From a bacterium (GTDB lineage Bacteria > Patescibacteriota > Patescibacteriia > 2-12-FULL-60-25): a stretch of 64,000 bases of DNA. This document shows positions 1-64,000 of the stretch, piece after piece. Below the pieces are notes generated by a model. That model worked only from the letters and a program-made list of their open reading frames with translations. It was not told the DNA's origin and did not search any database. The position numbers and the translations under genes were made by a program. Each line of letters opens with the position of its first letter. Position 1 is the first letter of the stretch. The stretch spans positions 750,625-814,624 of the forward strand of contig JAJYXM010000016.1 in assembly GCA_021796435.1 (NCBI GenBank), read 5' to 3'.

Positions 1-1145
1 CTAAGAAAGAGTATCCGGTCGAAAAGATCGCCCCAGGCGTCATGGCACGCCAGTCGGTCAATGTCCCGCTCATGACCGGCATCAAAGCCATCGATGCCAT
101 GGTACCGATCGGCCGCGGACAACGTGAGCTCATCATCGGCGACCGTCAGACCGGAAAGACGGCCATCGCCATCGATACGATCATCAACCAAAAAGGGACG
201 GGCGTCATCTGTGTTTACGTCGCCGTCGGACAGAAGGAATCGAAGATAGCGAAAATCGTAGCCAAGCTCGAGGAGGCCGGGGCCATGGAACACACCATCA
301 TCGTGCTATCCGGCGCTTCTTCCGCCGCATCAGTCCAATACATCGCTCCATATGCCGGTTGCGCGATGGCCGAATATTTCATGGACCAAGGCAAGGATGT
401 CTTGGTGGTCTACGACGATCTGTCGAAACAGGCTTGGGCATATCGAGAAGTCTCGCTGCTCTTGCGCCGACCGCCGGGACGCGAAGCCTATCCAGGCGAC
501 GTCTTCTATCTACATTCCCGCCTTTTGGAACGCGCTTGCCGCCGTAACGAAGAGAACGGCGGAGGATCGATCACCGCTCTGCCGATCATCGAGACGCAGG
601 CTGGAGACGTTTCGGCATACATCCCGACCAACGTCATCTCGATCACTGACGGTCAGATCTACCTGGAAGGTGACCTTTTTTACCGCGGCATCCGTCCGGC
701 CATCAGCGTCGGTCTATCGGTGTCGCGCGTAGGTTCTGCCGCCCAAACCAAAGCCATGAAGAAGGTGGCTGGCCAGCTCCGTCTGGACCTCTCGCAGTTC
801 CGTGAACTCGAAGCTTTCGCACAATTCGCGACAGATCTGGACGAAGGGACGCGCAAGCAGATCGAGCGTGGACGCCGCACCATCGAAGTCTTGAAGCAGG
901 GACAATACGAACCGATGGCGACCGAACAGCAAGTGGCCGTCCTTTATGCCGTCACGCGAGGATACATCGATTCCATACCGATGGATAAGCTGAAGGATTG
1001 GGAGAGCGGTCTGCATAGCTATCTATCGACAGAAAAATCGGATCTGATGGACAAGTTGGCCGAGAAAAAAGCCTTGGAGCCGGATATCGAAGAAGGGCTG
1101 AAATCCGCTCTGGAGGATTGGAATAAGATCTTCGCCAGCAAATAA
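1..1145 (+). CDS. atpA: F-type ATP synthase subunit alpha (5' truncated)
   Basis: The alpha subunit forms the noncatalytic nucleotide sites of the F1 head. The reading frame is open from the window edge (codons in phase with base 3), so the gene begins upstream and only about 380 C-terminal residues are visible. Seen: the P-loop GDRQTGKT, the segment [20 protein letters not shown] typical of alpha, and [10 protein letters not shown] with the conserved arginine that reaches into the catalytic site. The C-terminus is complete. atpG follows after 3 bases, the usual alpha-gamma-beta-epsilon order of bacterial atp operons. The ATG at 42 is an internal methionine, not the start. Confidence 0.98.
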
Positions 1146-1148
1146 CCT

Positions 1149-2045
1149 ATGGCAGTCTCCACGCGACTCATCCGCCGACGCATCAAGTCGGTGGCCAACA
1201 CCAGGAAAATCACGAAAGCGATGGAGCTTGTGGCTGCCGCGAAGATGCGCAAAGCGGTACAACTGACGCTGGCTTCACGCGAATATGCAAAGACGATAGT
1301 CAGCGTGGTCAAAGACGTCAGCCCTTTGGTCGATCCGATGACGCACCCTTTGCTGGCCGGACGACGCGAAGCGAAACGTTCGCTGCTCATCATCGCCGCG
1401 GCTGACCGTGGGTTATGCGGCAGCTTCAATTCGCTGCTCATAAAGCAGACCTTGGAGTTCCTCAAGACGCGCAGTGAGCCGGTCGAGATAATCACCGTCG
1501 GCAAGAAAGCGGAGGGCGCGCTTAGGCGTGCAGGGTTCAAGATCACAGCTGCGTTCGAAGCGATATCCAATGCACCGTCATATGAACGGAGCCAGCCGAT
1601 AGGGGAGATGGCGTACAAAGAATTTATGGCTGGCAACGCAGACCGCGTCTTCCTTGCGTACACGGACTTCAAGAATGCGGTCACACAGATCCCGATGGTG
1701 GAACAGCTGTTGCCGGTAATCCCGGAGAACGAGCTGCCTAATACGGTCGCGAAACAGGAAGGCGACGAACAATCAGAGACGACTGAACCGAAAGTCATAT
1801 TCGAACCGGACGCCGAAAAACTGCTGAATAATCTCTTGCCGCGTCTCCTGGAGATGCAGGTCTATCAATCCTTACTAGAATCAGCTGCCAGCGAGCACTC
1901 ATCGAGGACCACGGCTATGCACAGCGCGACGGACAATGCGACAGGCATGCTGGATGACCTGACGCTAACCTTCAACCAAGCCCGCCAAGCCAGCATAACC
2001 AGGGAGATATCGGAGATTTCCGCGGGCAAAGCAGCTATCGAATAA
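1149..2045 (+). CDS. atpG: F-type ATP synthase subunit gamma
   Basis: This is the rotating central stalk of F1. The N-terminus (STRLIRRRIKSVANTRKITKAMELVAAAKMRK) and the C-terminal helix (HSSRTTAMHSATDNATGMLDDL, then FNQARQASITREISEI) are the two conserved helices that form the coiled-coil shaft. The middle carries RSLLIIAAADRGLCGSFNS, the gamma signature. At 298 residues it is of normal length. The residues around 200-215 (KQEGDEQSETTEPK) form an acidic insert that looks lineage-specific. It starts 3 bases after atpA, so translation is probably coupled. Confidence 0.98.
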   Translation: MAVSTRLIRRRIKSVANTRKITKAMELVAAAKMRKAVQLTLASREYAKTIVSVVKDVSPLVDPMTHPLLAGRREAKRSLLIIAAADRGLCGSFNSLLIKQTLEFLKTRSEPVEIITVGKKAEGALRRAGFKITAAFEAISNAPSYERSQPIGEMAYKEFMAGNADRVFLAYTDFKNAVTQIPMVEQLLPVIPENELPNTVAKQEGDEQSETTEPKVIFEPDAEKLLNNLLPRLLEMQVYQSLLESAASEHSSRTTAMHSATDNATGMLDDLTLTFNQARQASITREISEISAGKAAIE

Positions 2046-2060
2046 AATCATCAATACTGA

Positions 2061-3446
<1,386 letters not shown>

Positions 3447-3448
3447 AA

Positions 3449-3507
3449 ATTTTATGCGCTGCGGGGCTCGTCTAACTTATCTCGAACAGGTCCTCGCCGC
3501 ATAAAAT
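3449..3507. other. Inverted repeat between atpD and atpC
   Basis: ATTTTATGCG (3449-3458) and CGCATAAAAT (3498-3507) are perfect inverted repeats. The next few bases (GGGGCT and CCTCG) can extend the stem imperfectly. There is no T tract straight after it. It lies just after the atpD stop, so it may be an mRNA processing or stabilising hairpin, or a weak attenuator that lowers epsilon output. The function is inferred only. Confidence 0.5.
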
Positions 3508-3555
3508 ATTTACTCTGACACTCAACGGAAGGAGAAGAAAAAAGATAAGAAGAAT

Positions 3556-4020
3556 ATGATCCATTTCGAACTCATCACACCTGAACGCGTGGTCTACAGG
3601 CAAGAAGCTGACCAGGTGACTTTGCCGACGGCTCAAGGGGAAATCACGGTTTTGCCGGGACATGCTTCTTTGGTTGCCGCGCTTGTCCCCGGAATAGCCC
3701 GTCTGAAGACAAAGGGAACGGAAGAGGAAGTAGCGGTCTCCGGAGGATTCATCGAGGTGGGTAACGATAAGGTCAGGGTCTTGGCGGATACGGCGGAAAG
3801 AGGCGAAGAGCTGGATATTTCGGTAATCGAAGAAGCCAAAAAACGCGCCGAAAAAGTGATGCAGGAGGCAGCCAGGCAGGATGATGTTTCTTTCGCGGCG
3901 GCGATGGCCTCCATGGAACGCGAAATGGCTCGTTATAAACTCGCTAAACGTCGGCGCGCCCCAAAACAGACGCCGACGATAGACAGCGCCGCACTTCCGA
4001 CGGACGAGAATCCGTCATAA
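3556..4020 (+). CDS. atpC: F-type ATP synthase subunit epsilon
   Basis: Epsilon sits at the foot of the central stalk and can inhibit ATP hydrolysis. The N-terminal beta-sandwich is clear: FELITPERVVYRQEADQV, then GEITVLPGHASLVAAL, then VSGGFIEVGNDKVRVLADTAERGEELD. The C-terminal helical part follows, rich in Lys, Glu and Arg. The extra tail (about 20 residues, RRRAPKQTPTIDSAALPTDENPS) makes it 154 residues, slightly longer than usual. A purine-rich stretch (GGAAGGAGAAG) lies upstream of the ATG. Confidence 0.96.
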   Translation: MIHFELITPERVVYRQEADQVTLPTAQGEITVLPGHASLVAALVPGIARLKTKGTEEEVAVSGGFIEVGNDKVRVLADTAERGEELDISVIEEAKKRAEKVMQEAARQDDVSFAAAMASMEREMARYKLAKRRRAPKQTPTIDSAALPTDENPS

Positions 4021-4026
4021 TAGATT

Positions 4027-4572
4027 ATGCGTATATTCCTTGGCCTGCCCGTAGAACCAACTTTACGGTCTGAATTGGAGAAGAAAAGGGATGAATTGGG
4101 TGGAGCCGTCGGAAAATATAAACCGACGAAACAGGAATTATGGCATCTGACGTTGGTTTTCTTGTCAGACCTGAATGAGGAGAAGCTCGATGCGCTGATA
4201 CACTTGGTCGAGAATTGTTGCGAAAAACCTCCGTCAGGCGGTTTCAAGATCCGCTGCTTCCATACTTTTCCTGAAAAAAAACCAACACACCTTTCGGCCT
4301 GTGCGTCACCGGAAAACCCGAACAGCTGGCAGGAATTCGTGAAGCGTCTCCGTGATTTCGTTTCGATAGTCGATTCGAACATCGACCGCAAACCATGGAG
4401 TCCGCACATCTCTTTAGGCCGCGCCATGCCCAGGGGAACTACGCTGCCGGCATGGAAAGTACCCATCGGACCGTATGAATGGAAGCCTGACAGGATTTTG
4501 CTTTATCGCAGCAACCAGAGCATCCTAGGTACTACATACGAAGTCATCCATGAGTTCAAACTCGACGTTTAA
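4027..4572 (+). CDS. thpR: RNA 2',3'-cyclic phosphodiesterase (LigT/ThpR family)
   Basis: This is a 2H-phosphoesterase that opens 2',3'-cyclic phosphates on RNA. Both HxT/S motifs are visible: HLTLVFL near residue 40 and HISLGRA near residue 130. The start MRIFLGLPVEPTLRSELE is typical of the family and 181 residues is its usual length. It starts 6 bases after atpC, so it may be transcribed with the atp genes. Its last 23 bases overlap the start of the next gene. Confidence 0.92.
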   Translation: MRIFLGLPVEPTLRSELEKKRDELGGAVGKYKPTKQELWHLTLVFLSDLNEEKLDALIHLVENCCEKPPSGGFKIRCFHTFPEKKPTHLSACASPENPNSWQEFVKRLRDFVSIVDSNIDRKPWSPHISLGRAMPRGTTLPAWKVPIGPYEWKPDRILLYRSNQSILGTTYEVIHEFKLDV

Positions 4573-5326
4573 TTGCTTCGGTCTGGTCATACACGGTTAT
4601 GGAAAACCGCAGATTTTGGCTTACGTAGATGAAGCCATCGCGCAAGGCCGCCAGACGATGATAGTGACGGCTAACCCCGAGATCCTCCTCTACGCAAAGA
4701 ATCATGCGGACTATTGGAATATCTTGAGGCAAGCCGATTTACGGACCGTAGATAGTTTCGGCTTGGTCTGCGCGGGCTTGCTGCACAAGGTCTATCCGAC
4801 AAGAACCACAGGGGTCGATTTGGCGGATGCAATCATCAAGCGGTCGGCGGAAAAAGGTTGGAAAGTGGCCTTAGTCGGCGGGAGCAGGCAAGTCACAGGT
4901 GCACCGGACAAAGCGGCTTGGAAGCTACGCCAAGCATATCCAGAACTTCAGATACTTCCAGAAGAGCTGGGTTCAGTCGCTCCGGATGGCGAAGACGGAG
5001 AGGTGGGGAACGAGGTCCGCTATCGTCTGACGCACTTCGCTCCGGATGTCTTGCTGGTCGGATTGGGCCATCCGCGGCAGGAAGCCTGGCTAGTCAGGTA
5101 TCTGCATGATTTTCCGAGCGTCAAGGTAGCTATTGGAGTCGGCGGCACGCTTGATTTTTGGAGCGGTGAAATCAAAAGAGCCCCCGAATGGATGCGCAAG
5201 ATAGGTATGGAATGGCTATATCGTTTGATCAAAGAACCGAAACGATGGAGGCGCATCTTTACGGCCTTGATCGTCTTTCCCTTGATGGCGTTTTTCGATA
5301 GCTTAAGCTCCGGCGAGACCAAATGA
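4550..5326 (+). CDS. WecG/TagA/CpsF family glycosyltransferase
   Basis: This family transfers an N-acetylmannosamine-type sugar onto lipid-linked intermediates for cell-wall or surface polysaccharide. Signature segments seen: TANPEILLYA near residue 40, the DSFGLVCAG region, VDLADAIIKRSAEKGWKVALVGG, LVGLGHPRQEAWL, and the C-terminal block GVGGTLDFWSGEIKRAPEWM followed by WLYRLIKEPKRWRR. The 258 residues are standard. The C-terminal hydrophobic stretch may help membrane attachment. The start overlaps thpR by 23 bases, which suggests coupling. The exact sugar and acceptor cannot be told. Confidence 0.93.
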   Translation: MSSNSTFNCFGLVIHGYGKPQILAYVDEAIAQGRQTMIVTANPEILLYAKNHADYWNILRQADLRTVDSFGLVCAGLLHKVYPTRTTGVDLADAIIKRSAEKGWKVALVGGSRQVTGAPDKAAWKLRQAYPELQILPEELGSVAPDGEDGEVGNEVRYRLTHFAPDVLLVGLGHPRQEAWLVRYLHDFPSVKVAIGVGGTLDFWSGEIKRAPEWMRKIGMEWLYRLIKEPKRWRRIFTALIVFPLMAFFDSLSSGETK

Positions 5327-5339
5327 CGCACACCATCAT

Positions 5340-5368
5340 TTGACAAACTTTTTTCACCAATATATTCT
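5340..5368 (+). promoter_or_regulatory. Sigma70-type promoter
   Basis: TTGACA (5340-5345), 17-base spacer, TATTCT (5363-5368). The predicted transcription start (about 5375) falls on or next to the ATG at 5376, so the downstream small reading frame would be leaderless. Confidence 0.6.
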
Positions 5369-5375
5369 GACCAAC

Positions 5376-5498
5376 ATGAGTTTACAGCTCACACAAACGA
5401 TGTATCGTCGCTCCTCTAAGCGGATGGGTCGCTCCTGCCACTGGTTTATTTTTTTGGCCCAACGCGAAGGAGATGTGAATCATCGGATTAAGCTGTAA
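5376..5498 (+). CDS. Candidate leaderless small protein, 40 residues
   Basis: A short frame (MSLQLTQTMYRRSS... ending NHRIKL) begins at the predicted transcription start of a good promoter. Its stop lies 22 bases before a strong intrinsic terminator, so promoter, frame and terminator form a self-contained unit. The peptide is basic, with one hydrophobic stretch (CHWFIFLA). No family is recognised. The transcript could instead be a short noncoding RNA of about 170 bases. The coding call rests only on the architecture. Confidence 0.35.
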   Translation: MSLQLTQTMYRRSSKRMGRSCHWFIFLAQREGDVNHRIKL

Positions 5499-5520
5499 AA
5501 AGGCAAAAACGGTAATTCAG

Positions 5521-5547
5521 AACCTCCTTCGACCGAAGGAGGTTTTT
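5521..5547 (+). terminator. Intrinsic terminator
   Basis: An 11-bp perfect stem, AACCTCCTTCG / CGAAGGAGGTT, with a 2-base loop runs into TTTTT. It ends the short transcript that begins near 5375 and may also end read-through from the wecG-type gene. Confidence 0.85.
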
Positions 5548-5643
5548 GGTGGCTTGTGGATTGAGGCGGATTGCACTAAATGCAGTCGTCCCCAGTCTGT
5601 AAAGCGACAGCTGGACGTTCATTTCTCAACTAGGGAGAGGGCA

Positions 5644-7467
5644 ATGCTTCGCACAAGAATCGACGCCATCGTCTACAACCGACCACGTCTAATCTTCACC
5701 ATCGACGGCTCCGGCCACCAGAACCCGCGCAGTCGGGACGTGCTCGAGCAGGCGAAAAATCTCGCCGGAGACAAGGACCAGCCTTGGACTGGCTGCGAAT
5801 TCAAGGTCTTCGGGAGCTCAGAAGAGGCGGAAGCGGCATTGTCGAACGGCCATAACCACGACGAAGCCGTCGTCCTGTTCGACGCCTCGTGCGCCAAACG
5901 CCACTTCAAGTACGTGGCTCGCGGCCGGCAGAACCACGTGCCAGTACCGGATTGGGCAGCCAAGACGGTCTGGGGTGTCGCCATCGGCGAGAAGGTATCG
6001 CACAATCAGCGCGCGCTTTCTTGCGCCGAACAGCTTCGTGCCAACTTCACGCGGCGTTTCGAGCCGAGCATCGACCAAGGTGCGTTCCCGTGGGGTTCGC
6101 GCCGGAAGAACGAGCAACCGCCGACACGCATCAAGCTACCAGATCACGCACCACGGATCATCGAGCGGCTCAACAGCGGGCCCAATCTGGCCGAAGATGC
6201 CGTGAACTCGGGGCACGCGCACGCTTTGCCGAAGGATAGCCGGATCAGTTGGATCCGCGTGCCGATCGAATTGGCGACGTATCCGCGTCAGGCGATGGAG
6301 TTGACGCTCGATACCTTCGCAGCTTTCGAGCGTGTATCCCAGGAGCTCGTCGATCTCAAATCGGAAGTCCGAGAGGCGCTGCTCGTCGGCGTCGAGCTCG
6401 ATTCCGCGTTACCTCGTCTCCGCGATTGCTACCTGAAGCCCATGAATGGGCAACGCCGTATCACCGAGTGGTCGGTCCGCAGACCCGACGTCCACGTGAG
6501 CGGGAAACAGCTGATCGCCTCGGAGAACGACGAGATGCCCGGAGGGTTCGCTGACCTGATCCACGTCGACAAGGCCTATGGCATCCATCAGGAGGCATGG
6601 ACGTGGTGCTTCGATTGGCTGACCGCCGAAGGACCGCTGCTCTTCGTCGTCTCGGACGACTGGAGCGCCCCGTACATCACAGTGACACGCTGGCTCGCCG
6701 CAGAGATGCGGGAGAGGGGATACGAGGCCCAGATGGTGACGACAGCCGACCTCGAACGCGTCGCAGTCAAGCCGGAAGGCGTGTATCTCGACGAGCTCAA
6801 GATCGGCACGATCTGGCGTCAGTTCCCCGTATTCGAGACGACGGGAAAACTCGCGGACCTCGTATTCGCCGCCCAAGACGGGCTGGTGAGGATGGTCCCC
6901 GAGTTCGCCCACTACGGCAGCAAGACGTGGTTCAGCCTGTTCTGGCGATACCGCGAATTCTTTGCTGCGCGGCTCACGCCTGTGCAGATGGAGATCATCC
7001 AGACCATGATCCCGGAGTCGCATGTCATTGCCTACGGACCATCGGATTTCCCGTTCACCATGGCCGGCAAGCGCATCAACGGCTACAACGACCTGCTCGA
7101 TCTTGATGCGGACGGCCGCAATGAACTGGTGCTCAAGATCACGGGCGCCAACCGCCAGTCCGCGAGATCCTACGGGGTCTTCATGGGCCATGCGCGCAAC
7201 CAGCAGGATTGGAAAACCTGGCTCACGGAACGACGACAGGCCGGAGAAGCTTTCATCGTACAACGGCGCTTCGAGACGTCTATCGAGACGATCGGCGTAT
7301 GGAACACCCAGATGAAGGCCGCCGAGGTTTTCCGCTGCCGTGTGCTCCTGCGCCCCTGGGTCGTCGGCGGGAGACTCGTCTCCTCGCACAACTGCTGTAC
7401 TCCCTCCTATACGACGAAGATTCACGGGATGACGGAGATGGCTGTCCAACCCGTCGAATACGTGTAG
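5644..7467 (+). CDS. ATP-grasp-like protein of unknown function
   Basis: The ATG at 5644 follows a purine-rich site (GGGAGAGGG). A longer frame reaching upstream has no such site. The product is about 607 residues, soluble, with no signal peptide. The C-terminal third (LVLKITGANRQSARSYGVFMGH, then W...L, then AFIVQRRFE) resembles the nucleotide-binding core of circularly permuted ATP-grasp ligases such as glutathionylspermidine-synthase-like proteins. The N-terminal two thirds match nothing I recognise. A possible promoter is TTGTGG-17-TAAATG at 5554-5582. The gene is GC-richer than the atp genes. The ATP-grasp assignment is inference from motif spacing. Confidence 0.6.
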   Translation: MLRTRIDAIVYNRPRLIFTIDGSGHQNPRSRDVLEQAKNLAGDKDQPWTGCEFKVFGSSEEAEAALSNGHNHDEAVVLFDASCAKRHFKYVARGRQNHVPVPDWAAKTVWGVAIGEKVSHNQRALSCAEQLRANFTRRFEPSIDQGAFPWGSRRKNEQPPTRIKLPDHAPRIIERLNSGPNLAEDAVNSGHAHALPKDSRISWIRVPIELATYPRQAMELTLDTFAAFERVSQELVDLKSEVREALLVGVELDSALPRLRDCYLKPMNGQRRITEWSVRRPDVHVSGKQLIASENDEMPGGFADLIHVDKAYGIHQEAWTWCFDWLTAEGPLLFVVSDDWSAPYITVTRWLAAEMRERGYEAQMVTTADLERVAVKPEGVYLDELKIGTIWRQFPVFETTGKLADLVFAAQDGLVRMVPEFAHYGSKTWFSLFWRYREFFAARLTPVQMEIIQTMIPESHVIAYGPSDFPFTMAGKRINGYNDLLDLDADGRNELVLKITGANRQSARSYGVFMGHARNQQDWKTWLTERRQAGEAFIVQRRFETSIETIGVWNTQMKAAEVFRCRVLLRPWVVGGRLVSSHNCCTPSYTTKIHGMTEMAVQPVEYV

Positions 7468-7479
7468 AACCTGTCCGTT

Positions 7480-7553
7480 CGGCGAGCTGCTGCGTTGCCG
7501 GCTCCGGTACTCGACAGCGTACGCTCGAGTACGCCTTACTCCGTTCCTCGCCG
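7480..7553. repeat. Nested inverted repeat
   Basis: Outer arms CGGCGAG (7480-7486) and CTCGCCG (7547-7553) enclose inner arms GTACTCGA (7507-7514) and TCGAGTAC (7525-7532), with a GCGTACGC palindrome at the centre. The flanking text (GTTGCCGGCTCC, GCGCCTTGC) recalls a palindromic intergenic element common in bacteria. Only this copy is present in the window. It directly follows the ATP-grasp-like gene. Confidence 0.55.
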
Positions 7554-7602
7554 GCGCCTTGCATCTCATCCAAACAGACAAATTCCAGTTTGCACCTTCA
7601 TT

Positions 7603-7631
7603 CGGGTGTTCGCGCTTCTAGCGGACACCCG
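7603..7631 (+). terminator. GC-rich 3' hairpin
   Basis: CGGGTGTTCGC (7603-7613) pairs with GCGGACACCCG (7621-7631) with one G-T pair and a 7-base loop. No T tract follows. It is the likely 3' end of the ATP-grasp-like transcript. Confidence 0.5.
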
Positions 7632-7680
7632 GAATCCTTCCAGGCCCTGAATCATTCAGGTTCTGAAAAGATCCAAACAT

Positions 7681-8745
7681 ATGTCAACTATTTCAGATAA
7701 AAAACGCTTCCGAGAATACGGTTTTCAGACCGGAGTATTGCCTACTGGAGACACGAATTCGATTTCAGACGTTGCTGACGTCAAAGTCGGTCACGTGACG
7801 CTGATTGAGGGTAACGATGTGCGGACCGGCGTAACTGTCATCGACCCAGGAAACGAAAGGCTTTTCAGGAACAAGTTGCCGGCAGCAGTTGCGGTAGGTA
7901 ACGGCTTCGGAAAGATGACGGGAACGACACAGATCGAGGAGCTAGGGACATTGGAGACACCAATCGCTCTGACCAATACGCTGGCTGTCGGGCCGGTATT
8001 AAGGGGATTGGTAGACCTGACTTTAGCCAGGAATCCTGACATGGAAGAATATGAGACGGTGAACGGCGTAGTCGGCGAGACGAATGACGGCAGGGTGAAC
8101 CGGATTCACCTTGATATCGTTAAGCCTGAACATGTTCTGCAGGCCGCAGAAAAGGCCTCTAAGGACGTTGAAATAGGTTGCGTTGGCGCTGGTACAGGTA
8201 CAAGGGCATTTTCATGGAAGGGTGGAGTCGGGACAGCGTCGAGGACAATCGTAATCAAAGACAAGAAATATGTGCTCGGAGCTCTATTGCAGACTAATTT
8301 TGGCGGAGAACTGACGATTTTAGGCGTTCCTGTGGGGCGAGAGCTAGGGAAGAGCGATTTACCATTACCAGAAAGCAAACCAGATGGGTCGTGCATGATT
8401 GTTTTAGCGACCAATGCGCCGTTATCGGCAAGACAACTTAAGAGAATCGCCAAACGAGCCTTCTTGGGATTAGCCAGAACCGGCTCAGTCATGGCACACG
8501 GAAGCGGGGACTATGCCATAGCCTTCTCGACTGACAGGACTGGTGTAGAGGGTTCTGGTTCAACTGGTGTATGTCTGGATGACAACGACCTGACGACTCT
8601 GTTCCTGGCAGCGGTCGAAACAGTTGAAGAGTCCGTTTATGATGCATTATTCACAGCAACTACGACAAACGGCAGGGATGGACAGGTACTGGAAGAACTA
8701 CCGCTGGATAAAGTCCTACCTTTACTCGAAAAGAGACTTAGATGA
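7681..8745 (+). CDS. P1 family (DmpA-type) aminopeptidase
   Basis: This family (COG3191, L-aminopeptidase/D-esterase) consists of autoprocessing N-terminal nucleophile hydrolases. Seen: NSISDVADVKVGHVTL near the N-terminus, AVGNGFGKMTGTTQIEELGTLETPIALTNT, the glycine-rich VGAGTGTRAFSWKGGVGTASR, and the self-cleavage site Gly236-Ser237 in PDGSCMIVLATNAPL, matching the site in DmpA. The 354 residues are normal. The stop overlaps the start of the racemase gene (ATGA), so the two are probably one operon that may recycle peptides or D-amino acids. Confidence 0.9.
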   Translation: MSTISDKKRFREYGFQTGVLPTGDTNSISDVADVKVGHVTLIEGNDVRTGVTVIDPGNERLFRNKLPAAVAVGNGFGKMTGTTQIEELGTLETPIALTNTLAVGPVLRGLVDLTLARNPDMEEYETVNGVVGETNDGRVNRIHLDIVKPEHVLQAAEKASKDVEIGCVGAGTGTRAFSWKGGVGTASRTIVIKDKKYVLGALLQTNFGGELTILGVPVGRELGKSDLPLPESKPDGSCMIVLATNAPLSARQLKRIAKRAFLGLARTGSVMAHGSGDYAIAFSTDRTGVEGSGSTGVCLDDNDLTTLFLAAVETVEESVYDALFTATTTNGRDGQVLEELPLDKVLPLLEKRLR

Positions 8746-9527
8746 AATATAAGACGATCGGAATACTTGGCGGGATGGGGCCTCTGGCGACCCTGGATTT
8801 TGAGCGCAAGCTGCTTTCCATGGTCGAAGCGAAGAAAGACCAGGATTATCCGACGATCATATCATTCAACGACCCAAGTATCCCTGATAGAACAGAAGCA
8901 TTAAAAGGAAAGGGAGAAAGCCCGTTGCAAAAATTGATCGATAACGCGGAAAAGCTGAAAAATAGCGGCGCAGAAGTAATCTGCATGCCGTGCAATACAG
9001 CGCATGCTTATCTTCCTGCCTTAATGAGCTTTGTCGCGGACGTTAAGTTCGTAGATATGATCGACGCGACCATATCAGTCATCGAGAGACTAAGGGTCCA
9101 ACGTGTAGGCGTACTCTGCACCGACGGCACAAGGCTAAGTAGGGTTTATGATGCAGCTTTAGAAAAGAGAGGGCTGACATCGATCTACCCGAATCATGAC
9201 GAACAAAAACACCTTGTCATGGATGCAATTTACGGACCAACCGGCATCAAATCCGGCAATATGTTCACTGGAAGGGTTCTTCTTGAACAAGCTGCAAAAT
9301 CATTGGTCAAAAATGGTGCTCAATGTGTAGTCCTGGGTTGCACAGAGATAGCCATGGCGCTAGATACCGGTGAAGTCCCATATCTCGATACTTCGGCTAT
9401 ACTCGCAAAAACAGCTCTGGACAAAGCCGATATGACGAAATCCGAATCACTGAATCACTCTACAGTCACGCTTTTCGCCAGGTTCCGAGGCTTGTCGGGA
9501 TCGAATCCTTTGGTCAGAGCGACCTGA
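8742..9527 (+). CDS. Aspartate/glutamate racemase family protein
   Basis: The product is a cofactor-independent racemase with two catalytic cysteines, Cys84 in MPCNTAHA and Cys200 in LGCTEIA. The N-terminus is the typical IGILGGMGPLAT. D-glutamate or D-aspartate production for peptidoglycan is the usual role. The start overlaps the peptidase stop by 4 bases. The last 24 codons run antisense over the 3' end of glmS: HSTVTLFARFRGL is the complement of the GlmS tail PRNLAKSVTVE. That tail is therefore a read-through product rather than a family feature. Confidence 0.88.
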   Translation: MKYKTIGILGGMGPLATLDFERKLLSMVEAKKDQDYPTIISFNDPSIPDRTEALKGKGESPLQKLIDNAEKLKNSGAEVICMPCNTAHAYLPALMSFVADVKFVDMIDATISVIERLRVQRVGVLCTDGTRLSRVYDAALEKRGLTSIYPNHDEQKHLVMDAIYGPTGIKSGNMFTGRVLLEQAAKSLVKNGAQCVVLGCTEIAMALDTGEVPYLDTSAILAKTALDKADMTKSESLNHSTVTLFARFRGLSGSNPLVRAT

Positions 9528-11290
9528 TAGGCCAAAAGCTGAAGAGGGACGATGTCTAAAATCGGCTGGAGCATCTCGACTGTCTTCGGTACTGCAATAA
9601 TTCCGTCGCTCATCGATCTCAAGTCCCCAGAATCCTCGTCAGTCAGACTGAATATCTTTCCGCCGCGTGCCTTCAATTCTTGGATATTGGACTTATTCTT
9701 TTCGAAGACAGAATCGACGGGAGCGATGACGACGCTAGGGAATGAAGAATCGACTAGGGCAATGGGCCCATGCTTCATCTCGCCGGAAGCATAGCCTTCG
9801 GCGTGGATATAGCTCACTTCTTTGAGTTTCAAAGCTCCCTCAAAGGCGATAGGGGCGTTGTATTTCCGTCCCAGATAGAACATGCCTTTGGCTCCTGATA
9901 TGCTGGCCGCAATCGGTTCCAAGGCCTGACGATTTGCCAGGATCGATTGGACCAAATCGGGGATACGTTGAAGCTCTAAGGCCAACTTTCGACCATACGA
10001 CATAGACATCTTGCGCTGCCGTCCCAGGAATAGGGTCAAGAGCGCAAAAACGGTCAATTGAGAGACAAAGGCTTTGGTCGAAGCTACGCCGATCTCTGGT
10101 CCGGCATGGTTGTAGACCCCTGCGTCAGTCTCGCGCGCGATGGTCGAACCGACTGCGTTGACGATCCCGAGCGTCAAAGCCCCTTTCATCTTAGCTTCAC
10201 GTATCGCAGCCAAGGTATCAGCCGTCTCACCCGACTGCGATACGGCCAGGACGGCTGTATTCTCGGTGATGATCGGTTGGCGATAACGGAATTCGCTGCC
10301 TAACTCGACTTCGACGGGGATGCCGGCGTTTTCCTCGATCATGTACTCTCCGACTTGTCCGGCATAATAAGCGCTGCCGCAGGCTACGATGATCAGACGG
10401 TCGATATGACGTAAACGCTCCGCTACATCACGCAGGCCGCCCAGTACCGCCAACCCGTTCTCGACATCAAGACGGCCGCGTAGGGAATTTCGGATGACTT
10501 CGGGCTGTTCCAGCATCTCTTTCAGCATGAAATGAGGCTGTCCATTCTTCTGCATGTCTTCGGCGGACCAATCCAGCTCTTCCGGGGATTTGTCTATCTT
10601 GGAATTATCCAAGGAGAAGATCCTGTAGCCGTCGCGCGAAAGTTCGGCCATCTCGCCGTCATCCAGAAAGATGACTTTGTGCGTATGCCCGAGGACGGCG
10701 CTGGCATCTGAGGCGACGAAGAATTCGTCCGTGCCGATGCCCAAAACGATCGGACTGCCCAAACGGGCAACAATCAGCTTATCGGGAGCTTCTGAGGAGA
10801 CGACCGCTATCCCATAGGTGCCTCGAATCTGCCGGAGGACGCTGCGGACCGCGGTCGATAGGTCGCAGGATTTTTTCTTTTGCTCCTCTTCGATCAAGTG
10901 CGGCAGGACCTCGGTATCGGTCTGTGATCTGAAAGTGTGGCCTCGAGATTCCAAAGATGCACGAAGTTCGGCGTAGTTCTCGATGATGCCGTTGTGTACG
11001 ACCGCAAGCCGCGCTCCACAGTCGGCGTGCGGATGGGCGTTACGTTCTTCGGGCGGGCCGTGCGTCGCCCAGCGCGTATGGGCAATACCGATAGTCCCAG
11101 CGATAGTCGAATCGCCCAGCGCTTTTTCGAGACTGCTTATCTTTCCCGGCGAACGAAAAACCGAGAGCTTTTTGTCATCGAGGATGCCGACTCCAGCTGA
11201 ATCATAGCCTCGATATTCCAGGCGCTTCAGCCCCTCTATCAGAATGGGCAAGGCGTCGCGTTTTCCGATGTAACCGATTATGCCACACAT
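9455..11290 (-). CDS. glmS: Glutamine--fructose-6-phosphate aminotransferase (isomerizing)
   Basis: GlmS makes glucosamine-6-phosphate, the first step towards UDP-GlcNAc for peptidoglycan. Seen: Cys2 nucleophile in MCGIIGYIG, the amidotransferase motifs EYRGYDSAGV and ARWATHGPP, two SIS sugar-isomerase domains (VACGSAYYAG, SQSGETADTL, and FYLGRKYNAPIAFEGALKLKE), and the C-terminus ending AKSVTVE. At 611 residues it is full length. Its 3' end overlaps the convergent racemase frame by 73 bases. No glmS ribozyme is evident upstream. Confidence 0.98.
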   Translation of the reverse strand: MCGIIGYIGKRDALPILIEGLKRLEYRGYDSAGVGILDDKKLSVFRSPGKISSLEKALGDSTIAGTIGIAHTRWATHGPPEERNAHPHADCGARLAVVHNGIIENYAELRASLESRGHTFRSQTDTEVLPHLIEEEQKKKSCDLSTAVRSVLRQIRGTYGIAVVSSEAPDKLIVARLGSPIVLGIGTDEFFVASDASAVLGHTHKVIFLDDGEMAELSRDGYRIFSLDNSKIDKSPEELDWSAEDMQKNGQPHFMLKEMLEQPEVIRNSLRGRLDVENGLAVLGGLRDVAERLRHIDRLIIVACGSAYYAGQVGEYMIEENAGIPVEVELGSEFRYRQPIITENTAVLAVSQSGETADTLAAIREAKMKGALTLGIVNAVGSTIARETDAGVYNHAGPEIGVASTKAFVSQLTVFALLTLFLGRQRKMSMSYGRKLALELQRIPDLVQSILANRQALEPIAASISGAKGMFYLGRKYNAPIAFEGALKLKEVSYIHAEGYASGEMKHGPIALVDSSFPSVVIAPVDSVFEKNKSNIQELKARGGKIFSLTDEDSGDLRSMSDGIIAVPKTVEMLQPILDIVPLQLLAYQVALTKGFDPDKPRNLAKSVTVE

Positions 11291-11340
11291 AGGTTTAAAG
11301 CATCTCGTCTGCGTTCAAAAAGCGCAAGGAGATGCACGAA

Positions 11341-11372
11341 ACCCCGCACATCCGAGAACTGGACGGCGGGGT
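11341..11372 (-). terminator. Hairpin after the Gly/Ala/Ser-rich lipoprotein gene
   Basis: ACCCCGC (11341-11347) and GCGGGGT (11366-11372) are inverted repeats. On the minus strand the stem is followed by TTCGT, a weak T tract. It lies between the stop of the lipoprotein gene and the start of glmS. Confidence 0.55.
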
Positions 11373-11385
11373 CGTTAGGAGGGGA

Positions 11386-12870
11386 TCATGGAACGGTCAA
11401 CGTGGTGACCGGGTCGATGGAGAAGTATCCGAAGTCGATCTGGAAGTCGTTGGTGTAGTCCGTCGAGCCGAGGATCGACGGGTCGTGGTCGGCACCTTCG
11501 GACAAGTCGGTCCAGATGACCGTTCCGATCGTATCGCTGCCGTTGATGCGCAGCGTGTAGTTGCCGTAGCTCATGGGCCCGAGCTGGCCCGTGACGACAC
11601 CCTGGTTGAGGCTCTGCCAGTAGTACGTCTCGAGCGTGTCGCCGGAAGACGTGCCCCAGGGCACAGCCTTGACCTGGTAGTAGGCATCAGCATCGAGTGC
11701 TTCTTCCTTCAGGAACTCGACGTTGACCGTGGCTCCGTCGTCCTGCGGCAGGACGTGCGTCAGAGCGCCGTGGACCATATCGTCGTAGATACTGATCGCG
11801 ACTTGGTCGGAAGGCACGACTTGGCACGTCGAGAAGTCCCAATTGCACCGCTCGAGCTTGAAGCCCGTCACCGTAAAGTCGCCATGCTTCTCGAGGTAGA
11901 TCTCGAGATGGCGCAGACCGACTTTGTGGTATACGCCGACGCGGACGCGGTGGATGACATTCTCGGCGCCTTCGATGAGCAGCGGCAGAGGTACGTCGAC
12001 CTGTGAGAAGTACGGCATGCCGGCGCGCAAGGTCATGGGGTTGCCAGCGAGCGACAACGGCAGAGTCTTCTGATATTTTCCGTCGGTAGAGGTGACCGTG
12101 AGCTCCTTGAGCTCGAGAATAGGCGTGTGCCCAGAACGCGCCACGCCATGGAGTACACCCCCTGCCACAGACCAAGGTTGAGGCTCGGCGATCTGCGCAG
12201 AGATCCAGTTCAGGTGGCTTCCACCTGGGTCGAGCACAATGTCGTAACTCGTCGGGGTCATGTACCAGCATCCGTCGGGGGAGGAGGCGTCGGCCGAGAC
12301 GAACTCATTGCTCGCCCAGAAGATGCCGGCTCCGAGGAAATCAGCAGCATCACCGCCGGGGTCGGTCTGACAGACCTTCGCAGAAGTGACTCTGACGGGC
12401 ACTGAATCGGGATCGTTGACGAAGAGTGCCTCGACCAACCCGATCTTCGCTCCGAAGATCAGGCAGTTGCTGCACGGCGTCGGGACGATGAAGTCAGAGG
12501 CCGGATTTTCGTAACCCAGCTCGGCGTGGAAAGAGATCGGGTTGTACCCGCTCGACCCCGCTGATCCAGCCTCGCCGGCCTGCCCAGCAGCACCTCCGTC
12601 CGAGGACGTACCGCCAACTCCAGCGAAGCCCGCAGCACCGCCTGCGTCGACTTCTACGCCGGCTGCCCCAGCTGATCCAGCCTCGCCGGACGAACCGCCG
12701 AAGCCACCAGAGCCAGCCTGACTCGACGTACCAGCAGAACCGGCTTGGCCCCCGAAATCTGAGCTTGCACCTGACGAGCCGGACGAACCGTAGTAGTTCT
12801 TCGTCTCGTATGAACAAGCAGAAGCGAGGAGGGCGATGAAGCTGACCAGCGAAACTACTGATTTACGCAT
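11386..12870 (-). CDS. Secreted lipoprotein with long Gly/Ala/Ser-rich linker
   Basis: The N-terminus is a lipoprotein signal peptide with lipobox LLASAC (Cys19), so the protein is exported and lipid-anchored. Residues about 28-110 are a low-complexity linker of GSAG/GGAAG/AGSAG repeats. The remaining roughly 380 residues are rich in Asp, Thr and aromatics, contain paired cysteines (CSNCLIFG, CNWDFSTC), and look like an extracellular beta-rich domain. No family is recognised. It has its own promoter (TTGACT-17-TATTTT) and 3' hairpin. The GC-rich linker contrasts with neighbouring genes. Confidence 0.85.
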   Translation of the reverse strand: MRKSVVSLVSFIALLASACSYETKNYYGSSGSSGASSDFGGQAGSAGTSSQAGSGGFGGSSGEAGSAGAAGVEVDAGGAAGFAGVGGTSSDGGAAGQAGEAGSAGSSGYNPISFHAELGYENPASDFIVPTPCSNCLIFGAKIGLVEALFVNDPDSVPVRVTSAKVCQTDPGGDAADFLGAGIFWASNEFVSADASSPDGCWYMTPTSYDIVLDPGGSHLNWISAQIAEPQPWSVAGGVLHGVARSGHTPILELKELTVTSTDGKYQKTLPLSLAGNPMTLRAGMPYFSQVDVPLPLLIEGAENVIHRVRVGVYHKVGLRHLEIYLEKHGDFTVTGFKLERCNWDFSTCQVVPSDQVAISIYDDMVHGALTHVLPQDDGATVNVEFLKEEALDADAYYQVKAVPWGTSSGDTLETYYWQSLNQGVVTGQLGPMSYGNYTLRINGSDTIGTVIWTDLSEGADHDPSILGSTDYTNDFQIDFGYFSIDPVTTLTVP

Positions 12871-12937
12871 CAGTTTCTCCTTGTGAAGAACGACGTTGAT
12901 ATTTTACATCTCCGGCAGAATCCGAAAATGATTAGCG

Positions 12938-12966
12938 AAAATAACATAAAAATGCGAAAAAGTCAA
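12938..12966 (-). promoter_or_regulatory. Sigma70-type promoter of the lipoprotein gene
   Basis: Read on the minus strand: TTGACT (12966-12961), 17-base spacer, TATTTT (12943-12938). It lies about 70 bases upstream of the lipoprotein ATG. Confidence 0.7.
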
Positions 12967-13021
12967 GACTTTGGGCTGGTTTTTCCAAAAAGTAAAATAA
13001 ACTGCTTCTTGTTTAAGCAGA

Positions 13022-13050
13022 TGGACAAAACCCTCAAAACCGCGTAATCT
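13022..13050 (+). promoter_or_regulatory. Promoter of gltX, giving a near-leaderless transcript
   Basis: TGGACA (13022-13027), 17-base spacer, TAATCT (13045-13050). The predicted start is about 13057, only about 3 bases before the gltX ATG, and no ribosome binding site fits in that space. Confidence 0.6.
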
Positions 13051-13059
13051 AAGCGCAAT

Positions 13060-14547
13060 ATGACAGACAAAGTGCGAGTGCGTTTTGCTCCAAGTCCGAC
13101 TGGTTTTTTGCATATCGGAAGCTTGAGGACAGCTTTATATAACGAGCTGTTGGCTAAACATACAGGCGGGACATTTATTTTGCGGGTCGAAGATACAGAC
13201 CAGACGAGGCTCGTCGAAGGCGGCATAGAGAATATCGTCCATACGATGAAAGCGATGGACTTGGAGGCTGACGAGGGGATTTATCTGAATGATAAAGGAG
13301 AAGTCGCGGAAAGAGGTGAATTCGGGCCATATCTGCAGACCAAGAGGAAAGATAAACATACTGCTTACGCCAAACAACTGATCGAAATGGACAAGGCGTA
13401 TTATTGCTTTTGTTCGGCGGAACGATTGGAGGGCTTGAGACGGGAACAGCAGGCCACGGGAAGACCGACGATGTACGATGGCAAATGCCGCGCGGTTCCT
13501 CGAGAAGAGGCGGAAAAACGTATCGAAAACGGTGAAAAATTCGTCATAAGGCTTAAACTACCTAAGCAGGGGACCATCACGGCCTGGGACGTCATCCGTG
13601 ATGACATAACATTCGACTGGGCATTGATCGATGATCAGATCATCATAAAATCAGACGGTTTGCCTACTTATCACCTAGCAGCCACCTGCGACGACCATGA
13701 CATGGAAATCACACACGTGATCAGGGGTGAGGACTGGTTACCTTCGCTACCCAAACATCTGTTCATCTTCGAATCTTTCGGCTGGCAAGCACCAAAATAT
13801 GCGCACTTACCGCTTTTGTTGAATGCAGATCACTCTAAGCTCTCAAAGAGACAGAACGACGTCGCAGTAGAGGATTACCTGAAAAAAGGCTATTTGCCTC
13901 AAGCCATACTGAACTTCGTAGCTCTCTTGGGTTGGAACCCGACGGGTGACCGGGAACTTTACTCGCATGAAGAATTGATTCAGATGTTCGATTTGGCCAA
14001 AGTCAATAAGGCCGGTGCCGTATTCAATCTGGAGAAGTTGGATTGGATGAATGAACACTATTTGAGGTCAATATCGGAAGACGAATACTTGTCATTGGTC
14101 TATCCGTACGTAAAAGACGTGAATGATGACCACAATTTCGTCGATAGGGCACTCCTCTTGGTCCGTGATCGGGTTACCTTGCCGAGCCAAGCCTTAGAAT
14201 TGACTGCTAGCATCTTGAAGGAAAATGTCGATTATTCCAGTGCAAACATCGCTTGGAAAACGCAGCCAAAAGAAGAAGCGATTGAAAGACTGGAGGCTGT
14301 GAAATCCATCCTGTCCGAAATATCAGAACAGGACTTCTGTAAACGAAATGCACGTGCCGAACACGAACAAAGCATAAAAAAGTTGATCACCGAGAAAGGG
14401 TGGAGCAACGGAGACACGCTTTGGCCGTTACGTGTCGCGTTATCAGGGCAGGATAAATCTCCCAGTCCTTTCGAACTTTTGGAGGTCCTGGGCAAAAAAC
14501 GCAGCTTGGCTCGGATAGATAGCGCCATAAGGCACTTATCCACCTAG
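13060..14547 (+). CDS. gltX: Glutamyl-tRNA synthetase
   Basis: A class I aminoacyl-tRNA synthetase that charges tRNA-Glu, and in many bacteria lacking GlnRS also tRNA-Gln. Seen: the HIGH-type motif in APSPTGFLHIGSLRTALYN, FILRVEDTDQTR, the glutamate-binding region PTYHLAATCDDHDMEITHVIRGEDWLPS, and the KMSKS-type loop SKLSKRQ. At 495 residues it is full length. A good promoter sits right at the ATG, so the message is probably leaderless. It is followed by an M23 peptidase gene after 56 bases. Confidence 0.97.
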   Translation: MTDKVRVRFAPSPTGFLHIGSLRTALYNELLAKHTGGTFILRVEDTDQTRLVEGGIENIVHTMKAMDLEADEGIYLNDKGEVAERGEFGPYLQTKRKDKHTAYAKQLIEMDKAYYCFCSAERLEGLRREQQATGRPTMYDGKCRAVPREEAEKRIENGEKFVIRLKLPKQGTITAWDVIRDDITFDWALIDDQIIIKSDGLPTYHLAATCDDHDMEITHVIRGEDWLPSLPKHLFIFESFGWQAPKYAHLPLLLNADHSKLSKRQNDVAVEDYLKKGYLPQAILNFVALLGWNPTGDRELYSHEELIQMFDLAKVNKAGAVFNLEKLDWMNEHYLRSISEDEYLSLVYPYVKDVNDDHNFVDRALLLVRDRVTLPSQALELTASILKENVDYSSANIAWKTQPKEEAIERLEAVKSILSEISEQDFCKRNARAEHEQSIKKLITEKGWSNGDTLWPLRVALSGQDKSPSPFELLEVLGKKRSLARIDSAIRHLST

Positions 14548-14603
14548 ACTGACAGACGCAAAAAAGGCATAATCAAGTTGGATCATGGATCAATGTTTTT
14601 AAG

Positions 14604-15890
14604 ATGCTGAAAATAAACAAAAATACAACAAAAACTTTTAAAAAGTTAGCCACCGTATCGATAGCTTCGTTGCTGGTGTTTTATCCGTTGCAAAAAGGTC
14701 TGACACAAAGCCCTTCTGACGACGTGTTGGAATCAAAACAACAGGTGGATGCACTGAATTCGGAAATCAACAAGAAACAATCCAGAGTCAAGGAATTACA
14801 GAGCCTGGTAGGTACATACAGCTCTAAGATAAACGAAGAGGAGCAGGCTAAGGCATCTTTGGCGAATGACCTCGTATTATTGGATAACAGGATCATCAAA
14901 AAAGAGCTGGATATAGAGCAAACCAAGGTCGAATTAGACCTGACTACGTTGGAGATCAAATCATTGGAACAGAAGATCACGGAGCACGGAAAGCGGATCG
15001 ATCGGCAAAAAGGCTATGCAGCCGAACTTTTACGCAATATCCGCAAATCTGACGACGTGCCGTCGTACGAGGTGCTGCTGAGCAAACCCTCGCTGTCTTC
15101 CTTTTTCGACCGGGTAGAGGAACAAAAGACGCTAGGCGACAAACTGAATCAAGCTCTGCAGGACGTAAAAGAAAGCAAGAAGGAGTTGGAGGACGCAAAA
15201 ACAGATAGGGATGCCAAGAAAACTGCTCTTGAAGGCAAAAAGAAGCGACTGAAGGAAGAAGAGATGGCCTTAGCCGCAGAACGCAACTTCAAGACGTCGT
15301 TGATCGCCGAAACGCAAAACAAACAGTCGGAATACGAAAAAGTGGTCTATGAACTGCAGCAACAACAACAGATGACGGCAGAAGACATCGATACCCTGCA
15401 GACAAGGCTTAAGGATACCTTAAATAGCGTAGATGAAGCCTTGGCCAGGGGAGACGTGCTGCTGAATTGGCCTCTAAAGACGGATCTCGTCGTGACCGCA
15501 ACGTTCCATGATCCGAACTATCCGTTCCGTAATCGTTTTCCGCATCCTGGTATCGATTTACGGGCGAAAGTCGGGACTCCCATATATGCGGCAGCTGGAG
15601 GCTATGTCGCTTGGACCAAAACAGGTTCAGCCTACGGTAACTATCTGATGATCGTGCATCCGGGGAGCATAGCCACAATCTACGCGCATTTATCTAAATT
15701 CGTAGCCAAGGCTGACACCTATGTACAGCGCGGAGAGCTCATCGGCTACTCTGGCGGAATGCCGGGTCAACAAGGCGCCGGCCTTTCGACAGGTCCACAT
15801 CTACATTTTGAAGTCAGACAGAACGGGATACCGGTCAATCCGGAGAATTTCACTCCGACTTTGGATTCTGATGCTTACCAGAACTATTAA
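14604..15890 (+). CDS. Murein hydrolase activator-like M23 peptidase
   Basis: This exported protein resembles EnvC/NlpD-type factors. Residues about 12-35 are a signal peptide or membrane anchor (LATVSIASLLVFYPL). Residues about 40-270 are a long coiled coil rich in Lys, Glu, Leu and Gln. The C-terminal M23 (LytM) domain keeps the zinc-site residues His314 and Asp318 in HPGIDL and His399/His401 in GPHLHFEV, so it is probably active on peptidoglycan cross-links rather than only an activator. The 428 residues are normal. Confidence 0.93.
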   Translation: MLKINKNTTKTFKKLATVSIASLLVFYPLQKGLTQSPSDDVLESKQQVDALNSEINKKQSRVKELQSLVGTYSSKINEEEQAKASLANDLVLLDNRIIKKELDIEQTKVELDLTTLEIKSLEQKITEHGKRIDRQKGYAAELLRNIRKSDDVPSYEVLLSKPSLSSFFDRVEEQKTLGDKLNQALQDVKESKKELEDAKTDRDAKKTALEGKKKRLKEEEMALAAERNFKTSLIAETQNKQSEYEKVVYELQQQQQMTAEDIDTLQTRLKDTLNSVDEALARGDVLLNWPLKTDLVVTATFHDPNYPFRNRFPHPGIDLRAKVGTPIYAAAGGYVAWTKTGSAYGNYLMIVHPGSIATIYAHLSKFVAKADTYVQRGELIGYSGGMPGQQGAGLSTGPHLHFEVRQNGIPVNPENFTPTLDSDAYQNY

Positions 15891-15893
15891 GTC

Positions 15894-15955
15894 GTCATCC
15901 CGGGCTTAGACCCGGGATCTTTGCTCCAGAGCCCCGACTAGTTGGCCGGGATGAC
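15894..15955. repeat. Palindromic repeat copy 1 (GTCATCCCGG family)
   Basis: It starts GTCATCCCGGGCTTAGACCC and ends GGCCGGGATGAC, with two stem units. It begins 4 bases after the M23 gene stop and covers the last codons and stop of dusB, which is read on the other strand. See the related copies at 19493, 45900, 51971 and 52962. Confidence 0.9.
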
Positions 15956-16936
15956 GTGAGATAAAACGTCCTCAAGCTCAAGATAAGTCGAGACCCTGAC
16001 TAGAGCGGAACGCAAAGCAACGAAATCAATTTCGGGATATCTGTCGTGGAGTTCTTTTTTGAAATAATAGGGGAAATGCTTACGTAGTTTGACCAAACCG
16101 CCTTCGCCGTAGCGTTCGATCTGGTAGTGGGCGTGACGTAACACGGTAGAGATGCGATCTTCCAGCGTAGGGGCAGGCCTCGTGCCTGCCCAGGCGAACG
16201 CAGGGGTCGCCCCTACAGAATCAGCGATTTCATTGAATATCCACGGATTCCCCAAGGCCCCGCGTCCGAGCATGACGCCGTCCGCACCGGTCATTTCCAA
16301 TGCTCGTTTTGCGCCAGCCCCATCAACGACGTCACCATTCAGGATCACGGGGATGGAGACAGCTGCTTTAGCCTGACCGATCCGTGTCCAGTTGGAGACT
16401 CCGGAATAGCCCTGTTCCTTTGTCCTGCCGTGGATGGTCAGCAGATCCGAACCGGCATCCTCGAGGACTTTCGCGAAAGTCAGGATTTCATCATCTTTCG
16501 ACCATCCGAGCCGAGTCTTCACGCTGACCGGAGTTTTTACGGCACCTTTGATCGCCTTGACGATATCAGCCGCGCGTTCCGGGTCGCGCATGAGCGAAGA
16601 ACCGTCGAAATTCTCTGTTATCTTCCTTACCGGACAACCCATGTTGATGTCTATGCCGTCCGGCTGGAACATTTCCTCGATGATACGGGCAGCTTCAGCC
16701 AAGCGCGCTGGGTCGTTGCCAAAAAGCTGTTGGATGACAGGACGCTCGAATTCGCTGATTTCGGTCATGGCTCGGGTCTTCAAATTGCCCCGTACGATAG
16801 CTTCTGCCGAGACCATTTCGCGCCAGATATAAGGGACTCCGATCTCTTTGCAGATACGGCAAAACGGCTGATCAGTCATGTCAGCCATCGGTGCAAGTGC
16901 GATTATAGGTTTAGGGACTTTTTTCCAATCAAGCAT
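15938..16936 (-). CDS. dusB: tRNA-dihydrouridine synthase
   Basis: A flavin-dependent enzyme that reduces uridine in the tRNA D-loop. Seen: PIIALAPMADMTDQPFCRICKEIG, INMGCPVRKITENFDGSSLMRDP with the catalytic Cys, VSVKTRLGW, TIHGRTKEQGYSG, PVILNGDVVDG and DGVMLGRGALGNPWIF. The start is set at 16936 (MLDWKKVPK), 7 bases after a TATTTT -10 box. A longer frame upstream lacks family similarity. Residues about 241-257 (GATPAFAWAGTRPAPT) come from an inserted palindrome, and the last residues HVIPAN plus the stop come from another repeat. Confidence 0.94.
   Translation of the reverse strand: MLDWKKVPKPIIALAPMADMTDQPFCRICKEIGVPYIWREMVSAEAIVRGNLKTRAMTEISEFERPVIQQLFGNDPARLAEAARIIEEMFQPDGIDINMGCPVRKITENFDGSSLMRDPERAADIVKAIKGAVKTPVSVKTRLGWSKDDEILTFAKVLEDAGSDLLTIHGRTKEQGYSGVSNWTRIGQAKAAVSIPVILNGDVVDGAGAKRALEMTGADGVMLGRGALGNPWIFNEIADSVGATPAFAWAGTRPAPTLEDRISTVLRHAHYQIERYGEGGLVKLRKHFPYYFKKELHDRYPEIDFVALRSALVRVSTYLELEDVLSHVIPAN
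16167..16216. repeat. Palindromic element inserted in frame in dusB
   Basis: The ends GTAGGGGC (16167-16174) and GCCCCTAC (16209-16216) are perfect inverted repeats. The centre holds a second palindrome (GGGCAGGC..GCCTGCCC). It encodes GATPAFAWAGTRPAPT on the dusB strand, between the conserved NPWIF segment and the C-terminal helices, a surface loop in this family. Confidence 0.85.
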
Positions 16937-16943
16937 GCTGCGG

Positions 16944-16972
16944 AAAATAACAGACAATGCTGATAATTTCAA
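16944..16972 (-). promoter_or_regulatory. Promoter of dusB (leaderless)
   Basis: Minus strand: TTGAAA (16972-16967), 17-base spacer, TATTTT (16949-16944), then 7 bases to the dusB ATG. The predicted start coincides with the ATG. Confidence 0.65.
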
Positions 16973-16979
16973 TGGCGAA

Positions 16980-17003
16980 GCCCTCGACATAGAAGCCGAG
17001 GGC
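16980..17003 (-). terminator. 3' hairpin of the 17.0-17.5 kb gene
   Basis: GCCCTCG (16980-16986) and CGAGGGC (16997-17003), 10-base loop. It follows the stop of the minus-strand gene by about 15 bases. The T tract is poor. Confidence 0.5.
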
Positions 17004-17017
17004 GTAACATGGAGGAG

Positions 17018-17494
17018 TCACAGTTTGGAGCAGGCTGACAGGATCGAGTCGAAGTCGGGCGAAAGGTCGGGTGCAGAACTGCCCAGATTCAGCCGTGCAG
17101 GCACCTTCACGTGTAGACCTGCGATCCAGACGGAGCTTCTTACCTTCTTCGTGAACCCGATGATGCCAAGGTAGCCCTGTTCGACCAGACCGGCGGCGAG
17201 ATCACGATATTCGGTACAGGCAGCTTGAGGGTGGTGGACCTCAAAGACCACTTTGTCGATCCTGTCTCGGGAGACGAACAGCCTGCACAATCCGGGCGGG
17301 CTGTCTGCGCGATGGATCGAAATCCCTGAATCGGCGATCATGAGCACGTTAAGTGATGCCGCTCCCGATGCGAGCGGAACCTCCGGCGAGATGAGATAGC
17401 CGCTGATCCCAGACCAGTCGTCCGGGACGCTGCGGATAATGGTGTGTAGACGGTGCACTTCGCTCAGTAGGGGAAAACGAATGTACTTTTCCAT
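17018..17494 (-). CDS. Hypothetical protein, 158 residues
   Basis: The start is set at the ATG at 17494 (MEKYIRFPLLSEVHRLH) because GGTGGAG sits 3 bases upstream. A TTG six codons earlier is the only alternative. The product is soluble, with no signal peptide, and has alternating hydrophobic strands (SLNVLMIAD, RIDKVVFEVHHP, GYLGIIGFTKK). No family is recognised. It is flanked by its own 3' hairpin and by that of the next gene, so it is a single transcription unit of the GC-richer gene class. Confidence 0.65.
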   Translation of the reverse strand: MEKYIRFPLLSEVHRLHTIIRSVPDDWSGISGYLISPEVPLASGAASLNVLMIADSGISIHRADSPPGLCRLFVSRDRIDKVVFEVHHPQAACTEYRDLAAGLVEQGYLGIIGFTKKVRSSVWIAGLHVKVPARLNLGSSAPDLSPDFDSILSACSKL

Positions 17495-17560
17495 TGACTC
17501 CACCTCTCGCAAAGCCTACTCAATCCAGACTACCATGTCACAGCAATGACTATACAGCAA

Positions 17561-17586
17561 CACCCCGAGCGTGAAGCATCGGGGTG
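17561..17586 (-). terminator. 3' hairpin of the 17.6-18.2 kb gene
   Basis: CACCCCGA (17561-17568) and TCGGGGTG (17579-17586), 10-base loop. On the minus strand it is followed by TTGCTGTATA. It lies 35 bases past the stop. Confidence 0.6.
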
Positions 17587-17620
17587 GTGAGTGGAGCGGA
17601 GGAGGAACTGAGGCGAGACT

Positions 17621-18238
17621 TCAGCTTATGAAGGCCGGGGGGACGATCTCGGGGCGGACCAGCAAGTCGTGATCGATTACGACAAGTTTCATCTTGCGAC
17701 AGGCATCGATGATGGGCTGCTGGCGCCCCCAGGGATTGTCTGCATGACGGTCGTCACCAGAGAAGATGATGTGCGGCGGATTGGTCAACTTCTGACCGAG
17801 GCGCCGTCCTTCAGTGACCTCAAAGAACACGTTGCAGCGTTCGAGGCGCGGGAATGTGCCGAACTGCAGGTGGAGCGCACCGGTGTAGCCTCGCATGAGG
17901 TGCTCGGCGATAGCGCGCAGAAAACCCTCGTCGCCGATCATGTAACCGGCGATGAGCCCGACGTCCCGGAAAGCCAGGAAGTCCGGCAACTTGCGCTCAA
18001 AGATGAGACCGTAGGCGTCGTAGGAACGGTCGGCCTTTCCGATGGGTGCGCGTGCGGCGATGGTGTGTCCACGGCCGAAGATGTGCCCGGTGTTGATGGC
18101 TACCTGGCCAGCCTCGATCAGTTCGCGAGGCGCGTTGAGGACGCCGTTCAGACAAATCTGCTCGGGCGGGATAGCCCGAACGATCTCGGCCCTGATTTCA
18201 CGATTCATCTGCGGGAGTTCAAATGCCAGTTCGATCAT
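17621..18238 (-). CDS. Hypothetical protein, 205 residues
   Basis: The start at 18238 (MIELAFELPQMNREIRAEIV) has a strong binding site, GGAGGAAG, 5 bases upstream. A longer frame would overlap the pilin-like gene. The protein is soluble and mixed alpha/beta. Notable segments are GHIFGRGHTIAARAPIGKADRSYDAYGLIFERKL and PHIIFSGDDRHADNPWGRQ. No family is recognised. Promoter and 3' hairpin are its own. Confidence 0.65.
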   Translation of the reverse strand: MIELAFELPQMNREIRAEIVRAIPPEQICLNGVLNAPRELIEAGQVAINTGHIFGRGHTIAARAPIGKADRSYDAYGLIFERKLPDFLAFRDVGLIAGYMIGDEGFLRAIAEHLMRGYTGALHLQFGTFPRLERCNVFFEVTEGRRLGQKLTNPPHIIFSGDDRHADNPWGRQQPIIDACRKMKLVVIDHDLLVRPEIVPPAFIS

Positions 18239-18270
18239 TCCGTCTTCCTCCGAAAAAAGGAACGCGCGTG

Positions 18271-18299
18271 AGAATAACGTGTTTTTAAAAATATTGCAA
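18271..18299 (-). promoter_or_regulatory. Promoter of the 17.6-18.2 kb gene
   Basis: Minus strand: TTGCAA (18299-18294), 17-base spacer, TATTCT (18276-18271). The -35 box overlaps the base of the terminator hairpin of the upstream pilin-like gene. Confidence 0.55.
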
Positions 18300-18323
18300 G
18301 GGGTCAACTTGATGACCCCTTGC
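18296..18323 (-). terminator. Terminator after the pilin-like gene
   Basis: GCAAGGGGTCA and TGACCCCTTGC form an 11-bp stem with a 6-base loop. On the minus strand it is followed by AATATTTTTAA. It lies 20 bases past the stop of the pilin-like gene. Confidence 0.75.
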
Positions 18324-18342
18324 TCGAATCGAGGATTATGGT

Positions 18343-18813
18343 TTATTTGACCGTCGGTCCGCTCCAATTATTGATGTTGAACACGAAGCATTGATGACCA
18401 ATTCCGTGGTTCATCAGCTTATCGTAGGGCCCGGAAATCACAGGCTTAGCCGGTCCGGAGGAATATCCACCCTGCTGATTGCCTACGGTCTCGAAATCGG
18501 CACAAAGCTCGTATGACATGCCAGAAACTACGCTGTAGCCATAGACTTCGCCGGTCTTGGGGTCGTTGATGCTTTGCACGTAAGAATTCTGGCCGGAGCT
18601 CAACTCCTCGAGGTTATGCGGCAAGGCCTTATTGGCGTTCCAGTAGTTATCCAAAGCACCGGTTATCTGCTGCAGGCTGTCGACGCGATTCTGGTCTGCG
18701 TTCCTGGCTCTGGCTGAATTCGGCGATCCAGCCATCACGAATCCCAGGACGATGACGGCGATCACGCAAAGCGTGACTATTCCGGTAAAGACCTTTACTC
18801 CATTCATTTTCAT
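18343..18813 (-). CDS. Membrane-anchored pilin-like protein
   Basis: One N-terminal membrane segment (VFTGIVTLCVIAVIVLGFVMA) is followed by a helix and a globular C-terminal part with two cysteines (SYELCADF, GHQCFVF). The layout (ARNADQNRVDSLQQITGALDNYWNANKALPHNLEEL, then DPKTGEVYGYSVV) matches type II/IV pseudopilin-like proteins common in Patescibacteria. There is no clear prepilin peptidase motif (G before F/M-T-x-x-E), so it may stay a plain membrane anchor. It follows the DUF5671 gene by 4 bases in the same direction. Confidence 0.75.
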   Translation of the reverse strand: MKMNGVKVFTGIVTLCVIAVIVLGFVMAGSPNSARARNADQNRVDSLQQITGALDNYWNANKALPHNLEELSSGQNSYVQSINDPKTGEVYGYSVVSGMSYELCADFETVGNQQGGYSSGPAKPVISGPYDKLMNHGIGHQCFVFNINNWSGPTVK

Positions 18814-18817
18814 ATGT

Positions 18818-19459
18818 TTAAGCTTCTTTTTCTTCCTTACGCAGGTCCCAAAGATAATAACCGAAGATGGCTCCAGCGATCGCAGCGACGACCAATACCT
18901 TCAGGATGAAACGCAGCGTGAGCTCGCCTCCGAGGAAATTATAGACCAGACCGATCATATCGCCGATGATGACTCCGGCGGCGATGAAGAGCGTGATGTA
19001 GGTCAGCCATTTACGTATCTTGGATGCGCGTTTGGCCGTATCTTTGGACATGGCTTTGTTGAGGAGATACGAGATCCAGAGGAAAAGCGGGTAGGCGATG
19101 AGCAATGCTGCTGTGCTCCAGCGTATCATCTGGCGTGCACCATCGTAATAATAGCCATAAGGGTTAAGCAGTACATCCGGTAAATAGATATTGATGGTCT
19201 GGAAGAGGATAGTGCCGAAACTGAATGCGCTGATGTAGAGCGTCAGGAACATGAGCAGATACATGAAGGCCTCGCGCGCCGAAAGATATGGTTTGCGCTT
19301 GGGCACGGGGATCGGAAAATCGGATTCGTGATAGGCGTCCAGCGCCTGTTTGACTTCGTCATCCGACCAGCCGGCATCCTTTAGGGCAGACTTGATCGAT
19401 GATCGGCTCGAACCTTTCATCAAGGCTTCACGTACGAAAGAATCCAATGGTTGGCTCAT
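18818..19459 (-). CDS. DUF5671 domain membrane protein
   Basis: The start is set at 19459 (MSQPLDSFVREALMKGSSRSSIKSAL). The longer frame upstream is made of palindromic-repeat sequence. The N-terminal 45 residues resemble a small helical UBA-like region (GWSDDEVKQALDAY). Then come the DUF5671 hallmark SAREAFMYLLMFLTLYISAFSFGTILFQTIN and further membrane segments, about five in all. DUF5671 proteins are frequent in Patescibacteria and their function is unknown. It forms an operon with the pilin-like gene. Confidence 0.85.
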   Translation of the reverse strand: MSQPLDSFVREALMKGSSRSSIKSALKDAGWSDDEVKQALDAYHESDFPIPVPKRKPYLSAREAFMYLLMFLTLYISAFSFGTILFQTINIYLPDVLLNPYGYYYDGARQMIRWSTAALLIAYPLFLWISYLLNKAMSKDTAKRASKIRKWLTYITLFIAAGVIIGDMIGLVYNFLGGELTLRFILKVLVVAAIAGAIFGYYLWDLRKEEKEA

Positions 19460-19492
19460 ATGAAGAGTAGAATAACAGGTGCCTTTAGTCCT

Positions 19493-19553
19493 GTCATCCC
19501 GGGCGCAGACCCGGGACCTCGCTCCCGGATCCCGGCTCGTTGGCCGGGATGAC
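19493..19553. repeat. Palindromic repeat copy 2 (GTCATCCCGG family)
   Basis: GTCATCCCGGGCGCAGACCC...GGCCGGGATGAC lies between the divergent DUF5671 and uvrB genes, upstream of both. It is open in several frames, so it creates false N-terminal extensions on both genes. Confidence 0.9.
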
Positions 19554-19583
19554 GAAAGACGGGAAACATGCCAGAATATCCGC

Positions 19584-21644
19584 ATGCCTGAATTCAGATT
19601 GAAAAAGCCTTATGAATCTGCCGGCGACCAGCCAGAAGCCATCGAAAGGCTGGTTAATGGCGTGAAAAGAGGAGATAGGTTCCAGACGCTTTTGGGTGCG
19701 ACGGGCACGGGCAAGACCTTCACCATCGCCAACGTCATCCAGGAAGTGAAGAAGCCGACCTTGGTGATCGCACACAACAAGACGCTGGCCGCACAGTTGA
19801 CCAACGAGTTCCGCGAATTCTTTCCGGAGAACGCCGTGGAGTATTTCGTCTCATATTACGACTACTATCAGCCAGAGGCCTACATCCCGAAATCGGACAC
19901 CTACATCGAGAAAGAGGCGATGATCAACGAAGAGATCGATAGGTTGCGTCACAATGCGACACAGTCCCTTCTGACCAGGAAAGACGTGATCATCTGCGCT
20001 TCAGTCTCGTGCATCTATGGCTTAGGGGCGCCGGAGGCTTATGCGCAGACGGCGATCCACGCGAAAGTGGGGGATGACATGCGACGGGAAAACGTCCTGG
20101 GCAGATTGGTCGAGATGCAGTTCGTGCGTTCGAACACGACCGACCTGACGCGCGGCATGTTCCGTGCGATCGGCGGGGTGTTGGAGGTCATGCCCGCTAA
20201 CGAAGAGGTCATCTATAGGATAGAGGCGCCGCGCGGGACGATCGAGGCGATAATCGCACAAGATCCCGTCACGCGTCACATCAAACACGAACTGCAGGAC
20301 GTGTGGATCTTCCCGGCCAAGCATTTCATCACCCTCGGTCCGGAACGCGAACGCGCCATCCAGGCGATCCGCAAAGAGCTGGCGGGCCGGCTCAAGTGGT
20401 TCGAGAAGAACGGAAAACTCCTTGAAGCGGAACGACTCGAGCGCAGGACGAAGTTCGATCTCGAGATGATAGAGAATCTGGGGTATTGCAACGGCATCGA
20501 GAACTATTCACGTCATCTTTCCGGACGAGAGGAAGGAGCGCCGCCAGACACGCTGTTCTCATATTTTCCGGAGGATTTCCTGCTGGTCGTCGACGAGTCG
20601 CACGTGACCATACCGCAGCTCGGCGGGATGTACGAAGGCGACAGATCGCGCAAAGAGACGCTCGTGGAGTTCGGCTTCAGGCTCCCCAGCGCAAAAGACA
20701 ACAGACCGATGCGTTTCAATGAGATAGAGGAGAAGATGAAGCATGCGATCTTCGTCTCGGCGACGCCGGGACAGTTCGAATTCAAGAATTCCACGCAGAT
20801 CGTCGAACAGATCATCCGCCCGACAGGCTTGGTCGATCCCGAGGTGCTGATCAGACCGATAACGCCGAAGAAGGGCGGGCTTTCCCAGGTCGATGATGCG
20901 ATAGAGAGGATCTCCGAGACGACCAAACGTGGCGATCGCGTTTTGGTGACCACCCTGACCAAGAAGATGGCGGAGGACTTGGCCGGCTTCCTGACGGACA
21001 AGAAGGTCAAAGCGCGCTATCTGCATTCCGACATCGACACCATCGAGCGGCTGGAGATACTTTCCGACTTCAGGCGCGGCGAATACGAAGTCATAGTCGG
21101 AGTCAACCTGTTGCGCGAGGGCCTGGATCTGCCGGAGGTGTCGCTCGTCTGCATCTTGGATGCCGACAAAGAAGGATTCTTGCGCTCCGATACTTCACTC
21201 ATCCAGACCATCGGTCGTGCGGCGCGCAATGTGCGCGGCCAGGTAGTGCTGTATGCCGACAACATGACAGGCTCCATGAAACGGGCCATCGCCGAGACGG
21301 AAAGGCGCCGCAAGAAACAGCTGGCGTATAACGCAGAACACGACATAACGCCAAAGACGATCATCAAGGCCATCAAGGATTACCGCGACGTACTCGGTCT
21401 TTCGGCCGGGCCGGTAGACGTCAAAGACATACTCAAACTGGAACTCACGGCCGAGACGCATGACCTCAAGACGGTACTGAAGACGAAAGAAGCCGAGATG
21501 AAAGAGGCGGCGCAGAATCTACAGTTCGAGTTGGCTGCGATATTACGCGACGAGATGATAACCTTGAACAAAGAGATCAAGAAGCGGGAAAAGACGGCCG
21601 AGGCCAAACCCAAACGCCAACCCCGACACGGCCGCACGAAATAA
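19584..21644 (+). CDS. uvrB: UvrABC system protein B
   Basis: UvrB is the damage-verifying helicase of nucleotide excision repair. The start is set at 19584 (MPEFRLKKPYESAGDQPEAI). An in-frame extension to 19479 would translate the palindromic repeat. Seen: Walker A GATGTGKT at 38-45, the beta-hairpin region YYDYYQPEAYIP, DESHV (Walker B), NLLREGLDLPEVSLVCILDADKEGFLRS, QTIGRAARN, and the C-terminal UVR domain (EAAQNLQFELAAILRDEM). The 686 residues are normal. No uvrA or uvrC is in this window. Confidence 0.98.
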   Translation: MPEFRLKKPYESAGDQPEAIERLVNGVKRGDRFQTLLGATGTGKTFTIANVIQEVKKPTLVIAHNKTLAAQLTNEFREFFPENAVEYFVSYYDYYQPEAYIPKSDTYIEKEAMINEEIDRLRHNATQSLLTRKDVIICASVSCIYGLGAPEAYAQTAIHAKVGDDMRRENVLGRLVEMQFVRSNTTDLTRGMFRAIGGVLEVMPANEEVIYRIEAPRGTIEAIIAQDPVTRHIKHELQDVWIFPAKHFITLGPERERAIQAIRKELAGRLKWFEKNGKLLEAERLERRTKFDLEMIENLGYCNGIENYSRHLSGREEGAPPDTLFSYFPEDFLLVVDESHVTIPQLGGMYEGDRSRKETLVEFGFRLPSAKDNRPMRFNEIEEKMKHAIFVSATPGQFEFKNSTQIVEQIIRPTGLVDPEVLIRPITPKKGGLSQVDDAIERISETTKRGDRVLVTTLTKKMAEDLAGFLTDKKVKARYLHSDIDTIERLEILSDFRRGEYEVIVGVNLLREGLDLPEVSLVCILDADKEGFLRSDTSLIQTIGRAARNVRGQVVLYADNMTGSMKRAIAETERRRKKQLAYNAEHDITPKTIIKAIKDYRDVLGLSAGPVDVKDILKLELTAETHDLKTVLKTKEAEMKEAAQNLQFELAAILRDEMITLNKEIKKREKTAEAKPKRQPRHGRTK

Positions 21645-21655
21645 CGATAAACGAT

Positions 21656-22813
21656 ATGCACTTGATGATGATCCTGGACGGCTTCGGCTACGACGTGGTG
21701 CGCAAATACCAGTCAGCCGGAGGCTTCAAGCAGTTCAAACATCTTGCGCCGGTGGTCGCGCCTTATCCCTCGCTTACTGATCTATGCAGCCAGGACCTGA
21801 TACAGGGCGAACCGTGCGATTCGCTGGAGGCGCGCTATTACGATCCGACCAAAGACAAGGCGCTGGGCGGCGAGATAGGTTATCTGCTTCACGTGAACCA
21901 GCCTTATCGCGATACGATCGCCTATAGTCCGCGGCCGTGGATAGATTCCATGTGCTATGTAGCGCCCTGGTATGCTTTCATGCTCGAGATGTCGCGCCTT
22001 AGGCGTAAGGTCGCGAAGTTCCGCGGCAAGGAATTCGTGGCCTATCTGGTCAGCACGGCAGGCATCGGCACGAAGTACGGCGCAGCCGGCCAGAGCATGT
22101 GCCTGGGCAGGGTCGATGAGTTCTGTTCGGATCTGAAAAAGACCACGCCTGACCTACATATCAGCTTGGTGTCCGATCATGGCCACGGGTACACGCCGAG
22201 CAAAGCTTACGACATACGGACGGCGCTGAAGAATAAAGGGTGGAAATTCAAGGGTACTTTGGATAAACCTGAAAATATCGTGTATCCGGCGCTTGGACTC
22301 CTGCACTGCGCCGGTTTCTGGACGACGCAGACCTCAAAACTGGTCGATGACCTTAAGGACATAGACTGCATCGACATCATCAGCCACAAAAGCGGCGACA
22401 AAGTGGTAGTGACCAACCATCACGGACTGGGCGAGATAACGAAGATTGATGACACGTATTCATACAGGAATATCCATGGCGACGTTCTGCATCTTGGATT
22501 GGCGGAAGGCGGGGTCCTGTCGCTCGATTCAGCTGGCTGGTTGGACCGCGCTTTCAACGACAAATATCCGGATGCTCCGGTCAGGTTATGGCGAGCGCAT
22601 AACGGCCTGGTCAAGCATACTCCAAGCCTGATCGTCGCCCTGAAAGACGGTTTCTTCTTCGGTTCCCGTTTCTTGAACCGTTTCGCGAAGATCGAATCAA
22701 CGCATGGCGGACTGAACAGGATCAACAGCCTCGCCTTCGCCATGAGCACCGACAGGGAACTCCCGGAGATCATGCGCACGCGCGATGTCCTGGACAATCT
22801 GGCATCTGGTTGA
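21656..22813 (+). CDS. Alkaline phosphatase superfamily protein (phosphodiesterase-like)
   Basis: Metal-binding motifs of the superfamily are visible: MILDGFGYDVV (first Asp), a PYPSLTDLC segment where the nucleophilic Ser/Thr is expected, LVSDHGHGYTPS (Asp and His pair) and ESTHGGLNRINSLAFAMST (final His). There is no signal peptide, so it is probably cytoplasmic, unlike alkaline phosphatase itself. The substrate is unknown. Nucleotide pyrophosphatase/phosphodiesterase members are the closest by motif pattern. It lies 11 bases after uvrB and 28 before dnaG, so the three may be co-transcribed. Confidence 0.8.
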   Translation: MHLMMILDGFGYDVVRKYQSAGGFKQFKHLAPVVAPYPSLTDLCSQDLIQGEPCDSLEARYYDPTKDKALGGEIGYLLHVNQPYRDTIAYSPRPWIDSMCYVAPWYAFMLEMSRLRRKVAKFRGKEFVAYLVSTAGIGTKYGAAGQSMCLGRVDEFCSDLKKTTPDLHISLVSDHGHGYTPSKAYDIRTALKNKGWKFKGTLDKPENIVYPALGLLHCAGFWTTQTSKLVDDLKDIDCIDIISHKSGDKVVVTNHHGLGEITKIDDTYSYRNIHGDVLHLGLAEGGVLSLDSAGWLDRAFNDKYPDAPVRLWRAHNGLVKHTPSLIVALKDGFFFGSRFLNRFAKIESTHGGLNRINSLAFAMSTDRELPEIMRTRDVLDNLASG

Positions 22814-22841
22814 CCGCCGCTAACTGATGTAAGGTGTTGCT

Positions 22842-24542
22842 ATGGATGCTCCGCAGGAAATAAAAGCCCGTCTCGATGTCGCGGATATCGTGGGCGAATA
22901 CCTACAGCTCAAACCCGCCGGCAGCGGCAGTTTTAAGGCGTGCTGCCCGTTCCATCAGGAAAAAACGCCTAGTTTTTACGTCAACCGACCACGCCAGACT
23001 TGGCATTGTTTCGGCTGCAACCAAGGCGGGGACATCATCTCGTTCGTGCAGATGATGGAAGGTTTGGATTTTCCGGAGGCCTTACAGATCCTGGCGGACA
23101 AAGCCGGGGTGACCCTGCCGGAATACGATCCCCGCGGTTCTTCGGAGCGCAAGCGTCTGCACGAGGTGAATGAGCTGGCCATGCGCTATTTCCATTCCCA
23201 ACTCCTGACAGCGCCGAACGCGGAAAACGCCAGGCAATACGTGCAAAAAAGAGGGCTGGATGACCTGACGACCGATGTCTGGATGCTGGGTTATGCGCCA
23301 GAAGGCTGGGAAAACCTGATACCCGCCCTGCGCTCGAAAGGCATAACGAATGAAGAGGTCCTGAAGGCTGGGCTGGCGCAAAAAGGAGAAAGGGGAATCT
23401 ACGACCGTTTCCGCAACAGATTGATGTTCCCGATATGGGACGTACACGGCCGAGTCGTAGGTTTTACCGGCCGGATATTGTCTGATGACAAGAAGGAAGC
23501 CAAGTACGTAAACACTCCGGAGACCTTTGTCTACAAAAAGAGTTCAATCCTTTACGGACTGGATAAAGCCAGGGGTGAAATAAAACGACAGGATCTGGCC
23601 GTATTAGTGGAAGGAAACATGGATGTGATAGGTTCGCACCAATTCAGCCTTTCGAATGTCGTGGCTTCTTCGGGAACAGCCCTGACCCTGGACCAACTGA
23701 ACCTGCTCAAAAGGTTCACCAAGAACATAGCCATAGCTTTTGACGCGGATAGTGCGGGCAAATCAGCCACCATCCGCGGATTCGACCTGGCGCGTCAGCT
23801 GGATTTCAACATAAAGGTAATCACATTGCCGCCGGAAGCAGGGAAAGACCCGGACGACGCAGTCAGGAAAGACCCGGATCTTTGGAAAAATGCGATAAAA
23901 GACGCCAAACCGATCATCGATTGGATGTACACGATGGCGTTCAAGACGCATGACATCTCGAAACCCGAAGGAAAAAAGGAGATAGCTAAAGAGCTTTTGC
24001 CGGAATTCACTAGGATCACCGATGCCGTGGAACGCGATGCATGGATCAGTCGGTTGGCGAACGATCTGGAGGTATCTCCGAATGCATTGCGCGAGTCCCT
24101 GCGCACAAACGCAGCTAACCAAAAGAAGGACACGACACAGACCAGGGCAGCAGCGCCCGTCACTAAAAAAGTCGAGGCAACGGACGCTGTAGTCCACAAG
24201 ACCAGGGAAGAAGAACTTTATGAAAGGATCTGGTCGATCCTGTACCTCAAGCCAGAACTTGATACGCTTGCCAAGGAAAGCCTGAAGGAGTATTATCAGC
24301 CCATTCCCGAGGACAAAGAAAGACTGGATTATCTTGCGGTTTTGGCGGATAAGGAATTCTCGGAGCAGGACACCGAAACGTTGGATAAGGAGATCCTGGG
24401 AGCGGCCAAAGCCTTGGCCGAAGCAGGCATGGCACAGAAGAGATCAAACCTGCAGAGACTGATGAAAGAAGCGGAACTTGCCGGCGATCAAACGAAGATC
24501 GCATCGCTCATCGAAGAATTCAATCGACTTACTAATACGTAA
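22842..24542 (+). CDS. dnaG: DNA primase
   Basis: DnaG makes RNA primers at the replication fork. Seen: the zinc ribbon with Cys35, His38, Cys56 and Cys59 ([25 protein letters not shown]), the RNA polymerase domain, the TOPRIM motifs [14 protein letters not shown] and [11 protein letters not shown], and a variable C-terminal helical region for DnaB contact. At 566 residues it is near normal. It precedes rpoD by about 60 bases, the classic dnaG-rpoD macromolecular synthesis arrangement. Confidence 0.97.
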
Positions 24543-24604
24543 CGCCTTCCGTTACGGCGGCCCCGCTTGATCGGGACACCTGCCGATTTGGAATGCCATA
24601 CGCT

Positions 24605-25858
24605 ATGCCAAAAAGCACACCTAAGAAAAACGTGAAGCAAAAGCACAAGCCACAGCCGGCCAAAAAACAGGTAAAGCCCAAACAGAAGCCACAGCCGGCA
24701 CGTAAGCCGAAGAGGCAGGAAAAGCAGGAGAAACAGTTCCCAAAGAAACCTTACGTCAAGTCCCAGCCTCCTTCGACGGAGACTTTGGACAAACTTTTCG
24801 ATAAGGCGAAGACACGAAGTTTCATCACCGAGACGGAGATACTCTACGCCTTCCCGGAAGTAGAGGACTATCTTCCGGCTTTTGAGGCGTTCATCGACCG
24901 TTTGGATGCGGCTGGTATCCCTTTCGTGGAGGTCAAAGAGGGCATCCTGGGTCGCGAAAAGGAGCGGCATGATGTGCTTGAGACGCTGCACAGCGCAGAC
25001 GATATCCGAGCCATCAAGATCGATCCTTTCGACATCACGGCAGACTCGATCCAGATGTATCTGCGCGAGATAGGTAAGATCCCGCTTCTGACCGCAGAAG
25101 AGGAAATCGCATTGGCTAAACGCAAGGAAAGGGGAGAGAAGGAAGCCGAAAAGAGGCTAATCGAAGCCAACTTGCGTCTGGTCGTGTCCATCGCCAAGAA
25201 GTTCATGGGCAAATCGCTCTCGCTCCTCGACCTGATCCAGGAGGGCAATATCGGCCTGTTCCGCGCGGTCAAGAAATTCGAATACCGCAAAGGCTATAAA
25301 TTCTCGACCTACGCCACCTGGTGGATCCGCCAAGCCATCACGCGCGCTTTGGCTGACCAGAGCCGTACCATCCGTATCCCGGTGCACATGGTCGAGACCA
25401 TCAACAAGTTCCAGCAGGTCGAACGACAGCTTATCCAAGACTTGGGTCGCGAGCCGTTACCGGAAGAGATCGCCGCGGAAATGGGCGAGGACGTGGATAA
25501 GGTACGCCATATCATAAAGATCTCGCAGGATACCGTATCGCTCGAGACGTCTGTGGGTGAGGATGATGAGGATTCGACTTTGGAGGACTTCCTGGAGGAC
25601 GTGAAGAACGTCACGCCAGACCGCGCTGCCGCCTTGCAGCTCTTGCGTGATTACGTCGGAGATATCATCAAAGACCTGTCACCACGCGAGCAGAAGATAC
25701 TCGAGATGCGCTTTGGCCTGACTGATGGTGTCAGCCATACGCTGGAGGAAGTTGGTAAGGAATTCGACGTGACGCGCGAGCGTATCCGTCAGATCGAGGC
25801 TAAGTCGATCGAGAAGATCCAGCAGCATCCGTTGATCAGGAAGCTGATTGATTACTAG
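24605..25858 (+). CDS. rpoD: RNA polymerase primary sigma factor
   Basis: This is the housekeeping sigma70. The N-terminus is a very basic [11 protein letters not shown]-type tail of about 55 residues and region 1.1 is reduced. Region 1.2 ([27 protein letters not shown]), region 2 ([27 protein letters not shown], then [18 protein letters not shown]), region 3 and region 4 ([22 protein letters not shown]) are complete. An ATG at 24593 (MPYAMPKST) is an alternative start four codons earlier. The many TTGACA/TATAAT promoters in the window fit this factor. Confidence 0.97.
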
Positions 25859-25875
25859 AAAGAATAAAACAAACA

Positions 25876-25898
25876 AAGCCTCCATATTTGGAGGTTTT
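25876..25898 (+). terminator. Terminator after rpoD
   Basis: CCTCCA / TGGAGG stem with a 4-base loop, flanked by AAAG and TTTTG, 18 bases past the rpoD stop. Confidence 0.8.
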
Positions 25899-25925
25899 GT
25901 GCTTTATTATCAACATCAGAAGCCC

Positions 25926-25954
25926 TTGCAAAGATAGACATATTGGGTTAATAT
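25926..25954 (+). promoter_or_regulatory. Promoter of the split tRNA-Asn gene
   Basis: TTGCAA (25926-25931), 17-base spacer, TAATAT (25949-25954). The predicted start is about 25 bases before the mature 5' end of the tRNA. Confidence 0.65.
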
Positions 25955-26019
25955 CGTTCCGCGCTATCAAATAGAGTGGCTTCATTCCGGGGTAGCTCAG
26001 TGGTAGAGCAGAGGACTGT

Positions 26020-26570
26020 GGACAAGCTTTCTTCATAATATTTTTATGAAAGATAAGCGAACCTATGCCGACCGTGCCGAATACATAAAAAGCTCGGTGG
26101 CAAAAAGGCGCACAAAAACAAGACAAAAGGCGGTTGATGCAAAAGGCGGCAAATGCCAAATATGCGGATACTGCAAATTCATCGGTTCATTGGAGTTCCA
26201 TCACACGGATCCTAGTAGAAAGGACTTCAGCATCTCTGCTGACGGTTCCACTAGGTCGTGGGAGCGGATACGGAATGAGATCGAGAAATGTGTCTTGATC
26301 TGCGCCAACTGCCATAGAGAAATTCACGCAGGCATAACGCAGCTTCCGACGGTGACGTCGGATGAATAACGAGGTGAATTGCTGGAAGCCTAAAGCTTGT
26401 TCGGAAGCAAAGGTAATCAGCAGCCAAGCCCCGACTTCGCGTCGGGGAAGGTCCAGAGACTATCCCGCAAGGGAGTAGGGCCACGCATGACGTGGTTCGA
26501 AGCGCCTCGCTCCCGTCAGATGACGGGATGATGATATAGTCCATCCCTAGTGGAAACATTAGGACAAATG
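26020..26570 (+). mobile_element. Group I intron (IC3-like) in the tRNA-Asn anticodon
   Basis: The 551-base intron lies between anticodon positions 35 and 36. The upstream exon ends in T and the intron ends in G (26570), as group I splicing requires. The catalytic core lies in the last 180 bases: GCAGCCAAGCC, then GGGGAAGGTCCAGAGACTAT, which closely resembles the cyanobacterial tRNA-Leu intron core. P7 is supported by GACTAT near 26458 pairing with ATAGTC near 26536. The 5' end GGACAAGCTTT (26020-26030) pairs with AAAGCTTGTTC (26392-26402), which puts the nuclease gene in a peripheral loop. Confidence 0.88.
26046..26369 (+). CDS. HNH homing endonuclease of the tRNA intron
   Basis: A 107-residue protein with a basic N-terminus (KRTYADRAEYIKSSVAKRR) and a compact HNH fold. 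The zinc-binding pairs are CQIC (37-40) and CANC (86-89). The catalytic histidines are in LEFHHTDPSRKDF, and the motif ends NCHREIHAG. It probably cuts intronless tRNA-Asn alleles to spread the intron. It lies wholly in the loop formed by the intron 5' end and 26392-26402, so it does not disturb the ribozyme core. Confidence 0.9.
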   Translation: MKDKRTYADRAEYIKSSVAKRRTKTRQKAVDAKGGKCQICGYCKFIGSLEFHHTDPSRKDFSISADGSTRSWERIRNEIEKCVLICANCHREIHAGITQLPTVTSDE

Positions 26571-26614
26571 TAATCCTTTGGTCGTGGGTTCGAGCCCCAC
26601 CCCCGGAGCCATGG

Positions 26615-26645
26615 AAAACGTTTCGTCATCCGACGGGACGTTTTT
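26615..26645 (+). terminator. Terminator after tRNA-Asn
   Basis: AAAACGT...CGTC / GACG...ACGTTTTT stem, 3 bases after the encoded CCA. Confidence 0.75.
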
Positions 26646-26717
26646 CATATTTCGAGAGTTGGGGGCTCGAACAGGGGAGGGTTTGGGAACCGGAAGGTTC
26701 CCACTGTTGCCAGGGAG

Positions 26718-26789
26718 AGTCCACGAGAGGGCGGAAGCCCTTTCGTGGGAGGAGCAAGGCGACGATGGAGAGCCCCACCCCCGGAGCCA
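26718..26789 (+). repeat. 72-base repeat, copy A, ending in a tRNA-Asn-like 3' end
   Basis: The 5' part is a strong hairpin (CCACGAGAGGGC / GCCCTTTCGTGG, loop GGAA). The last 20 bases (26770-26789, GAGCCCCACCCCCGGAGCCA) equal the 3' end of the tRNA-Asn gene. Almost the same 72 bases recur at 28724-28795. An extra hairpin (GGGAACC / GGTTCCC, loop GGAA) lies just upstream, and the stretch starting TGGGGGCTC near 26663 could pair with the GAGCCCCA near the end. The unit is followed by a terminator, so it may be transcribed. Confidence 0.75.
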
Positions 26790-26795
26790 ACAAAG

Positions 26796-26820
26796 AAGTC
26801 ACCGTATAGGTGGCTTTTTG
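26796..26820 (+). terminator. Terminator after repeat copy A
   Basis: AAGTCACC / GGTGGCTT stem with a GTATA loop, then TTTTG. Confidence 0.75.
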
Positions 26821-26866
26821 TTTATCCATCGCTTTGATGCTAAGATCGGGTTCATCATACTTGCCC

Positions 26867-28618
26867 ATGAACACAGGAGTTTACAAATATTTACTTCAGA
26901 CCTACGGTAGAAATCCTTGGCAATGGGTTGGTTTTGTGCTCGAGTTGGTTCGGACGTTGATCTTCAGGGTGTATATCGTGATCGTGATGTCGCATGTGAC
27001 GGTGTCCGTGGCGGCGGGAAATTTTGATGGGGCAAGACGGGATACGCTTTATTTTTTGCTTGCCTATATCAGCGGAGCGTTGATTGGGACCTTAGGCGAA
27101 ATCATTTCTTTGTCAGCGGAGAATCGAGAATATGCCAAGCTGGCGATGGCGTTTCATCGAAAGCTTATCGGAAAAGATCTCGCTTTCTATCGTGACCATC
27201 AGACGGGATATCTCACGGGTCTCTTTCGGCAGCATCTGGATGCGATGATGTTGCTATTGCGTTTTTTTCGCGGTGAGGCACTAGGAACGACAATCTCCCT
27301 TCTAGTGCCTCCGTTTGTCATGTTTTTTCTTTCTCCGGGCGTCGCCTTCATCATGGTGACTGTTATCTGCATCCAATTCCTCTACGTCCTTTGGTCTTCT
27401 TCAAAGGCGGCTGCCTTTCGTCGCTTAGCGCACGAAGTCTATCGCAAAGTGACGGCAGAGGTCTCCGACGTCATCACAAATATTGTCGCATTCAAATCCG
27501 GGGGAGTGGAGAGACGCGCCGATGACAATATGCGTGTCTTGATGGACCAAGAAACGGCAGCCTTCCAGCGACGACGGCTAACGACAGCCCTTCTTGATCT
27601 TCCGAGAAATATCGTAAGCGCCCTTGGGATCGCGGCGGCCGTATATTTGATTATTACGACCTCTTCTGGAGCTAAACCGGAGTTGATTGGTTTAATCGTT
27701 CTCGCCCTGACATACCTCTTTCAGATGATTCGGAGCATCGGCCTTTTGCCGGAACTGGTTACAAACCATGACGATCTTATCGCAAAAGCCTATCCTACAC
27801 TGCAATACTTGCACGATTCTTATGAGAAGATCTTAGATCCTTCCCAGCCGGTTCCGCTCAACGTGGCCGATGGCTCCGTTAAATTAGTGAATGTCGACTT
27901 TTCTTACGCATCACACCTTCCGGATGGGCAGAGCATCCCTGTTTTTTCTAAACTCTCGCTTCATATTAGAGGCGGTGAGCGAGTTGGAATCGTCGGGTTG
28001 AGTGGGGCGGGGAAAAGTACGTTAGCGAATCTTTTGTTGCGATTTGATGAAATAGATGGCGGATCTATCGAAATCGATGGTGTCGATATCCGTCGCGTAA
28101 AACAATCGGATTTGCGACAAAGCATCGCCTACGTCCCTCAAGAGCCGCTTCTTTTTCACCGGAGCATTCGTGAGAACATCGCGTATTATTGTTTTGAGGC
28201 AAAAGAGGAGGAGATCGTGCGTGCCGCTCAAGCTGCGCACGCGCACGAGTTCATAGAAAAACTTCCACAGGGCTACGATACGCTAGTGGGAGAGCGTGGA
28301 ATAAAATTGAGCGGTGGGCAAAAGCAGCGTGTGGCCATTGCACGCGCCGTTCTCAAAAAAGCGCCGATTCTTCTTTTTGATGAAGCGACAAGCGCTCTTG
28401 ACAGCGAGAGTGAACGCATTATTCAACAAGCGCTTCCACGGATTATCGGTCAACAGACTGCTATCATCATTGCCCATCGTCTAAGCACTGTCGCAGGACT
28501 CGATCGCATCATCGTCATGCATGAGGGATCGGTTATCGAAACAGGAAGTCATGAGGAGCTGCTAGGGCTACACGGCCGTTACGAAGCACTTTGGAAAAAG
28601 CAAACACAGGAGTTTTAA
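26867..28618 (+). CDS. ABC transporter, fused membrane and ATP-binding domains
   Basis: A half-size exporter of the MsbA/lipid-peptide export type, 583 residues. The start is set at 26867 (MNTGVYKYLLQTYGRNPWQW). An earlier in-frame ATG lies in the upstream terminator region. Residues about 1-310 hold the membrane domain. The ATPase shows Walker A GLSGAGKS, signature LSGGQKQRVAIARAV, Walker B ILLFDEATSALD and H-loop AHRLS. Codon choice is more AT-rich than the neighbours (CTT, TTT and GAT are frequent), and the gene is bracketed by repeats carrying tRNA-Asn 3' ends, which suggests transfer. The substrate is unknown. Confidence 0.92.
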   Translation: MNTGVYKYLLQTYGRNPWQWVGFVLELVRTLIFRVYIVIVMSHVTVSVAAGNFDGARRDTLYFLLAYISGALIGTLGEIISLSAENREYAKLAMAFHRKLIGKDLAFYRDHQTGYLTGLFRQHLDAMMLLLRFFRGEALGTTISLLVPPFVMFFLSPGVAFIMVTVICIQFLYVLWSSSKAAAFRRLAHEVYRKVTAEVSDVITNIVAFKSGGVERRADDNMRVLMDQETAAFQRRRLTTALLDLPRNIVSALGIAAAVYLIITTSSGAKPELIGLIVLALTYLFQMIRSIGLLPELVTNHDDLIAKAYPTLQYLHDSYEKILDPSQPVPLNVADGSVKLVNVDFSYASHLPDGQSIPVFSKLSLHIRGGERVGIVGLSGAGKSTLANLLLRFDEIDGGSIEIDGVDIRRVKQSDLRQSIAYVPQEPLLFHRSIRENIAYYCFEAKEEEIVRAAQAAHAHEFIEKLPQGYDTLVGERGIKLSGGQKQRVAIARAVLKKAPILLFDEATSALDSESERIIQQALPRIIGQQTAIIIAHRLSTVAGLDRIIVMHEGSVIETGSHEELLGLHGRYEALWKKQTQEF

Positions 28619-28723
28619 GACAGGTAGGCGCGCCCCCTGAAACTGTTGGACCCAAATTAATTCAATACACACTTCTGCCGCTGCGAGCTTGGGGGTCGAG
28701 ACGCGTCCGTTATTCCCCTCTAC

Positions 28724-28795
28724 AGTCCACGAGAGGGCGGAAGCCCTTTCGTGGGAGGAGCAAGGCGACGATGGAGCGCCCCACCCCCGGAGCCA
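28724..28795 (+). repeat. 72-base repeat, copy B, ending in a tRNA-Asn-like 3' end
   Basis: It matches copy A (26718-26789) almost base for base. The only clear change is GCGCCCC instead of GAGCCCC near the end. It has the same GGAA-loop hairpin and the same final CCCCACCCCCGGAGCCA. A terminator follows at 28805. With the tRNA-Asn end and copy A, it makes three directly repeated tRNA 3' ends within 2.2 kb. Confidence 0.75.
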
Positions 28796-28804
28796 GCGAG
28801 TGAC

Positions 28805-28826
28805 ACTGGAAAAAGCCAGTATTTTT
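28805..28826 (+). terminator. Terminator after repeat copy B
   Basis: ACTGG / CCAGT stem followed by ATTTTTG. Confidence 0.7.
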
Positions 28827-28851
28827 GTTATGATTAAAATCAAGATATTTC

Positions 28852-29058
28852 ATGCAAAATAGGTTTATGGATAGTTTTACGAAAGAAGAGCTGAAAGAAG
28901 CTCTGCGGGCTATAACATCAACGATAAGCAAGTGCAAAAAAGTGCAGCCAAAATTGAAATCAGGCACTTCTCAGCACACGCTCCTGGTGCGCAGGATTAA
29001 GGCACTCAACATAGCGTCAATGCTGATTCAAAAAGAGATGGAAAAAGTAGATTCATGA
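28852..29058 (+). CDS. Hypothetical small protein, 68 residues
   Basis: A highly helical, charged peptide (FTKEELKEALRAITSTISKCKKVQPKLKSG, then LLVRRIKALNIASMLIQKEMEKV). There is no signal or membrane segment and no family is recognised. A second ATG at 28867 (MDSFTKEELKEA) may be the true start. Neither has a convincing ribosome binding site. The helical regularity and plausible codon use favour a real gene. Confidence 0.5.
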   Translation: MQNRFMDSFTKEELKEALRAITSTISKCKKVQPKLKSGTSQHTLLVRRIKALNIASMLIQKEMEKVDS

Positions 29059-29310
29059 TAGATACGGACCTCGCTTCAGCATCTTGAGCACTCATCAAAA
29101 AATAATGCTTTGGGACACCGTTTAAACTTTTTTTGATTTATCAACCAAAAATTGTTAAGGTAGGATCAATTGGAACAACGCTCTTGTCCTACCCTTGGGA
29201 CACGAAAAAGAGCCCAATTACCAAACTCAAGGGCCCCAGTCATCCAAAACGCCATTAGGCGAGAAAGGTCGATCGGATGGCTTTATTCATAAATCCTTTA
29301 TTTCACACCT
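29059..29310. other. AT-rich intergenic stretch
   Basis: A 252-base gap. Only partial symmetry is visible (GCTTTGGGACACC and CCTTGGGACACG resemble each other). No tRNA or clear terminator was found. It probably holds the promoter of the small membrane protein that follows. Confidence 0.4.
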
Positions 29311-29517
29311 ATGGATCAGAAAGAGAAGCAAGAATACTCCGAGGAAGTCGGACAGGCCATAAAAGCCGCCATGTCTGACCCAAAGTACTGGGCAAGGAGA
29401 AGGGGTAAATGGGACGAATGGGGCTCGCCGGTCGGTTTGGGGCTCGCTTGGGCACTGTTCATCATTCCACTCGGAATTTTCCTTTATCTGCTCTACTTAG
29501 CGGGGCTCATCAGCTAA
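29311..29517 (+). CDS. Small membrane protein, 68 residues
   Basis: An acidic, amphipathic N-terminal half (MDQKEKQEYSEEVGQAIKAAM...WARRRGKWDEWG) is followed by one membrane helix (LGLAWALFIIPLGIFLYLLYLAGL). No family is recognised. A hairpin terminator follows 16 bases later, which supports a real, separately transcribed gene. Confidence 0.6.
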   Translation: MDQKEKQEYSEEVGQAIKAAMSDPKYWARRRGKWDEWGSPVGLGLAWALFIIPLGIFLYLLYLAGLIS

Positions 29518-29533
29518 GCAGCAGCAAGCCAAT

Positions 29534-29561
29534 AACCGCTTCATCATCCGAGGCGGTTTTT
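29534..29561 (+). terminator. Terminator of the small membrane protein gene
   Basis: AACCGC / GCGGTT with a loop of about 13 bases, then TTTT. Confidence 0.65.
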
Positions 29562-29664
29562 GGTACTCCTATCAAGTCCTCTTGTCGCCCGCAGATGTAG
29601 CCAGCTCCCCAGAAACCTTGGTTTCTGTTTATATATCCGCTATCGATGAGACAGAAAAGCCGGA

Positions 29665-30741
29665 TCACTGGTCAAAATCCTTCTGCTTGCGTGGGAAGCC
29701 GTAAACGTTCCAGGCCGCGAAGACGTTGGTCATGCTGTTGAATGTGACACTGTACGTCTGTTTTCCACCGCCCGAAGACAGACTGATGCGGCTAAGTCCA
29801 TGATCGCCAAGATAATAGACGTTCGTGCCAGAGCCGTTCAAAAAATCAAGCATCTCCGACTGCTCTCGATCAGAACCGTATGGATTATCCCAATAATACT
29901 TTGAATCACTCTGGATTTCGTTACGATAGGCACGAGCCAGGAAGTCGATAGCTTGAGCATGCGGCAACTCCAGGAGCTTAGATACGACATGTGGCTCGAC
30001 CAGGCACTGGTTCAGGATGCAGATATCCGTGATGAATGCGGAATACGCCTTATTCTTTTCTGCGGTTTCAAGATCCTTGAAATGCCGACTGATGGTCTCG
30101 AGGCGGCTCATCAACACTTGGGCTACCTGTTTAACATCTTCTGAGATGATTTTTTCCTCCAGTAATCTTTCGGCAGCAAGCTGGCGTCGGACGAAGTTCT
30201 TGTCACGCGTCGATAATGCCTCAGCAAATCCTTGATTGAAGAATTCTTTACGGGCTCTGTCCTTCAAGGCTTCAAACATCGCCAAATCCATTGCCGGAGC
30301 GCTTTCGCTTTGACCACCGTCGATGAGGGGATACGTATCCTTTTCGGCTACAGGATCAGAAAGATCCTCTAGCTTTAATCGACCTTCGGCTAACGCCGCT
30401 TCGATCCCGGCTTCACTCGATTCAGACAACCTCTGTCGTTTCGCCTGTCTCTCGGCCTGTTTAGGCGAACGGAATTTCTCCAGCCTGGCGATGACCGCTT
30501 TTTGTTCTTCAGTCAGAGGGGAAAACCGTAATCTGACACCCCAAGTCTCAACCTCTTCTTGCGTCACCGGACCCGAACCAGCTTCAGCTTTCTGCGGCAC
30601 CTGCTCAGCAGCCGGTTTAGCAGTTTTCTTGAGCCTGTCCTTGATATTGAAAGACCTGAGCCTCGCGGCCCGCCCTTCTCTTTGTCCCATCGGTTCCGCA
30701 GTCGGTACGGCTGGCAGACATTCTTTGGACGGAATAGGCAT
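29665..30741 (-). CDS. Hypothetical charged protein, 358 residues
   Basis: The start is tentatively 30741 (MPIPSKECLPAVPTAEPMGQ). A frame reaching 30957 overlaps the terminator of the SET gene. The first 130 residues are basic and proline/alanine-rich and are probably disordered. The middle is strongly helical and charged (EEQKAVIARLEKFRSPKQAERQAKRQRL, RQLAAERLLEEKIISEDVKQVAQVLMSRLETISRHF). The last 110 residues look globular (LLELPHAQAIDFLARAYRNEI, NVYYLGDHGLSRISLSSGGG). No family is recognised. Cytoplasmic. Confidence 0.65.
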   Translation of the reverse strand: MPIPSKECLPAVPTAEPMGQREGRAARLRSFNIKDRLKKTAKPAAEQVPQKAEAGSGPVTQEEVETWGVRLRFSPLTEEQKAVIARLEKFRSPKQAERQAKRQRLSESSEAGIEAALAEGRLKLEDLSDPVAEKDTYPLIDGGQSESAPAMDLAMFEALKDRARKEFFNQGFAEALSTRDKNFVRRQLAAERLLEEKIISEDVKQVAQVLMSRLETISRHFKDLETAEKNKAYSAFITDICILNQCLVEPHVVSKLLELPHAQAIDFLARAYRNEIQSDSKYYWDNPYGSDREQSEMLDFLNGSGTNVYYLGDHGLSRISLSSGGGKQTYSVTFNSMTNVFAAWNVYGFPRKQKDFDQ

Positions 30742-30811
30742 ATCGTATGAGGTATGATACCTGACTGATGCCCCACTAACAAAGCGCAAGGGGCGCGACT
30801 GACCCGGGTTA

Positions 30812-30846
30812 AAAAAATGACCACCTATCGAGGCAGCCTTTTTTTG
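30812..30846 (-). terminator. Terminator after the SET-domain gene
   Basis: On the minus strand, AGGCTGCCT / AGGTGGTC stem with a CGAT loop, then TTTTTTT. A-rich sequence on the other side makes it usable in both directions. Confidence 0.75.
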
Positions 30847-30847
30847 C

Positions 30848-31273
30848 CTATCGCGTGTCGGCACGCGATCTTTTCTTTTCGCACGTCGCGCAGCGACAGT
30901 TGGGTTTGATGAAAGTGTCGACGTATTCCTTGCCGTAATCGTATGTGATTTCGTCACCCGGCTTGATCGGCTTCTTGGAGAATATGTAGATATGGTTCCC
31001 GACCTGACGGACTTCGCTGTTGGGGCGACAGGCGTGATTGATGTAACGCGCGGTGTTTTTACGGCCGCCTCCGACTATAGTCTTTCCGTTTCCGAGGTCG
31101 AACAAATATCTCCCCGCGATCTTATCGGCTATATCATCCGATACGACATCTCCCCAATATTCTATGACGAAGCGGTTCTTGGGGATTTGGGCATCGGCAA
31201 AAAGACCGAATCCTGATTTGGACCGTTTTACACGCAAGCTGAATCTCGTTGGTCTGGGTTGAGTGGATGCCAT
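30848..31273 (-). CDS. SET domain protein (putative lysine methyltransferase)
   Basis: A 141-residue, nearly minimal SET domain. The start is set at 31273 (MASTQPRPTRFSLRVKRS). Further upstream the frame is antisense to another gene. Seen: KSGFGLFADAQIPKNRFVIEYWGDVV, the cofactor and active-site motif RYINHACRPN, GDEITYDYG, and a post-SET-like CRCATC. It would transfer a methyl group from S-adenosylmethionine to a protein lysine. Bacterial SET proteins are uncommon and the target is unknown. Confidence 0.9.
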   Translation of the reverse strand: MASTQPRPTRFSLRVKRSKSGFGLFADAQIPKNRFVIEYWGDVVSDDIADKIAGRYLFDLGNGKTIVGGGRKNTARYINHACRPNSEVRQVGNHIYIFSKKPIKPGDEITYDYGKEYVDTFIKPNCRCATCEKKRSRADTR

Positions 31274-31385
31274 AATATGACCGTTCAATCTGACATGATT
31301 CGTGCGTAAAGTCAAGGGTTGACAAGGTCGGCATTTTGCGGTAATCCTTATCCGTCCTTTTTGTTTACCGGAATGGAGGATCGGA

Positions 31386-31877
31386 ATGTCACAAGAGACG
31401 AAGTGGTCCATTCTACTGCGAGGGGATAGCGAGGTAGCCGAGGTCGTGCTGTGTGACGAACACGGCCGGCGGGCGTCCAGGCAGTGCACCGACGGCCGGC
31501 AGATCATCACTCTGCTGCATGGCTGGGAACGGGAGTACGGCTGTGAGGCGTGGCTGTTCTTCCTCATCGCACTCGACACGGTCAGGCCCCCGCTCTGCTT
31601 CACGCTCCTGGACTGGTCCGAACGTCTGCTCCGCGGCCAGCGGCCCAGATTCTTGAGCCCTGATGCCGCCAGGCGGCTTCTCGAGCTGGCGCGACGTCCG
31701 TACCGGCCGCGCGATATCCGCGACCTCAAGCGCGAGATCGAGCGCGATTTCCAGGCGGCCGAGAGGTACGCCTGCGAGACGGGCATGATCGACGACGACC
31801 AGGTCGACGCCATCGCGGCCAAGCGCCTCCAGCTCGACGGCTTCTACGGAGCCTGGGCCGAAGGCCAGCTGAACTGA
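31386..31877 (+). CDS. Hypothetical protein, 163 residues
   Basis: It has a good ribosome binding site (GGAGGATCGG before the ATG). The protein is soluble, GC-rich in coding, and dominated by Arg/Asp/Leu helices (SPDAARRLLELARRPYRPRDIRDLKREIERDFQAAERYACETG). The N-terminal half looks beta (WSILLRGDSEVAEVVLCDEHGRR). No family is recognised. It lies 18 bases before the first of two paralogous genes, so the pair may be an operon. Confidence 0.65.
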   Translation: MSQETKWSILLRGDSEVAEVVLCDEHGRRASRQCTDGRQIITLLHGWEREYGCEAWLFFLIALDTVRPPLCFTLLDWSERLLRGQRPRFLSPDAARRLLELARRPYRPRDIRDLKREIERDFQAAERYACETGMIDDDQVDAIAAKRLQLDGFYGAWAEGQLN

Positions 31878-31895
31878 CCGGAAGGAGTGTCCAGA

Positions 31896-32318
31896 ATGGC
31901 AGATACCACGAAGATAAAGCTTTACGGTCGAGTCGGCAGGGGAGGTGGTAGACTGCTCGACATGATCCAAAAAGCTTTCGACGACACCCTCGGTCAAGTC
32001 TACCTCGAATCCCATCAATCCCGTCTACAGAACGGGGAGCCCGGGGTGGAGACGGCTAGTCTGATCGTCTACGGCAACGGCGAGAGCACCCTGCAGTTCT
32101 ACCTCGTGACCGACGACAGAACGAAACTGATCTACGTATCCATCCTCGGGGAACTCAGTGGCCCCAGTGGCGACAAGATCCAGCGCTTCCTGTGTGACGT
32201 CGACGACGTGACCACCCTCTCACCGTCCATGGAACGCTCTCCAGGCCCTCACGCCTTCGCCGAGTACCTGGAGGAGCCCTACACCATCCCTCGGAACGGA
32301 CCTTTCGCCGTCAGGTGA
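31896..32318 (+). CDS. Hypothetical protein, paralog of the 35.4 kb gene
   Basis: The start is set at the ATG at 31896, with GGAAGGAG 8 bases upstream. The 140-residue protein shares its whole layout with the protein at 35394-35822: KLYGRVGRGGGRLLDMIQKAFDDTLGQVY, GNGESTLQFYLVTDD, ISILGEL-like, PGPHAFAEYLEE, and the identical ending YTIPRNGPFAVR. No family is recognised. It has its own terminator. The near-identical 3' DNA of the two genes suggests a recent duplication or gene conversion at that end. Confidence 0.7.
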   Translation: MADTTKIKLYGRVGRGGGRLLDMIQKAFDDTLGQVYLESHQSRLQNGEPGVETASLIVYGNGESTLQFYLVTDDRTKLIYVSILGELSGPSGDKIQRFLCDVDDVTTLSPSMERSPGPHAFAEYLEEPYTIPRNGPFAVR

Positions 32319-32337
32319 GAGCCCGCTCCCATCAACC

Positions 32338-32370
32338 AGCACCCGTCATACTCGACGGGTGCTTCGCTTT
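32338..32370 (+). terminator. Intrinsic terminator
   Basis: AGCACCCGTC / GACGGGTGCT stem, then TCGCTTTT. Confidence 0.8.
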
Positions 32371-32535
32371 TAGAAAAATAGCCGTTATTTACAAGGAAAC
32401 GTTAAGACTGGAAACGGAAAAGAACACCGAGCGGCGTCCTTTTTTGAGTTCCTGCTCCAGCCTAGACTGAAGGGAAGCGTTTGCGGGCGTAGCCGTTCAT
32501 TCCATCAACTACAGCTTTCATGCGCGTTTTTGTCA

Positions 32536-32564
32536 TTGACCTCATCATCGATTTGGGATAAAAC
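32536..32564 (+). promoter_or_regulatory. Promoter of the 185-residue protein gene
   Basis: TTGACC (32536-32541), 17-base spacer, TAAAAC (32559-32564). It lies 28 bases before the GTG start. Confidence 0.65.
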
Positions 32565-32592
32565 CAACCCGCACTTTCGAGAGGAGGATTGA

Positions 32593-33150
32593 GTGGAGAT
32601 CACCGATCAACCCAATAGGCTCGAGACCCACCAGGCCATCCTGACCGCGCTCGAGACGGATGACCAGGATGAGCGAACGGAAGCCCTACGCGACATCATC
32701 CGCTATGCCGTGAACCTACCGGTCAGCGGGAAGTACGAAGCCGTGGCTTATCGGATACCAAAAGATGACTCCGCCGTAACAGGGCATACCGAGGAGATGG
32801 GTGACGTAACCATCCACGAAGAAAGCGATAAGCCCAACGTCTGGGGTCACGAGATACAGAAAGACCGAGTAGGTCACTACCGGCTCTGGAGGCCGGAGTC
32901 AGGTGTCGTGATCTTCCATCACTACTGGGCCTCCGACATCACGACGGCGGTGAGCATGGATAGGCCCAAAGAACACATGGTCTTCTACGACCATTTGTCG
33001 CTCGAGCCGACGTGTTTCGGGACTTACGAGCCGGACCGTCTGGTCGAGATAAACCTGCTCATCATCCACATCTCCATCCAGTTCTACGTTTTCCATACGC
33101 TCTGGGGACGCGCGTGGAGCAACATAAAGTTCAACATCCGCATCATGTAG
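32593..33150 (+). CDS. Hypothetical protein, 185 residues, GTG start
   Basis: It starts with GTG, preceded by GAGAGGAGG, so the start is well supported. The protein is soluble and acidic in its first half (LETDDQDERTEALRDIIRYAVNLPVSG). The second half carries many aromatic residues (VVIFHHYWASDI, FYDHLSLEPTCFGTYEPDR). No family is recognised. It has its own promoter and a strong terminator, so it is a single-gene unit. Confidence 0.65.
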   Translation: MEITDQPNRLETHQAILTALETDDQDERTEALRDIIRYAVNLPVSGKYEAVAYRIPKDDSAVTGHTEEMGDVTIHEESDKPNVWGHEIQKDRVGHYRLWRPESGVVIFHHYWASDITTAVSMDRPKEHMVFYDHLSLEPTCFGTYEPDRLVEINLLIIHISIQFYVFHTLWGRAWSNIKFNIRIM

Positions 33151-33187
33151 GCGCAAAAAACCCTTCGACCGAATGCGCCCCTTCCTC

Positions 33188-33226
33188 ATCGAGCATCCGT
33201 CCTTGGCGGATGCTCATCTTTTTTTC
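33188..33226 (+). terminator. Strong intrinsic terminator
   Basis: GAGCATCCG (33191-33199) / CGGATGCTC (33207-33215), followed by ATCTTTTTTT. Confidence 0.9.
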
Positions 33227-33233
33227 GGAGTCA

Positions 33234-33262
33234 TTGAGCTTTCCGCACCGCTGAACTATGCT
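33234..33262 (+). promoter_or_regulatory. Promoter of the ABC permease/ATPase operon
   Basis: TTGAGC (33234-33239), 17-base spacer, TATGCT (33257-33262), giving a leader of about 14 bases before the ATG at 33283. Confidence 0.6.
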
Positions 33263-33282
33263 ATAGCCAGGAAAGCTATCGC

Positions 33283-34506
33283 ATGACGTTACAGGAAACC
33301 AAGACAGCAGTTTTTCTTGCGTATAAGACGGTCCTGCGCGGCAGCCGATCGACGTCGATGTTGCTGATTTTCGTGCTCTCCTTGAGTTTCCTGAACATAC
33401 TGTTCATCTCCGGCATGCTGTTCGGGCTGCAGAAACTGATGGTGAACACGGTCATCGACGTCTTCAGCTCGCACGTCATGATCAGCGCCCAGGAGGAACC
33501 ACGCGTAAAAAGCTACATCCCGAGCCAAGACGACCTGCGCTCACAGATCCAGACGCTCCCAGGCGTCATAGCGACCTCACGCCATTATCTCCTGGCCGGA
33601 TCCATCGGCTTCGATAGATTGCACAATGGGGTGTACAAGCACATCTCCGGCGCCATCGTAGGCATAGATCCGGATGAAGAGAAGAGCGTCCTTTCGCTGG
33701 ACAAGTTTCTGCTCGACGGAAAATGGCTGGAAAAGAACGACCGCGACCAGATAGTGCTCAGTTCCGCGCTGGCCGGAGGATACGACATCTTCGCGCCGTC
33801 GGATTTAGGCGGAGTCCGTGTGGGCGACGAAGTCAGGGTGACATATTCGAACGGCATGTCGCGCAAATACCACGTGAAGGGGATATATAACGACGCCATC
33901 GGCATCTTCGAGACCTTCATCACGACGGAAGAATCGGAATCGGTGCTCTCAACCAACAACGAAGCGACGCAGATACTCGTCAAAGCCGATCTGAACCGTG
34001 TTTCCCTGGATACACTGGTCACGCAAATAAAACAGATAGCACCGAAGCTCAAGGTCCAACCGTATACCGTCCTGCTCGGTTCGTTCACGGCATTCTTGAA
34101 CGCACTCGACCTTATCGCCGCGATCGTCAGCGCGATCAGCGTGCTCGTCGCAGCCATCACTATGTTCTCCCTGGTCTACGTGAATGCGGTGAACAAACGA
34201 CGGCAGATCGGGATCATGAAAGCCATCGGCATAAAGAAGGAGATCGTCATCCTCTCGTATGTGTTCCAATCCATCTTCTACGCCCTATGCGGTGTCGCGA
34301 TCGGCTATCTTTTCGTCTTCGGCATACTTACACCGCTGCTTGTCGCATATCCCATAGATGTCGTGTTCGGCAAGCTCTCGCTCGTGCACAGCGAGACGAC
34401 GACGCTCGTAGGCATAAGCAGCCTGATAATCGCTTCCTTCTTCGCCGGGCTCATACCATCATGGTCGATCGCGAAAGGGAATATCCTAAAATCGCTCTTC
34501 AGGTGA
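33283..34506 (+). CDS. FtsX/MacB/LolC-type ABC transporter permease
   Basis: An N-terminal membrane helix (MLLIFVLSLSFLNILFISGML), an extracytoplasmic domain of about 220 residues, and three C-terminal membrane helices (AIVSAISVLVAAITMFSLVYV, VFQSIFYALCGVAIGYLFVFGIL, LVGISSLIIASFFAGLIPSW) give the four-helix FtsX layout. The conserved NKRRQIGIMKAIGIKK coupling segment is present. Its ATPase is encoded 3 bases downstream. Such pairs act on lipoproteins or cell-wall enzymes, or export peptides, by mechanotransmission. The substrate here is unknown. Confidence 0.92.
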   Translation: MTLQETKTAVFLAYKTVLRGSRSTSMLLIFVLSLSFLNILFISGMLFGLQKLMVNTVIDVFSSHVMISAQEEPRVKSYIPSQDDLRSQIQTLPGVIATSRHYLLAGSIGFDRLHNGVYKHISGAIVGIDPDEEKSVLSLDKFLLDGKWLEKNDRDQIVLSSALAGGYDIFAPSDLGGVRVGDEVRVTYSNGMSRKYHVKGIYNDAIGIFETFITTEESESVLSTNNEATQILVKADLNRVSLDTLVTQIKQIAPKLKVQPYTVLLGSFTAFLNALDLIAAIVSAISVLVAAITMFSLVYVNAVNKRRQIGIMKAIGIKKEIVILSYVFQSIFYALCGVAIGYLFVFGILTPLLVAYPIDVVFGKLSLVHSETTTLVGISSLIIASFFAGLIPSWSIAKGNILKSLFR

Positions 34507-34509
34507 TAC

Positions 34510-35259
34510 ATGATTATGATGATTTCCGTCTCCAAACTGACTAGGACATATCCGGGCATCGTGCCGATCAAGGCCCTGAAAGGAGTCTCATTCGACGTCG
34601 CCCGCGGCGAACTCGTGGCCATCATGGGGCGCAGCGGTTCGGGAAAATCAACGCTGTTGCATCAGATAGGGCTGATCGATACGCCGACCAGCGGCAGCAT
34701 CAATATCGACGGCACGGATGTACTTGCGCTGACGGAAAAGGAAAAAAGCCATTTTCGCCTGACTTCGATCGGTTTCATCTTCCAGGAATACGCGCTCATC
34801 CCGGAGCTGACGGCGCTGGAGAACGTGCATCTTCCGGCTATGGTGCAGGAAAGCCGCGCGAACCCCCGGAAAAAACGTGCCATAGAGCTGCTGAAGCGAG
34901 TCGGGCTGGGCAGCAGGCTCGACCACTATCCCAACGAGCTTTCCGGCGGAGAACAGCAACGCGTAGCCATCGCTCGAGCGCTAATCAACGAACCGAAGAT
35001 ATTGTTGGCGGACGAACCGACGGCCAACCTTGATTCCGTCTCTTCGCGCGTCGTACTGGAGCTGTTCCGGAGCCTTAACCGCGAACTCAAACAGACGATA
35101 CTCATGATCACGCACGAACCGGAGGACAAAGAGTTCGTGGATCGTATCTTATGGCTTTCGGATGGCGAGTTGGAAAAAGTGGAAGCGATCCCGACGAGCG
35201 TCGAAGGAATGAGACGAATACTTTCGGTGGACGACACGAAAAAGCAGGAGAAGAAATAG
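34510..35259 (+). CDS. LolD/MacB-type ABC transporter ATP-binding protein
   Basis: Seen: Walker A GRSGSGKST, Q-loop FIFQEY, signature LSGGEQQRVAIARAL, Walker B ILLADEPTANLDS and switch histidine MITHEP. The start could be any of three nearby Met codons (MIMMISVSKLTRTY). The 249 residues include a C-terminal extension of about 20. It pairs with the permease just upstream. A long hairpin terminator ends the two-gene operon. Confidence 0.94.
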   Translation: MIMMISVSKLTRTYPGIVPIKALKGVSFDVARGELVAIMGRSGSGKSTLLHQIGLIDTPTSGSINIDGTDVLALTEKEKSHFRLTSIGFIFQEYALIPELTALENVHLPAMVQESRANPRKKRAIELLKRVGLGSRLDHYPNELSGGEQQRVAIARALINEPKILLADEPTANLDSVSSRVVLELFRSLNRELKQTILMITHEPEDKEFVDRILWLSDGELEKVEAIPTSVEGMRRILSVDDTKKQEKK

Positions 35260-35260
35260 G

Positions 35261-35331
35261 CCGTACAGACGGTCGACGGTCTTAAACAACAACCGGAACA
35301 GTCAAAAGTCGACGCAGTATACGGTTTTTTT
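35261..35331 (+). terminator. Terminator of the ABC operon with long arms
   Basis: CCGTA (35261-35265) with TACGG (35320-35324) and GTCGAC (35272-35277) with GTCGAC (35308-35313) form a two-part stem, followed by TTTTTTT. Confidence 0.65.
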
Positions 35332-35340
35332 GAGTTTCAA

Positions 35341-35369
35341 TTGACACTCCGGCATACAACCAGTAAGGT
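35341..35369 (+). promoter_or_regulatory. Promoter of the second paralog
   Basis: TTGACA (35341-35346), 17-base spacer, TAAGGT (35364-35369). The same TAAGGT -10 box is used at 38215. Confidence 0.7.
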
Positions 35370-35393
35370 CCTGACCGAAAGGAGCACATTATC

Positions 35394-35822
35394 ATGGATA
35401 GCGCGAAGACCGTGAGACTATATCGTCGCGTGGGCAAGGAGGGTTCGTCCCTGGTTGTCTCGATGCATAAGACGCTCGAGAGGATGTTGGGACAAGTCTT
35501 CCACGAGTACCATCGTTCCGGAGGACAAAGCGGCGACCTGGGGCAGGAAGTCGCCAACCTGACCCTCTACAGCGACGGCGAGAGCACCCTGCAGCTCTAT
35601 GTCGTGAGTGACGACAACACGAACGGCTTCTCCATCTGCATATCCGTCATCGGAGAGCTCAGGGGCGCCCAAGGCGAGGAGGCGATGAGCTTCCTGCGGG
35701 CTTGCGATCTGGTATCAAGCCACTCGTCCTTCAAGGAGCGCACTCCGGGCTTCCACGCCTTCGCCGATTACCTGGAGGAGCTCTACACCATCCCTCGGAA
35801 CGGACCTTTCGCCGTCAGGTGA
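35394..35822 (+). CDS. Hypothetical protein, paralog of the 31.9 kb gene
   Basis: The 142-residue protein begins MDSAKTVRLYRRVGKEGSSLVVSM and shares with the 31896 gene the blocks LxRxVGxxGxxL, LGQVxxE, DGESTLQLYVVSDD, GELRG and the identical C-terminus YTIPRNGPFAVR. The last 40 or so bases are also nearly identical in DNA. Soluble, no family recognised. The two copies flank the GTG-start gene and the ABC permease/ATPase operon, which may hint at a shared role. It has its own promoter and hairpin. Confidence 0.7.
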   Translation: MDSAKTVRLYRRVGKEGSSLVVSMHKTLERMLGQVFHEYHRSGGQSGDLGQEVANLTLYSDGESTLQLYVVSDDNTNGFSICISVIGELRGAQGEEAMSFLRACDLVSSHSSFKERTPGFHAFADYLEELYTIPRNGPFAVR

Positions 35823-35837
35823 ATCAAGTCCGTCCTC

Positions 35838-35862
35838 AAACCGTCCGACGCAATCGGACGGT
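35838..35862 (+). terminator. 3' hairpin of the second paralog
   Basis: AACCGTCCGA / TCGGACGGTT with a 5-base loop. The T tract is weak. Confidence 0.6.
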
Positions 35863-35905
35863 TAAACGTTTATAGAAAACATCTAAACCTTGAACGTCGT
35901 GTGCT

Positions 35906-35934
35906 TTGTCCTTTCGTTTATTTTGTTCTAAACT
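35906..35934 (+). promoter_or_regulatory. Promoter of the DUF4180 gene (leaderless)
   Basis: TTGTCC (35906-35911), 17-base spacer, TAAACT (35929-35934). The predicted start is about 35941, directly at the ATG at 35942. Confidence 0.55.
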
Positions 35935-35941
35935 TATTTTC

Positions 35942-36325
35942 ATGCAAATAAACCAAGTGATTTTTCACGGCGAGAATGAAGACAAGATCGCCGAAGTCAT
36001 GACCGACGGCGTCATCATCAGCAAAGTCCAGGACGGGCTGGATCTGATGGTCCATCCTGCATTACAAGGATCCGGGAACATGATCCTGCATCAAGACAAC
36101 ATCTCACCAGATTTTTTCGAGCTTCGTTCTGGTTTGGCGGGTGACATCCTGCAGAAATTCGTCAACTACGGCGTACATCTTGCCGTCGTGGGTGATTTCA
36201 AGGATATCGCCAGCAAGAGCCTCAATGATTTCATTACCGAGTGCAATAGGGGAACAAGCTTCTTTTTCGTCGCTGACGTAGATACTGCCGTCGAAAAGCT
36301 TGCGGGAGGAATTCAGGCGGAATAG
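35942..36325 (+). CDS. DUF4180 domain protein
   Basis: The start is set at 35942 (MQINQVIFHGENEDKIAEVM). The 127 residues match the DUF4180 pattern well: VQDGLDLMVHPALQGSGNMILHQDNISPDFFELRSGLAGDILQKFVNYGVHLAVVGDF, then SKSLNDFITECNRGTSFFFV and a C-terminal AVEKL. Function is unknown. Family members are small soluble proteins found sporadically across bacteria. The gene belongs to the moderate-GC, leaderless class. Confidence 0.88.
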   Translation: MQINQVIFHGENEDKIAEVMTDGVIISKVQDGLDLMVHPALQGSGNMILHQDNISPDFFELRSGLAGDILQKFVNYGVHLAVVGDFKDIASKSLNDFITECNRGTSFFFVADVDTAVEKLAGGIQAE

Positions 36326-36341
36326 ATCCCTCCAAATCAGA

Positions 36342-36403
36342 AACCCGCGACGAGACGAGCCGTGGAGTATCCCTGTGGGATATCACGGTGTCTGTCGCGG
36401 GTT
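36342..36403 (-). terminator. Long hairpin after the 36.4-37.2 kb gene
   Basis: AACCCGCGAC / GTCGCGGGTT at the base, with AGAC/GTCT, GCCGTG/CACGGT and a TATCC/GGATA tip, spanning 62 bases almost end to end. It lies 19 bases past the minus-strand stop and 17 past the convergent DUF4180 stop, so it can serve both. The T tract is short. Confidence 0.65.
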
Positions 36404-36421
36404 GAGCGTGAAGCTGGCACG

Positions 36422-37240
36422 CTACCAGTTCTTCTTCTCGAGCATGGTGCCGAGCATCTTATGCAGATCGCCGATCCGCGCGTAGCCCTTCTTGAAGGCC
36501 GATCGGATCCCGTGGCGATAGCCCTCGACGCACGTGTCGCCGAGCCCGAAAGCGAGGGCGGCCACAGGCGTGAGCGGAATGACGAGTACGGCGCCCACGG
36601 AAACGAGCGCGCTGATGGCGATGCAGAGCGTGAGCATCATCAGCGAGTCCGGCCAGCTCCACAGGGATTGGTACAGCCGGTACACGGTCTGCGGCCAGTG
36701 CAGCAGGACGACGCCGGTCAGGCCGATCGACTCGAAAGGCGCGACCACGACCGCCGAGATGATGCCGCGCAGCCCGTCGATGATGGGGACGTCGAACGGC
36801 TCCTCGCCCTCCTCGAGCGGCTTGTACCACTTCTCTTCGAGCCATCCGAAGAAGCCCTCGTCGACCATCTCGTTGAACTTTCGGACGAGCTCGATCGACT
36901 TGACGATGCCGTTCTTGAGGCCCCTGGGTCCCTTCGCATCGTTGTAGTCGACGCCCTTGTAGAAGCCGTAGCCCATCCCCACCAAGGTGGAGGAGATGAG
37001 TGCCGTCGGCGGCGTGGCGACGATGCCGATAGGCAACACGAGGGCGACGGTCGTCTTGATCACCGGTCCGACCTGCGCGGTCTTCACGAGAGCCCTATAG
37101 GTCCTCCAGATCGCTTCGGGCAGGCGAACGAGCGTCACGCCCGTGTTGCCGACGCCGACGATCACCGCACCCGCAGGAGCGGCGGTGAGGAGTGAGAACA
37201 TGATCTTGGCTGCTGCACCCAGTTCGGAGTCTTTTTGCAT
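36422..37240 (-). CDS. Hypothetical membrane protein, 272 residues
   Basis: The start is set at ATG 37240 (MQKDSELGAAAKIMF). A GTG at 37297 is a possible earlier start and neither has an ideal binding site. About five hydrophobic stretches are seen (GAVIVGVGNTGVTLV, TTVALVLPIGIVATPPTALI, MMLTLCIAISALVSVGAVLVIPL and others), with an amphipathic middle (IELVRKFNEMVDEGFFGWLEEKWYKPLEEGEEP). The two halves look alike: each has a membrane part followed by GFYKGVDYND or GYRHGIRSAF, suggesting an internal repeat. No family is recognised. Confidence 0.65.
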   Translation of the reverse strand: MQKDSELGAAAKIMFSLLTAAPAGAVIVGVGNTGVTLVRLPEAIWRTYRALVKTAQVGPVIKTTVALVLPIGIVATPPTALISSTLVGMGYGFYKGVDYNDAKGPRGLKNGIVKSIELVRKFNEMVDEGFFGWLEEKWYKPLEEGEEPFDVPIIDGLRGIISAVVVAPFESIGLTGVVLLHWPQTVYRLYQSLWSWPDSLMMLTLCIAISALVSVGAVLVIPLTPVAALAFGLGDTCVEGYRHGIRSAFKKGYARIGDLHKMLGTMLEKKNW

Positions 37241-37377
37241 TTCGAATGAACCAGCCCTTCCCCGTGTGAACGCCAATGCGACGTTTTGCTTGAGCACGGA
37301 CCCTTGGCCTTATAAAAGGCCAAAAACTGTGTTCAATGACCTGAGAAGAATCATCAGAGGGTAAAAGATGATATCGT

Positions 37378-37406
37378 GAATTACCATGATTAAGCCTTTT
37401 TGTCAA
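37378..37406 (-). promoter_or_regulatory. Promoter of the 36.4-37.2 kb gene
   Basis: Minus strand: TTGACA (37406-37401), 17-base spacer, TAATTC (37383-37378). It gives a leader of about 130 bases that contains a TTGGCC/GGCCAA hairpin (plus-strand bases about 37302-37321). Confidence 0.6.
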
Positions 37407-37522
37407 CAGATGCGTGGCTTTTTTAGCTAACAACAATCATAGATATCGCCGTTTTCCGGGATATCGGAATGAAGAAGGACAAGATCAACCGGCTTGTGTG
37501 GATGGACACAAACCCCAAACCC

Positions 37523-37551
37523 TTGCTTTTTTCCTTGATATAGGCTATGCT
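37523..37551 (+). promoter_or_regulatory. Promoter of the CxxC protein gene
   Basis: TTGCTT (37523-37528), 17-base spacer, TATGCT (37546-37551), about 36 bases before the ATG. Confidence 0.55.
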
Positions 37552-37586
37552 CAGTTATCTCAACTAAGGGATACAAGAACAAACAC

Positions 37587-38120
37587 ATGTTTAAACCACG
37601 TAGAGGTAATAATTCAGGCGGCTGGAAGGGCGGAAACAAGTTCGGCAACTCCAATTCCTGGGATCGCGGCAATGACCGCAATTTTTCAGATAGTCCGAAA
37701 TTCAAGGCTATCTGCGCCGAGTGTGACAGCCCTTGCGAAGTTCCGTTCAAACCGAACGGTAGCCGGCCTGTGCTCTGCAGCTGGTGCTTCAAGAAAGGCG
37801 GCGGAGGCGGAAACGACGAACCACGCGAATCCAGAGGTATGGATCGACGCGGTGGTCGTGGCGAGATGGAATCCCGCAGACCGGCTTTCGGTGGCGGAGA
37901 ATCGTCCGACGGCAAGATCAACAAGCAGTTCATCGAGCTCTTGATCCAAACGAATGCCAAATTAGACGCCATTTTGAAGGCATTGACCTCAAATGTCGTA
38001 AAGCAGGAAATCACTGCTGACGAGCATGCGCTCGACATCGTCGAAGCTCCTAAGAAAGAAAAGACGGAGAAGACGAAAGAGAAGGTTAAGGCCAAAAAGG
38101 TCACCAAAAAGAAGGCTTAA
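37587..38120 (+). CDS. CxxC zinc-ribbon protein with basic tail
   Basis: The N-terminus is Gly/Asn/Arg-rich (MFKPRRGNNSGGWKGGNKFG). A zinc ribbon follows: FKAICAECDSPCEVPFKPNG, then RPVLCSWCF, with CxxC pairs about 23 apart. A Gly-rich linker, a helix (DGKINKQFIELLIQTNAKLDAILKAL) and a Lys-rich tail (EKTKEKVKAKKVTKKKA) complete the 177 residues. Similar CxxC proteins are common in Patescibacteria and the composition suggests RNA or DNA binding. It has its own promoter and a very strong terminator, consistent with high expression. Confidence 0.8.
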   Translation: MFKPRRGNNSGGWKGGNKFGNSNSWDRGNDRNFSDSPKFKAICAECDSPCEVPFKPNGSRPVLCSWCFKKGGGGGNDEPRESRGMDRRGGRGEMESRRPAFGGGESSDGKINKQFIELLIQTNAKLDAILKALTSNVVKQEITADEHALDIVEAPKKEKTEKTKEKVKAKKVTKKKA

Positions 38121-38144
38121 ACGCCGCAAGAAATACTGAAAAAC

Positions 38145-38177
38145 AACCACCTGCTTATCTGCAGGTGGTTGTTTTTT
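38145..38177 (+). terminator. Strong intrinsic terminator
   Basis: A perfect 10-bp stem, AACCACCTGC / GCAGGTGGTT, with a TTATCT loop, then GTTTTTT. Confidence 0.93.
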
Positions 38178-38191
38178 GTGCCGGTCATTCC

Positions 38192-38220
38192 TTGACAAAA
38201 CGCTCAAATTCGGCTAAGGT
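38192..38220 (+). promoter_or_regulatory. Promoter of the glycosidase gene
   Basis: Consensus TTGACA (38192-38197), 17-base spacer, TAAGGT (38215-38220). Confidence 0.7.
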
Positions 38221-38268
38221 CATCAATCCGTTACCTATAGACGCAGCTAACCAGAAACGGAACGTTCC

Positions 38269-39393
38269 ATGACAACTTCGGCCAAGATCGAACGCAAGCT
38301 TCGTGCCGCCTGCAACCTCATCACGAGCTGCATCAGCCCTCACGGAATGGGCATCTGGGCGTCGCGCGGTCGCTACGCCAACCAGCTTTGGACGAGGGAT
38401 TTCGTCCTTGCCGCCGCTCCTGCCTTGGAGTTGATGGGCAGGATGGACGTGGTCTACGCGCACCTCAACGAGCTCTTGAAGCGCCAGGATAAGGTCAGCG
38501 GCAAGGTTCCGATCCTCTTCCTGGACAGCGAGAAGGACTTCCTCAAGGCGAAGATCGACCGGAGCGTGAAGGAAGGGAAGTGGTCTTTCATGCTCAAGAG
38601 GTACTTCGAGGATGGCGGGGTCGAAAACCTCTCCCCCTGGACCAGGGATTCGGAGATCCTCTTCGCGATTGCTCTCCTCGAATACCGCAGGAAGGCGGCG
38701 CTGACTCGGTTGCAGCGCGAGTCGACCGCCGTCCTGCAGGCTTTGCAGTACGTCGAGCGGAATCTGATGGAAGATGGGCTGGTGTTCGGGGTGGATTGGC
38801 GTGACACGAACATGTGGCTCGCCGACAAGGCGTTGCTCAGCAACAACTGTCTGCTCTTCCGGGCCTACCAGCTCGACGGACAGCACGACAAAGCCGTAGC
38901 GCTTAGGACGAGAATCTACGATAGCCTCTGGACGGGAACAAGCTTCTGCGACTATGTCGGTGTCACCACAGCAGACACCTTGGGGCAAGCACTCGGCGTG
39001 ATATACGGAGCGATCCTGCCGGAAAGCTATCCAGAAGTCCTCGTGTCATTCGCCGCGTTCCATACGGCGCGCGGCTATCTGTCGAACGACTGCCGGCCCA
39101 ACCCGGTGACGCCGGAGGAAAAGCGGCTCCTGCGCCTCAAGCGCATGAAGCAGTCGCGTGCCATCTGGCCCTTCATCCATGGGTACGCGATACTTGCGTT
39201 GCTCAAGATGGGGGAAGGGGAACTCGCCGAGACGGCCTTCCGCGAATACACCAACCTCTCCGGCTTCTGGGAGTACTACGACCCCAAGACCGGACAGGGC
39301 TACGGAGCCAAGGAGCAGCTGTGGAGCGCGGCGCTCTACATCAGGGTGGCCGCGGCTCTCGGCTACTTCGCCGATCGGTCGGAAGAAAGGTAG
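38269..39393 (+). CDS. Six-hairpin glycosidase-like protein
   Basis: A 374-residue protein with the repeating helix pairs of an (alpha/alpha)6 barrel. Segments such as GIWASRGRYANQLWTRDFVLAAAPAL, SPWTRDSEILFAIAL, FGVDWRDTNMWLADKALLSNNCLLFRAY and GYGAKEQLWSAALYI resemble neutral invertase (GH100), GH63 and amylo-1,6-glucosidase type enzymes. Asp residues in WTRD and DWRD are candidate catalytic groups. No signal peptide, so it probably acts on an internal sugar or glycogen-like polymer. The family assignment within the fold is uncertain. A small gene follows 5 bases downstream. Confidence 0.75.
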   Translation: MTTSAKIERKLRAACNLITSCISPHGMGIWASRGRYANQLWTRDFVLAAAPALELMGRMDVVYAHLNELLKRQDKVSGKVPILFLDSEKDFLKAKIDRSVKEGKWSFMLKRYFEDGGVENLSPWTRDSEILFAIALLEYRRKAALTRLQRESTAVLQALQYVERNLMEDGLVFGVDWRDTNMWLADKALLSNNCLLFRAYQLDGQHDKAVALRTRIYDSLWTGTSFCDYVGVTTADTLGQALGVIYGAILPESYPEVLVSFAAFHTARGYLSNDCRPNPVTPEEKRLLRLKRMKQSRAIWPFIHGYAILALLKMGEGELAETAFREYTNLSGFWEYYDPKTGQGYGAKEQLWSAALYIRVAAALGYFADRSEER

Positions 39394-39398
39394 AGGCC

Positions 39399-39707
39399 AT
39401 GAGCTTGCAACAACTGCGTGAAAAGCGTAATGCACTCGTTCAGGCCGGCGAGGAATCGACCCTCGAAGCCCGAGTGCTCGGTACTTTTCTGGGTCATCCC
39501 CAGATGGTCGGATCGCCCTCTGAGGGATGCAGTCGCCCGCTGGACATGAACCAGGAGTATGATCGGGCCATGTTCCTTCATTCGGTCCTTGAGAAGTTCG
39601 AACATCTCGTGGCTACACTCGGCTTCCAAGAGAGAGAACGAGCCGCGGAGTTCTTCATCAGGTACCGATTGCTCATCTTCAGAAAAGACCCTCCCAAGCC
39701 CGGTTGA
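39399..39707 (+). CDS. Hypothetical protein, 102 residues
   Basis: The start is set at 39399 (MSLQQLREKRNALVQAGEESTLEARV), with GTAGAGG just upstream. It is soluble and helical (LHSVLEKFEHLVATLGFQERERAAEFFIRYRLLIFRK). No family is recognised. It lies 5 bases after the glycosidase gene, probably co-transcribed, and is closed by a perfect hairpin. Confidence 0.65.
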   Translation: MSLQQLREKRNALVQAGEESTLEARVLGTFLGHPQMVGSPSEGCSRPLDMNQEYDRAMFLHSVLEKFEHLVATLGFQERERAAEFFIRYRLLIFRKDPPKPG

Positions 39708-39715
39708 CGATTCAA

Positions 39716-39746
39716 GCGAAAGCTCGACTCGTCGCCGGGCTTTCGC
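39716..39746 (+). terminator. 3' hairpin of the glycosidase operon
   Basis: GCGAAAGC (39716-39723) / GCTTTCGC (39739-39746). No T tract. Confidence 0.6.
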
Positions 39747-39850
39747 ATTGGCCTAGAAGGTTGGCTGGTGCCTATCTAGTCGAAACCCAGCAGTTCCTGT
39801 TAAGATATGCCTAATGCGGCGAGCTAAGCCCGCAAGAAACATACATTTTT

Positions 39851-40147
39851 ATGCAACCAACGGAACTTAAGGAAAAACTCCAGAAAGGCGAAGACATCAA
39901 GGTCCTCGATGTACGTGAAGCCGATGAATTCGAGGCTGGCGGGGGAAGCCCGATTCCGGGCGCGGAGAACGTCCCCATGGGGAAAGTCTTCGTCAAAGCC
40001 ATGAAAGGCGAGCTGCCGAAAGACAAGAAAATCGTGACCGTATGCAAAACCGGTTCACGTTGTGAGATAGTGGCGCGTGAGCTCAAGCAGAAAGGCTACG
40101 ACATCGAACATCTGGAAGGTGGGTTGGATGCGTGGCACGCAGCCTAG
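39851..40147 (+). CDS. Single-domain rhodanese
   Basis: A 98-residue rhodanese homology domain. Seen: KVLDVREADEFEAGGGSPIPGAENVPMGK, the active-site loop with Cys65 (VCKTGSR), and YDIEHLEGGLDAW at the end. It would carry sulfur as a persulfide, for thiosulfate or protein-bound sulfur transfer. No partner gene is nearby. It belongs to the moderate-GC class. Confidence 0.92.
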   Translation: MQPTELKEKLQKGEDIKVLDVREADEFEAGGGSPIPGAENVPMGKVFVKAMKGELPKDKKIVTVCKTGSRCEIVARELKQKGYDIEHLEGGLDAWHAA

Positions 40148-40215
40148 GGCTAGATTTTCTGACTAATTCGTGGTAATGCAGCAGTAGCTCGTTACCATTT
40201 GAAAGGACGGCAACA

Positions 40216-41322
40216 ATGTCGACAGTCCATCTTTACGGCGTACCCAAAGACACCTCCGACACAGAGATCGTCCACCGATCCAAGCAGCTTGTGGTAAAGG
40301 CGTTCGGCCTCGATGACCTGGTCAAGCCTGGCAAGACCGTAGCGCTGATCAAGGTCCCGCTGAACGGAAAGGACAAGTTCCCGGCCGTGGGCGACTGGCG
40401 CATGATCAAGGCACTGGGTAACGCCATCGAGGAACGTGGCGGCAAGGTGATCGTCGGCGACCAGAGCGGCATCGAGTACGAGAAGTACGGAACGGCAGAG
40501 ACCAGCTACACCGAGTACTGCTACGCGCATTCCGGCATGGCGAGCTGCGGCTATCCGATCCGAGCGTTCGAGAAGGAGGGCTACCATCTCTGCACTGACC
40601 CCAAGGCCGAGCACTGGCCGAACGGCTTCCACATCACGAATGTGGTGAACGAAGTGACCGACATCTTCGTACTTGCGCGCGTGGCAGCCCACGGCATGTT
40701 CGGCATGACAGGATGTGCCAAGGGCTTCGGCGTCGGGATCCTCGAGATCGAGGACCGGCTCAGGTTCCATGCCAAGTCGCCCATGGACTGGTACATCAAG
40801 CTGGTCGAATTCGGGAAAGGACGGCATCAACCTCCGACGAGCCGCGACAGGTCGGGTTTCCAGATGGTCGCGGAGCTGACGCTACCTTGTCTGCCCTTGC
40901 TGCGCGGCTGCATGTTCTCGGGCATCAAGGTCCTCGCAGACAAGGGACCGAACGGGTATCTGATGGAACTGATGGGCATCCCACTATTCCGATCGGACGT
41001 GTACGAGCCTGAAGTCGGCCTACTCGGTGCGACCACGAGCATGCCTGCGGCAGACGCGGTGCTGGTCACTCTCTTGGGCATGTACTATGAACAAGTACCG
41101 GCATTCCAGAAGTTGCTGCAGAGACTGCTCGTCGCAGTCAACGGCAGCATCAAGGAGCCGAATGCGGTCGTCGACCCGTACAGCGATCCCGTCATCGCAC
41201 ACCAGCTCAAGCTCGGCATCGGCGAGAAGGTCTCGCGGCTGGACGTGCTGGAGCAGAGCGTACCCGATGACATCCTTTCAATCCTGAAGAAGCGCTTGAG
41301 CGTCAGGCACGGAAGCCACTGA
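40216..41322 (+). CDS. DUF362 domain protein
   Basis: A 368-residue soluble protein with a good binding site (GAAAGGACGG). The layout (VKPGKTVALIKVPLN, then MIKALGNAIEERGGKVIVGDQSGIEY, then DIFVLARVAAHGMFGMTGCAKGFGVGI) matches DUF362 proteins, a family of unknown function often associated with iron-sulfur proteins. Here no 4Fe-4S cluster motif is seen. Several single cysteines are present (YCYAHSGMASCGY, TGCAK, LRGC). It is a single-gene unit with its own terminator. Confidence 0.78.
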   Translation: MSTVHLYGVPKDTSDTEIVHRSKQLVVKAFGLDDLVKPGKTVALIKVPLNGKDKFPAVGDWRMIKALGNAIEERGGKVIVGDQSGIEYEKYGTAETSYTEYCYAHSGMASCGYPIRAFEKEGYHLCTDPKAEHWPNGFHITNVVNEVTDIFVLARVAAHGMFGMTGCAKGFGVGILEIEDRLRFHAKSPMDWYIKLVEFGKGRHQPPTSRDRSGFQMVAELTLPCLPLLRGCMFSGIKVLADKGPNGYLMELMGIPLFRSDVYEPEVGLLGATTSMPAADAVLVTLLGMYYEQVPAFQKLLQRLLVAVNGSIKEPNAVVDPYSDPVIAHQLKLGIGEKVSRLDVLEQSVPDDILSILKKRLSVRHGSH

Positions 41323-41344
41323 CCCGGCGCGTTCTCCCATACGC

Positions 41345-41370
41345 AGACCTCCCCGCAAAGGAGGTCTTCT
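41345..41370 (+). terminator. Terminator after the DUF362 gene
   Basis: AGACCTCC / GGAGGTCT stem with a 7-base loop, then TCTC. Confidence 0.7.
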
Positions 41371-41379
41371 CAATTACCA

Positions 41380-41408
41380 TTGACCAGGATGTATGCCGAT
41401 GGTATATG
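41380..41408 (+). promoter_or_regulatory. Promoter of the DUF84/YjjX gene
   Basis: TTGACC (41380-41385), 17-base spacer, TATATG (41403-41408). Confidence 0.65.
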
Positions 41409-41436
41409 TGTTAGGCACTTTTTCGGGGAGGTCGGG

Positions 41437-41946
41437 ATGAGGATAGCAGTAGGATCAACAAGCAGACACAAAAAGGTCGCAGTACAGAAGGCCTGCAGTA
41501 TGATGGGCTGGAATTCTGTCGAGATCATCCAATACGAGGCCGAGTCCGCCATCTCTCGGCAGCCCGTCGAGCTGAATTGGATCATGGCCGGTGCTCGCAA
41601 CCGGGCCCTCCTGACATCCGAAGCCGTTCCCGACACCCCTTGCGTCGGGATCGAGAACGGCATCATGCGCTCCTGGAACGTCCATCTGGACGTCGCTGTA
41701 ATCGTAGTCGTCATGCCGAATGGGGAATGGCATTTTGGTTCTTCGCCCGGTATCCAGATACCTGAACATGTGGTGAAGAAGGCGCAGGAACGCGGATTCG
41801 ACACCACGACCATGGGCGATATCTTGGCGGAGCAGAAATCATGCGACCCCGCGGATCCGCACCTTACCCTGACCGGGGGATTGCTATCCCGTTCAGACTT
41901 GCTCGCCCAAGGCATCTACGCCGTGTTCACCCAGATCAACTGGTGA
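41437..41946 (+). CDS. Inosine/xanthosine triphosphatase-like protein (DUF84/YjjX)
   Basis: The start at 41437 (MRIAVGSTSRHKKVAVQKAC) has GGGGAGG just upstream. The N-terminal VGSTSRHKKVAVQ and the central VGIENGIM are the nucleotide-binding signatures of the DUF84 family, which hydrolyses noncanonical purine nucleotides such as ITP and XTP. The 169 residues fit the family. The C-terminal DPHLTLTGGLLSRSDLLAQGI is also typical. Confidence 0.85.
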   Translation: MRIAVGSTSRHKKVAVQKACSMMGWNSVEIIQYEAESAISRQPVELNWIMAGARNRALLTSEAVPDTPCVGIENGIMRSWNVHLDVAVIVVVMPNGEWHFGSSPGIQIPEHVVKKAQERGFDTTTMGDILAEQKSCDPADPHLTLTGGLLSRSDLLAQGIYAVFTQINW

Positions 41947-42008
41947 CCGAACCATCGTTCGACCGCGCTACCATCACTTGGGGCGCGGTCTTCATTTAGG
42001 TCAAGCCC

Positions 42009-42062
42009 TTGACACTTTTGTTAGAAATATATAACATTAAGATAAAGTTAAGTATTTCTAAC
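42009..42062 (+). promoter_or_regulatory. Promoter and probable operator of the DUF2178/XRE operon
   Basis: TTGACA (42009-42014), 17-base spacer, TAACAT (42032-42037). A perfect 10-base inverted repeat, GTTAGAAATA (42020-42029) and TATTTCTAAC (42053-42062), brackets the -10 box and start site. It is a natural binding site for the XRE-type regulator encoded at the end of this operon, implying autoregulation. Confidence 0.65.
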
Positions 42063-42068
42063 ATAAAT

Positions 42069-42614
42069 ATGACACAAAGACACTTTCGTATAGCGAAAAT
42101 CATCTCCGCGATCGTCGTCGGTATCGCGGCCGGCAACGCACTAGTCACAAACAACTATCTTTTTCTCGCGGTTGCCGTCGGAGTCGTCGGCGTTGCCTTG
42201 CTCTACCTGCGCTCAACAGTAAAAGGGGTGACAGCGGATGAACGCGATTATACCGATGCAGGCATCGCTGCACGTTGGGCAATCCAGATCTATTCCTGGT
42301 TCGCCGTCTTGTTCATGTTGGTTCTTTTCAGCCAACGTGAACTCAACCCATCTTTCGAGCCGATCGCCGTCACTTTGGCCTATTCGACCTGTATCTTGAT
42401 GTTGATGTATGCCATGTTCTTCCGTTATCACCAACGCATGAAGTTCATGGCCAAGAACAGGATCTATCTGGCGATCCTCTCGCTCGCAGTCTTGATCTTG
42501 CTGTTGTTCGGCTTGAGGATATTGAGCGGCGAAGACGGCTGGATGTGCCAAAACGGCAAATGGGTAGAGCATGGACATCCGAATTTCCCGGCGCCACAGA
42601 CTGAGTGCAAATAA
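42069..42614 (+). CDS. DUF2178-like membrane protein
   Basis: The start is set at 42069 ([22 protein letters not shown]). Earlier in-frame codons lie in the promoter. Four membrane helices are seen, with a conserved [29 protein letters not shown] segment after the second, as in DUF2178 proteins. Family members are typically encoded next to a small XRE regulator, as here, and their function is unknown. A cysteine and [13 protein letters not shown] lie in the outer C-terminal tail. Confidence 0.8.
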
Positions 42615-42618
42615 ACAC

Positions 42619-42807
42619 ATGAAGAACAGGATCAAGGAAATGCGTACTGCCCTTGGGCTGACGCAGGAAGAATTGGCGGAACAGGTCGGTGCGAGACGTG
42701 AGACCGTCGTCTTCCTGGAGCAAGGTAAGTACAACCCTTCTCTGCAGCTCGCTTTCAATGTAGCGAAGGCATTGAAGACGACGGTAGATAAGCTTTTCAG
42801 CGAGTAA
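42619..42807 (+). CDS. XRE-family transcriptional regulator, 62 residues
   Basis: A minimal helix-turn-helix protein: [60 protein letters not shown]. It starts 4 bases after the DUF2178 gene and probably binds the 10-base inverted repeat at its own promoter. It belongs to the small YozG-type subgroup that travels with DUF2178 membrane proteins. Confidence 0.93.
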
Positions 42808-42815
42808 AAATGGAG

Positions 42816-42840
42816 AACCCCGGCCTGACGGTCGGGGTTT
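42816..42840. terminator. Bidirectional terminator
   Basis: AACCCCGGCC / GGTCGGGGTT stem. It lies between the convergent XRE and Cys-rich lipoprotein genes and can serve both. Confidence 0.75.
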
Positions 42841-42854
42841 CGGATGAGTTGGGG

Positions 42855-43241
42855 TCAGTGGCGCTTGCAGTATGTGCATTCACCGCCAGAGCAGACGGCT
42901 ACGCCTGAGCCGTACTTCTCGCCGTACTTGTCGACGTCCCGCTGCATGCCCTCGTAAGGGACTCCTGAGACCGCCGGCTTTGTACCGGATGGACATTCCG
43001 GGGGCTTGGGTTTCTGGGTGCAGACCAGGCACTGACCGGAACGGCAGATGAAAACGCCACCGCAAGGAGCAGTGCCTTCGATGCTCTGACCGTGCGCGTA
43101 TTCATCCCAGCCCGGCGGGCAAATAAGCTTGACCTCCGGAACTTGAGCAACCGGCTCTGGGCATTGCTTGTCCGGACAGAGCTTCTGGCAAGCAATCAAG
43201 GGAGTAAGGAGCAAGATACACATGGACGCGGACGTCTTCAT
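42855..43241 (-). CDS. Cysteine-rich lipoprotein, 128 residues
   Basis: The start is set at 43241 (MKTSASMCILLLTPLIAC), with GGAGGTCTGC upstream. The lipobox is LIAC, so it is exported and lipidated. The mature part holds about 11 further cysteines in short CxxxxC spacings (KLCPDKQCPEP, CGGVFICRSGQCLVC, CSGGECTYC), suggesting a disulfide-rich or metal-binding fold. No family is recognised. It begins 13 bases after the hexapeptide-repeat gene and is probably co-transcribed. Confidence 0.75.
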   Translation of the reverse strand: MKTSASMCILLLTPLIACQKLCPDKQCPEPVAQVPEVKLICPPGWDEYAHGQSIEGTAPCGGVFICRSGQCLVCTQKPKPPECPSGTKPAVSGVPYEGMQRDVDKYGEKYGSGVAVCSGGECTYCKRH

Positions 43242-43253
43242 GCAGACCTCCAT

Positions 43254-43955
43254 TCAGTGCTTGCGCGGCGTTGCCTCGGGGAAGGCAGGGCGGAATTCGG
43301 TCCAAGGTTCGTGCGTCCCGATGACCGAAACGCCGGAGAGCACCAGGCTGTCATGCCCCAGGATGGTCGCAGGATTCAGCACAGCGTTGCAGCCGATGCG
43401 TGAGCGATCGCCGACAAGCGCACCGAACTTGCGGAGCCCGGTATCATACCTGACGCAGCCGAGGCTATCCGGCTCCCAAGTGACGTGGATCGTCTTGCGC
43501 TTGCTGCCGTCGCCCAGCAGGTTGGCGACGCAGCTGCCGTTGCCGAAGTTCACGTCGCGTCCGACGACCGAGTCGCCGACGTAGTTGCGGTGCGCCAGGT
43601 GCGCTCCGGGGAAGAGGATGGAGCGCTTCACCTCGGAGCAGTGACCGACCACGTTCTTGCCCATCAAGAGGCAACCTTCGCGCAACAAGGCGTTGTGCCC
43701 GATGACGCTTCCGTCGCCGATGTAGGCCGGACCGTAGATAACGGCGCCTGAACGGATCGTGACCTCGCGACCGACGTAGATCGGACCTGACGCACAGATG
43801 AGCTTCGCCTCCGTGTGTACAGCGTTCGTGTTCCGCGCCTTCAGGCTCCCGTAGAGGTATTCTTCAAGCGCTTTGATCCATTCCCACGGGTAGTCGAAGC
43901 GGGAAAACAGCGTTTCATGCCCGAGCCCTTGCAGCTGAAAGATCTGTCCCAGCAT
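43254..43955 (-). CDS. Left-handed beta-helix (hexapeptide repeat) protein
   Basis: Residues about 50-210 are hexapeptide repeats ([LIV]-G-x-x-x-x) in tandem: YVGREVTIRSGAVIYGPAYIGDGSVIGHNALLREGCLL, then GDSVVGRDVNFGNGS, and later VGDRSRIGCNAVLNPATILGHDS. The layout resembles the C-terminal acyltransferase-like part of sugar-nucleotide enzymes (GlmU, glucose-1-phosphate thymidylyltransferase type) without the nucleotidyltransferase domain. Its substrate is unknown. GAGGAAG precedes the ATG. Confidence 0.85.
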   Translation of the reverse strand: MLGQIFQLQGLGHETLFSRFDYPWEWIKALEEYLYGSLKARNTNAVHTEAKLICASGPIYVGREVTIRSGAVIYGPAYIGDGSVIGHNALLREGCLLMGKNVVGHCSEVKRSILFPGAHLAHRNYVGDSVVGRDVNFGNGSCVANLLGDGSKRKTIHVTWEPDSLGCVRYDTGLRKFGALVGDRSRIGCNAVLNPATILGHDSLVLSGVSVIGTHEPWTEFRPAFPEATPRKH

Positions 43956-44032
43956 TTCTTCCTCGCAATCAGGTTAGAGACGAGGAAACTTAAACATCTA
44001 TCGTGGAAATAATCAACCGCACAAAAACAGAA

Positions 44033-44057
44033 CCGCTCCGACAGAATGCCGGAGCGG
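44033..44057 (-). terminator. Terminator of the HD/Fic-like/P-loop operon
   Basis: CCGCTCCG (44033-44040) / CGGAGCGG (44050-44057). On the minus strand it is followed by TTCTGTTTTTG. Confidence 0.75.
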
Positions 44058-44064
44058 GGGAGGA

Positions 44065-44652
44065 TCAACCTGCCATGTACGCATCGACGATGCTCCTTCC
44101 GAGCAGTCCTATGCCGGCCAGGTCGGGGCTCGGTTGACGCACGAGGTCGTGGACGACCAACGCACGGTGACAATTGAGCACGGACGGGACCGGATTGCCG
44201 TCGAGCACCGAAGCTACGCCAAAGAGCAATCGGACGCCGGCTCGCGAGAAACTCGCGTGCCAAGCGTCGTATTCGTCGAAGGAACGACCGACGTAGATCG
44301 CATGCGTGCCGGAGGCCATGAAACGCGGCATGCCCGGATTAGCGAGACGACCGGGCAGGTCACCGATGACGATAGCCGAGGAGTCCTTACGGAACATCAT
44401 GTCGGCATAGACGATGACCTCGAAAGGCGCTTCCTGCGGGAAAGGCCAACGCTTGCAGCGTTTTGACCAAGCCTTCAATCCCATCAGCGGCCCGTGGGTG
44501 TCGCTGTGCACGTCAAGCTCGTGGAGCGCGACGGAGACGTACGGCTCGTGTTGCCGCAACCAGTAGTAGAGCGAGACGGCCAAGGTGGACTTGCCGCTCG
44601 CGTTAGGGCCTCCGATCAGGAGGCGCATCTGCGGACGAGCAGCGTCGTTCAC
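44065..44652 (-). CDS. P-loop NTPase (AAA/kinase-like)
   Basis: A 195-residue protein with Walker A GGPNASGKST at 14-23. The rest is compact: VSVALHELDVHSDTHGPL, EVIVYADMMFRKDSSAIVIGDLPGRLANPG (Walker B-like), and GTHAIYVGRSFDEYDAWHASF. The GxNGxGKST-type loop with an N before GKS is seen in zeta-toxin-like and small-molecule kinases as well as ATPases, so the activity is open. It is the last gene of a three-gene operon, one base after the Fic-like gene. Confidence 0.8.
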   Translation of the reverse strand: MNDAARPQMRLLIGGPNASGKSTLAVSLYYWLRQHEPYVSVALHELDVHSDTHGPLMGLKAWSKRCKRWPFPQEAPFEVIVYADMMFRKDSSAIVIGDLPGRLANPGMPRFMASGTHAIYVGRSFDEYDAWHASFSRAGVRLLFGVASVLDGNPVPSVLNCHRALVVHDLVRQPSPDLAGIGLLGRSIVDAYMAG

Positions 44653-44653
44653 T

Positions 44654-45319
44654 TCAACCTCCGGGGAAACAGGTGCGGTAGTAGGCGAGGAAGCTCTCCC
44701 AGCTTTCGTTCATGGCCGCGTAGTAAGCGGTCCGATCGCGATAGTAGGGCAGCGGCGCGTCGTTCCAAAGCAGGGTCCAGGCAGAGAAGGCGCGCGCCAT
44801 GCGACCGCAGGCGTCGGGGTAGGGATGGATCCGCATGTCGATCTCGTACTCGACCCAGGCCGCCAGTCCGATCGCATCATAATGGCGCAGTCGGAAGGCC
44901 CCAGCCGGTTCGGCAAGCTTGACCAGAAAACCGGGGTTTGGCTTCGTGGCGTGCATCGCCTTAAAGATTTTTTCCGGCGGCAGACCGTAGTTGCGGCCAG
45001 TCGGGAATTTACGATACCTCGTTTCAGGCGTGTAGGTAGCCAATGTACCCATCGTCAACGCCTCGTAGAAAAGCTTCTCGAGTCGAATTAGCGTTAAGAT
45101 CTGGTTGGCATTCCTGTCAGCGCCTTCGGTCGAAGCCACCAGGATCCCACTGACTACGGCTGTACTCAAGACGACAGCCTGTTTGAGCCCTTCGGACGTA
45201 AGAAGCCTTGCCGGCTTGCCTTCGCGGCCCTTGGCGTTGAGTTCGCCAGTCTGCGCCGTACGGCTCATCACGAGCGTGTTGGCTAGCAGTTTTTCAAGGA
45301 TCAGATCTTGTGTCAGCAT
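44654..45319 (-). CDS. Fic/DOC-like protein with degenerate motif
   Basis: The start is set at 45319 (MLTQDLILEKLLANTLVMSR), with GAGAGGCCG before the ATG. Helical, 221 residues. Residues 165-173, HPYPDACGR, follow the Fic motif HPFx(D/E)(G/A)N(G/K)R, but the Asn that binds nucleotide phosphate is Cys171. His165, Asp169 and Arg173 are kept. The upstream helix and the AFSAWTLL after it fit the Fic core. It may transfer AMP, phosphate or another group to a target, or have lost activity. It overlaps the HD gene by 26 bases. Confidence 0.7.
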   Translation of the reverse strand: MLTQDLILEKLLANTLVMSRTAQTGELNAKGREGKPARLLTSEGLKQAVVLSTAVVSGILVASTEGADRNANQILTLIRLEKLFYEALTMGTLATYTPETRYRKFPTGRNYGLPPEKIFKAMHATKPNPGFLVKLAEPAGAFRLRHYDAIGLAAWVEYEIDMRIHPYPDACGRMARAFSAWTLLWNDAPLPYYRDRTAYYAAMNESWESFLAYYRTCFPGG

Positions 45320-45869
45320 CGGCCTCTCCTGTGGCATCCGTGACAGCTGCTTGGAGCAGCTTGGCTAGTTGCTGGTCCAAAGTGTAGGCAAGAGGCAAGA
45401 AAAACTCAATCGTGACGTCAGAATAACGCTTTACAAAATCCGGCATTACTGCTTTCAGCGGAATGGACGAACGGACGTTATCTAAGCGATCCACGAGCTT
45501 AAGCAGCTTGGCCTTGTCGGATGACCTTGAGATCTTCTGGAGAAATAGGGGGTCATCGATCTTCTCGACCGGGGAAGTGAGCTCTTCGACGAGAGATGCG
45601 ACTGTTGCGTTAGAAATGTGTTCAATGTCTTCAGCTGTCACTGGCTGGTCTTCGATGGAATCATGGAGAAGGATGGCTTCAAGCATGTCTGGATCCTGAC
45701 CGCCGATTTCATCCCGCAAAATCAAGAAGCAACGATAAAGATGGGCGAGTTGGGTATCGTCGCCAAAACGCTTCTGCTCGGCGTGGATTTTTTGTGCGTA
45801 GCCTAAAACGCGGCGCGTCCTATCAGGCAGGCTAACAATGACTTGAGAGATAAGTTCTTTTTCCGTCAT
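45294..45869 (-). CDS. SpoT/MESH1-like HD phosphohydrolase
   Basis: A 191-residue HD-domain protein. The metal and catalytic residues of the RelA/SpoT hydrolase fold are visible: His43 (AHLYR), the pair His69-Asp70 with Glu73-Asp74 (LLHDSIED), and KLVDRLDNVR (Asp127), which mirrors the KLADRLHNMR motif of (p)ppGpp hydrolases. There is no synthetase domain. A role in removing (p)ppGpp or a related pyrophosphorylated nucleotide is inferred. It is the first gene of the operon with the Fic-like and P-loop genes. Confidence 0.82.
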   Translation of the reverse strand: MTEKELISQVIVSLPDRTRRVLGYAQKIHAEQKRFGDDTQLAHLYRCFLILRDEIGGQDPDMLEAILLHDSIEDQPVTAEDIEHISNATVASLVEELTSPVEKIDDPLFLQKISRSSDKAKLLKLVDRLDNVRSSIPLKAVMPDFVKRYSDVTIEFFLPLAYTLDQQLAKLLQAAVTDATGEADADTRSDP

Positions 45870-45899
45870 GCCGTCAGTTTATTCCAGCATCTAGCTCCT

Positions 45900-45962
45900 G
45901 TCATCCCGGGCTTGACCCGGGATCTCGGGGCCTAGAGATCCCGGCTCGTAAGCCGGGATGAC
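45900..45962. repeat. Palindromic repeat copy 3 (GTCATCCCGG family)
   Basis: GTCATCCCGGGCTTGACCCG...CCCGGCTCGTAAGCCGGGATGAC. It lies between the start of the HD gene and the stop of the ABC-F gene, both on the minus strand. Confidence 0.9.
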
Positions 45963-45997
45963 ATAGGAATAGAATGGAGAGTCGGGATTTATAAAAA

Positions 45998-47800
45998 TCA
46001 CTCCTCTTTGGCTGTCTTGAGTTCCTGGCCTAACGCGTCAATCTTATCCTGCATATCGAACCAAGAGGCTTCGCGGCTTATAAGCTCGGCATCGAGCTCC
46101 TTGAGACGTTTGGCTTTCTCGATATCGATGACCGCTGGGTTATCGACGTAGAACTTGAGGATGCGATTCTTCTCTTTGGTCAGTTTTTCTACCTCTGTCT
46201 CCAACCTTTCTTGCGCACGCTTCTGTTTTTGTTGATCTTGATAGACTTCTGACTTAGTGCGGAGATAGGGGACTTCACCTTCGGTCACGGACGAATCATC
46301 CACCATCTCGACTTTCTCATGCGTCTTCAGCTCGTAAACGTAGATGTCGTAAGGATACGGATAGCGGACGGCTCGGCCGTCTTTGATCTCAAGGATGTTG
46401 GTCGCGATCTGCGACGCGAAAGTCCGGCTATGGCTCACGAAGATGACCGTGCCCGGGAATTCGGACAGAGCCTCGCCCAAAGCCTCTACCGTGTCGAAGT
46501 CCAGATGGTTAGTCGGCTCGTCCAAGATGAGAACGTCATATTTACCGAGGCAGATGGAGGCCAGGCAGAGCCGCGCCTTCTCGCCGCCAGACAGAATGGA
46601 AATCGGCTTATCCAGATCGTCCTGCTTGAACAAAAAATTGCTTGCCATGCGCAGCAGGTCTTCGGGCAGCGCAGACGGCGCGATGAATGAGAGGTAATTC
46701 CCGGCCGTGCCTTCTTGCGGCAGCATCTGCGGCACATGTTGGGCGTAGTAGGCGACGCGCAGGTTGTGGCCCCATTTGAATTTGCCATCCAAGATAGGCA
46801 GTTCACCGGCCAAAGTCTTCAGGAGCGTCGACTTGCCTTGTCCGTTCTCGCCGAGCACAGCCAGATGCTCCCCGCGGTTCAGCTCGAAATCTATATGGGA
46901 AAGTACAGGCCTGCCTGCGACATAACCGACGCTCAAATCCTGACACTCAAGCGCCACAGCCTTGCGTTGTTCGTCACACGGTATGTGGATACGCACCGTA
47001 CGGAGCGAGTGTGCGATCTCGATAGTCTTAAGCTTTTCGAGTTGTTTGAGCTTGGACTGCGCCTGCGTGGCCTTTGAGGCTTTGGCGCGGAAGCGATCCA
47101 CGAATTCCTTAAGATGTCGCTGTTGCGCCTGGATCTTCTTGTTATGGCGGCGCACTTCCTCGAGCCTGATCTCCTTATGTTCAAAATACAATTCTATGTC
47201 GCCAGGAAACAAGGAAAGCTTCTGATGTTCGAGCTCCAAAGTATGCGTACATACGTTCTTGAGGAATTCGCGGTCGTGAGAGACCAACAGCAGCGCTCCG
47301 CGATATTGCCGCAACGCGTCCTCCAAGAGCAGGACCGTCTGTAGATCGAGATAGTTGGTCGGCTCGTCGAGCAAGAGAAGATTCGGTTCTTTGACCAACA
47401 AGCTCGCGAGGCGCACGCGCATCTGGTAGCCGCCGGAGAGCGAAAGGAAAGGCATCTCGAGCTTTTCGTTCTTGAGCTCGAAAGCCGATGCCATCTTGGC
47501 GCATTCCCAAGATTCGCGACCTGACGTGCGCGTCAGATAGTCGATGACAGTCTCGCCGGGCGGATATTCCTCTTGTTGCTCCAGATAACCCAGGCGGGTG
47601 TAGGGGTAGATGGTGATCTCGCCGGTGTCGGGCGATTCCTGACCCAGGATCATGCGGAGCAATGTCGTCTTGCCCGAGCCGTTAGCGCCGATGAATCCGA
47701 CTTTCTGGCCTTCGCAGATGGAAACCGTGGCGGAATCAAGCAACAATCGCGTGCCGAACGATTTGGTGACGTCTTTGAGTTGTAGGACTGTCGTGGCCAT
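45998..47800 (-). CDS. ABC-F family ATPase (Uup-like)
   Basis: Two ATP-binding domains without membrane parts: first Walker A GANGSGKT (38-45) with signature LSLSGGYQMRVRLA and LLLDEPTNYLDL, second Walker A GENGQGKST with LSGGEKARLCLASI and LILDEPTNHLDFDT. Between them lies the charged linker (HNKKIQAQQRHLKEFVDRFRAKASKATQAQSKLKQLEK), and at the C-terminus an antiparallel coiled coil (QQKQKRAQERLETEVEKLTKEKN... ELDAEL). ABC-F proteins act at the ribosome to regulate or rescue translation. At 600 residues it is full length. Confidence 0.93.
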   Translation of the reverse strand: MATTVLQLKDVTKSFGTRLLLDSATVSICEGQKVGFIGANGSGKTTLLRMILGQESPDTGEITIYPYTRLGYLEQQEEYPPGETVIDYLTRTSGRESWECAKMASAFELKNEKLEMPFLSLSGGYQMRVRLASLLVKEPNLLLLDEPTNYLDLQTVLLLEDALRQYRGALLLVSHDREFLKNVCTHTLELEHQKLSLFPGDIELYFEHKEIRLEEVRRHNKKIQAQQRHLKEFVDRFRAKASKATQAQSKLKQLEKLKTIEIAHSLRTVRIHIPCDEQRKAVALECQDLSVGYVAGRPVLSHIDFELNRGEHLAVLGENGQGKSTLLKTLAGELPILDGKFKWGHNLRVAYYAQHVPQMLPQEGTAGNYLSFIAPSALPEDLLRMASNFLFKQDDLDKPISILSGGEKARLCLASICLGKYDVLILDEPTNHLDFDTVEALGEALSEFPGTVIFVSHSRTFASQIATNILEIKDGRAVRYPYPYDIYVYELKTHEKVEMVDDSSVTEGEVPYLRTKSEVYQDQQKQKRAQERLETEVEKLTKEKNRILKFYVDNPAVIDIEKAKRLKELDAELISREASWFDMQDKIDALGQELKTAKEE

Positions 47801-47872
47801 GCGCGGGATTATGGCAGAAAAGGGGCCATTAAGGCAAAAAGACGGTTTACAGCCTTGAATAATACAGCTACT

Positions 47873-48298
47873 ATGGCGACAATCACTATGGAATCGACCA
47901 AATTCGTTGCCGTCTTGAACAAAAAGATTGAGACTGGAAAAGTAATGAACGCCTTAGCGCACATGACGGTCGGCCTAGTAGGTTCAAACCCTGATATCGA
48001 CATGGGTGTCGTCAATTATGCAGACAATGACGGGGGAAAACACGTGGCCTCTAAATTCCCGTACATCATCCTTAGGGCAGATAATTCGAATAAGATAAGG
48101 ACTCTCCGGAATGCGTGCATCGAAAAAGGTATTACTTTCGCATCGTTCACAAGCGCGATGACGGTCGGAACCTGGGAGGAACAGATTGAAAGATCAAAAG
48201 CCATTCCGGAAGCGGAACTTGAGTATTATGGCATTTGCCTTATAGGGGAGAAAGGCGTGCTGGACGAACTGACGAAGAAGTTTTCTTTGTGGGTGTAG
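47873..48298 (+). CDS. DUF2000 family protein
   Basis: The start is placed at 47873 (MATITMESTKFVAVLNKK). An earlier ATG at 47855 is possible, but a TAATAC -10 box at 47860-47865 fits a leaderless message from 47873. The DUF2000 pattern is clear: KFVAVLNKKIETGKVMNALAHMTVGLVG, then FPYIILRADNSNKIRTLRNAC, FTSAMTVGTWEEQ and ELEYYGICLIGEKGVLDELTKKFSLW. The fold is related to peptidyl-tRNA hydrolase 2 but the role is unknown. Confidence 0.88.
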   Translation: MATITMESTKFVAVLNKKIETGKVMNALAHMTVGLVGSNPDIDMGVVNYADNDGGKHVASKFPYIILRADNSNKIRTLRNACIEKGITFASFTSAMTVGTWEEQIERSKAIPEAELEYYGICLIGEKGVLDELTKKFSLWV

Positions 48299-48334
48299 TA
48301 TGAAAAAAGAATATTCAGATTTCTTTTTGACAAT

Positions 48335-49687
48335 ATGACTCTGACGATCATATTTTTTGCTCTTTATATCGCAGTCGTGGTGCTTATCGGCATCTTTTCA
48401 GCGCGCAAGGAGACAGAAGAAGATTTCATGATCGCCGACAGGAAAGTGTCTGGCATCCAGGTCGCTGCCACGATGAGCGCTGGCTTCTTCGACGGGGCGA
48501 CGCTTTCTGTCTATCTTGCCTATGTCTATCAATACGGTTTTTCGGCTGCATGGTTATTCGTCGGCCTTGCCCTTGGCTTCATCATCTTAAGAAAAAAATA
48601 TGCGCTGATAATTAAGCAAAAAGCCGATGAGATGAAGGTCTACACGATGGCGGAATATTATTACCGTATTTTCGGGAAGAAGAATGGCTTGTTGTTTTCT
48701 TTCGTACTGATACTGCAGTACAGCCTCTTGCTCATAGTCAACTTCATCATTTCCGGAAAAGTCCTGTCGCTGATTTTTGGCATCCCTTATCATTGGGCGG
48801 TAATCATCAGCGGAGCAGTCATACTGACCTATTTGCTGCTGGCTGGATTCAAGGCCGTCATCAAAACCGACTTTTTCCAACTGATCATAATGTTCATCAT
48901 GAGTCTGACTGTCGCGATTTTCCTTTTCGGAAAAACTGCCATACCCGTCTCTGAATTCAATCCAATCACGCTTGGCTTTGGAAATATAATCGGGTTCTTG
49001 TTGCTAGGCAGCGTCGGCATCATGGTCGCACCCGACTTGTGGCAGCGGATTTTCTCCACGAAAGACGAAGTAAACCTGAAACGTGGACTCGGATATTCCG
49101 CCATAATCCTGCCTCTATTGGCAGCCATAATAAGCATCGTAGGCCTGACGACTAAGCAATTCTTCCCTAACATCGTCCCTGAAGATGCCTTGGTAATCGG
49201 CTTCTCCAGACTGCTTCCTCTCGGGTTAAAGGAATTCGGCATGGTTTTATTATATGCGGTAGCTCTTTCATCCTCTGACACGATAACTTTTCTGATCTCT
49301 TCCATCATTACACGTGACTTAAAAAATTATACGAAACGCTTTAGCGACGAGTCGATGAAAAAACTGACGCGGCTCCTGATGATCGCTTTAGTTGCCGCTG
49401 CGATACTCTTAGGTATACTGAACCAAAATATCATCGCTTTAGGGCTTTCTTTAGGGAGCCTATCACTGGTACTTTTTCCCATTATCATCGGTTCATTCTA
49501 CTGGAAGCTCAATGAACGAGCAGTTTTTTGGAGCATAACCCTGGCTGTTTCGTGCGTTGCAGGACTGTTTATCGCAAACGCTGTGACGCCTGAAAATGTC
49601 GCCGTTGTCCTGCCGGTGTCGTTACTCTCGTTATTCGTACTCCAGAAGGTGCTAAAACGACAGACGCCAGCATTACAATCGACATAG
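48335..49687 (+). CDS. Sodium:solute symporter family transporter
   Basis: A 450-residue membrane protein with about 12-13 helices of the SSS/LeuT fold. Seen: FSARKETEEDFMIADRKVSG near the N-terminus, TMSAGFFDGATLSVYLAYVYQYG, the AGFKAVIKTDFFQLIIMF helix after the first repeat, PDLWQRIFSTKDE, and ALSSSDTITFLISSIITRDL, which lines the sodium site. The substrate cannot be told. It lies 36 bases after the DUF2000 gene. Confidence 0.93.
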   Translation: MTLTIIFFALYIAVVVLIGIFSARKETEEDFMIADRKVSGIQVAATMSAGFFDGATLSVYLAYVYQYGFSAAWLFVGLALGFIILRKKYALIIKQKADEMKVYTMAEYYYRIFGKKNGLLFSFVLILQYSLLLIVNFIISGKVLSLIFGIPYHWAVIISGAVILTYLLLAGFKAVIKTDFFQLIIMFIMSLTVAIFLFGKTAIPVSEFNPITLGFGNIIGFLLLGSVGIMVAPDLWQRIFSTKDEVNLKRGLGYSAIILPLLAAIISIVGLTTKQFFPNIVPEDALVIGFSRLLPLGLKEFGMVLLYAVALSSSDTITFLISSIITRDLKNYTKRFSDESMKKLTRLLMIALVAAAILLGILNQNIIALGLSLGSLSLVLFPIIIGSFYWKLNERAVFWSITLAVSCVAGLFIANAVTPENVAVVLPVSLLSLFVLQKVLKRQTPALQST

Positions 49688-49810
49688 CGGGAAAAGTTAA
49701 GCCGCTAACCTGAGCGCTGCGTTATGGCAGAACTGCAGCGGAATGCAAAAATCCGTCCGACCATCACCTCTTGCACAAAGTCGATTTTTATGGCTTAATT
49801 AGCGACCTTT

Positions 49811-51280
49811 ATGGCATTGGATCATGGAAACGTAATCGTGCGCTTCAGCGGAGTCACCTTTGGCTACGACGAAGAGAATCCTCTCTTGGATGAGGCGGAT
49901 TTTTCTGTGCGCGAAAACGCCAAGATCACACTCATGGGCCAGAATGGCGCAGGTAAAAGCACCATCTTCAAGCTCATCACCGGCATCCTCAAACCATCCG
50001 AAGGCGGCATACACATCAAGGCCGGCGCCACCATCGCCACATCGCTGCAGGTCGTGCCGCGCGAAAGGATGGAAGACACGGTAAAGGAATTTTTCGCTCA
50101 TGCCCTGGGCGAAGAACCGTACGACATCGACAAGAAAATCGCCGAAGTACTCGAGACGGTCAACATGGCAGCGCCTTTGGACAAGAAGATCAGGGATTTC
50201 TCTGGCGGTCAGCAGGCGCGCCTGCTCTTGGCTTATGCCTTGATACAGAATCCGGACATCCTGCTTTTGGACGAGCCAACAAACAATTTGGACCAACAGG
50301 GGATAGAACATCTGACAGGATTCCTAATGATGTATCCCAAGACCGTGCTCGTCATCTCGCATGATGCGGATTTCCTGAATGCCTTCACCGAAGGCGTGCT
50401 GCACCTGGACGTCTTCACCGGAAAAGTCGAGCAATACGTCGGCAACTATTTCAACGTCGTGGAGGAGATCGCGGCGCGTCTGGAACGCGAGAGGATGAAG
50501 AATGCGCGCCTGCTGAAAGACATCCAAGACCGCAAGGACAAGATCAACTTCTTCTCCAACAAGGGAGGCAAGATGCGCCGTTTGGCGAGCAAGCTGCGCG
50601 ACCAGGTGGAAGAAGCCGAAGACGAGATGGTGGACGTACGCCGCGACGACAAGACGATCCGCGATTTCATCATCCCGGCGCAGGAATTCCCGGATGTGAT
50701 GGTAAAGATCTCCGAAGTCCGCGTCATCAAGAACCACGAACCACATCAAGCCGAAGTCGATATCTCCTTGCGCCGCGGATACGGGCTCCTCATCTCCGGA
50801 CCTAACGGTATCGGCAAAAGCACGCTTTTGCGTACGCTGGCCGGAGGCAAAGATCCGCATGCGACAATCAATCCAGAGGTCAATGTCGGCTATTACGCGC
50901 AAGACTTCTCGGGCTTGGATTTTGACCAAACGCCGTACGAAGCCCTGGATGCGGTCATGGAACTCAAATCCAACGAAAAATTACGCGCCGTGGCGTCAGA
51001 ATTCCTGCTGACGTCGGATTTGCTGAAGAATAAAATCGGGTCATTGTCCGAGGGGCAGAAGGGGTTATTGTGTTACGCGCGTTTCGTGCTGCAAAAGCCC
51101 GGTCTGCTCATCCTCGACGAGCCGACGAATCATATCAACTTCCGCCATCTGCCGGTCATCGCCAAAGCCATCCAAGACTACAAAGGTGCGTTGATCATGG
51201 TCAGTCATATCCCCGATTTCGTGGAAAAGATAAAGTTTGATGAAAGGTTGGATTTAGGGGCGTTGAAGACGAAGGAGTAG
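49811..51280 (+). CDS. ABC-F-like ATPase, 489 residues
   Basis: Two ATPase domains. First: GQNGAGKST, FSGGQQARLLLAYAL, ILLLDEPTNNLDQQ. Second: GPNGIGKST, LSEGQKGLLCYARFVL, LLILDEPTNHINFRHL. The second signature begins LSEGQ rather than LSGGQ, and its D-loop reads NHINF, so the second site may be weakened. The linker (RERMKNARLLKDIQDRKDKINFF...KMRRLASKLRDQVEEAEDE) is charged and helical. It lacks the C-terminal coiled coil of the other ABC-F protein in this window, so the two are probably different subfamilies. Confidence 0.9.
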   Translation: MALDHGNVIVRFSGVTFGYDEENPLLDEADFSVRENAKITLMGQNGAGKSTIFKLITGILKPSEGGIHIKAGATIATSLQVVPRERMEDTVKEFFAHALGEEPYDIDKKIAEVLETVNMAAPLDKKIRDFSGGQQARLLLAYALIQNPDILLLDEPTNNLDQQGIEHLTGFLMMYPKTVLVISHDADFLNAFTEGVLHLDVFTGKVEQYVGNYFNVVEEIAARLERERMKNARLLKDIQDRKDKINFFSNKGGKMRRLASKLRDQVEEAEDEMVDVRRDDKTIRDFIIPAQEFPDVMVKISEVRVIKNHEPHQAEVDISLRRGYGLLISGPNGIGKSTLLRTLAGGKDPHATINPEVNVGYYAQDFSGLDFDQTPYEALDAVMELKSNEKLRAVASEFLLTSDLLKNKIGSLSEGQKGLLCYARFVLQKPGLLILDEPTNHINFRHLPVIAKAIQDYKGALIMVSHIPDFVEKIKFDERLDLGALKTKE

Positions 51281-51319
51281 TTGACCTGTTGGTCACAAAG
51301 CCATAAAATTGGATTCGAT

Positions 51320-51916
51320 ATGCACAAAAAACTTCAAACACTTTTTATTGTTGGATTAACCGTCTCACTCTTTGGTGCAGGTTGCGGCGGAAATAGCGCA
51401 ACTACTGGCGGACAGACTTCTAACGAACCCGAGCAAAAAGCAGTCAGCGGTAAATCATACGATCCTTGCGATCTGCTGACCGCAGATGATGTGGCGGCGT
51501 ATTTCCCTGGCGAGCAGGTCAAACAAGACAAGCACGACACTACCGCCAACGCCATCGGCCAGAAGATCTGTTTCTACAGTGTGGGCGATACGGACCAGAA
51601 GTTCGCGCAGCTTTCGCTCATCGCGACGGCCGACATGAATGCAGGAATGAAAGCGTCTGGCCAAAATGCAGAGACGCTCTTCAACCAAGAAAAAGACCTT
51701 TTGGACGCCAAAGACCTGACCACCATCAACGGTCTGGGTGATGTAGCCTATTACGGTGGCAGCGGACTAGGTCTGGGGAAGGGGATGAACGTGCTCAAGA
51801 ACTCAAAAGGCGTGAAGTTCAATGTCGTGGTAGGTCTCGGGTTCGGGAATGACGACCAACAAAAACACATCGATATAGAAACGTCGTTGTCCAAGAAGGT
51901 TTTGGAGAGGCTATAA
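51320..51916 (+). CDS. Lipoprotein, paralog of the 54.3 kb lipoprotein
   Basis: The start is set at 51320 (MHKKLQTLFIVGLTVSLFGAGCGG), which gives a clean lipoprotein signal with lipobox FGAGC. The mature domain starts with a Ser/Thr/Gly linker and then YDPCDLLTADDVAAYFPGE...KICFYSVGD...GLGDVAYYGGSGLGL...NVVVGLG. This CDLLT...C...LGDxAY pattern is shared with the lipoprotein at 54296 and resembles DUF3558-type lipoproteins. Two cysteines are probably disulfide-bonded. Function unknown. Confidence 0.85.
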   Translation: MHKKLQTLFIVGLTVSLFGAGCGGNSATTGGQTSNEPEQKAVSGKSYDPCDLLTADDVAAYFPGEQVKQDKHDTTANAIGQKICFYSVGDTDQKFAQLSLIATADMNAGMKASGQNAETLFNQEKDLLDAKDLTTINGLGDVAYYGGSGLGLGKGMNVLKNSKGVKFNVVVGLGFGNDDQQKHIDIETSLSKKVLERL

Positions 51917-51970
51917 CCTAGGTTTATCGTCTTGGCACTTCTTTGTCATCCCGACCATTTTTTTCCTAAT

Positions 51971-52336
51971 GTCATCCCGGCCAAGCGGAGCGCGAGCCGG
52001 GATCTAAATAGACGCAGCTAAATCATTCCAGTCGGGGTTCTCTTTTTCGATTAACTCGAACTTCCACCTTCTGCGCCATCTTTTTAATTGCTTTTCTCGA
52101 GAAATTGCTGATAGTACATCTTCTACAACCTCGTAATAAACAAGTTTAGTTAGTTGATATTTTTCAGTGAAACCAAGAACAATTTTGTTTTTATGTTCCC
52201 AAATACGACGCGCTAAATCGTTTGTCACACCCGTATAAAGCACGCCGCGTTTAGTGTTGGTTAGGATATATACGTAATACTGACGCATATATAATCGCTA
52301 ACATGGGTTGAGATCCCGGGTCAAGCCCGGGATGAC
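51971..52336. mobile_element. Palindromic repeat split by a GIY-YIG gene
   Basis: The left half (51971-52005) begins GTCATCCCGGCCAAGCGGAG and ends AGCCGGGATCT. The right half (52311-52336) is GATCCCGGGTCAAGCCCGGGATGAC with one leading A. The left half is identical to that of the unsplit copy at 52962-53030, and the right half is near-identical. Between the halves is a complete GIY-YIG gene whose stop codon uses the last two bases of the left half. The whole 366 bases look like one mobile unit, with the unsplit copies as short derivatives. A further fragment, TGTCATCCCGACC, lies at 51943. Confidence 0.75.
52004..52288 (-). CDS. GIY-YIG nuclease domain protein
   Basis: A 94-residue single-domain nuclease of the UPF0213/YhbQ-like type. 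Seen: YYVYILTNTKRGVLYTGVTNDLARRIWEHKN (GIY-YIG as YVY...YTG, then the catalytic Arg), the conserved Tyr/Glu in KLVYYEVVEDVLSAISREKQLKRW and the basic RRRWKFELIE end. Such domains make single- or double-strand DNA cuts. The gene fills the middle of a palindromic repeat and ends inside its left half, so it may be the enzyme that moves or maintains the repeat. Confidence 0.92.
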   Translation of the reverse strand: MRQYYVYILTNTKRGVLYTGVTNDLARRIWEHKNKIVLGFTEKYQLTKLVYYEVVEDVLSAISREKQLKRWRRRWKFELIEKENPDWNDLAASI

Positions 52337-52400
52337 AAAAAAGAGATCTGGATCGACCGTGGGTAGGTTGGGCGTCAGATTGTGATTTCCTTCTTATGGA

Positions 52401-53690
52401 CTACACAATAGCCGACTCCCCCGCCAATCTCCCGGTCGCCCAAGCGGATTGCAGATTGAAACCGCCAGTAAAACCGTCGATATCCAAGATCTCCCCGGCC
52501 AGAAAAAGGCCGGGGCAGATTTTTGATTGCATGGTCGAAGGATCGACTTCTTTCAGGTCAACGCCTCCGGCCGTGACGAATTCTTCTCCGGCGGCGCGTG
52601 CGACGGCGTGAAGCACCAACCCCTTCATCGTCTGCGCCAAGCGTTCTGCGTTCTTTTTGCTGCAATCGGCAGCGATCGAATCAGGATTCAGACCAGCAGA
52701 CAGGCAAAGTCGAGGAGCCAGAGATTTGAGCACCAAGGCGCCGATGACGTTACCCAAGCTCTTTTTCGGGTATTTGGTCACATGGAACCAAATACTGTCG
52801 AGAACATCAGCCAGTTTGCGATCAGGGAAGAAATCAATGGAGATGGTGAGCGGCTTTTCCGGCGAAAGCGATTCGAAAGCGACGAGGGATGATAAGGCAA
52901 AGACTGCGGGGCCGCTGATGCCTTTGTGAGTGAAGATGAACGGGCCCTCAACTCTTTTAATGTCATCCCGGCCAAGCGGAGCGCGAGCCGGGATCTGGGA
53001 ATGAGATCCCGGGTCTGCGCCCGGGATGACAAAAAGTACGGCTTTTTCGACGGAAACGCCGGCCAGATCCGCAACCCATTTTTCTTGCGTGAAAAGCGCG
53101 CTCAAGCTCGGCGCGAGCGAGGTGATGGAATGGCCAAGAGATTGGGCAAAAGCATAGCCATCACCGGTAGAACCGGTCTGACGATAGGCTTGTCCGCCAG
53201 TAGTCAGGATGACTTTATCTACGAGCAGGGGAGAATCCTGGTTTTTCAGGGATATGGCGAATCCGTCCTTGTTTTTTTGGACTTGCGTGACTTGTTTCTT
53301 CAACATGACGCGGACGCCGGCTGTCTTGAAAATATTTTTGAAGACATCCATCACATCTTGACCTTCATTCGAGACAGGGAAGACCCGCAGATCCTTTTCG
53401 ACCTTAAGCGGTACGCCATGATCCTCGAACCAGGCATATACAGCTTCCGGAGGGAACTTGTGCATGGCTTTGGTCAGGAATTTGTTGCCTCTAGGATATC
53501 TGGAAAGCACGGTACGGATATCGCGTAAACCTGTCGTCAGATTGCATCGTCCGCCGCCCGAGATGAGCACCTTCTTACCCAAAATATCGTTACGCTCCAG
53601 AATAAGGATTTCGGCGCTCGGGTCTGTTTCATATGCGGCAGCCGCAGCCATGATTCCAGCTGCACCGCCTCCGATGATGGCGATTTTCAT
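52401..53690 (-). CDS. BaiN/HI0933-type flavoprotein with in-frame repeat insertion
   Basis: A NAD(P)/FAD-dependent oxidoreductase of the YhiN/HI0933 family. Seen: MKIAIIGGGAAGIMAA (FAD-binding), KKVLISGGGRCNLTT, ILTTGGQAYRQTGSTGDGYAFA, and the C-terminal GLFLAGEILDIDGFTGGFNLQSAWATGRLAG. The biological substrate is unknown. Residues 221-243 (VIPGADPGSHSQIPARAPLG and RDD) are encoded exactly by the 69-base palindromic repeat at 52962-53030, between LAGVSVEKAVLF and IKRVEGPFIFTHKGISGPAV. The frame stays open on both sides. Confidence 0.93.
   Translation of the reverse strand: MKIAIIGGGAAGIMAAAAAYETDPSAEILILERNDILGKKVLISGGGRCNLTTGLRDIRTVLSRYPRGNKFLTKAMHKFPPEAVYAWFEDHGVPLKVEKDLRVFPVSNEGQDVMDVFKNIFKTAGVRVMLKKQVTQVQKNKDGFAISLKNQDSPLLVDKVILTTGGQAYRQTGSTGDGYAFAQSLGHSITSLAPSLSALFTQEKWVADLAGVSVEKAVLFVIPGADPGSHSQIPARAPLGRDDIKRVEGPFIFTHKGISGPAVFALSSLVAFESLSPEKPLTISIDFFPDRKLADVLDSIWFHVTKYPKKSLGNVIGALVLKSLAPRLCLSAGLNPDSIAADCSKKNAERLAQTMKGLVLHAVARAAGEEFVTAGGVDLKEVDPSTMQSKICPGLFLAGEILDIDGFTGGFNLQSAWATGRLAGESAIV
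52962..53030. repeat. Palindromic repeat copy inside a protein gene
   Basis: A complete 69-base copy: the left unit GTCATCCCGGCCAAGCGGAG..., the spacer GGGAAT, and the right unit GAGATCCCGGGTCTGCGCCCGGGATGAC. It equals 23 codons and keeps the flavoprotein frame intact. Confidence 0.92.
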
Positions 53691-54193
53691 TTGATCTCGA
53701 TTATACCGTAAGAAATGGTTTTGTCCTCTGTCCTGACTTCTACGCTCTCACCCACGGCATGCCCCATCAGCGCAGAACCAAGCGGGGAGCGGTAGGAGAT
53801 GCGGCCACGAGATGGGTCTGATTCCTGTGTCCCGAGAATCTGGTATTCACGTTGAGTACCGTTGACCGAGAGAAGGACTGTCGAACCGATCTGGACCTCA
53901 TTTGATGAACCCGCATCTTGTTCAATGATGATTGCATTCTTGATGCGCTCTTTGATGGAGAAGATCCGACCGTCGATGCGCGCCAACCGTGCCTTTGATT
54001 CCGTGTATTCCGCGTTCTCCGAAAGGTCGCCTTTTTGCAATGCCACGCTCAAATCCTCGACCGCTTGAGGGCGCTGGCGCTTTTCCAGATCCTCAAGGTC
54101 CCTCTTAAGCCTCTCGACCTTGTCTGCCGTCAAATAATTATCCCGTTCTTCCTGGATCTTAAGCGATTGCGAACGGCGTTTGGGGATCTGCAT
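53687..54193 (-). CDS. greA: GreA/GreB-type transcription elongation factor
   Basis: The start is set at 54193 (MQIPKRRSQSLKIQEERDNYL). An N-terminal coiled coil ends in the tip with acidic residues (ALQKGDLSENAEYTESKARLARIDGRIFSIKERI), which reaches the RNA polymerase active site to stimulate cleavage of backtracked RNA. The C-terminal FKBP-like domain holds SVNGTQREYQILGTQESDPSRGRISYRSPLGSALMGHAVGE. The 168 residues are slightly longer than GreA because of a basic N-terminus. It overlaps the flavoprotein gene by 4 bases. Confidence 0.93.
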   Translation of the reverse strand: MQIPKRRSQSLKIQEERDNYLTADKVERLKRDLEDLEKRQRPQAVEDLSVALQKGDLSENAEYTESKARLARIDGRIFSIKERIKNAIIIEQDAGSSNEVQIGSTVLLSVNGTQREYQILGTQESDPSRGRISYRSPLGSALMGHAVGESVEVRTEDKTISYGIIEIK

Positions 54194-54264
54194 ATGTCTG
54201 ACAATATAGCCGCATTCACCTTCCGGAGCAATCTTTTTGAAAAAATACACCATCTATTGCGGCA

Positions 54265-54273
54265 TGCTATAAT
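54265..54273 (+). promoter_or_regulatory. Extended -10 promoter
   Basis: TGC-TATAAT (54265-54273) without a good -35 box. The predicted start is about 54280, giving a short leader to the lipoprotein gene. Confidence 0.6.
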
Positions 54274-54295
54274 CCGAGCGATAAATTCATTCTTA

Positions 54296-54856
54296 ATGCA
54301 GATTATGAAAATAACCTACATATCGGTCGCCGCAATAAGCGGTCTTATTTTATTCGGAGCAGGATGCAGTAATTCGAATAATCCGTCGACAGCAGCTCCC
54401 ACCGGCCAAACGCAGGCAACGGAACAGACGCAGACAGAGATCGCAACGGGTGATGCGCTTCACGCCTGCGATTATCTGACTCCGGAAATCGCGGCACATC
54501 TGATCGGCCCCGTGAAGGAACCAAAAGAGAACAATTCATCACCGACGGTCAGTACATGTACTTATGGCACATCCGGCGACAAGATCGGTGCGGCGACCCT
54601 TCTCATGCGCCGCAGCTTGAGCGACGCCGAAGCTATGACCAACAACACCGGCGCGGAGGCGGAATCCAAAAAAATCTCAGGCGTTGATCCAGTGACCATC
54701 CCTGACTTAGGAGACCATGCTTATTGGGCCGGCGGAAACCTGAACCAACTTAACGTCTTCCGTGGTCGCGACTGGTTCATCATCAGCGCATACTCGAACG
54801 AGTACAACAAAGACAAGGCGATCGAGATAATGAAGGAGATCCTGGCGAAAGACTGA
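54296..54856 (+). CDS. Lipoprotein, paralog of the 51.3 kb lipoprotein
   Basis: It starts at 54296 (MQIMKITYISVAAISGLILFGAGC) or at the Met three codons later. The lipobox is FGAGC. A Ser/Thr/Gln linker is followed by HACDYLTPEIAAHLIGPVKEP...STCTYGTSGD...PDLGDHAYWAGGNLNQLNVFRG. The C-D-Y-L-T, C and LGDHAY positions line up with the lipoprotein at 51320, so they are paralogs of a DUF3558-like type. Terminator directly downstream. Confidence 0.85.
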   Translation: MQIMKITYISVAAISGLILFGAGCSNSNNPSTAAPTGQTQATEQTQTEIATGDALHACDYLTPEIAAHLIGPVKEPKENNSSPTVSTCTYGTSGDKIGAATLLMRRSLSDAEAMTNNTGAEAESKKISGVDPVTIPDLGDHAYWAGGNLNQLNVFRGRDWFIISAYSNEYNKDKAIEIMKEILAKD

Positions 54857-54872
54857 TACAAGGGACTAGACG

Positions 54873-54902
54873 AAACCTCCGGATTTTTCCGGGGGTTTTG
54901 TT
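54873..54902 (+). terminator. Terminator of the lipoprotein gene
   Basis: AAACCTCCGG / CCGGGGGTTT stem with an ATTTTT loop, then TTGTT. Confidence 0.85.
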
Positions 54903-54912
54903 AATCAATCAT

Positions 54913-54941
54913 TTGACAGATAAAAATATCCGTGTTCTACT
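54913..54941 (+). promoter_or_regulatory. Promoter of the candidate RNA
   Basis: Consensus TTGACA (54913-54918), 17-base spacer, TCTACT (54936-54941). Confidence 0.55.
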
Positions 54942-54947
54942 TGATAT

Positions 54948-55110
54948 ATATGAATAACTGGCAGCACTTCTGCACACTTAAGTCCGGTCGCATGATCGAC
55001 CCGGTCTATTTTGTGTTTTCCCGTGCTGTCAGGTCTCTTAATACTGCGTAACGAATAGTATTCAGGCACCAAAACAGCTCGGGAAATAACTTCCGAGCTG
55101 TTTCGTTACC
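54948..55110 (+). ncRNA. Candidate structured noncoding RNA
   Basis: The 331-base gap between two genes holds no credible frame but has a promoter, several stems and a terminator. CTGGCAGCAC (54958-54967) pairs with GTGCTGTCAG (55023-55032) around an inner hairpin CCGGTCG/CGACCCGG (54984-55004). AATACT/AGTATT (55040-55062) forms another stem, and a 10-bp terminator ends it. The long rod with internal loops recalls 6S RNA in general shape, but no known RNA sequence signature is recognised. It may instead be a long leader of the downstream MFS gene ended by an attenuator. Confidence 0.5.
55073..55106 (+). terminator. Terminator of the candidate RNA
   Basis: AACAGCTCGG / CCGAGCTGTT stem with a 10-base loop, then TCGTT. 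Confidence 0.75.
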
Positions 55111-55187
55111 GGCTAGACGGCGCTTAACTTAAGCGGACGCGTGTTTAGTGCACCTTAACAACAGAAGAGTCGAGAGGAGCGTGTGCG

Positions 55188-56402
55188 ATGAAGCCGGAAA
55201 AGTTCTACAGCTTGTTCTTGTTCATGTCGAGTTTCGCCGGATGTTTGGTGGTCGGGATCTATGTCCCATATCTCATCCATCTAGGACTCACCAAGGCCGA
55301 CATCTTCCTCATCAATGCCATCTTCTGGCTGGCGATCTCCTCATCCGAGATCATCACCGGGATGCTGGCGGACGGCAAGAGTCGAGCTTGGTCAGTCAGG
55401 ACGGGGCTTCTGCTTTCAGTTGCAAGTTCCGTCATCTATGCAGGCGCGACATTCGTGCATGCCAAGTGGCAAGTCATGACCATCGCACTGGTCGCAGAGG
55501 TGCTCGAAGGGATCGGCATGTCTTTCATGTCCGGCGCCCAGCAAGCTTGGCTTTCCGATGCCTTGATCAAGCATGGCCATAAGGATAAGGACGAACAGGC
55601 GCGTATCTTCGCCCGCACCGCGAAGTGGGATTCCCTCGGCATGCTGTTGGGAGGATCGCTAAGCTTCATCATCATCAACTATGGATATACCTTCAGCTGG
55701 GCTACGCGAGCCCTAATGATCCTCGCTGCTTGGCTCCTATGCAAGCTGGTGATGAACGGCGACGGAGAACCCGTAGTGAGGACATCCGAGCTGAAGTCCC
55801 TTAGGGATAGTTGGCACAGCATGACTACGAGCCGTAGCCTGCGGTGGGCAGCCGTGGCCGGAATGATCCTGGGATTTGTGCTGACATTCAACCTGACCTG
55901 GGTTCCGCATTTCAATCCTTCCGCCGACGGGATCACCGCGAATAGCCTGCTAACGGCGTTCCTTTGGGCGATGATCAACCTCGGGCTATTCTTCGGCAAC
56001 CGTTTGGTCGAACGCTCAAAGTACCTGCGGCTGAAGCAAACCTTGGCTATCCCCTTAGCGCTGACTCTCGCGGGTTTAGGTCTGGTCCTGCTTGGCTACA
56101 TGCCGAACAGTCTCGTCGCCATACCCTTCATCATCCTGCACGAGATGGGACGCGGCATGTTCCATCCGCTCATGAACGGTTTCATCTACAGCCGCGTAGG
56201 CAGCTCCTTCAAGGCGACTTACGGCTCTCTCCAGTCAATGGTCGCGCGCTTCGGCTTCGCGCTGGTGCTCTTCGCGGGATGGATATTGATGCGTGGCGTC
56301 CATGCCAACATCGGCGACGGCGTCATCTGGCCTACGGCCGGATTGGCGCTCGTCCTCTGCAGCGTTCTTTTGTGGAGCATCAGGCCGCGAACAGAAGCCT
56401 GA
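55188..56402 (+). CDS. MFS transporter, 404 residues
   Basis: Twelve hydrophobic helices in two halves. Seen: the MLADGKSRAWSVRTG loop after helix 2 (MFS motif A position), GIGMSFMSGAQQAWLSDAL in helix 4-5, and a central charged loop (ELKSLRDSWHSMTTSRSLRW). GAGAGGAGCG precedes the ATG. The substrate is unknown. Coding is GC-rich. It is a single-gene unit closed by a strong terminator and preceded by the candidate RNA. Confidence 0.88.
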   Translation: MKPEKFYSLFLFMSSFAGCLVVGIYVPYLIHLGLTKADIFLINAIFWLAISSSEIITGMLADGKSRAWSVRTGLLLSVASSVIYAGATFVHAKWQVMTIALVAEVLEGIGMSFMSGAQQAWLSDALIKHGHKDKDEQARIFARTAKWDSLGMLLGGSLSFIIINYGYTFSWATRALMILAAWLLCKLVMNGDGEPVVRTSELKSLRDSWHSMTTSRSLRWAAVAGMILGFVLTFNLTWVPHFNPSADGITANSLLTAFLWAMINLGLFFGNRLVERSKYLRLKQTLAIPLALTLAGLGLVLLGYMPNSLVAIPFIILHEMGRGMFHPLMNGFIYSRVGSSFKATYGSLQSMVARFGFALVLFAGWILMRGVHANIGDGVIWPTAGLALVLCSVLLWSIRPRTEA

Positions 56403-56419
56403 TCCTCACCTACCTTTTC

Positions 56420-56446
56420 AGCCCTCGTCACAAGACGAGGGCTTCT
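56420..56446 (+). terminator. Terminator of the first MFS gene
   Basis: A perfect 10-bp stem, AGCCCTCGTC / GACGAGGGCT, with an ACAA loop, then TCTGC. Confidence 0.8.
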
Positions 56447-56458
56447 GCATAATAAGTT

Positions 56459-56485
56459 CGCCCTGCGTCATCGTGATGCAGGGCG
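56459..56485 (-). terminator. 3' hairpin of the 56.5-56.9 kb gene
   Basis: CGCCCTGC (56459-56466) / GCAGGGCG (56478-56485). T-poor. It lies 46 bases past the minus-strand stop. Confidence 0.6.
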
Positions 56486-56530
56486 GTTTGTGGAGTGGCG
56501 TCGTTCGGCTCGACCAAAGAGGATCCATCT

Positions 56531-56920
56531 TCAATTCCTCCTGAAAAGCGCGTCGAGACGTATGATCGAAGCCTGAGTCAACGAAGTGGCGTCGACGAGG
56601 CTGTCCTGGAGGTGGCGCAGCAGCTGGCGCATGCCTTCAGCCCATGGAGTTTCGGCCCCTACGCGCCGGCCTTTACGGCTGATTTCCGTCAGGCCGTCAG
56701 GCCTGAAGACGAAGACAGCGTTGATGCAGGCCAGATGCCCGAATGGTTCGAAACAATCGACACGCAGAGATTTTCTGGTGGGTTGTTCTTGGTCCATCTC
56801 GGACTCTTCGAAGCGCATGAGATGCAGGTCTTCGCAGGCGGAAGAAGCGGCCTGCACCATCAGAAGGAGATCCTTGAACCCGCTTATGGTAGTCAAACTT
56901 GGGGGCGCTGTCGTCGTCAT
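56531..56920 (-). CDS. Hypothetical protein, 129 residues
   Basis: The start at 56920 (MTTTAPPSLTTISGFKDLLL) is favoured by GTGAGGTGG just upstream. The frame reaching further would overlap the MFS gene. It is soluble (FKDLLLMVQAASSACEDLHLMRFEESEMDQEQ, then FGHLACINAVFVFRPDGLTEISRKG, then a helical RQLLRHLQDSL). No family is recognised. GC-rich single-gene unit. Confidence 0.55.
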   Translation of the reverse strand: MTTTAPPSLTTISGFKDLLLMVQAASSACEDLHLMRFEESEMDQEQPTRKSLRVDCFEPFGHLACINAVFVFRPDGLTEISRKGRRVGAETPWAEGMRQLLRHLQDSLVDATSLTQASIIRLDALFRRN

Positions 56921-56978
56921 GGTCCACCTCACGGTAAAAAAGGTTCTGACAGAAGAGTGGCAATAAAAACCGAAAAAG

Positions 56979-58187
56979 TCAAAGCTCCCGACTTTGGCGG
57001 GCGCGGATCGCCGGGAGCCAAAGGAAAAGATTAATGACCAAAGCGGCCGGCAGGATGTACATACCAACGGTCAAATCGGAAGTCTTGTCGGAAATCAAGC
57101 CGACCAACCAGATACTGCTGGCGTCTCCCAATAGCCGCCCGATGAAGATCGACAGTCCGATGGCAGTAGCACGAGCGGCGAAAGGCGCGGCGCGCATGAA
57201 GACGAGCGTAATGGGTGACAGGGTCGCGAAGATCGCCATCTCGACAACAGCCATACAGGCGAAGAAGGCTACATCTGAACGCAAGGCTAGAGCCAAAAAA
57301 GCGAAAGGGATGGCGATGAGCGTGAATAAAGTCGATGCCTTAAGATAATTTCCGCTCTGATCGGGACCTTTCCAGTGGTCAGCCACTACGCCGCCGATAA
57401 GCGTGCCGGCGAAACCGGTCAAAGCTAGGATAGAACCAAAGACAGTATTTCCCAAACCAAGAGGATAGCCCAAGACTCGTGAGATATATGTCGGAGCCCA
57501 AAAGGCAAAGCCGCCTAACGCAAAAGTCTGCGCTGCGTAACCCATGACAGTCAACATGAACCTGTGCGATTCCAACAAGGATTTCAGATGATGGACAAAT
57601 ATCTTACTCAATGCGGCTTGAGTGGTTTCGTTGGCCTCCTGAGGGAGCTTCAAGAACAGAGGCACTAAGACGAGTCCGAAGAGCCCAGCCAAAAGAAAGG
57701 CCATCGGCCAGCCGACACGTTCGTCCATGTAACCGGCATAGATGAAACCAAGCGCAGTGCCGATCGGGATAGCCGCGTAAAAAATCGAAAACACTTTGGA
57801 TTTTATCCGAGCAGTAACCAATTCATCCAATAAAGTAGGGCTCATCGAGACAAAGGCAGACTGTGCGACTCCAGCTACGATGCGCAAGACGACAATCAGT
57901 GCGAATAATCTTACATAGCCAGTAGATGCCAAGGATATGCTCCACACGGCAACGGAAAGGGCAAGCAGTCTCACGCGATTGAAGCGTGACATCAGTACGC
58001 CAAAAAAAGGACCTGACAGGATATAACCGTAAAGAAAGGTCGAACCTACGAGGCCGAATGATGCATCGCTCAAGCCGAGATCTCTCTTCATGGAAGGTCC
58101 AACGGCGGAAATGATAGAAACATCAAAATAATTCAGCACGTTAAGTGCCGTCAAAAAGGCGATTGCGACCAAATGACGCTTACGCAT
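56979..58187 (-). CDS. MFS transporter, 402 residues
   Basis: Twelve membrane helices. The N-terminal half (LTALNVLNYFDVSIISAVGPSMKRDLGLSDASFGLVGSTFLYGYILSGPFFGVLMSRFNRVRLLAL) has the typical helix 1-3 region with a motif A-like loop. The pattern resembles Spinster/hexuronate-type members (NYFDVSIIS). The substrate is unknown. It lies one base after the PAS-like gene on the same strand, so the two are probably co-transcribed. AT-richer than the other MFS gene in this window. Confidence 0.9.
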   Translation of the reverse strand: MRKRHLVAIAFLTALNVLNYFDVSIISAVGPSMKRDLGLSDASFGLVGSTFLYGYILSGPFFGVLMSRFNRVRLLALSVAVWSISLASTGYVRLFALIVVLRIVAGVAQSAFVSMSPTLLDELVTARIKSKVFSIFYAAIPIGTALGFIYAGYMDERVGWPMAFLLAGLFGLVLVPLFLKLPQEANETTQAALSKIFVHHLKSLLESHRFMLTVMGYAAQTFALGGFAFWAPTYISRVLGYPLGLGNTVFGSILALTGFAGTLIGGVVADHWKGPDQSGNYLKASTLFTLIAIPFAFLALALRSDVAFFACMAVVEMAIFATLSPITLVFMRAAPFAARATAIGLSIFIGRLLGDASSIWLVGLISDKTSDLTVGMYILPAALVINLFLWLPAIRARQSREL

Positions 58188-58188
58188 G

Positions 58189-58515
58189 TCAGAACTTAAG
58201 TTCGAACTTTCCGTGTAAACCGACGACTAAGCCTGCATCGTTCACCGAACTCTTCTCTAAGCTCAAATAGCCGTACTTTTTTTCTCCGTCTTTTGATATA
58301 ATGGTGACCAGGACACGCTTCACTTCGACGCCACGATAAGCGTTCAAGGCAGATTGAAGGAAAGCTGTCCCGCTTTCACGAGCAATGAAGGAATCAAAAC
58401 GGGGAATGCACTTACGACTGAAGTGTAGCCCCAACAAATCGCAGAGTTCAGGTGCTGCGTGGATCACGAATCCGTGAGCATCCAGATCGAACCGATAGAC
58501 ATTATCTTTAGGCAT
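58189..58515 (-). CDS. PAS-like small protein, 108 residues
   Basis: The start is set at 58515 (MPKDNVYRFDLDAHGFVIHA). A TATTAT -10 box lies 7-8 bases upstream, suggesting a leaderless message. The sequence follows a PAS fold: VYRFDLDAHGFVIHAAPELCDLLGL, then FDSFIARESGTAFLQSALNAYRG, then VKRVLVTIISKDGEKKYGYLSLEKS and GLVVGLHGKF. No output domain is attached, so it may bind a ligand or act as an adaptor. It is immediately followed by the MFS gene, which could be its regulatory partner. Confidence 0.6.
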   Translation of the reverse strand: MPKDNVYRFDLDAHGFVIHAAPELCDLLGLHFSRKCIPRFDSFIARESGTAFLQSALNAYRGVEVKRVLVTIISKDGEKKYGYLSLEKSSVNDAGLVVGLHGKFELKF

Positions 58516-58546
58516 AGCGATATAATACCACTTGCACATTGTCCGT

Positions 58547-59230
58547 ATGAAATCCACATCGATGAAACAACGCGTAGACGATCTCGGCCACAACCCCCTC
58601 AAGCAATTTCCGCTGGAAAAAATCAATGGGCCCCTGCCGGAACTGAAGATAGGGGACATCATAATGGTACGCCATAAAAAAGGCGGACCGATGCGTTTTT
58701 TCTTACGTCGCATCACGAACTCCTATTGGGACCATACGGCTTTAGTCATTTTCGCCAAGAACATCGAAAAGGGCTATGCAGCAGACATCATCATCGAATC
58801 GATACAATACGGCCTAGTTGCATCGTTCAGGCAGGGCGTCCAGATCCATCGATTGGAGAAATACCTGAATAATCCGAACAAGTACGATATCGGGATCAAG
58901 CGTTTCGGCTTCCTTAACGAAGAGCTGCGCGATCGGGTCAGAGCCTTCGTCCTGATGAACGTAGATACGCCATATTATCCGCTATACATGTTCAAGTTCC
59001 TGCTGGCTTGGCTATCTAAGAGATACAGGAAATACCTGTTGAACCGTCAGCGTTTCTCGTGCAGCGGGTTTTTACAGAAGGCATTCTACGAAGCTGTCGA
59101 TTGGGAGGATCGCTCCAAAGTCATTTTCCGTAACGTCGGCTACACGCCGATGCAGCTTCAGGAGATCACAAACCCTTCGGATATCGCAAATAGCGTATCC
59201 TGCACTTGGCTTTGGAACGCCAGACAGTGA
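58547..59230 (+). CDS. YiiX-like permuted NlpC/P60 protein (first of a tandem pair)
   Basis: The start is set at 58547 (MKSTSMKQRVDDLGHN). The 227 residues carry the permuted papain-fold pattern: LKIGDIIMVRHKK, the catalytic His in YWDHTALVIF, Glu in IIIESIQYG, then RQGVQIHRLEKYL and the nucleophile region FSCSGFLQKAFYEAV. The fold occurs in cysteine peptidases or amidases and lipid-related enzymes. There is no signal peptide, so it acts inside the cell. The next gene starts one base later and encodes a paralog. Confidence 0.78.
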   Translation: MKSTSMKQRVDDLGHNPLKQFPLEKINGPLPELKIGDIIMVRHKKGGPMRFFLRRITNSYWDHTALVIFAKNIEKGYAADIIIESIQYGLVASFRQGVQIHRLEKYLNNPNKYDIGIKRFGFLNEELRDRVRAFVLMNVDTPYYPLYMFKFLLAWLSKRYRKYLLNRQRFSCSGFLQKAFYEAVDWEDRSKVIFRNVGYTPMQLQEITNPSDIANSVSCTWLWNARQ

Positions 59231-59231
59231 T

Positions 59232-59870
59232 ATGGGACGTACGTTGTACAAGACGCAATCGGAAGCGATCCGTGGCCTGAAGGTCGGCGACATAATAATG
59301 GTCGACACCAAAGGCATATTGATTCCGCGGCTGATCCAGCGGGTCACGCATTCATGCTGGAGCCACGTAGCCATGGTGTTCGACGTACCACCCTTAAGCG
59401 GAACGGAGCACGACGTATTGATAGTCGAAGCGAACGCCGACGGTATAGAGATACATCGCCTGAACAGCTATCTGAGGAGTCCGGATAAATATATCCTAGG
59501 TTTCAAGCGACTCAAGGGGTTGACTGACGTGGAGAGGGAAAGATTCCGTGGCTTCTTTCTGGATGCCGTAGATACGCCATATGATTTCAGACGCCTGGCG
59601 GCTTTCTTTTTGCAGTCGGTGGTCCTGTGGACTGTGGGCATGAATATACAGTTCACCATGGCGCGCAAGGTCATCAACACACAGAACTACATTTGCACGA
59701 CATTCGCGCAACGCGCCTTCTACTTAGCCGTCGCTCCAGAGAAAAGAGGCAAGATACTCTTCAGGAGCGACCAGGATGCGCCGAATTTCCTGCACCAGGT
59801 GGAAGAGGTCTCACCGGCTGACGTGGCACGTAGCAAAAACACGGTTTGGCTGTATAATGAAAGGTATTAA
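59232..59870 (+). CDS. YiiX-like permuted NlpC/P60 protein (second of a tandem pair)
   Basis: A 212-residue paralog of the preceding protein. Aligned positions: LKVGDIIMVDTKG, His in CWSHVAMVFD, Glu in LIVEANADG, IEIHRLNSYLRSPDKYILGFKRL, and the Cys region NYICTTFAQRAFYLAV. The C-terminus (ADVARSKNTVWLYNERY) mirrors ...ANSVSCTWLWNARQ of the first. The catalytic triad looks intact in both. They are a tandem duplication and probably act on related substrates. Confidence 0.8.
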   Translation: MGRTLYKTQSEAIRGLKVGDIIMVDTKGILIPRLIQRVTHSCWSHVAMVFDVPPLSGTEHDVLIVEANADGIEIHRLNSYLRSPDKYILGFKRLKGLTDVERERFRGFFLDAVDTPYDFRRLAAFFLQSVVLWTVGMNIQFTMARKVINTQNYICTTFAQRAFYLAVAPEKRGKILFRSDQDAPNFLHQVEEVSPADVARSKNTVWLYNERY

Positions 59871-59895
59871 GATCGAAACCAATTAAACCGACATT

Positions 59896-60420
59896 ATGGA
59901 CAAAAAACTTCTTCTCACGATAGCCCTACTCACAAGCATAAGTCTTTTTGGCTGGGGCTGCGCCAAGCCTTCTGATACCCAGGCTCCGGCGACACAAGAA
60001 CCCGCTGCCGCCGAAACAGGCGAGAGCAATCCAGCCGAACTACAACCGACAAGCATTACCGAAACGACATCGACAGCGGGTACGGCGACGAAACCCGAGA
60101 CGACGGTGAAGACACATGCCGTCGTCGTGCCACCGAAAACCGATACGACCAAACAGCCCGCTGATAAACCGACGACGCATACCGTGAGCATCACCGCCTC
60201 CGCTTTCTCACCCCAGGTCATAGCAGGTAACGCAGGGGATACGATCCGCTGGGTGAACAACGATACCAAGCCACATACTACGGCGTCCGACGGATCGTTG
60301 CTTTGGGATTCAGGATCATTGCAGCCGGGCGCAGCCTACAGCAGAGTTTTCAAGGCAGCAGGTTCCTATCCCTATCATGACGGGAGTACAGGGATCAAAG
60401 GTACGGTAGTCATCCATTAG
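59896..60420 (+). CDS. Cupredoxin-like lipoprotein with altered copper site
   Basis: A lipoprotein signal (LFGWGC) is followed by a Thr/Pro/Glu-rich linker of about 90 residues and a plastocyanin-like domain: HTVSITASAFSPQVIAGNAGDTIRWVNNDTKPHTTASD. In the last motif the usual Y-x-C-x-x-H-x-x-M is YPYHDGSTGIKGTVVIH: the copper Cys is replaced by Asp and Met by Ile. The first His (PHTT) and the YH histidine remain. Blue-copper chemistry is therefore unlikely. It may bind copper in another way or be structural. Confidence 0.82.
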   Translation: MDKKLLLTIALLTSISLFGWGCAKPSDTQAPATQEPAAAETGESNPAELQPTSITETTSTAGTATKPETTVKTHAVVVPPKTDTTKQPADKPTTHTVSITASAFSPQVIAGNAGDTIRWVNNDTKPHTTASDGSLLWDSGSLQPGAAYSRVFKAAGSYPYHDGSTGIKGTVVIH

Positions 60421-60436
60421 TCCGAAAAATGAGGGG

Positions 60437-60445
60437 TGGTATAAT
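60437..60445 (+). promoter_or_regulatory. Extended -10 promoter
   Basis: TGG-TATAAT (60437-60445), with a predicted start around 60452, 7 bases before the ATG at 60459. Confidence 0.6.
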
Positions 60446-60458
60446 AGAAGCCAATAAG

Positions 60459-60809
60459 ATGAAGCTGAACACGAAAAACAAGAAGAACATAAAACCCGTT
60501 GAGCCGGATAGCACCGAAAGGCACAGAGCGAACATGTGGGCCAGTTTGAGCATCGGTACGTTCATAGTAGTTTTCGTGTTGGCAGTAACCTTAGGTGCGC
60601 CGCTCATAATGCCCTTCATCTATGCAGGCGCTGCATTTTTCGCGATACTTTTCCTGGAATCGTTGCTGCGTGGCCGTATCTGGCCATTCGAAGACCATTT
60701 CAAGAAGAACTTAGGGCAAGAGGATGTGGCCAAAAGGTTGTTGATATTCTGCGCCAGCATCTTGCTCCTGATGGAAACTGCCGTAATCCTGAACTGGATG
60801 ACGAGATGA
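60459..60809 (+). CDS. Membrane protein, 116 residues
   Basis: The start is set at 60459 (MKLNTKNKKNIKPVEPDSTE), just after an extended -10 promoter. A basic N-terminus is followed by three membrane helices (MWASLSIGTFIVVFVLAVTLGAP, IMPFIYAGAAFFAILFLESLL, LLIFCASILLLMETAVIL). No family is recognised. Terminator directly downstream. Confidence 0.65.
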   Translation: MKLNTKNKKNIKPVEPDSTERHRANMWASLSIGTFIVVFVLAVTLGAPLIMPFIYAGAAFFAILFLESLLRGRIWPFEDHFKKNLGQEDVAKRLLIFCASILLLMETAVILNWMTR

Positions 60810-60823
60810 GGTGAAACGACCAT

Positions 60824-60852
60824 AAAAAGACACGCACGGTGCGTGTCTTTTT
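60824..60852. terminator. Bidirectional terminator
   Basis: A perfect 14-bp stem, AAAAAGACACGCAC / GTGCGTGTCTTTTT, with a 1-base centre. It lies between the convergent membrane protein and small lipoprotein genes. Confidence 0.92.
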
Positions 60853-60868
60853 GGATTCATTTATGGCG

Positions 60869-61054
60869 CTATTGTGGTCTTGGGATGTTGCTGGCCTCCG
60901 GAGGAATGACGGGTTCTTGTTGCGGGGCTACAGCAGGCGCCGGATAAATCCTATCCTTTTCAGGGATAACGGTTGGCACCGGAGCCGGCTTGGTCGAGTT
61001 GCACCCAGCCGCCAAAGAGGCCAAAGCGATTAGGGTGATGGCGATTTTCTTCAT
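60869..61054 (-). CDS. Small lipoprotein, 61 residues
   Basis: MKKIAITLIALASLAAGCNS is a textbook lipoprotein signal with lipobox LAAGC (Cys18). The mature part is only 44 residues, proline-rich and probably extended (KPAPVPTVIPEKDRIYPAPAVAPQQEPVIPPEA). No family is recognised. Divergent from the MBL gene, with 35 bases between the starts. Confidence 0.75.
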   Translation of the reverse strand: MKKIAITLIALASLAAGCNSTKPAPVPTVIPEKDRIYPAPAVAPQQEPVIPPEASNIPRPQ

Positions 61055-61089
61055 AGCTCTGTTGATTATATCATGATAAACTTGTTCCC

Positions 61090-62439
61090 ATGAAAATATC
61101 TTTCCTCGGCGCAGTGCGCGAAGTCACGGGTTCGTGTTTCATGGTGGAAAGCCGGGATTCCCGGATACTCGTAGATTGCGGCATGCATCAGGGGTCGACA
61201 GTGGCGAGTGCCGAAAATTTCAAGGACTTTCCTTTTGACGCAGCTTCCATCGATTCCGTGATCATCACGCATGCGCACCTGGATCACGTCGGTAAGTTGC
61301 CAAAACTCGTTAAAGAGGGCTTCAAGGGAAAGATTTACGCTACAGCGCCCACCGTGAAGCTCGCGAGCATCGTACTAAGGGATGCGGAACAGGTGATGGA
61401 GGATGCATACAATTTAGAATACAGACCTAAGCTTTTCGAATTAGCGGACGTGGAAGAAACCGAAAAATTCTTCGTTCCGGTGGATTATTCACGTAAAGTC
61501 AAGCTAGACGGACTGACCTTCCGCTTCCGTGACGCCGGCCACATCTTAGGAAGCGCCTTTGTAGAGATAGAGGAAAATGGGGGAGCTAGGGCTGCTTTCA
61601 GCGGAGATCTGGGGAATATCCATGATCCGATACTGAAACCGACAGCCCAATTAGCGGCACAAGACGTACTATTAATAGAGTCGACTTACGGCAACCGTCT
61701 ACATGAGAGCGTCCAAGACAGATCAAAAGAACTCAAACAATACATAATAAACACCATCAAGAGAAACGGCGTACTCATCATCCCGGCGTTCGCCATCGAA
61801 AGGACACAAGTCTTACTCTTTGAACTCAACCATCTCGTGGAGAATCGCTTGATACCACCGGTGGACATCTTTTTGGACAGTCCTATGGCGATAAAGGCGA
61901 CCGAAATAATGCAGGAATACCCTCAATACTACAATCAGACAGCGTTGAAACAGGTGTGCGCTGGAGACGACATTATGGTCTTTCCAGGCTTACAGAAGAC
62001 ACTGACGCGCGATGACTCCAAGCGCATCAACGATTCACCTCGGCCTAAGGTGATCATAGCAGGTTCAGGCATGATGAACGGAGGACGCATCCTGCATCAT
62101 CTGGTGAGATATCTAGGTGACGCAAGGTCGATGGTGCTGATCATCGGCTACCAGGCATCGGGCACGCTGGGCCGGCAGCTGTATAACGGCGAGAAGCATG
62201 TGGAAGTATTGAGCGAACGGATCAACGTCAAAGCAGAAATCAAATCCATCGGGGCATATAGCGCACATGCGGATCAGAAGCAGCTTTTGAACTGGATCGA
62301 ACAGGCGGAACAGCTCCCCAAACACGTCTACTGCACACACGGCGAAGAAGAAGCCTCCGCAGCATTAGCGACCCGGATCAACGAGGAATTCGGGATAAGC
62401 GCCGACGTACCTCGCATCGGTGATACAATCAAACTATGA
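61090..62439 (+). CDS. MBL-fold/beta-CASP ribonuclease-like protein
   Basis: A metallo-beta-lactamase core with the zinc motif THAHLDHVGKLP, further ligands in DAGHILGS and FSGDLGN, then a beta-CASP domain (PAFAIERTQVLLFEL, FLDSPMAIKATEIM, IAGSGMMNGGRILHHL) and the final YSAHADQKQL and CTHGEEE. This is the family of CPSF73-like and RNase J-related RNA nucleases. At 449 residues it matches bacterial members. It probably processes or degrades RNA. The stop overlaps the EamA gene (ATGA). Confidence 0.92.
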   Translation: MKISFLGAVREVTGSCFMVESRDSRILVDCGMHQGSTVASAENFKDFPFDAASIDSVIITHAHLDHVGKLPKLVKEGFKGKIYATAPTVKLASIVLRDAEQVMEDAYNLEYRPKLFELADVEETEKFFVPVDYSRKVKLDGLTFRFRDAGHILGSAFVEIEENGGARAAFSGDLGNIHDPILKPTAQLAAQDVLLIESTYGNRLHESVQDRSKELKQYIINTIKRNGVLIIPAFAIERTQVLLFELNHLVENRLIPPVDIFLDSPMAIKATEIMQEYPQYYNQTALKQVCAGDDIMVFPGLQKTLTRDDSKRINDSPRPKVIIAGSGMMNGGRILHHLVRYLGDARSMVLIIGYQASGTLGRQLYNGEKHVEVLSERINVKAEIKSIGAYSAHADQKQLLNWIEQAEQLPKHVYCTHGEEEASAALATRINEEFGISADVPRIGDTIKL

Positions 62440-63362
62440 ATTGGATATTAGTGACCATATTGGGCCAGCTGTCTAACGGCGTGGCCTTCGCTATAGATAA
62501 GATACTCTTGCGCTCGGCTTTCACGCGCAGCGCGACTTACGCAGGACTGGTCGGCTTGCTCTCGAGCATCATCCTGGTGGCAGTGCCTTTCGTCAGGATC
62601 TGGCCATCAGACGGCAATCACTGGTTCCTAGCCTTCGTTACCGGCGCGACGTTCATCCTGGCCTTATGGGCTTTTTTCGCAGCGCTAGCCAGGGCTGAGA
62701 CGACACGTATCGTGCCGATAGTCGGTTCGCTCATACCGATCTTCACTTTAGTCGGTTCTTTCGCCTTTTTGGCGGAAAGGCTGTCGGACAGGAGTTTCGT
62801 AGGTTTCGCCCTGCTCATCATCGCCACGATCGTCCTCTCGAGCGGAAAGGCGGGTAAACCGAGCAGCCAAGCCATCTGGTTATCCGTGACGTCAGCCATG
62901 CTGTTCGCGGTCTCATCCGTCGCAGGCAAAGCGGTCTATGGCGATGCCGGTTTTTTCGGCGGGTTCGTCTCGACCAGACTGTTCGCCGCGTTCACGGCTT
63001 TATTCGTCTTGACCCTGCTGGACCGTGAAGGTGGACGAGAAGCCTTATCCATCTTCATCAGACCAAAACATGGCGGCACCTCTAAGCACAAACAACCCGG
63101 CGCGACAGCAGCCTTGTTGGCGATGGTCGGACAATCACTTGGAGCGCTGGGATTCGTGCTTGTGCAATACGGGATCTCACAGGGCAGCCCTTCGATAGTC
63201 AACGCCATGCAGGCAGTGCAATACGCCTTCTTGGTCTTGCTTGCGCTCTTCCTCCGTCGCAGAGCACCGCAACTGCTGGGTGAAAACCTGACGAAGAAAG
63301 CTTTGATCCTAAAGATAAGCGCCTTGTTCGTGACGGCTATGGGCCTATTCCTGATCGTCTAA
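62436..63362 (+). CDS. EamA/DMT superfamily transporter
   Basis: A 308-residue membrane protein with about ten helices in two EamA-type halves. The first half includes RAETTRIVPIVGSLIPIFTLVGSFAFLAERLSDRSFVGFALLIIATIVL and the second ends QYGISQGSPSIVNAMQAVQYAFLVLLALFLRRR. Members export or exchange metabolites, and the substrate is unknown. It is coupled to the MBL gene by a 4-base overlap. Confidence 0.9.
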   Translation: MNWILVTILGQLSNGVAFAIDKILLRSAFTRSATYAGLVGLLSSIILVAVPFVRIWPSDGNHWFLAFVTGATFILALWAFFAALARAETTRIVPIVGSLIPIFTLVGSFAFLAERLSDRSFVGFALLIIATIVLSSGKAGKPSSQAIWLSVTSAMLFAVSSVAGKAVYGDAGFFGGFVSTRLFAAFTALFVLTLLDREGGREALSIFIRPKHGGTSKHKQPGATAALLAMVGQSLGALGFVLVQYGISQGSPSIVNAMQAVQYAFLVLLALFLRRRAPQLLGENLTKKALILKISALFVTAMGLFLIV

Positions 63363-63363
63363 T

Positions 63364-64000
63364 ATGAATATCTCCGCGCTCGTGAAACTGATACTTGGGA
63401 TCATCCTGGTCGTCATCGTGGCGATCTTAGCTTTTCTTTTCGTCGGGTGGCCAAGCAAAACAGAAGGTGTGACATATGGCATGACTTTCAGCCGACCGTA
63501 CGCGGAAGAGCTCGGATTGGATGCTGATGCGGCTCTGGCCACCGCGCTGGACGACGTCGGGATACGCAGATTCCGGCTATCAGCCTACTGGAAACTGCTT
63601 GAACCGGTGGAGGGCAAATGGGATTTCACGACTTTAGACAAAGACATCGCAGCGATCGGTGCGCGCAACGGGAAAGTCGTGCTCGCCGTAGGGGATAAGC
63701 TGCCGCGTTGGCCAGAATGTTGGGGTCCTGATTGGTACAAGAAACTCGACCGCACAGACCAGCGCGCCAAGACCCTGCGCTACATCGAAACCGTGGTCGA
63801 ACGCTATCGCGACAATCCGACGATCGCGGCCTGGCAAGTCGAGAACGAACCGCACTTCAATTACGGGGATTGCCCTGCGCCGGATTATCTCTTCATACAA
63901 CAGGAAACCGAGTTCGTGCATGGCCTTGATCCGACCAGGCCGATACAGACGACCGACTCCGGGGAACTTTCCAGCTGGCTGACGCTCGGGGTGTTCGTGG
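63364..64000 (+). CDS. Glycoside hydrolase-like protein (3' truncated)
   Basis: The frame starts at 63364, directly after the EamA stop, and stays open to the window edge (about 212 residues visible). An N-terminal membrane anchor (ALVKLILGIILVVIVAILAFLFVGW) precedes a TIM-barrel start: RRFRLSAYWKLLEPVEGKWDFTTLDKDIAAI, then AVGDKLPRWPECWGPDWYKKL, then IAAWQVENEPHFNYGDC with the acid/base Glu in ENEP. This matches clan A glycoside hydrolases (GH39/42/cellulase type). It would act outside the membrane. The nucleophile region lies beyond the window. Confidence 0.85.
   Translation, partial: MNISALVKLILGIILVVIVAILAFLFVGWPSKTEGVTYGMTFSRPYAEELGLDADAALATALDDVGIRRFRLSAYWKLLEPVEGKWDFTTLDKDIAAIGARNGKVVLAVGDKLPRWPECWGPDWYKKLDRTDQRAKTLRYIETVVERYRDNPTIAAWQVENEPHFNYGDCPAPDYLFIQQETEFVHGLDPTRPIQTTDSGELSSWLTLGVFV

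What the first reader, a model, noticed from the sequence alone, without database searches (positions are those of the whole stretch)
44065..45869. Operon of a SpoT/MESH1-like hydrolase, a Fic-like protein and a P-loop protein
The HD protein keeps the (p)ppGpp-hydrolase residues (His43, His69-Asp70, Asp127). The Fic-like protein keeps HPYPDACGR but with Cys in place of the phosphate-binding Asn. The P-loop protein looks like a small kinase or ATPase. The genes overlap or touch and end in one terminator. A nucleotide-modifying pathway, a toxin-antidote set or a defence unit are all possible. I know of no named system with this trio.
Basis: partly seen in the sequence, partly recalled or inferred. 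Interest (0 to 1): 0.68.

Follow-up and report, generated by a model that had tools for sequence, protein, structure and literature searches.

The report
Altered Fic enzyme with HD partner
A small gene cassette in ultra-small bacteria pairs an altered protein-modifying (Fic) enzyme, which has lost its built-in brake, with an enzyme that looks able to cut nucleotides or phosphates and with a nucleotide-binding partner; it may be a new kind of write-and-erase or toxin-antidote module.

Summary
The trio is real. Its core recurs in distant relatives at about 25% identity. Profile searches in candidate-phylum (Uhrbacteria-like) genomes found 10 members of one variant Fic clade (support 100/97). The signature Asn is Cys in 8 of 10 and Thr or Ser in 2. 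None of the 10 keeps the inhibitory/deAMPylation Glu, and only 2 of 10 keep the second Arg. A MESH1-like HD gene lies beside the variant Fic in 6 of 10 genomes, against 0 of 53 ordinary Fic genes. In the class sample that HD subfamily was found only in genomes with the variant Fic. The P-loop protein has a SIMIBI fold and resembles the NTPase domain of Csx3'. It is adjacent or fused to the Fic in 4 genomes. In the window genome the trio sits as a ~1.9 kb insert between genes that are neighbours in two congeners. Best reading: the Fic, unable to reverse its own reaction, writes a modification and the HD enzyme, in trans, erases it or its product; the NTPase is partner, sensor or target. Chemistry and substrate are untested. 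No description of such a module was found in the papers searched.

The parts
45294..45869 (-). MESH1/small-alarmone-hydrolase-like HD protein (191 aa)
   Evidence: Pfam HD_4 2.4e-10; PDB MESH1 CG11900 2.9e-11 alone, 5.4e-18 with 6-row profile; catalytic residues invariant in 6 of 6 aligned members
45648..45665 (-). HD active-site motif H69-D70..E73-D74
   Evidence: invariant columns in A10
44654..45337 (-). variant Fic protein (227 aa; second possible start at 45319)
   Evidence: A9 profile to FICD 1.9e-10; AF2 model vs FICD Foldseek 1.4e-4, VIA Z 13.3 over 179 residues, rmsd 3.7
44792..44827 (-). altered Fic motif HPYPDACGRMAR (Cys177 for Asn; R179 and R182 kept)
45245..45265 (-). remnant of the inhibitory-helix motif, SRTAQTG, without the Glu
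   Evidence: alignment and spacing of 146 residues to the Fic His; ordinary class II Fic have SxxIEG at 129-152 residues
44065..44652 (-). SIMIBI-type P-loop NTPase, Csx3'-kinase-domain-like (195 aa)
   Evidence: PADLOC Csx3 5.3e-8, Csx3-AAA 2.3e-6; fold MinD Z 16.5
44584..44613 (-). Walker A GGPNASGKST
   Evidence: aligned
44350..44364 (-). GDLPG motif (G97, D98, P100, G101 invariant in 4 members)
44033..44057 (-). terminator-like hairpin and T-run
   Evidence: not above shuffle expectation by count
45876..45904 (-). weak promoter-like site upstream of the HD gene
   Evidence: 1 found, 0.8 expected
43956..45997 (.). cassette region absent from two congeners, between the ABC-F gene (45998-47800) and the hexapeptide gene (43254-43955)

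Best explanation
A writer-eraser (or toxin-antidote) module. The Fic protein descends from class II Fic transferases but has lost the inhibitory/deAMPylation Glu, so it should be neither self-inhibited nor able to reverse its own reaction; its nucleotide site is also changed (Asn to Cys, and in most members the gamma-phosphate Arg lost), so the donor or transferred group probably differs from plain ATP-AMPylation. The HD phosphohydrolase supplies the missing reverse activity in trans: it removes the modification, or hydrolyses the nucleotide product, much as the HD domain of GlnD removes UMP from PII and as small alarmone hydrolases neutralise toxSAS toxins. The SIMIBI NTPase, which can be fused to the Fic, is its partner: target, switch or supplier of nucleotide. 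Shown: gene linkage, folds, residue losses, the supported variant Fic clade, and the subfamily-level match of the HDs. Inferred: that the Fic is active, what it transfers, that the HD reverses it, and the role of the NTPase.
For: (1) HD adjacent to the variant Fic in 6 of 10 genomes; 0 of 53 distinct ordinary Fic ORFs have one in the flank held (Fisher 3e-6, rows not phylogenetically independent). Members were found by Fic search, so HD adjacency was not selected for, the window aside (5 of 9 others). (2) A system-type HD (>180 bits) occurs in 5 of 380 class genomes, all with the variant Fic; one of them (G265, 215.8 bits, another contig) was not in the model; next best 85 bits. (3) Among the eight Cys-Fic genomes the one without that HD (G255) also has His to Arg in the Fic motif. 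(4) The (S/T)xxxE(G/N) motif is kept as a Ser...Gly remnant without Glu in 10 of 10, against the full motif in 37 of 53 ordinary Fic; R2 kept in 2 of 10 against 53 of 53. Literature passages: inhibitory Glu competes with the gamma-phosphate for R2 and Asn contacts the alpha-phosphate (PMC3667792); the Glu is needed for deAMPylation (PMC6408439; PMC13327609); the GlnD HD domain removes UMP (PMC4285133); a small alarmone hydrolase neutralises toxSAS products (PMC11782079). (5) P-loop with Fic: of 4 strong P-loop-positive genomes in 285 class genomes, all 4 have it beside or fused to the variant Fic, 2 of them not in the model.
Against: No biochemistry. Loss of Asn, Glu and (mostly) R2 could equally mean a dead or repurposed Fic fold. 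4 of 10 members lack an adjacent HD and 3 of 10 (G255, G268, G382) had no system-type HD at all in the class search. The window HD does not group firmly with the other six (all seven together 44/12; those six 98/97), so it could be a separate recruitment. The MESH1-type HD is known for 3'-pyrophosphate or phosphate removal from nucleotides (recalled), not for NMP-protein cleavage. The P-loop partner is not constant: Csx3'-like in 4, a zeta/AAA_33 fusion in 1, an APH-type kinase in 2 (sisters), a frameshifted AAA-Csx3 near 1, none seen in 2. The Cys/HD association is weak by number (7 of 8 against 0 of 2, p 0.07).
Confidence: 0.38

Rival explanations
1. Nucleotide-level module: the HD hydrolyses an alarmone-like or phosphorylated nucleotide, the NTPase/kinase makes or senses it, and the Fic fold acts on or is controlled by that small molecule; no protein is modified.
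For: HD keeps every MESH1/RSH hydrolase residue and hits MESH1 5.4e-18; NTPase kin are fused to the cA4 ring nuclease Csx3 (PMC7371418), and in G664 an AAA-Csx3 gene stands downstream of Fic-HD; R2 loss points to a donor other than an ordinary NTP.
Against: The flap/target-dock segment (R-x-R..PP) seems retained in the FICD alignment, which speaks for a protein target; no synthetase domain beside the genes; Csx3 found in 1 of 10 genomes only.
Confidence: 0.27
2. Anti-phage or other conflict system (abortive infection): the Fic is the toxin, the HD its enzymatic antidote, the NTPase the sensor.
For: Patchy distribution and empty site in two congeners; SoFic is a Fic defence toxin with a small antitoxin gene (PMC12249575); P-loop resembles PADLOC Csx3-AAA models.
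Against: PADLOC Fic match is not significant for the window protein (0.037); no relative of the Fic in the phage and plasmid collections or in three viral-contig scans; neighbours are housekeeping-like genes.
Confidence: 0.2
3. The Fic is a pseudoenzyme: a binding scaffold or inhibitor for the HD and NTPase, which are the active parts.
For: Asn, Glu and R2 altered; one member (G255) has His to Arg.
Against: His is kept in 9 of 10, Asp in 10 of 10, the first Arg in 9 of 10 with Lys in one; the replacement of Asn is always Cys, Ser or Thr rather than random.
Confidence: 0.15

Closest known systems
Class II Fic proteins, especially FICD/HYPE
   Same: Fic fold, N-terminal helix position, His/Asp/first Arg, flap-like R-x-R..PP segment; best profile and structure match
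   Different: no inhibitory/deAMPylation Glu in any member; Asn replaced by Cys/Thr/Ser; second Arg lost in 8 of 10 (window keeps it); paired with an HD enzyme
MESH1 / small alarmone hydrolases (HD_4)
   Same: single HD domain with all catalytic residues
   Different: forms (six of seven) its own supported clade linked to Fic; substrate unknown
toxSAS toxin with SAH antitoxin
   Same: logic: HD hydrolase encoded beside a nucleotide-using enzyme
   Different: no alarmone-synthetase domain; Fic fold instead
GlnD uridylyltransferase/uridylyl-removing enzyme
   Same: logic: nucleotidyltransferase plus HD eraser
   Different: separate genes, different transferase fold
[quoted passage not shown]
   Same: the P-loop domain family (PADLOC 5e-8)
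   Different: no Csx3 domain in the window; context is Fic-HD, not type III CRISPR
FicTA class I (VbhT-VbhA, Fic-1-AntF) and SoFic-AS1
   Same: Fic with a partner gene that limits or reverses it
   Different: those partners are small proteins (for VbhA and AntF carrying the inhibitory Glu), here an HD enzyme

Membership tests
Fic/Fido superfamily | Fic fold | tested here: met
   AF2 pLDDT 68.5, pTM 0.72; Foldseek FICD E 1.4e-4, prob 1.00; VIA Z 13.3
Fic/Fido superfamily | Pfam PF02661 gathering score | tested here: not met
   16.5 of 24 bits for the window protein; 24.7 bits (met) for member L093
AMPylating Fic (HxFx(D/E)GNGRxxR) | full signature motif | tested here: not met
   window HPYPDACGRMAR; Cys for Asn in 8 of 10, Thr/Ser in 2
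Class II Fic | N-terminal (S/T)xxxE(G/N) | tested here: not met
   Ser and Gly kept, Glu absent in 10 of 10
AMPylating Fic | AMP transfer to protein | not testable with these tools
   needs biochemistry
MESH1 / small alarmone hydrolase | HD_4 domain above cut-off with H, HD, ED, D, N residues | tested here: met
   40.8 bits against a cut-off of 27.2; residues invariant
MESH1 / small alarmone hydrolase | hydrolysis of (p)ppGpp or relatives | not testable with these tools
   needs biochemistry
toxSAS-SAH toxin-antitoxin | adjacent alarmone-synthetase domain | tested here: not met
   no RelA_SpoT synthetase match in the trio or the five scanned neighbours
Csx3' / Crn3 | Csx3 ring-nuclease domain | tested here: not met
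   window protein matches only the AAA part; PDLC01059 found in 1 of 10 member genomes, not in the window's
SIMIBI P-loop NTPases | SIMIBI fold with Walker A | tested here: met
   MinD Z 16.5 over 178 residues; low confidence at residues 50-73 and 153-162
Zeta-toxin-like kinases | zeta/AAA_33 profile match | tested here: not met
   not matched by the window protein; weak matches only in the G272 fusion

The most novel reading that the evidence does not exclude
A new enzyme-pair type: a Fic transferase whose phosphate-binding Asn has become a nucleophilic residue (Cys, Ser or Thr in 10 of 10), perhaps forming a covalent enzyme-phosphate or enzyme-nucleotide intermediate or using a non-ATP donor, with a separate HD-type eraser replacing the Glu-based self-reversal of ordinary Fic proteins, and a Csx3'-family NTPase as target or trigger. 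It would be the first Fic system undone by an HD phosphohydrolase (to the extent of the paper searches).
Probability: 0.22. Interest if true: 0.85.

Novelty: new variant of a known kind. Interest (0 to 1): 0.62.

Why it matters
Few enzymes are known that reverse Fic modifications; the known bacterial Fic reversal uses the Glu of the Fic itself or of its antitoxin. A Fic clade that has lost that Glu in every member seen and travels with an HD hydrolase makes the question of separate erasers directly testable, gives a possible natural role to stand-alone MESH1-like HD proteins beyond alarmones, and offers a context for the Csx3' NTPase domain, described in print as of unknown function (PMC7371418, passage seen). 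It would also be a regulatory or conflict module in ultra-small bacteria.

Tried and rejected
Considered and rejected or not followed: (a) chance neighbours, rejected by conservation; (b) ordinary FicTA, rejected because the Glu is absent; (c) toxSAS, no synthetase; (d) phage-borne unit: no relative of the Fic in phages, plasmids or three viral-contig scans; generic HD relatives are common in viral contigs but 0 of the 80 loci kept (of 143 confirmed) carry the Fic or P-loop by profile; (e) Csx3 as a general part: only G664, where the AAA-Csx3 reading frame is broken by a frameshift, left as it is; (f) a CYTH-like look of the N-terminal extension in G346, seen by eye, not supported by Pfam or PDB searches; (g) the weak P-loop hit in G258 (23 bits) was not counted as a member. 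A first genome-contig scan with the single window Fic found nothing; the second, with A4, gave 3 loci, all already known. The pattern-based scans and the class and phylum samples are not exhaustive, so the range outside Patescibacteria is unknown. Structural search of the viral library gave no match under 0.001. For the AF2 jobs only the window and the search for related loci rows were used (4 rows each), hence modest confidence. The HD was not folded. Controls are related sequences, so the p-values are descriptive. In the Fic tree one ordinary row without a readable motif was dropped (50 of 51 used). The regular expression required Asn; one search did not, and found Asn in 53 of 53. In one search the automatic choice of frame took a wrong frame for the G265 HD; it was replaced by the right one.

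Full report
What is there. On the minus strand of the window three genes run HD (45869-45294), Fic-like (45337-44654), P-loop (44652-44065), overlapping by 44 nt and spaced by 1 nt, followed by a hairpin plus T-run at 44057-44033. The window lies in a 1.6 Mb genome, G000; relatives with names include Candidatus Uhrbacteria. That the class is ABY1 (Patescibacteria) is my inference from that name, recalled, not from a call. No tRNA gene was found in the window.

The proteins. HD: Pfam HD_4 2.4e-10, MESH1 of Drosophila (CG11900) 2.9e-11. Fic-like: Pfam Fic only 0.016 alone; an AF2 model from four rows (pLDDT 68.5, pTM 0.72) matches FICD structures (Foldseek 1.4e-4; VIA Z 13.3, 179 residues, rmsd 3.7). 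P-loop: in Pfam only Walker-A-level hits, in PADLOC Csx3 5.3e-8 and Csx3-AAA 2.3e-6; the model (pLDDT 74.3) is of the MinD/ParA/Soj class (Z 16.5 to MinD). [quoted passage not shown]

Relatives. Single-sequence search of 96 genomes gave one other genome, G047, with both Fic and P-loop on one contig; reading that contig showed all three genes together at 23-28% identity, in another order: P-loop divergent from Fic-HD. Profile searches extended the Fic family: 8 members in a class sample of 380 genomes (E 5e-31 or better; the other 25 matching genomes start at 5.6e-10, with ordinary Fic where read) and G664 and G716 in a phylum sample of 379 (the other 27 matching genomes beside the window's start at 9.0e-10). 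Ten members in all. They form one clade against 50 ordinary Fic proteins (100/97; long branches inside).

Neighbourhoods. G000: HD, Fic, P-loop. G047: P-loop, divergent Fic, HD. G272: HD, then one 893-aa protein with an AAA_33/zeta-like P-loop and a C-terminal Cys-Fic. G346: extended Fic, HD. G664: Fic, HD, then downstream an AAA-Csx3 gene with a frameshift. G716: Fic, HD, contig end. G265: P-loop divergent from Fic; HD on another contig. G255: P-loop fused to Fic in one frame of 406 codons at a contig start. G268 and G382: an APH-type phosphotransferase (Pfam APH 1.9e-10 in G382; the G268 one by likeness), the Fic with Thr or Ser, then genes I recognise by eye as TsaD and TsaE; no HD. So HD is adjacent in 6 of 10; the Csx3'-like P-loop in 4 of 10.

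Controls. Of 53 distinct ordinary Fic ORFs brought in by the same searches, 0 have an HD match in the flank held (median about 1.1 kb each side), against 6 of 10. A 6-row HD profile over 380 class genomes finds a clear gap: 290, 287, 255, 216 and 185 bits in five genomes that all carry the variant Fic, then 85 bits; four of the five were in the model, G265 was not. Three variant-Fic genomes in that sample (G255, G268, G382) have no such HD. With the two-row P-loop profile, 4 of 285 class genomes have strong hits, all beside or fused to the variant Fic, two of them outside the model; a fifth genome, G258, has a weak one. A long RSH-like HD frame is present in 14 of 15 genomes checked (not seen in G265), so HD genes as such are common. 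Six of the seven Fic-associated HDs form a clade (98/97); the window HD is not placed with confidence (all seven together 44/12).

Residues. Across the ten Fic proteins: catalytic His in 9 (Arg in G255), Asp in 10, first Arg in 9 (Lys in G272), Asn position Cys in 8, Thr in G268, Ser in G382; second Arg only in G000 and G716. At 129-173 residues before the His stands a Ser...Gly remnant (SRTxxG, in some with one extra residue, SATxxTG in G268 and G382), where ordinary class II Fic here have SxxIEG mostly at 129-152; the Glu is missing in 10 of 10. Ordinary Fic: Asn 53 of 53, second Arg 53 of 53, (S/T)xxxE(G/N) in 37 of 53. By published work (passages seen) the Asn contacts the alpha-phosphate, the second Arg the gamma-phosphate, and the Glu competes with that phosphate for the second Arg (PMC3667792); the Glu is needed for deAMPylation in EfFIC and FICD (PMC6408439) and, supplied by the antitoxin AntF, for deAMPylation by Fic-1-AntF (abstract and passages, PMC13327609). 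Hence a Fic of this family should not brake or reverse itself by the known route. HD catalytic residues are invariant in the six aligned HDs.

Mechanism. I favour writer-eraser: the Fic modifies a protein, perhaps its NTPase partner, and the HD removes the group or breaks down the product. Precedents of logic are GlnD, whose HD domain is the uridylyl-removing part (PMC4285133, passages), and small alarmone hydrolases that neutralise toxSAS products (PMC11782079, passages). The one Cys-Fic genome without the HD has also lost the Fic His, which fits, but it is a single case in a draft genome. Against: the HD type is known for nucleotides, the Fic might be inactive, and partners vary. I give this reading 0.38.

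Mobility. In congeners G001 and G002 the flanking ABC-F and hexapeptide genes are adjacent with 0.2-0.3 kb between the matches, without the trio: an empty site for an insert of about 1.9 kb. Gain in G000 or loss in the others cannot be told apart. A palindromic repeat that also occurs elsewhere in the window lies beside the cassette.

Known or new. Full-text searches for Fic with MESH1, HD domain, alarmone hydrolase, toxSAS, deAMPylase, Patescibacteria, and for Csx3 with AAA/kinase listed no paper that I could recognise as describing a Fic-HD module; I saw passages of ten papers, no whole text, and the library lacks most subscription journals. Filed as a new variant of a known kind: a Fic system with an unusual, enzyme-type partner, not a member of class I-III FicTA or of toxSAS by the features tested.

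Noticed in passing
window 45897-45962: Palindromic repeat (arms around GACCCGGGATCTC/GAGATCCCGG) between the HD gene and the ABC-F gene; partial copies at about 15,900, 19,500 and 52,310 in the window and in G001 (L254): probably a dispersed repeat.
   Followed up: partly
G000 contig C1: about 912,000, 923,000, 1,117,000 and 1,468,500: The window's genome has four further HD_4 matches besides the one in the finding, one in a frame of 551 aa like full-length RSH.
   Followed up: partly
L029:3472-6153: 893-aa protein in G272 with a zeta/AAA_33-like P-loop and a C-terminal Cys-Fic domain (HFFADGCGK), preceded by a system-type HD.
   Followed up: partly
L095:4403-5650: AAA-Csx3 gene broken by a frameshift downstream of the Fic-HD pair in G664; the only Csx3-family match in ten member genomes.
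   Followed up: partly
L093:5252-8846 and L030:7276-8022 with neighbours: Thr/Ser variant Fic between an APH-type phosphotransferase and genes that look like TsaD/TsaE; no HD.
   Followed up: no
L094:5647-6150: N-terminal extension of the G346 Fic protein with no Pfam match and no significant PDB match; looked CYTH-like by eye.
   Followed up: partly
window 41380-41946 +: DUF84/NTPase_I-T protein (Pfam 2.7e-22) a few genes away.
   Followed up: no

Follow-up and report, generated by a model that had tools for sequence, protein, structure and literature searches.

Since the description of the Rickettsia elements it has been known that palindromes can lie in frame within protein genes, and few bacterial repeats are as common as the CGTC-tagged REPs. 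The Rickettsia palindromic elements (RPE-1 and others) are found in frame in unrelated protein genes, as are the repeats described here; RPE-1 is longer than the element of the present study and unrelated to it in sequence, and we know of no nuclease gene described within elements of this kind. GIY-YIG enzymes are classic homing endonucleases. Those that are free-standing or intronic, as well as small proteins of the COG2827 type, consist of a single GIY-YIG domain with conserved Y, R, H and E residues, and this is likewise the case for the gene product described below, the difference being that its gene lies inside inverted REP hairpins and not within an intron or next to one homing site. Among open-licence papers, nothing relevant was found that links GIY-YIG with palindromes, REPs or RAYT.

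REPs of the CGTC superfamily possess a T/CGTC tag, a stem of 8-9 bp that begins with AT, a loop of 4-5 nt and a CCA tail, and are arranged as head-to-head dimers (PMC3733652). The superfamily includes dRS3 of Neisseria (CGTC-1) and both RPE-6 (CGTC-1) and RPE-4 (CGTC-4) of R. conorii (Di Nocera et al. 2013, PMC3733652). Dimers lying in frame within genes, those of error-prone polymerases among them, have already been described, and no associated transposase has been reported for these REPs; GTAG REPs are tied to RAYTs (PMC3733652). The GTAG REPs and REPINs with a RAYT resemble the present system in being non-autonomous palindromic pairs accompanied by one gene that is flanked by those palindromes. 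However, the enzyme found here is of the GIY-YIG type and not an HUH/Y1 tyrosine enzyme, the tag is different and the unit is only about 375 bp long.

The window analysed, meaning the whole stretch of 64,000 nucleotides taken from contig JAJYXM010000016.1, belongs to a patescibacterial genome of 1.63 Mb in 28 contigs (G000). A repeat of 69 bases, said by a sequence-only reading to form exactly 23 codons of a flavoprotein gene in frame and with no stop created, was confirmed at bases 52962-53030. These correspond exactly to codons 221-243 (VIPGADPGSHSQIPARAPLGRDD) of an intact ORF of 429 codons, running on the minus strand from GTC (53030) to GAC (52962), while the whole palindromic element is 71 bp in length, TGTC...GACA (Table 1). 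As single-stranded DNA, this element was calculated to fold with -27.6 kcal/mol (DNA folding; z=-7.0 against shuffles). A chance palindrome was ruled out by this fold and by the approximately 20 related copies and halves found in the same genome. Other repeats seen in the window were direct copies of 72 nt, 2 kb apart with 99% identity (26718-26789 and 28724-28795, D2), and direct copies of 189 nt with 75% identity (32130-32318 and 35634-35822, D1), the latter perhaps being a gene duplication.

Table 1. Coordinates of the REP elements described and of the genes associated with them.
Feature	Position	Strand	Remarks
Type-A REP dimer (L015)	15894..15955	-	Intergenic; orthologous site with type-B dimer in G002, nothing in G001
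Type-A REP dimer (L004)	19493..19553	-	Just upstream of another gene
Type-A REP dimer (L014)	45899..45962	-	Intergenic
REP-GIY-YIG-REP unit, 368 bp, candidate autonomous element	51970..52337	.	REP half, ORF, inverted REP half
Left REP half of unit	51970..52005	+	Family D8; hairpin z -2.95
Predicted GIY-YIG endonuclease gene, 94 aa	52004..52288	-	Stop codon overlaps REP tail; PF01541 E=5.9e-16 (Pfam)
Right REP half of unit, inverted	52310..52337	+	I4; hairpin z -5.4
HI0933/BaiN-like flavoprotein gene (TIGR00275, PF03486 + PF22780), 429 aa, intact	52401..53690	-	Profile matches
Solo type-A CGTC REP head-to-head dimer	52961..53031	-	In frame in flavoprotein gene
Left REP half of solo dimer, TGTCATCCCGGCCAAGCGGAGCGCGAGCCGGGATCT	52961..52996	+	Same as left half of GIY-YIG unit
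Linker of solo dimer, 6 bases, GGGAAT	52997..53002	+	Place taken by GIY-YIG ORF in full unit
Right REP half of solo dimer, GAGATCCCGGGTCTGCGCCCGGGATGACA, inverted	53003..53031	+	

Repeats were counted genome-wide from similarity searches and retrieved stretches. Seven other copies in G000 matched across all 69 bases (E 4e-16 to 3e-4), along with about a dozen clear halves and partial copies. These repeats, designated type A, are dispersed as head-to-head dimers, with 8 full dimers plus halves present in the genome. Their ends consist of a terminal TGTC tag followed by a stem starting in AT (TGTCATCCCGG at both ends), and the stem is of 8 bp in both halves. In the GIY-YIG unit, the loop of the right half measures 5 nt, while the interior of the left half is of 10 nt and contains a mini-stem, many other copies being short-looped. 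Judged by this layout, the 69-base element consists of two CGTC-tagged REPs joined head to head. Type A shares with the CGTC REPs of Di Nocera et al. (2013) the T/CGTC tag, the AT-starting stem, the head-to-head dimers and the occurrence of in-frame copies, but differs from them in the longer loop of its left half (about 14 nt versus 4-5) and in a tail of CT(A) instead of CCA. Furthermore, none of the described CGTC REPs is reported with a transposase, whereas a GIY-YIG gene was found inside dimers here. The parallel to Rickettsia palindromic elements drawn in the sequence-only reading was right and is closer than was thought there, although the repeat, called a different one in that reading, is not unrelated to those of Rickettsia, its layout being that of the superfamily of RPE-4 and RPE-6. 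As in-frame copies had already been described for CGTC REPs, the flavoprotein insertion is itself not new in kind. The new part is the REP-enclosed GIY-YIG gene some 600 bp away, which that reading did not contain and which is more informative than the insertion.

Matches to TIGR00275 (E=8.5e-118) and PF03486 (E=1.4e-80) across the whole of the interrupted protein agree with its earlier assignment as a BaiN/HI0933-type enzyme, which was found to be encoded in 19 of 38 related genomes. In an alignment of 19 sequences, most orthologs of the same family possessed a loop 19 residues shorter at the position of the insert, with 12 near orthologs being without it, and no counterpart was found in the solved homologs PDB 2i0z and 4cnj, showing residues 221-243 to be extra as had been proposed. 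An AlphaFold2 model built with this alignment had a mean pLDDT of 89.8, with residues 228-241 of the insert, which is flanked by strands 213-221 and 245-253, falling below 50. The earlier reading placed the repeat correctly between two conserved segments, and the 23-codon insert is predicted to be a disordered hairpin loop. Outside the loop, dN was 0.049 and dS 0.98 between the species of the window and its congener G001 (dN/dS approximately 0.05), indicating that the flavoprotein is under purifying selection and that the insert is tolerated.

Comparison with two congeners, G001 (86% identical) and G002 (73%), revealed that the same flavoprotein loop is filled to near-equal length in both (429, 427 aa). 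An ortholog with an equal-length segment at this place had been regarded beforehand as evidence against an insertion, and such segments are literally present here. However, what fills the loop there is a palindrome of another kind, designated type B (TGTCATCCTGAGCG...AAGGATCT...AAGGTCCTTCG...CAGGACGACA) and translated in a different frame (CHPERNEV...), which signifies repeated use of one site and leaves the insertion standing. With partial copies counted, type A gave about 20 clear matches in G000, while G001 yielded 13 and G002 a single one; type-B matches numbered 14 in G001 and 27 in G002, with only a trivial one in G000.

Three further type-A elements of G000 were found in frame within recognisable genes. 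One is in the gene of an O-antigen ligase/glycosyltransferase protein (802 aa), where type A is also found in G001, while G002 has half of a third type. Another is in that of a DinB-type polymerase (461 aa), with type A in G001 and an unrelated GTAGGGGCGAGGC / GTAGGGGCGAGGCATGCCTCGCCCCTAC palindrome in G002 (L179), and the last is in that of a glycosyltransferase (440 aa), where G001 has an intact dimer of the dRS3-like type D and G000 has type A nested inside D. At all four in-gene sites compared, one or more of the sister species carries a different palindrome or an extra one. Outside genes, three different REP types were identified at one intergenic site in the three species, and at a further one half of type A in G000 is matched by type B in G001. 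A dimer of G001 (L184; ortholog of G000:C1:1206330-1206392, L019) is chimeric, with a left half of the dRS3-like type D and a right half of type A. Among 14 type-A loci for which G001 or G002 has an ortholog, and among 12 type-B loci, no clean empty site with target duplication was found, the flanks being mostly too diverged or another repeat being in place. The presence of different palindromes at the same sites may reflect an exchange of REP types inside existing elements.

The left half of the solo dimer and that of the neighbouring GIY-YIG unit have 100% identity over 39 bases (51967-52005 at the unit, D8). The fragment TTTGTCATCCCGACC at 51942-51955, just outside the unit, is perhaps a decayed REP half. 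In the encoded protein, the GIY-YIG catalytic positions Y7, Y18, R28, H32 and E65 were invariant among 14 members. Small GIY-YIG genes of G000 and its relatives were found in two contexts, one being between inverted palindrome halves, each gene with its own type, and the other in or beside tRNA genes. Regarding the former, G001, with its 14 type-B matches, has a type-B unit (L097), and G000, with type A, has a type-A unit. No type-B unit was detected in G002 despite the 27 type-B matches there, nor a type-A unit in G001 despite the presence of type A, from which it follows that a master copy is not always present now. At the intergenic place where G000 has its GIY-YIG unit, a type-B solo element is found in G001; conversely, the flanks of the type-B unit of G001 are conserved in G000 but enclose 442 bp of other sequence, so that this place does not serve as a clean empty site either.

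The second context comprises loci L084, L087, L088, L089 and L090 of G000 and L095, L100, L101, L102, L104, L105, L115 and L119 of related genomes. A tRNA was identified with ARAGORN in all 13 of these loci, in several of which the 3' part of the tRNA recurs as a partial copy at the opposite end of the GIY-YIG gene. These look like cases of homing into tRNA genes with restoration of the 3' end.

A contig scan with a profile of 4 sequences gave 80 loci of the GIY-YIG subfamily, a set biased towards that subfamily because this four-sequence subset was used. By their record titles, the loci belong to Proteobacteria, Chloroflexi, Omnitrophota, Nitrospirae, Bacteroidetes, Planctomycetes, Spirochaetes, Patescibacteria and others. 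For the 77 of the 80 with enough flank, the upstream flank was compared with the reverse complement of the downstream flank. Flanking inverted repeats (score >=14) were found at 57 of the 77 loci, compared to 0 of 393 windows shifted within those loci, with about a quarter of the 77 having none at this score. A canonical REP hairpin with its tag outward was present on both sides at 39/77 loci and in 0/393 shifted windows, the canonical CCA tail being found at most loci of other phyla. When flanks were bounded by ORFs, REPs on both sides were identified for 23 of 71 GIY-YIG genes and, as a control, for 3 of 215 other genes in these loci (p=8e-13). Incidental proximity of GIY-YIG genes and REPs was rejected on the basis of these shifted-window and neighbouring-gene controls. 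The distance from the GIY-YIG stop codon to the REP stem had a median of 14.5 nt, and the length of the unit from outer tag to outer tag a median of 375 bp (IQR 361-421, range 345-605 bp, n=41 loci). In each of 12 such genomes the REP pattern of the unit occurred 3-197 times, with 0 occurrences in the reversed control.

This association was also investigated at the level of whole genomes, using 116 genomes spread over the phylum, among which the GIY-YIG profile scores split into a high and a lower group. Presence of the subfamily was defined as a best E <=1e-22, a cut set after the list had been seen, and the threshold was put at 5 or more CGTC REPs to keep a single unit from producing the result through its own REPs. 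This number was reached by 16 of the 35 genomes with the subfamily and still by 8 of the 81 without it (p=3e-5, a value that ignores the relatedness of the genomes).

Taken from sequence comparison, the GIY-YIG nuclease is probably the mobiliser of CGTC REPs, its action on the REPs and the repair route being the conjectural parts. The 69-base repeat would be a non-autonomous dimer with outward tags and a short linker that landed in the flavoprotein loop, and the full element would be a dimer with the linker replaced by the small GIY-YIG gene, as in the neighbouring unit. The solo dimer may have been retained because, being divisible by three in length and open in the frame read, it lengthened a surface hairpin and did nothing more. 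The enzyme would recognise and then nick or cut REP hairpins or REP-like targets, with repair from another REP copy spreading solo dimers. As all REP types share GTCAT...ATGAC ends, landing would favour places where a palindrome is already present, and such a preference would explain both the chimeric dimers and the finding of different REP types at one and the same site in sister species.

If selection had favoured the added 23 residues for what they do in the enzyme, the maintenance of reading frame and gene in three species with inserts would be accounted for; this is considered extremely improbable, as the inserts of different species are unrelated in sequence and frame, the insert is of low confidence in the structure model and REPs also strike unrelated genes. 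It is less easily dismissed, though somewhat unlikely, that the differing palindromes are independent insertions into a few tolerated places without any exchange, given that the in-gene sites all seem to be loops or linkers, the flavoprotein insert being a disordered one, and that selection alone could concentrate the survivors. Speaking against this are the different or extra palindromes present in sister species at all four of the in-gene sites compared; the nested A-in-D copy and the chimeric D and A dimer point to events inside an existing element.

The main alternative to a mobiliser is that the GIY-YIG gene is a homing endonuclease parasite of REPs, which cuts dimers and copies itself into the linker while the REPs themselves owe their spread to something else, which would make the solo repeat of the flavoprotein gene a target and not a product. 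The known role of GIY-YIG enzymes in homing and the location of the ORF exactly between two dimer halves are in its favour, and the related genes in or beside tRNA genes, whose duplicated 3' part implies a conserved multi-copy target, fit it equally well. Yet it gives no cause for the spread of REPs, the same-site exchange or the REP enrichment, even though a genome richer in REPs would likewise offer more targets, and it is regarded as unlikely. Movement of REPs in trans by a RAYT or by a Y1 transposase of the IS200/IS605 type, with the GIY-YIG gene nearby by coincidence, has a precedent in the GTAG REPs tied to RAYTs (PMC3733652), and Y1_Tnp fragments were identified in G000 and G002. Every Y1_Tnp match was partial, though, and most were at contig ends; G001 carries type A and type B elements with no Y1_Tnp match, the tag found here is TGTC, no transposase association is reported for CGTC REPs (PMC3733652), and the controls described above argue against coincidence. 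This explanation is therefore held to be very improbable.

Whether a mobilising role for the nuclease extends to CGTC REPs in general, the relatives of dRS3 and of RPE-4 and RPE-6 included, is evenly balanced; these would then be the non-autonomous partners of widespread REP-GIY-YIG-REP units of approximately 375 bp, with the GIY-YIG enzyme driving both insertion and type exchange, also at in-frame sites. The 2013 survey left open what moves CGTC REPs, and the finding of a REP-enclosed nuclease makes this question a direct biochemical test. If same-site exchange of palindromes within genes does take place, it would explain how proteins gain and swap linker peptides without loss of function.
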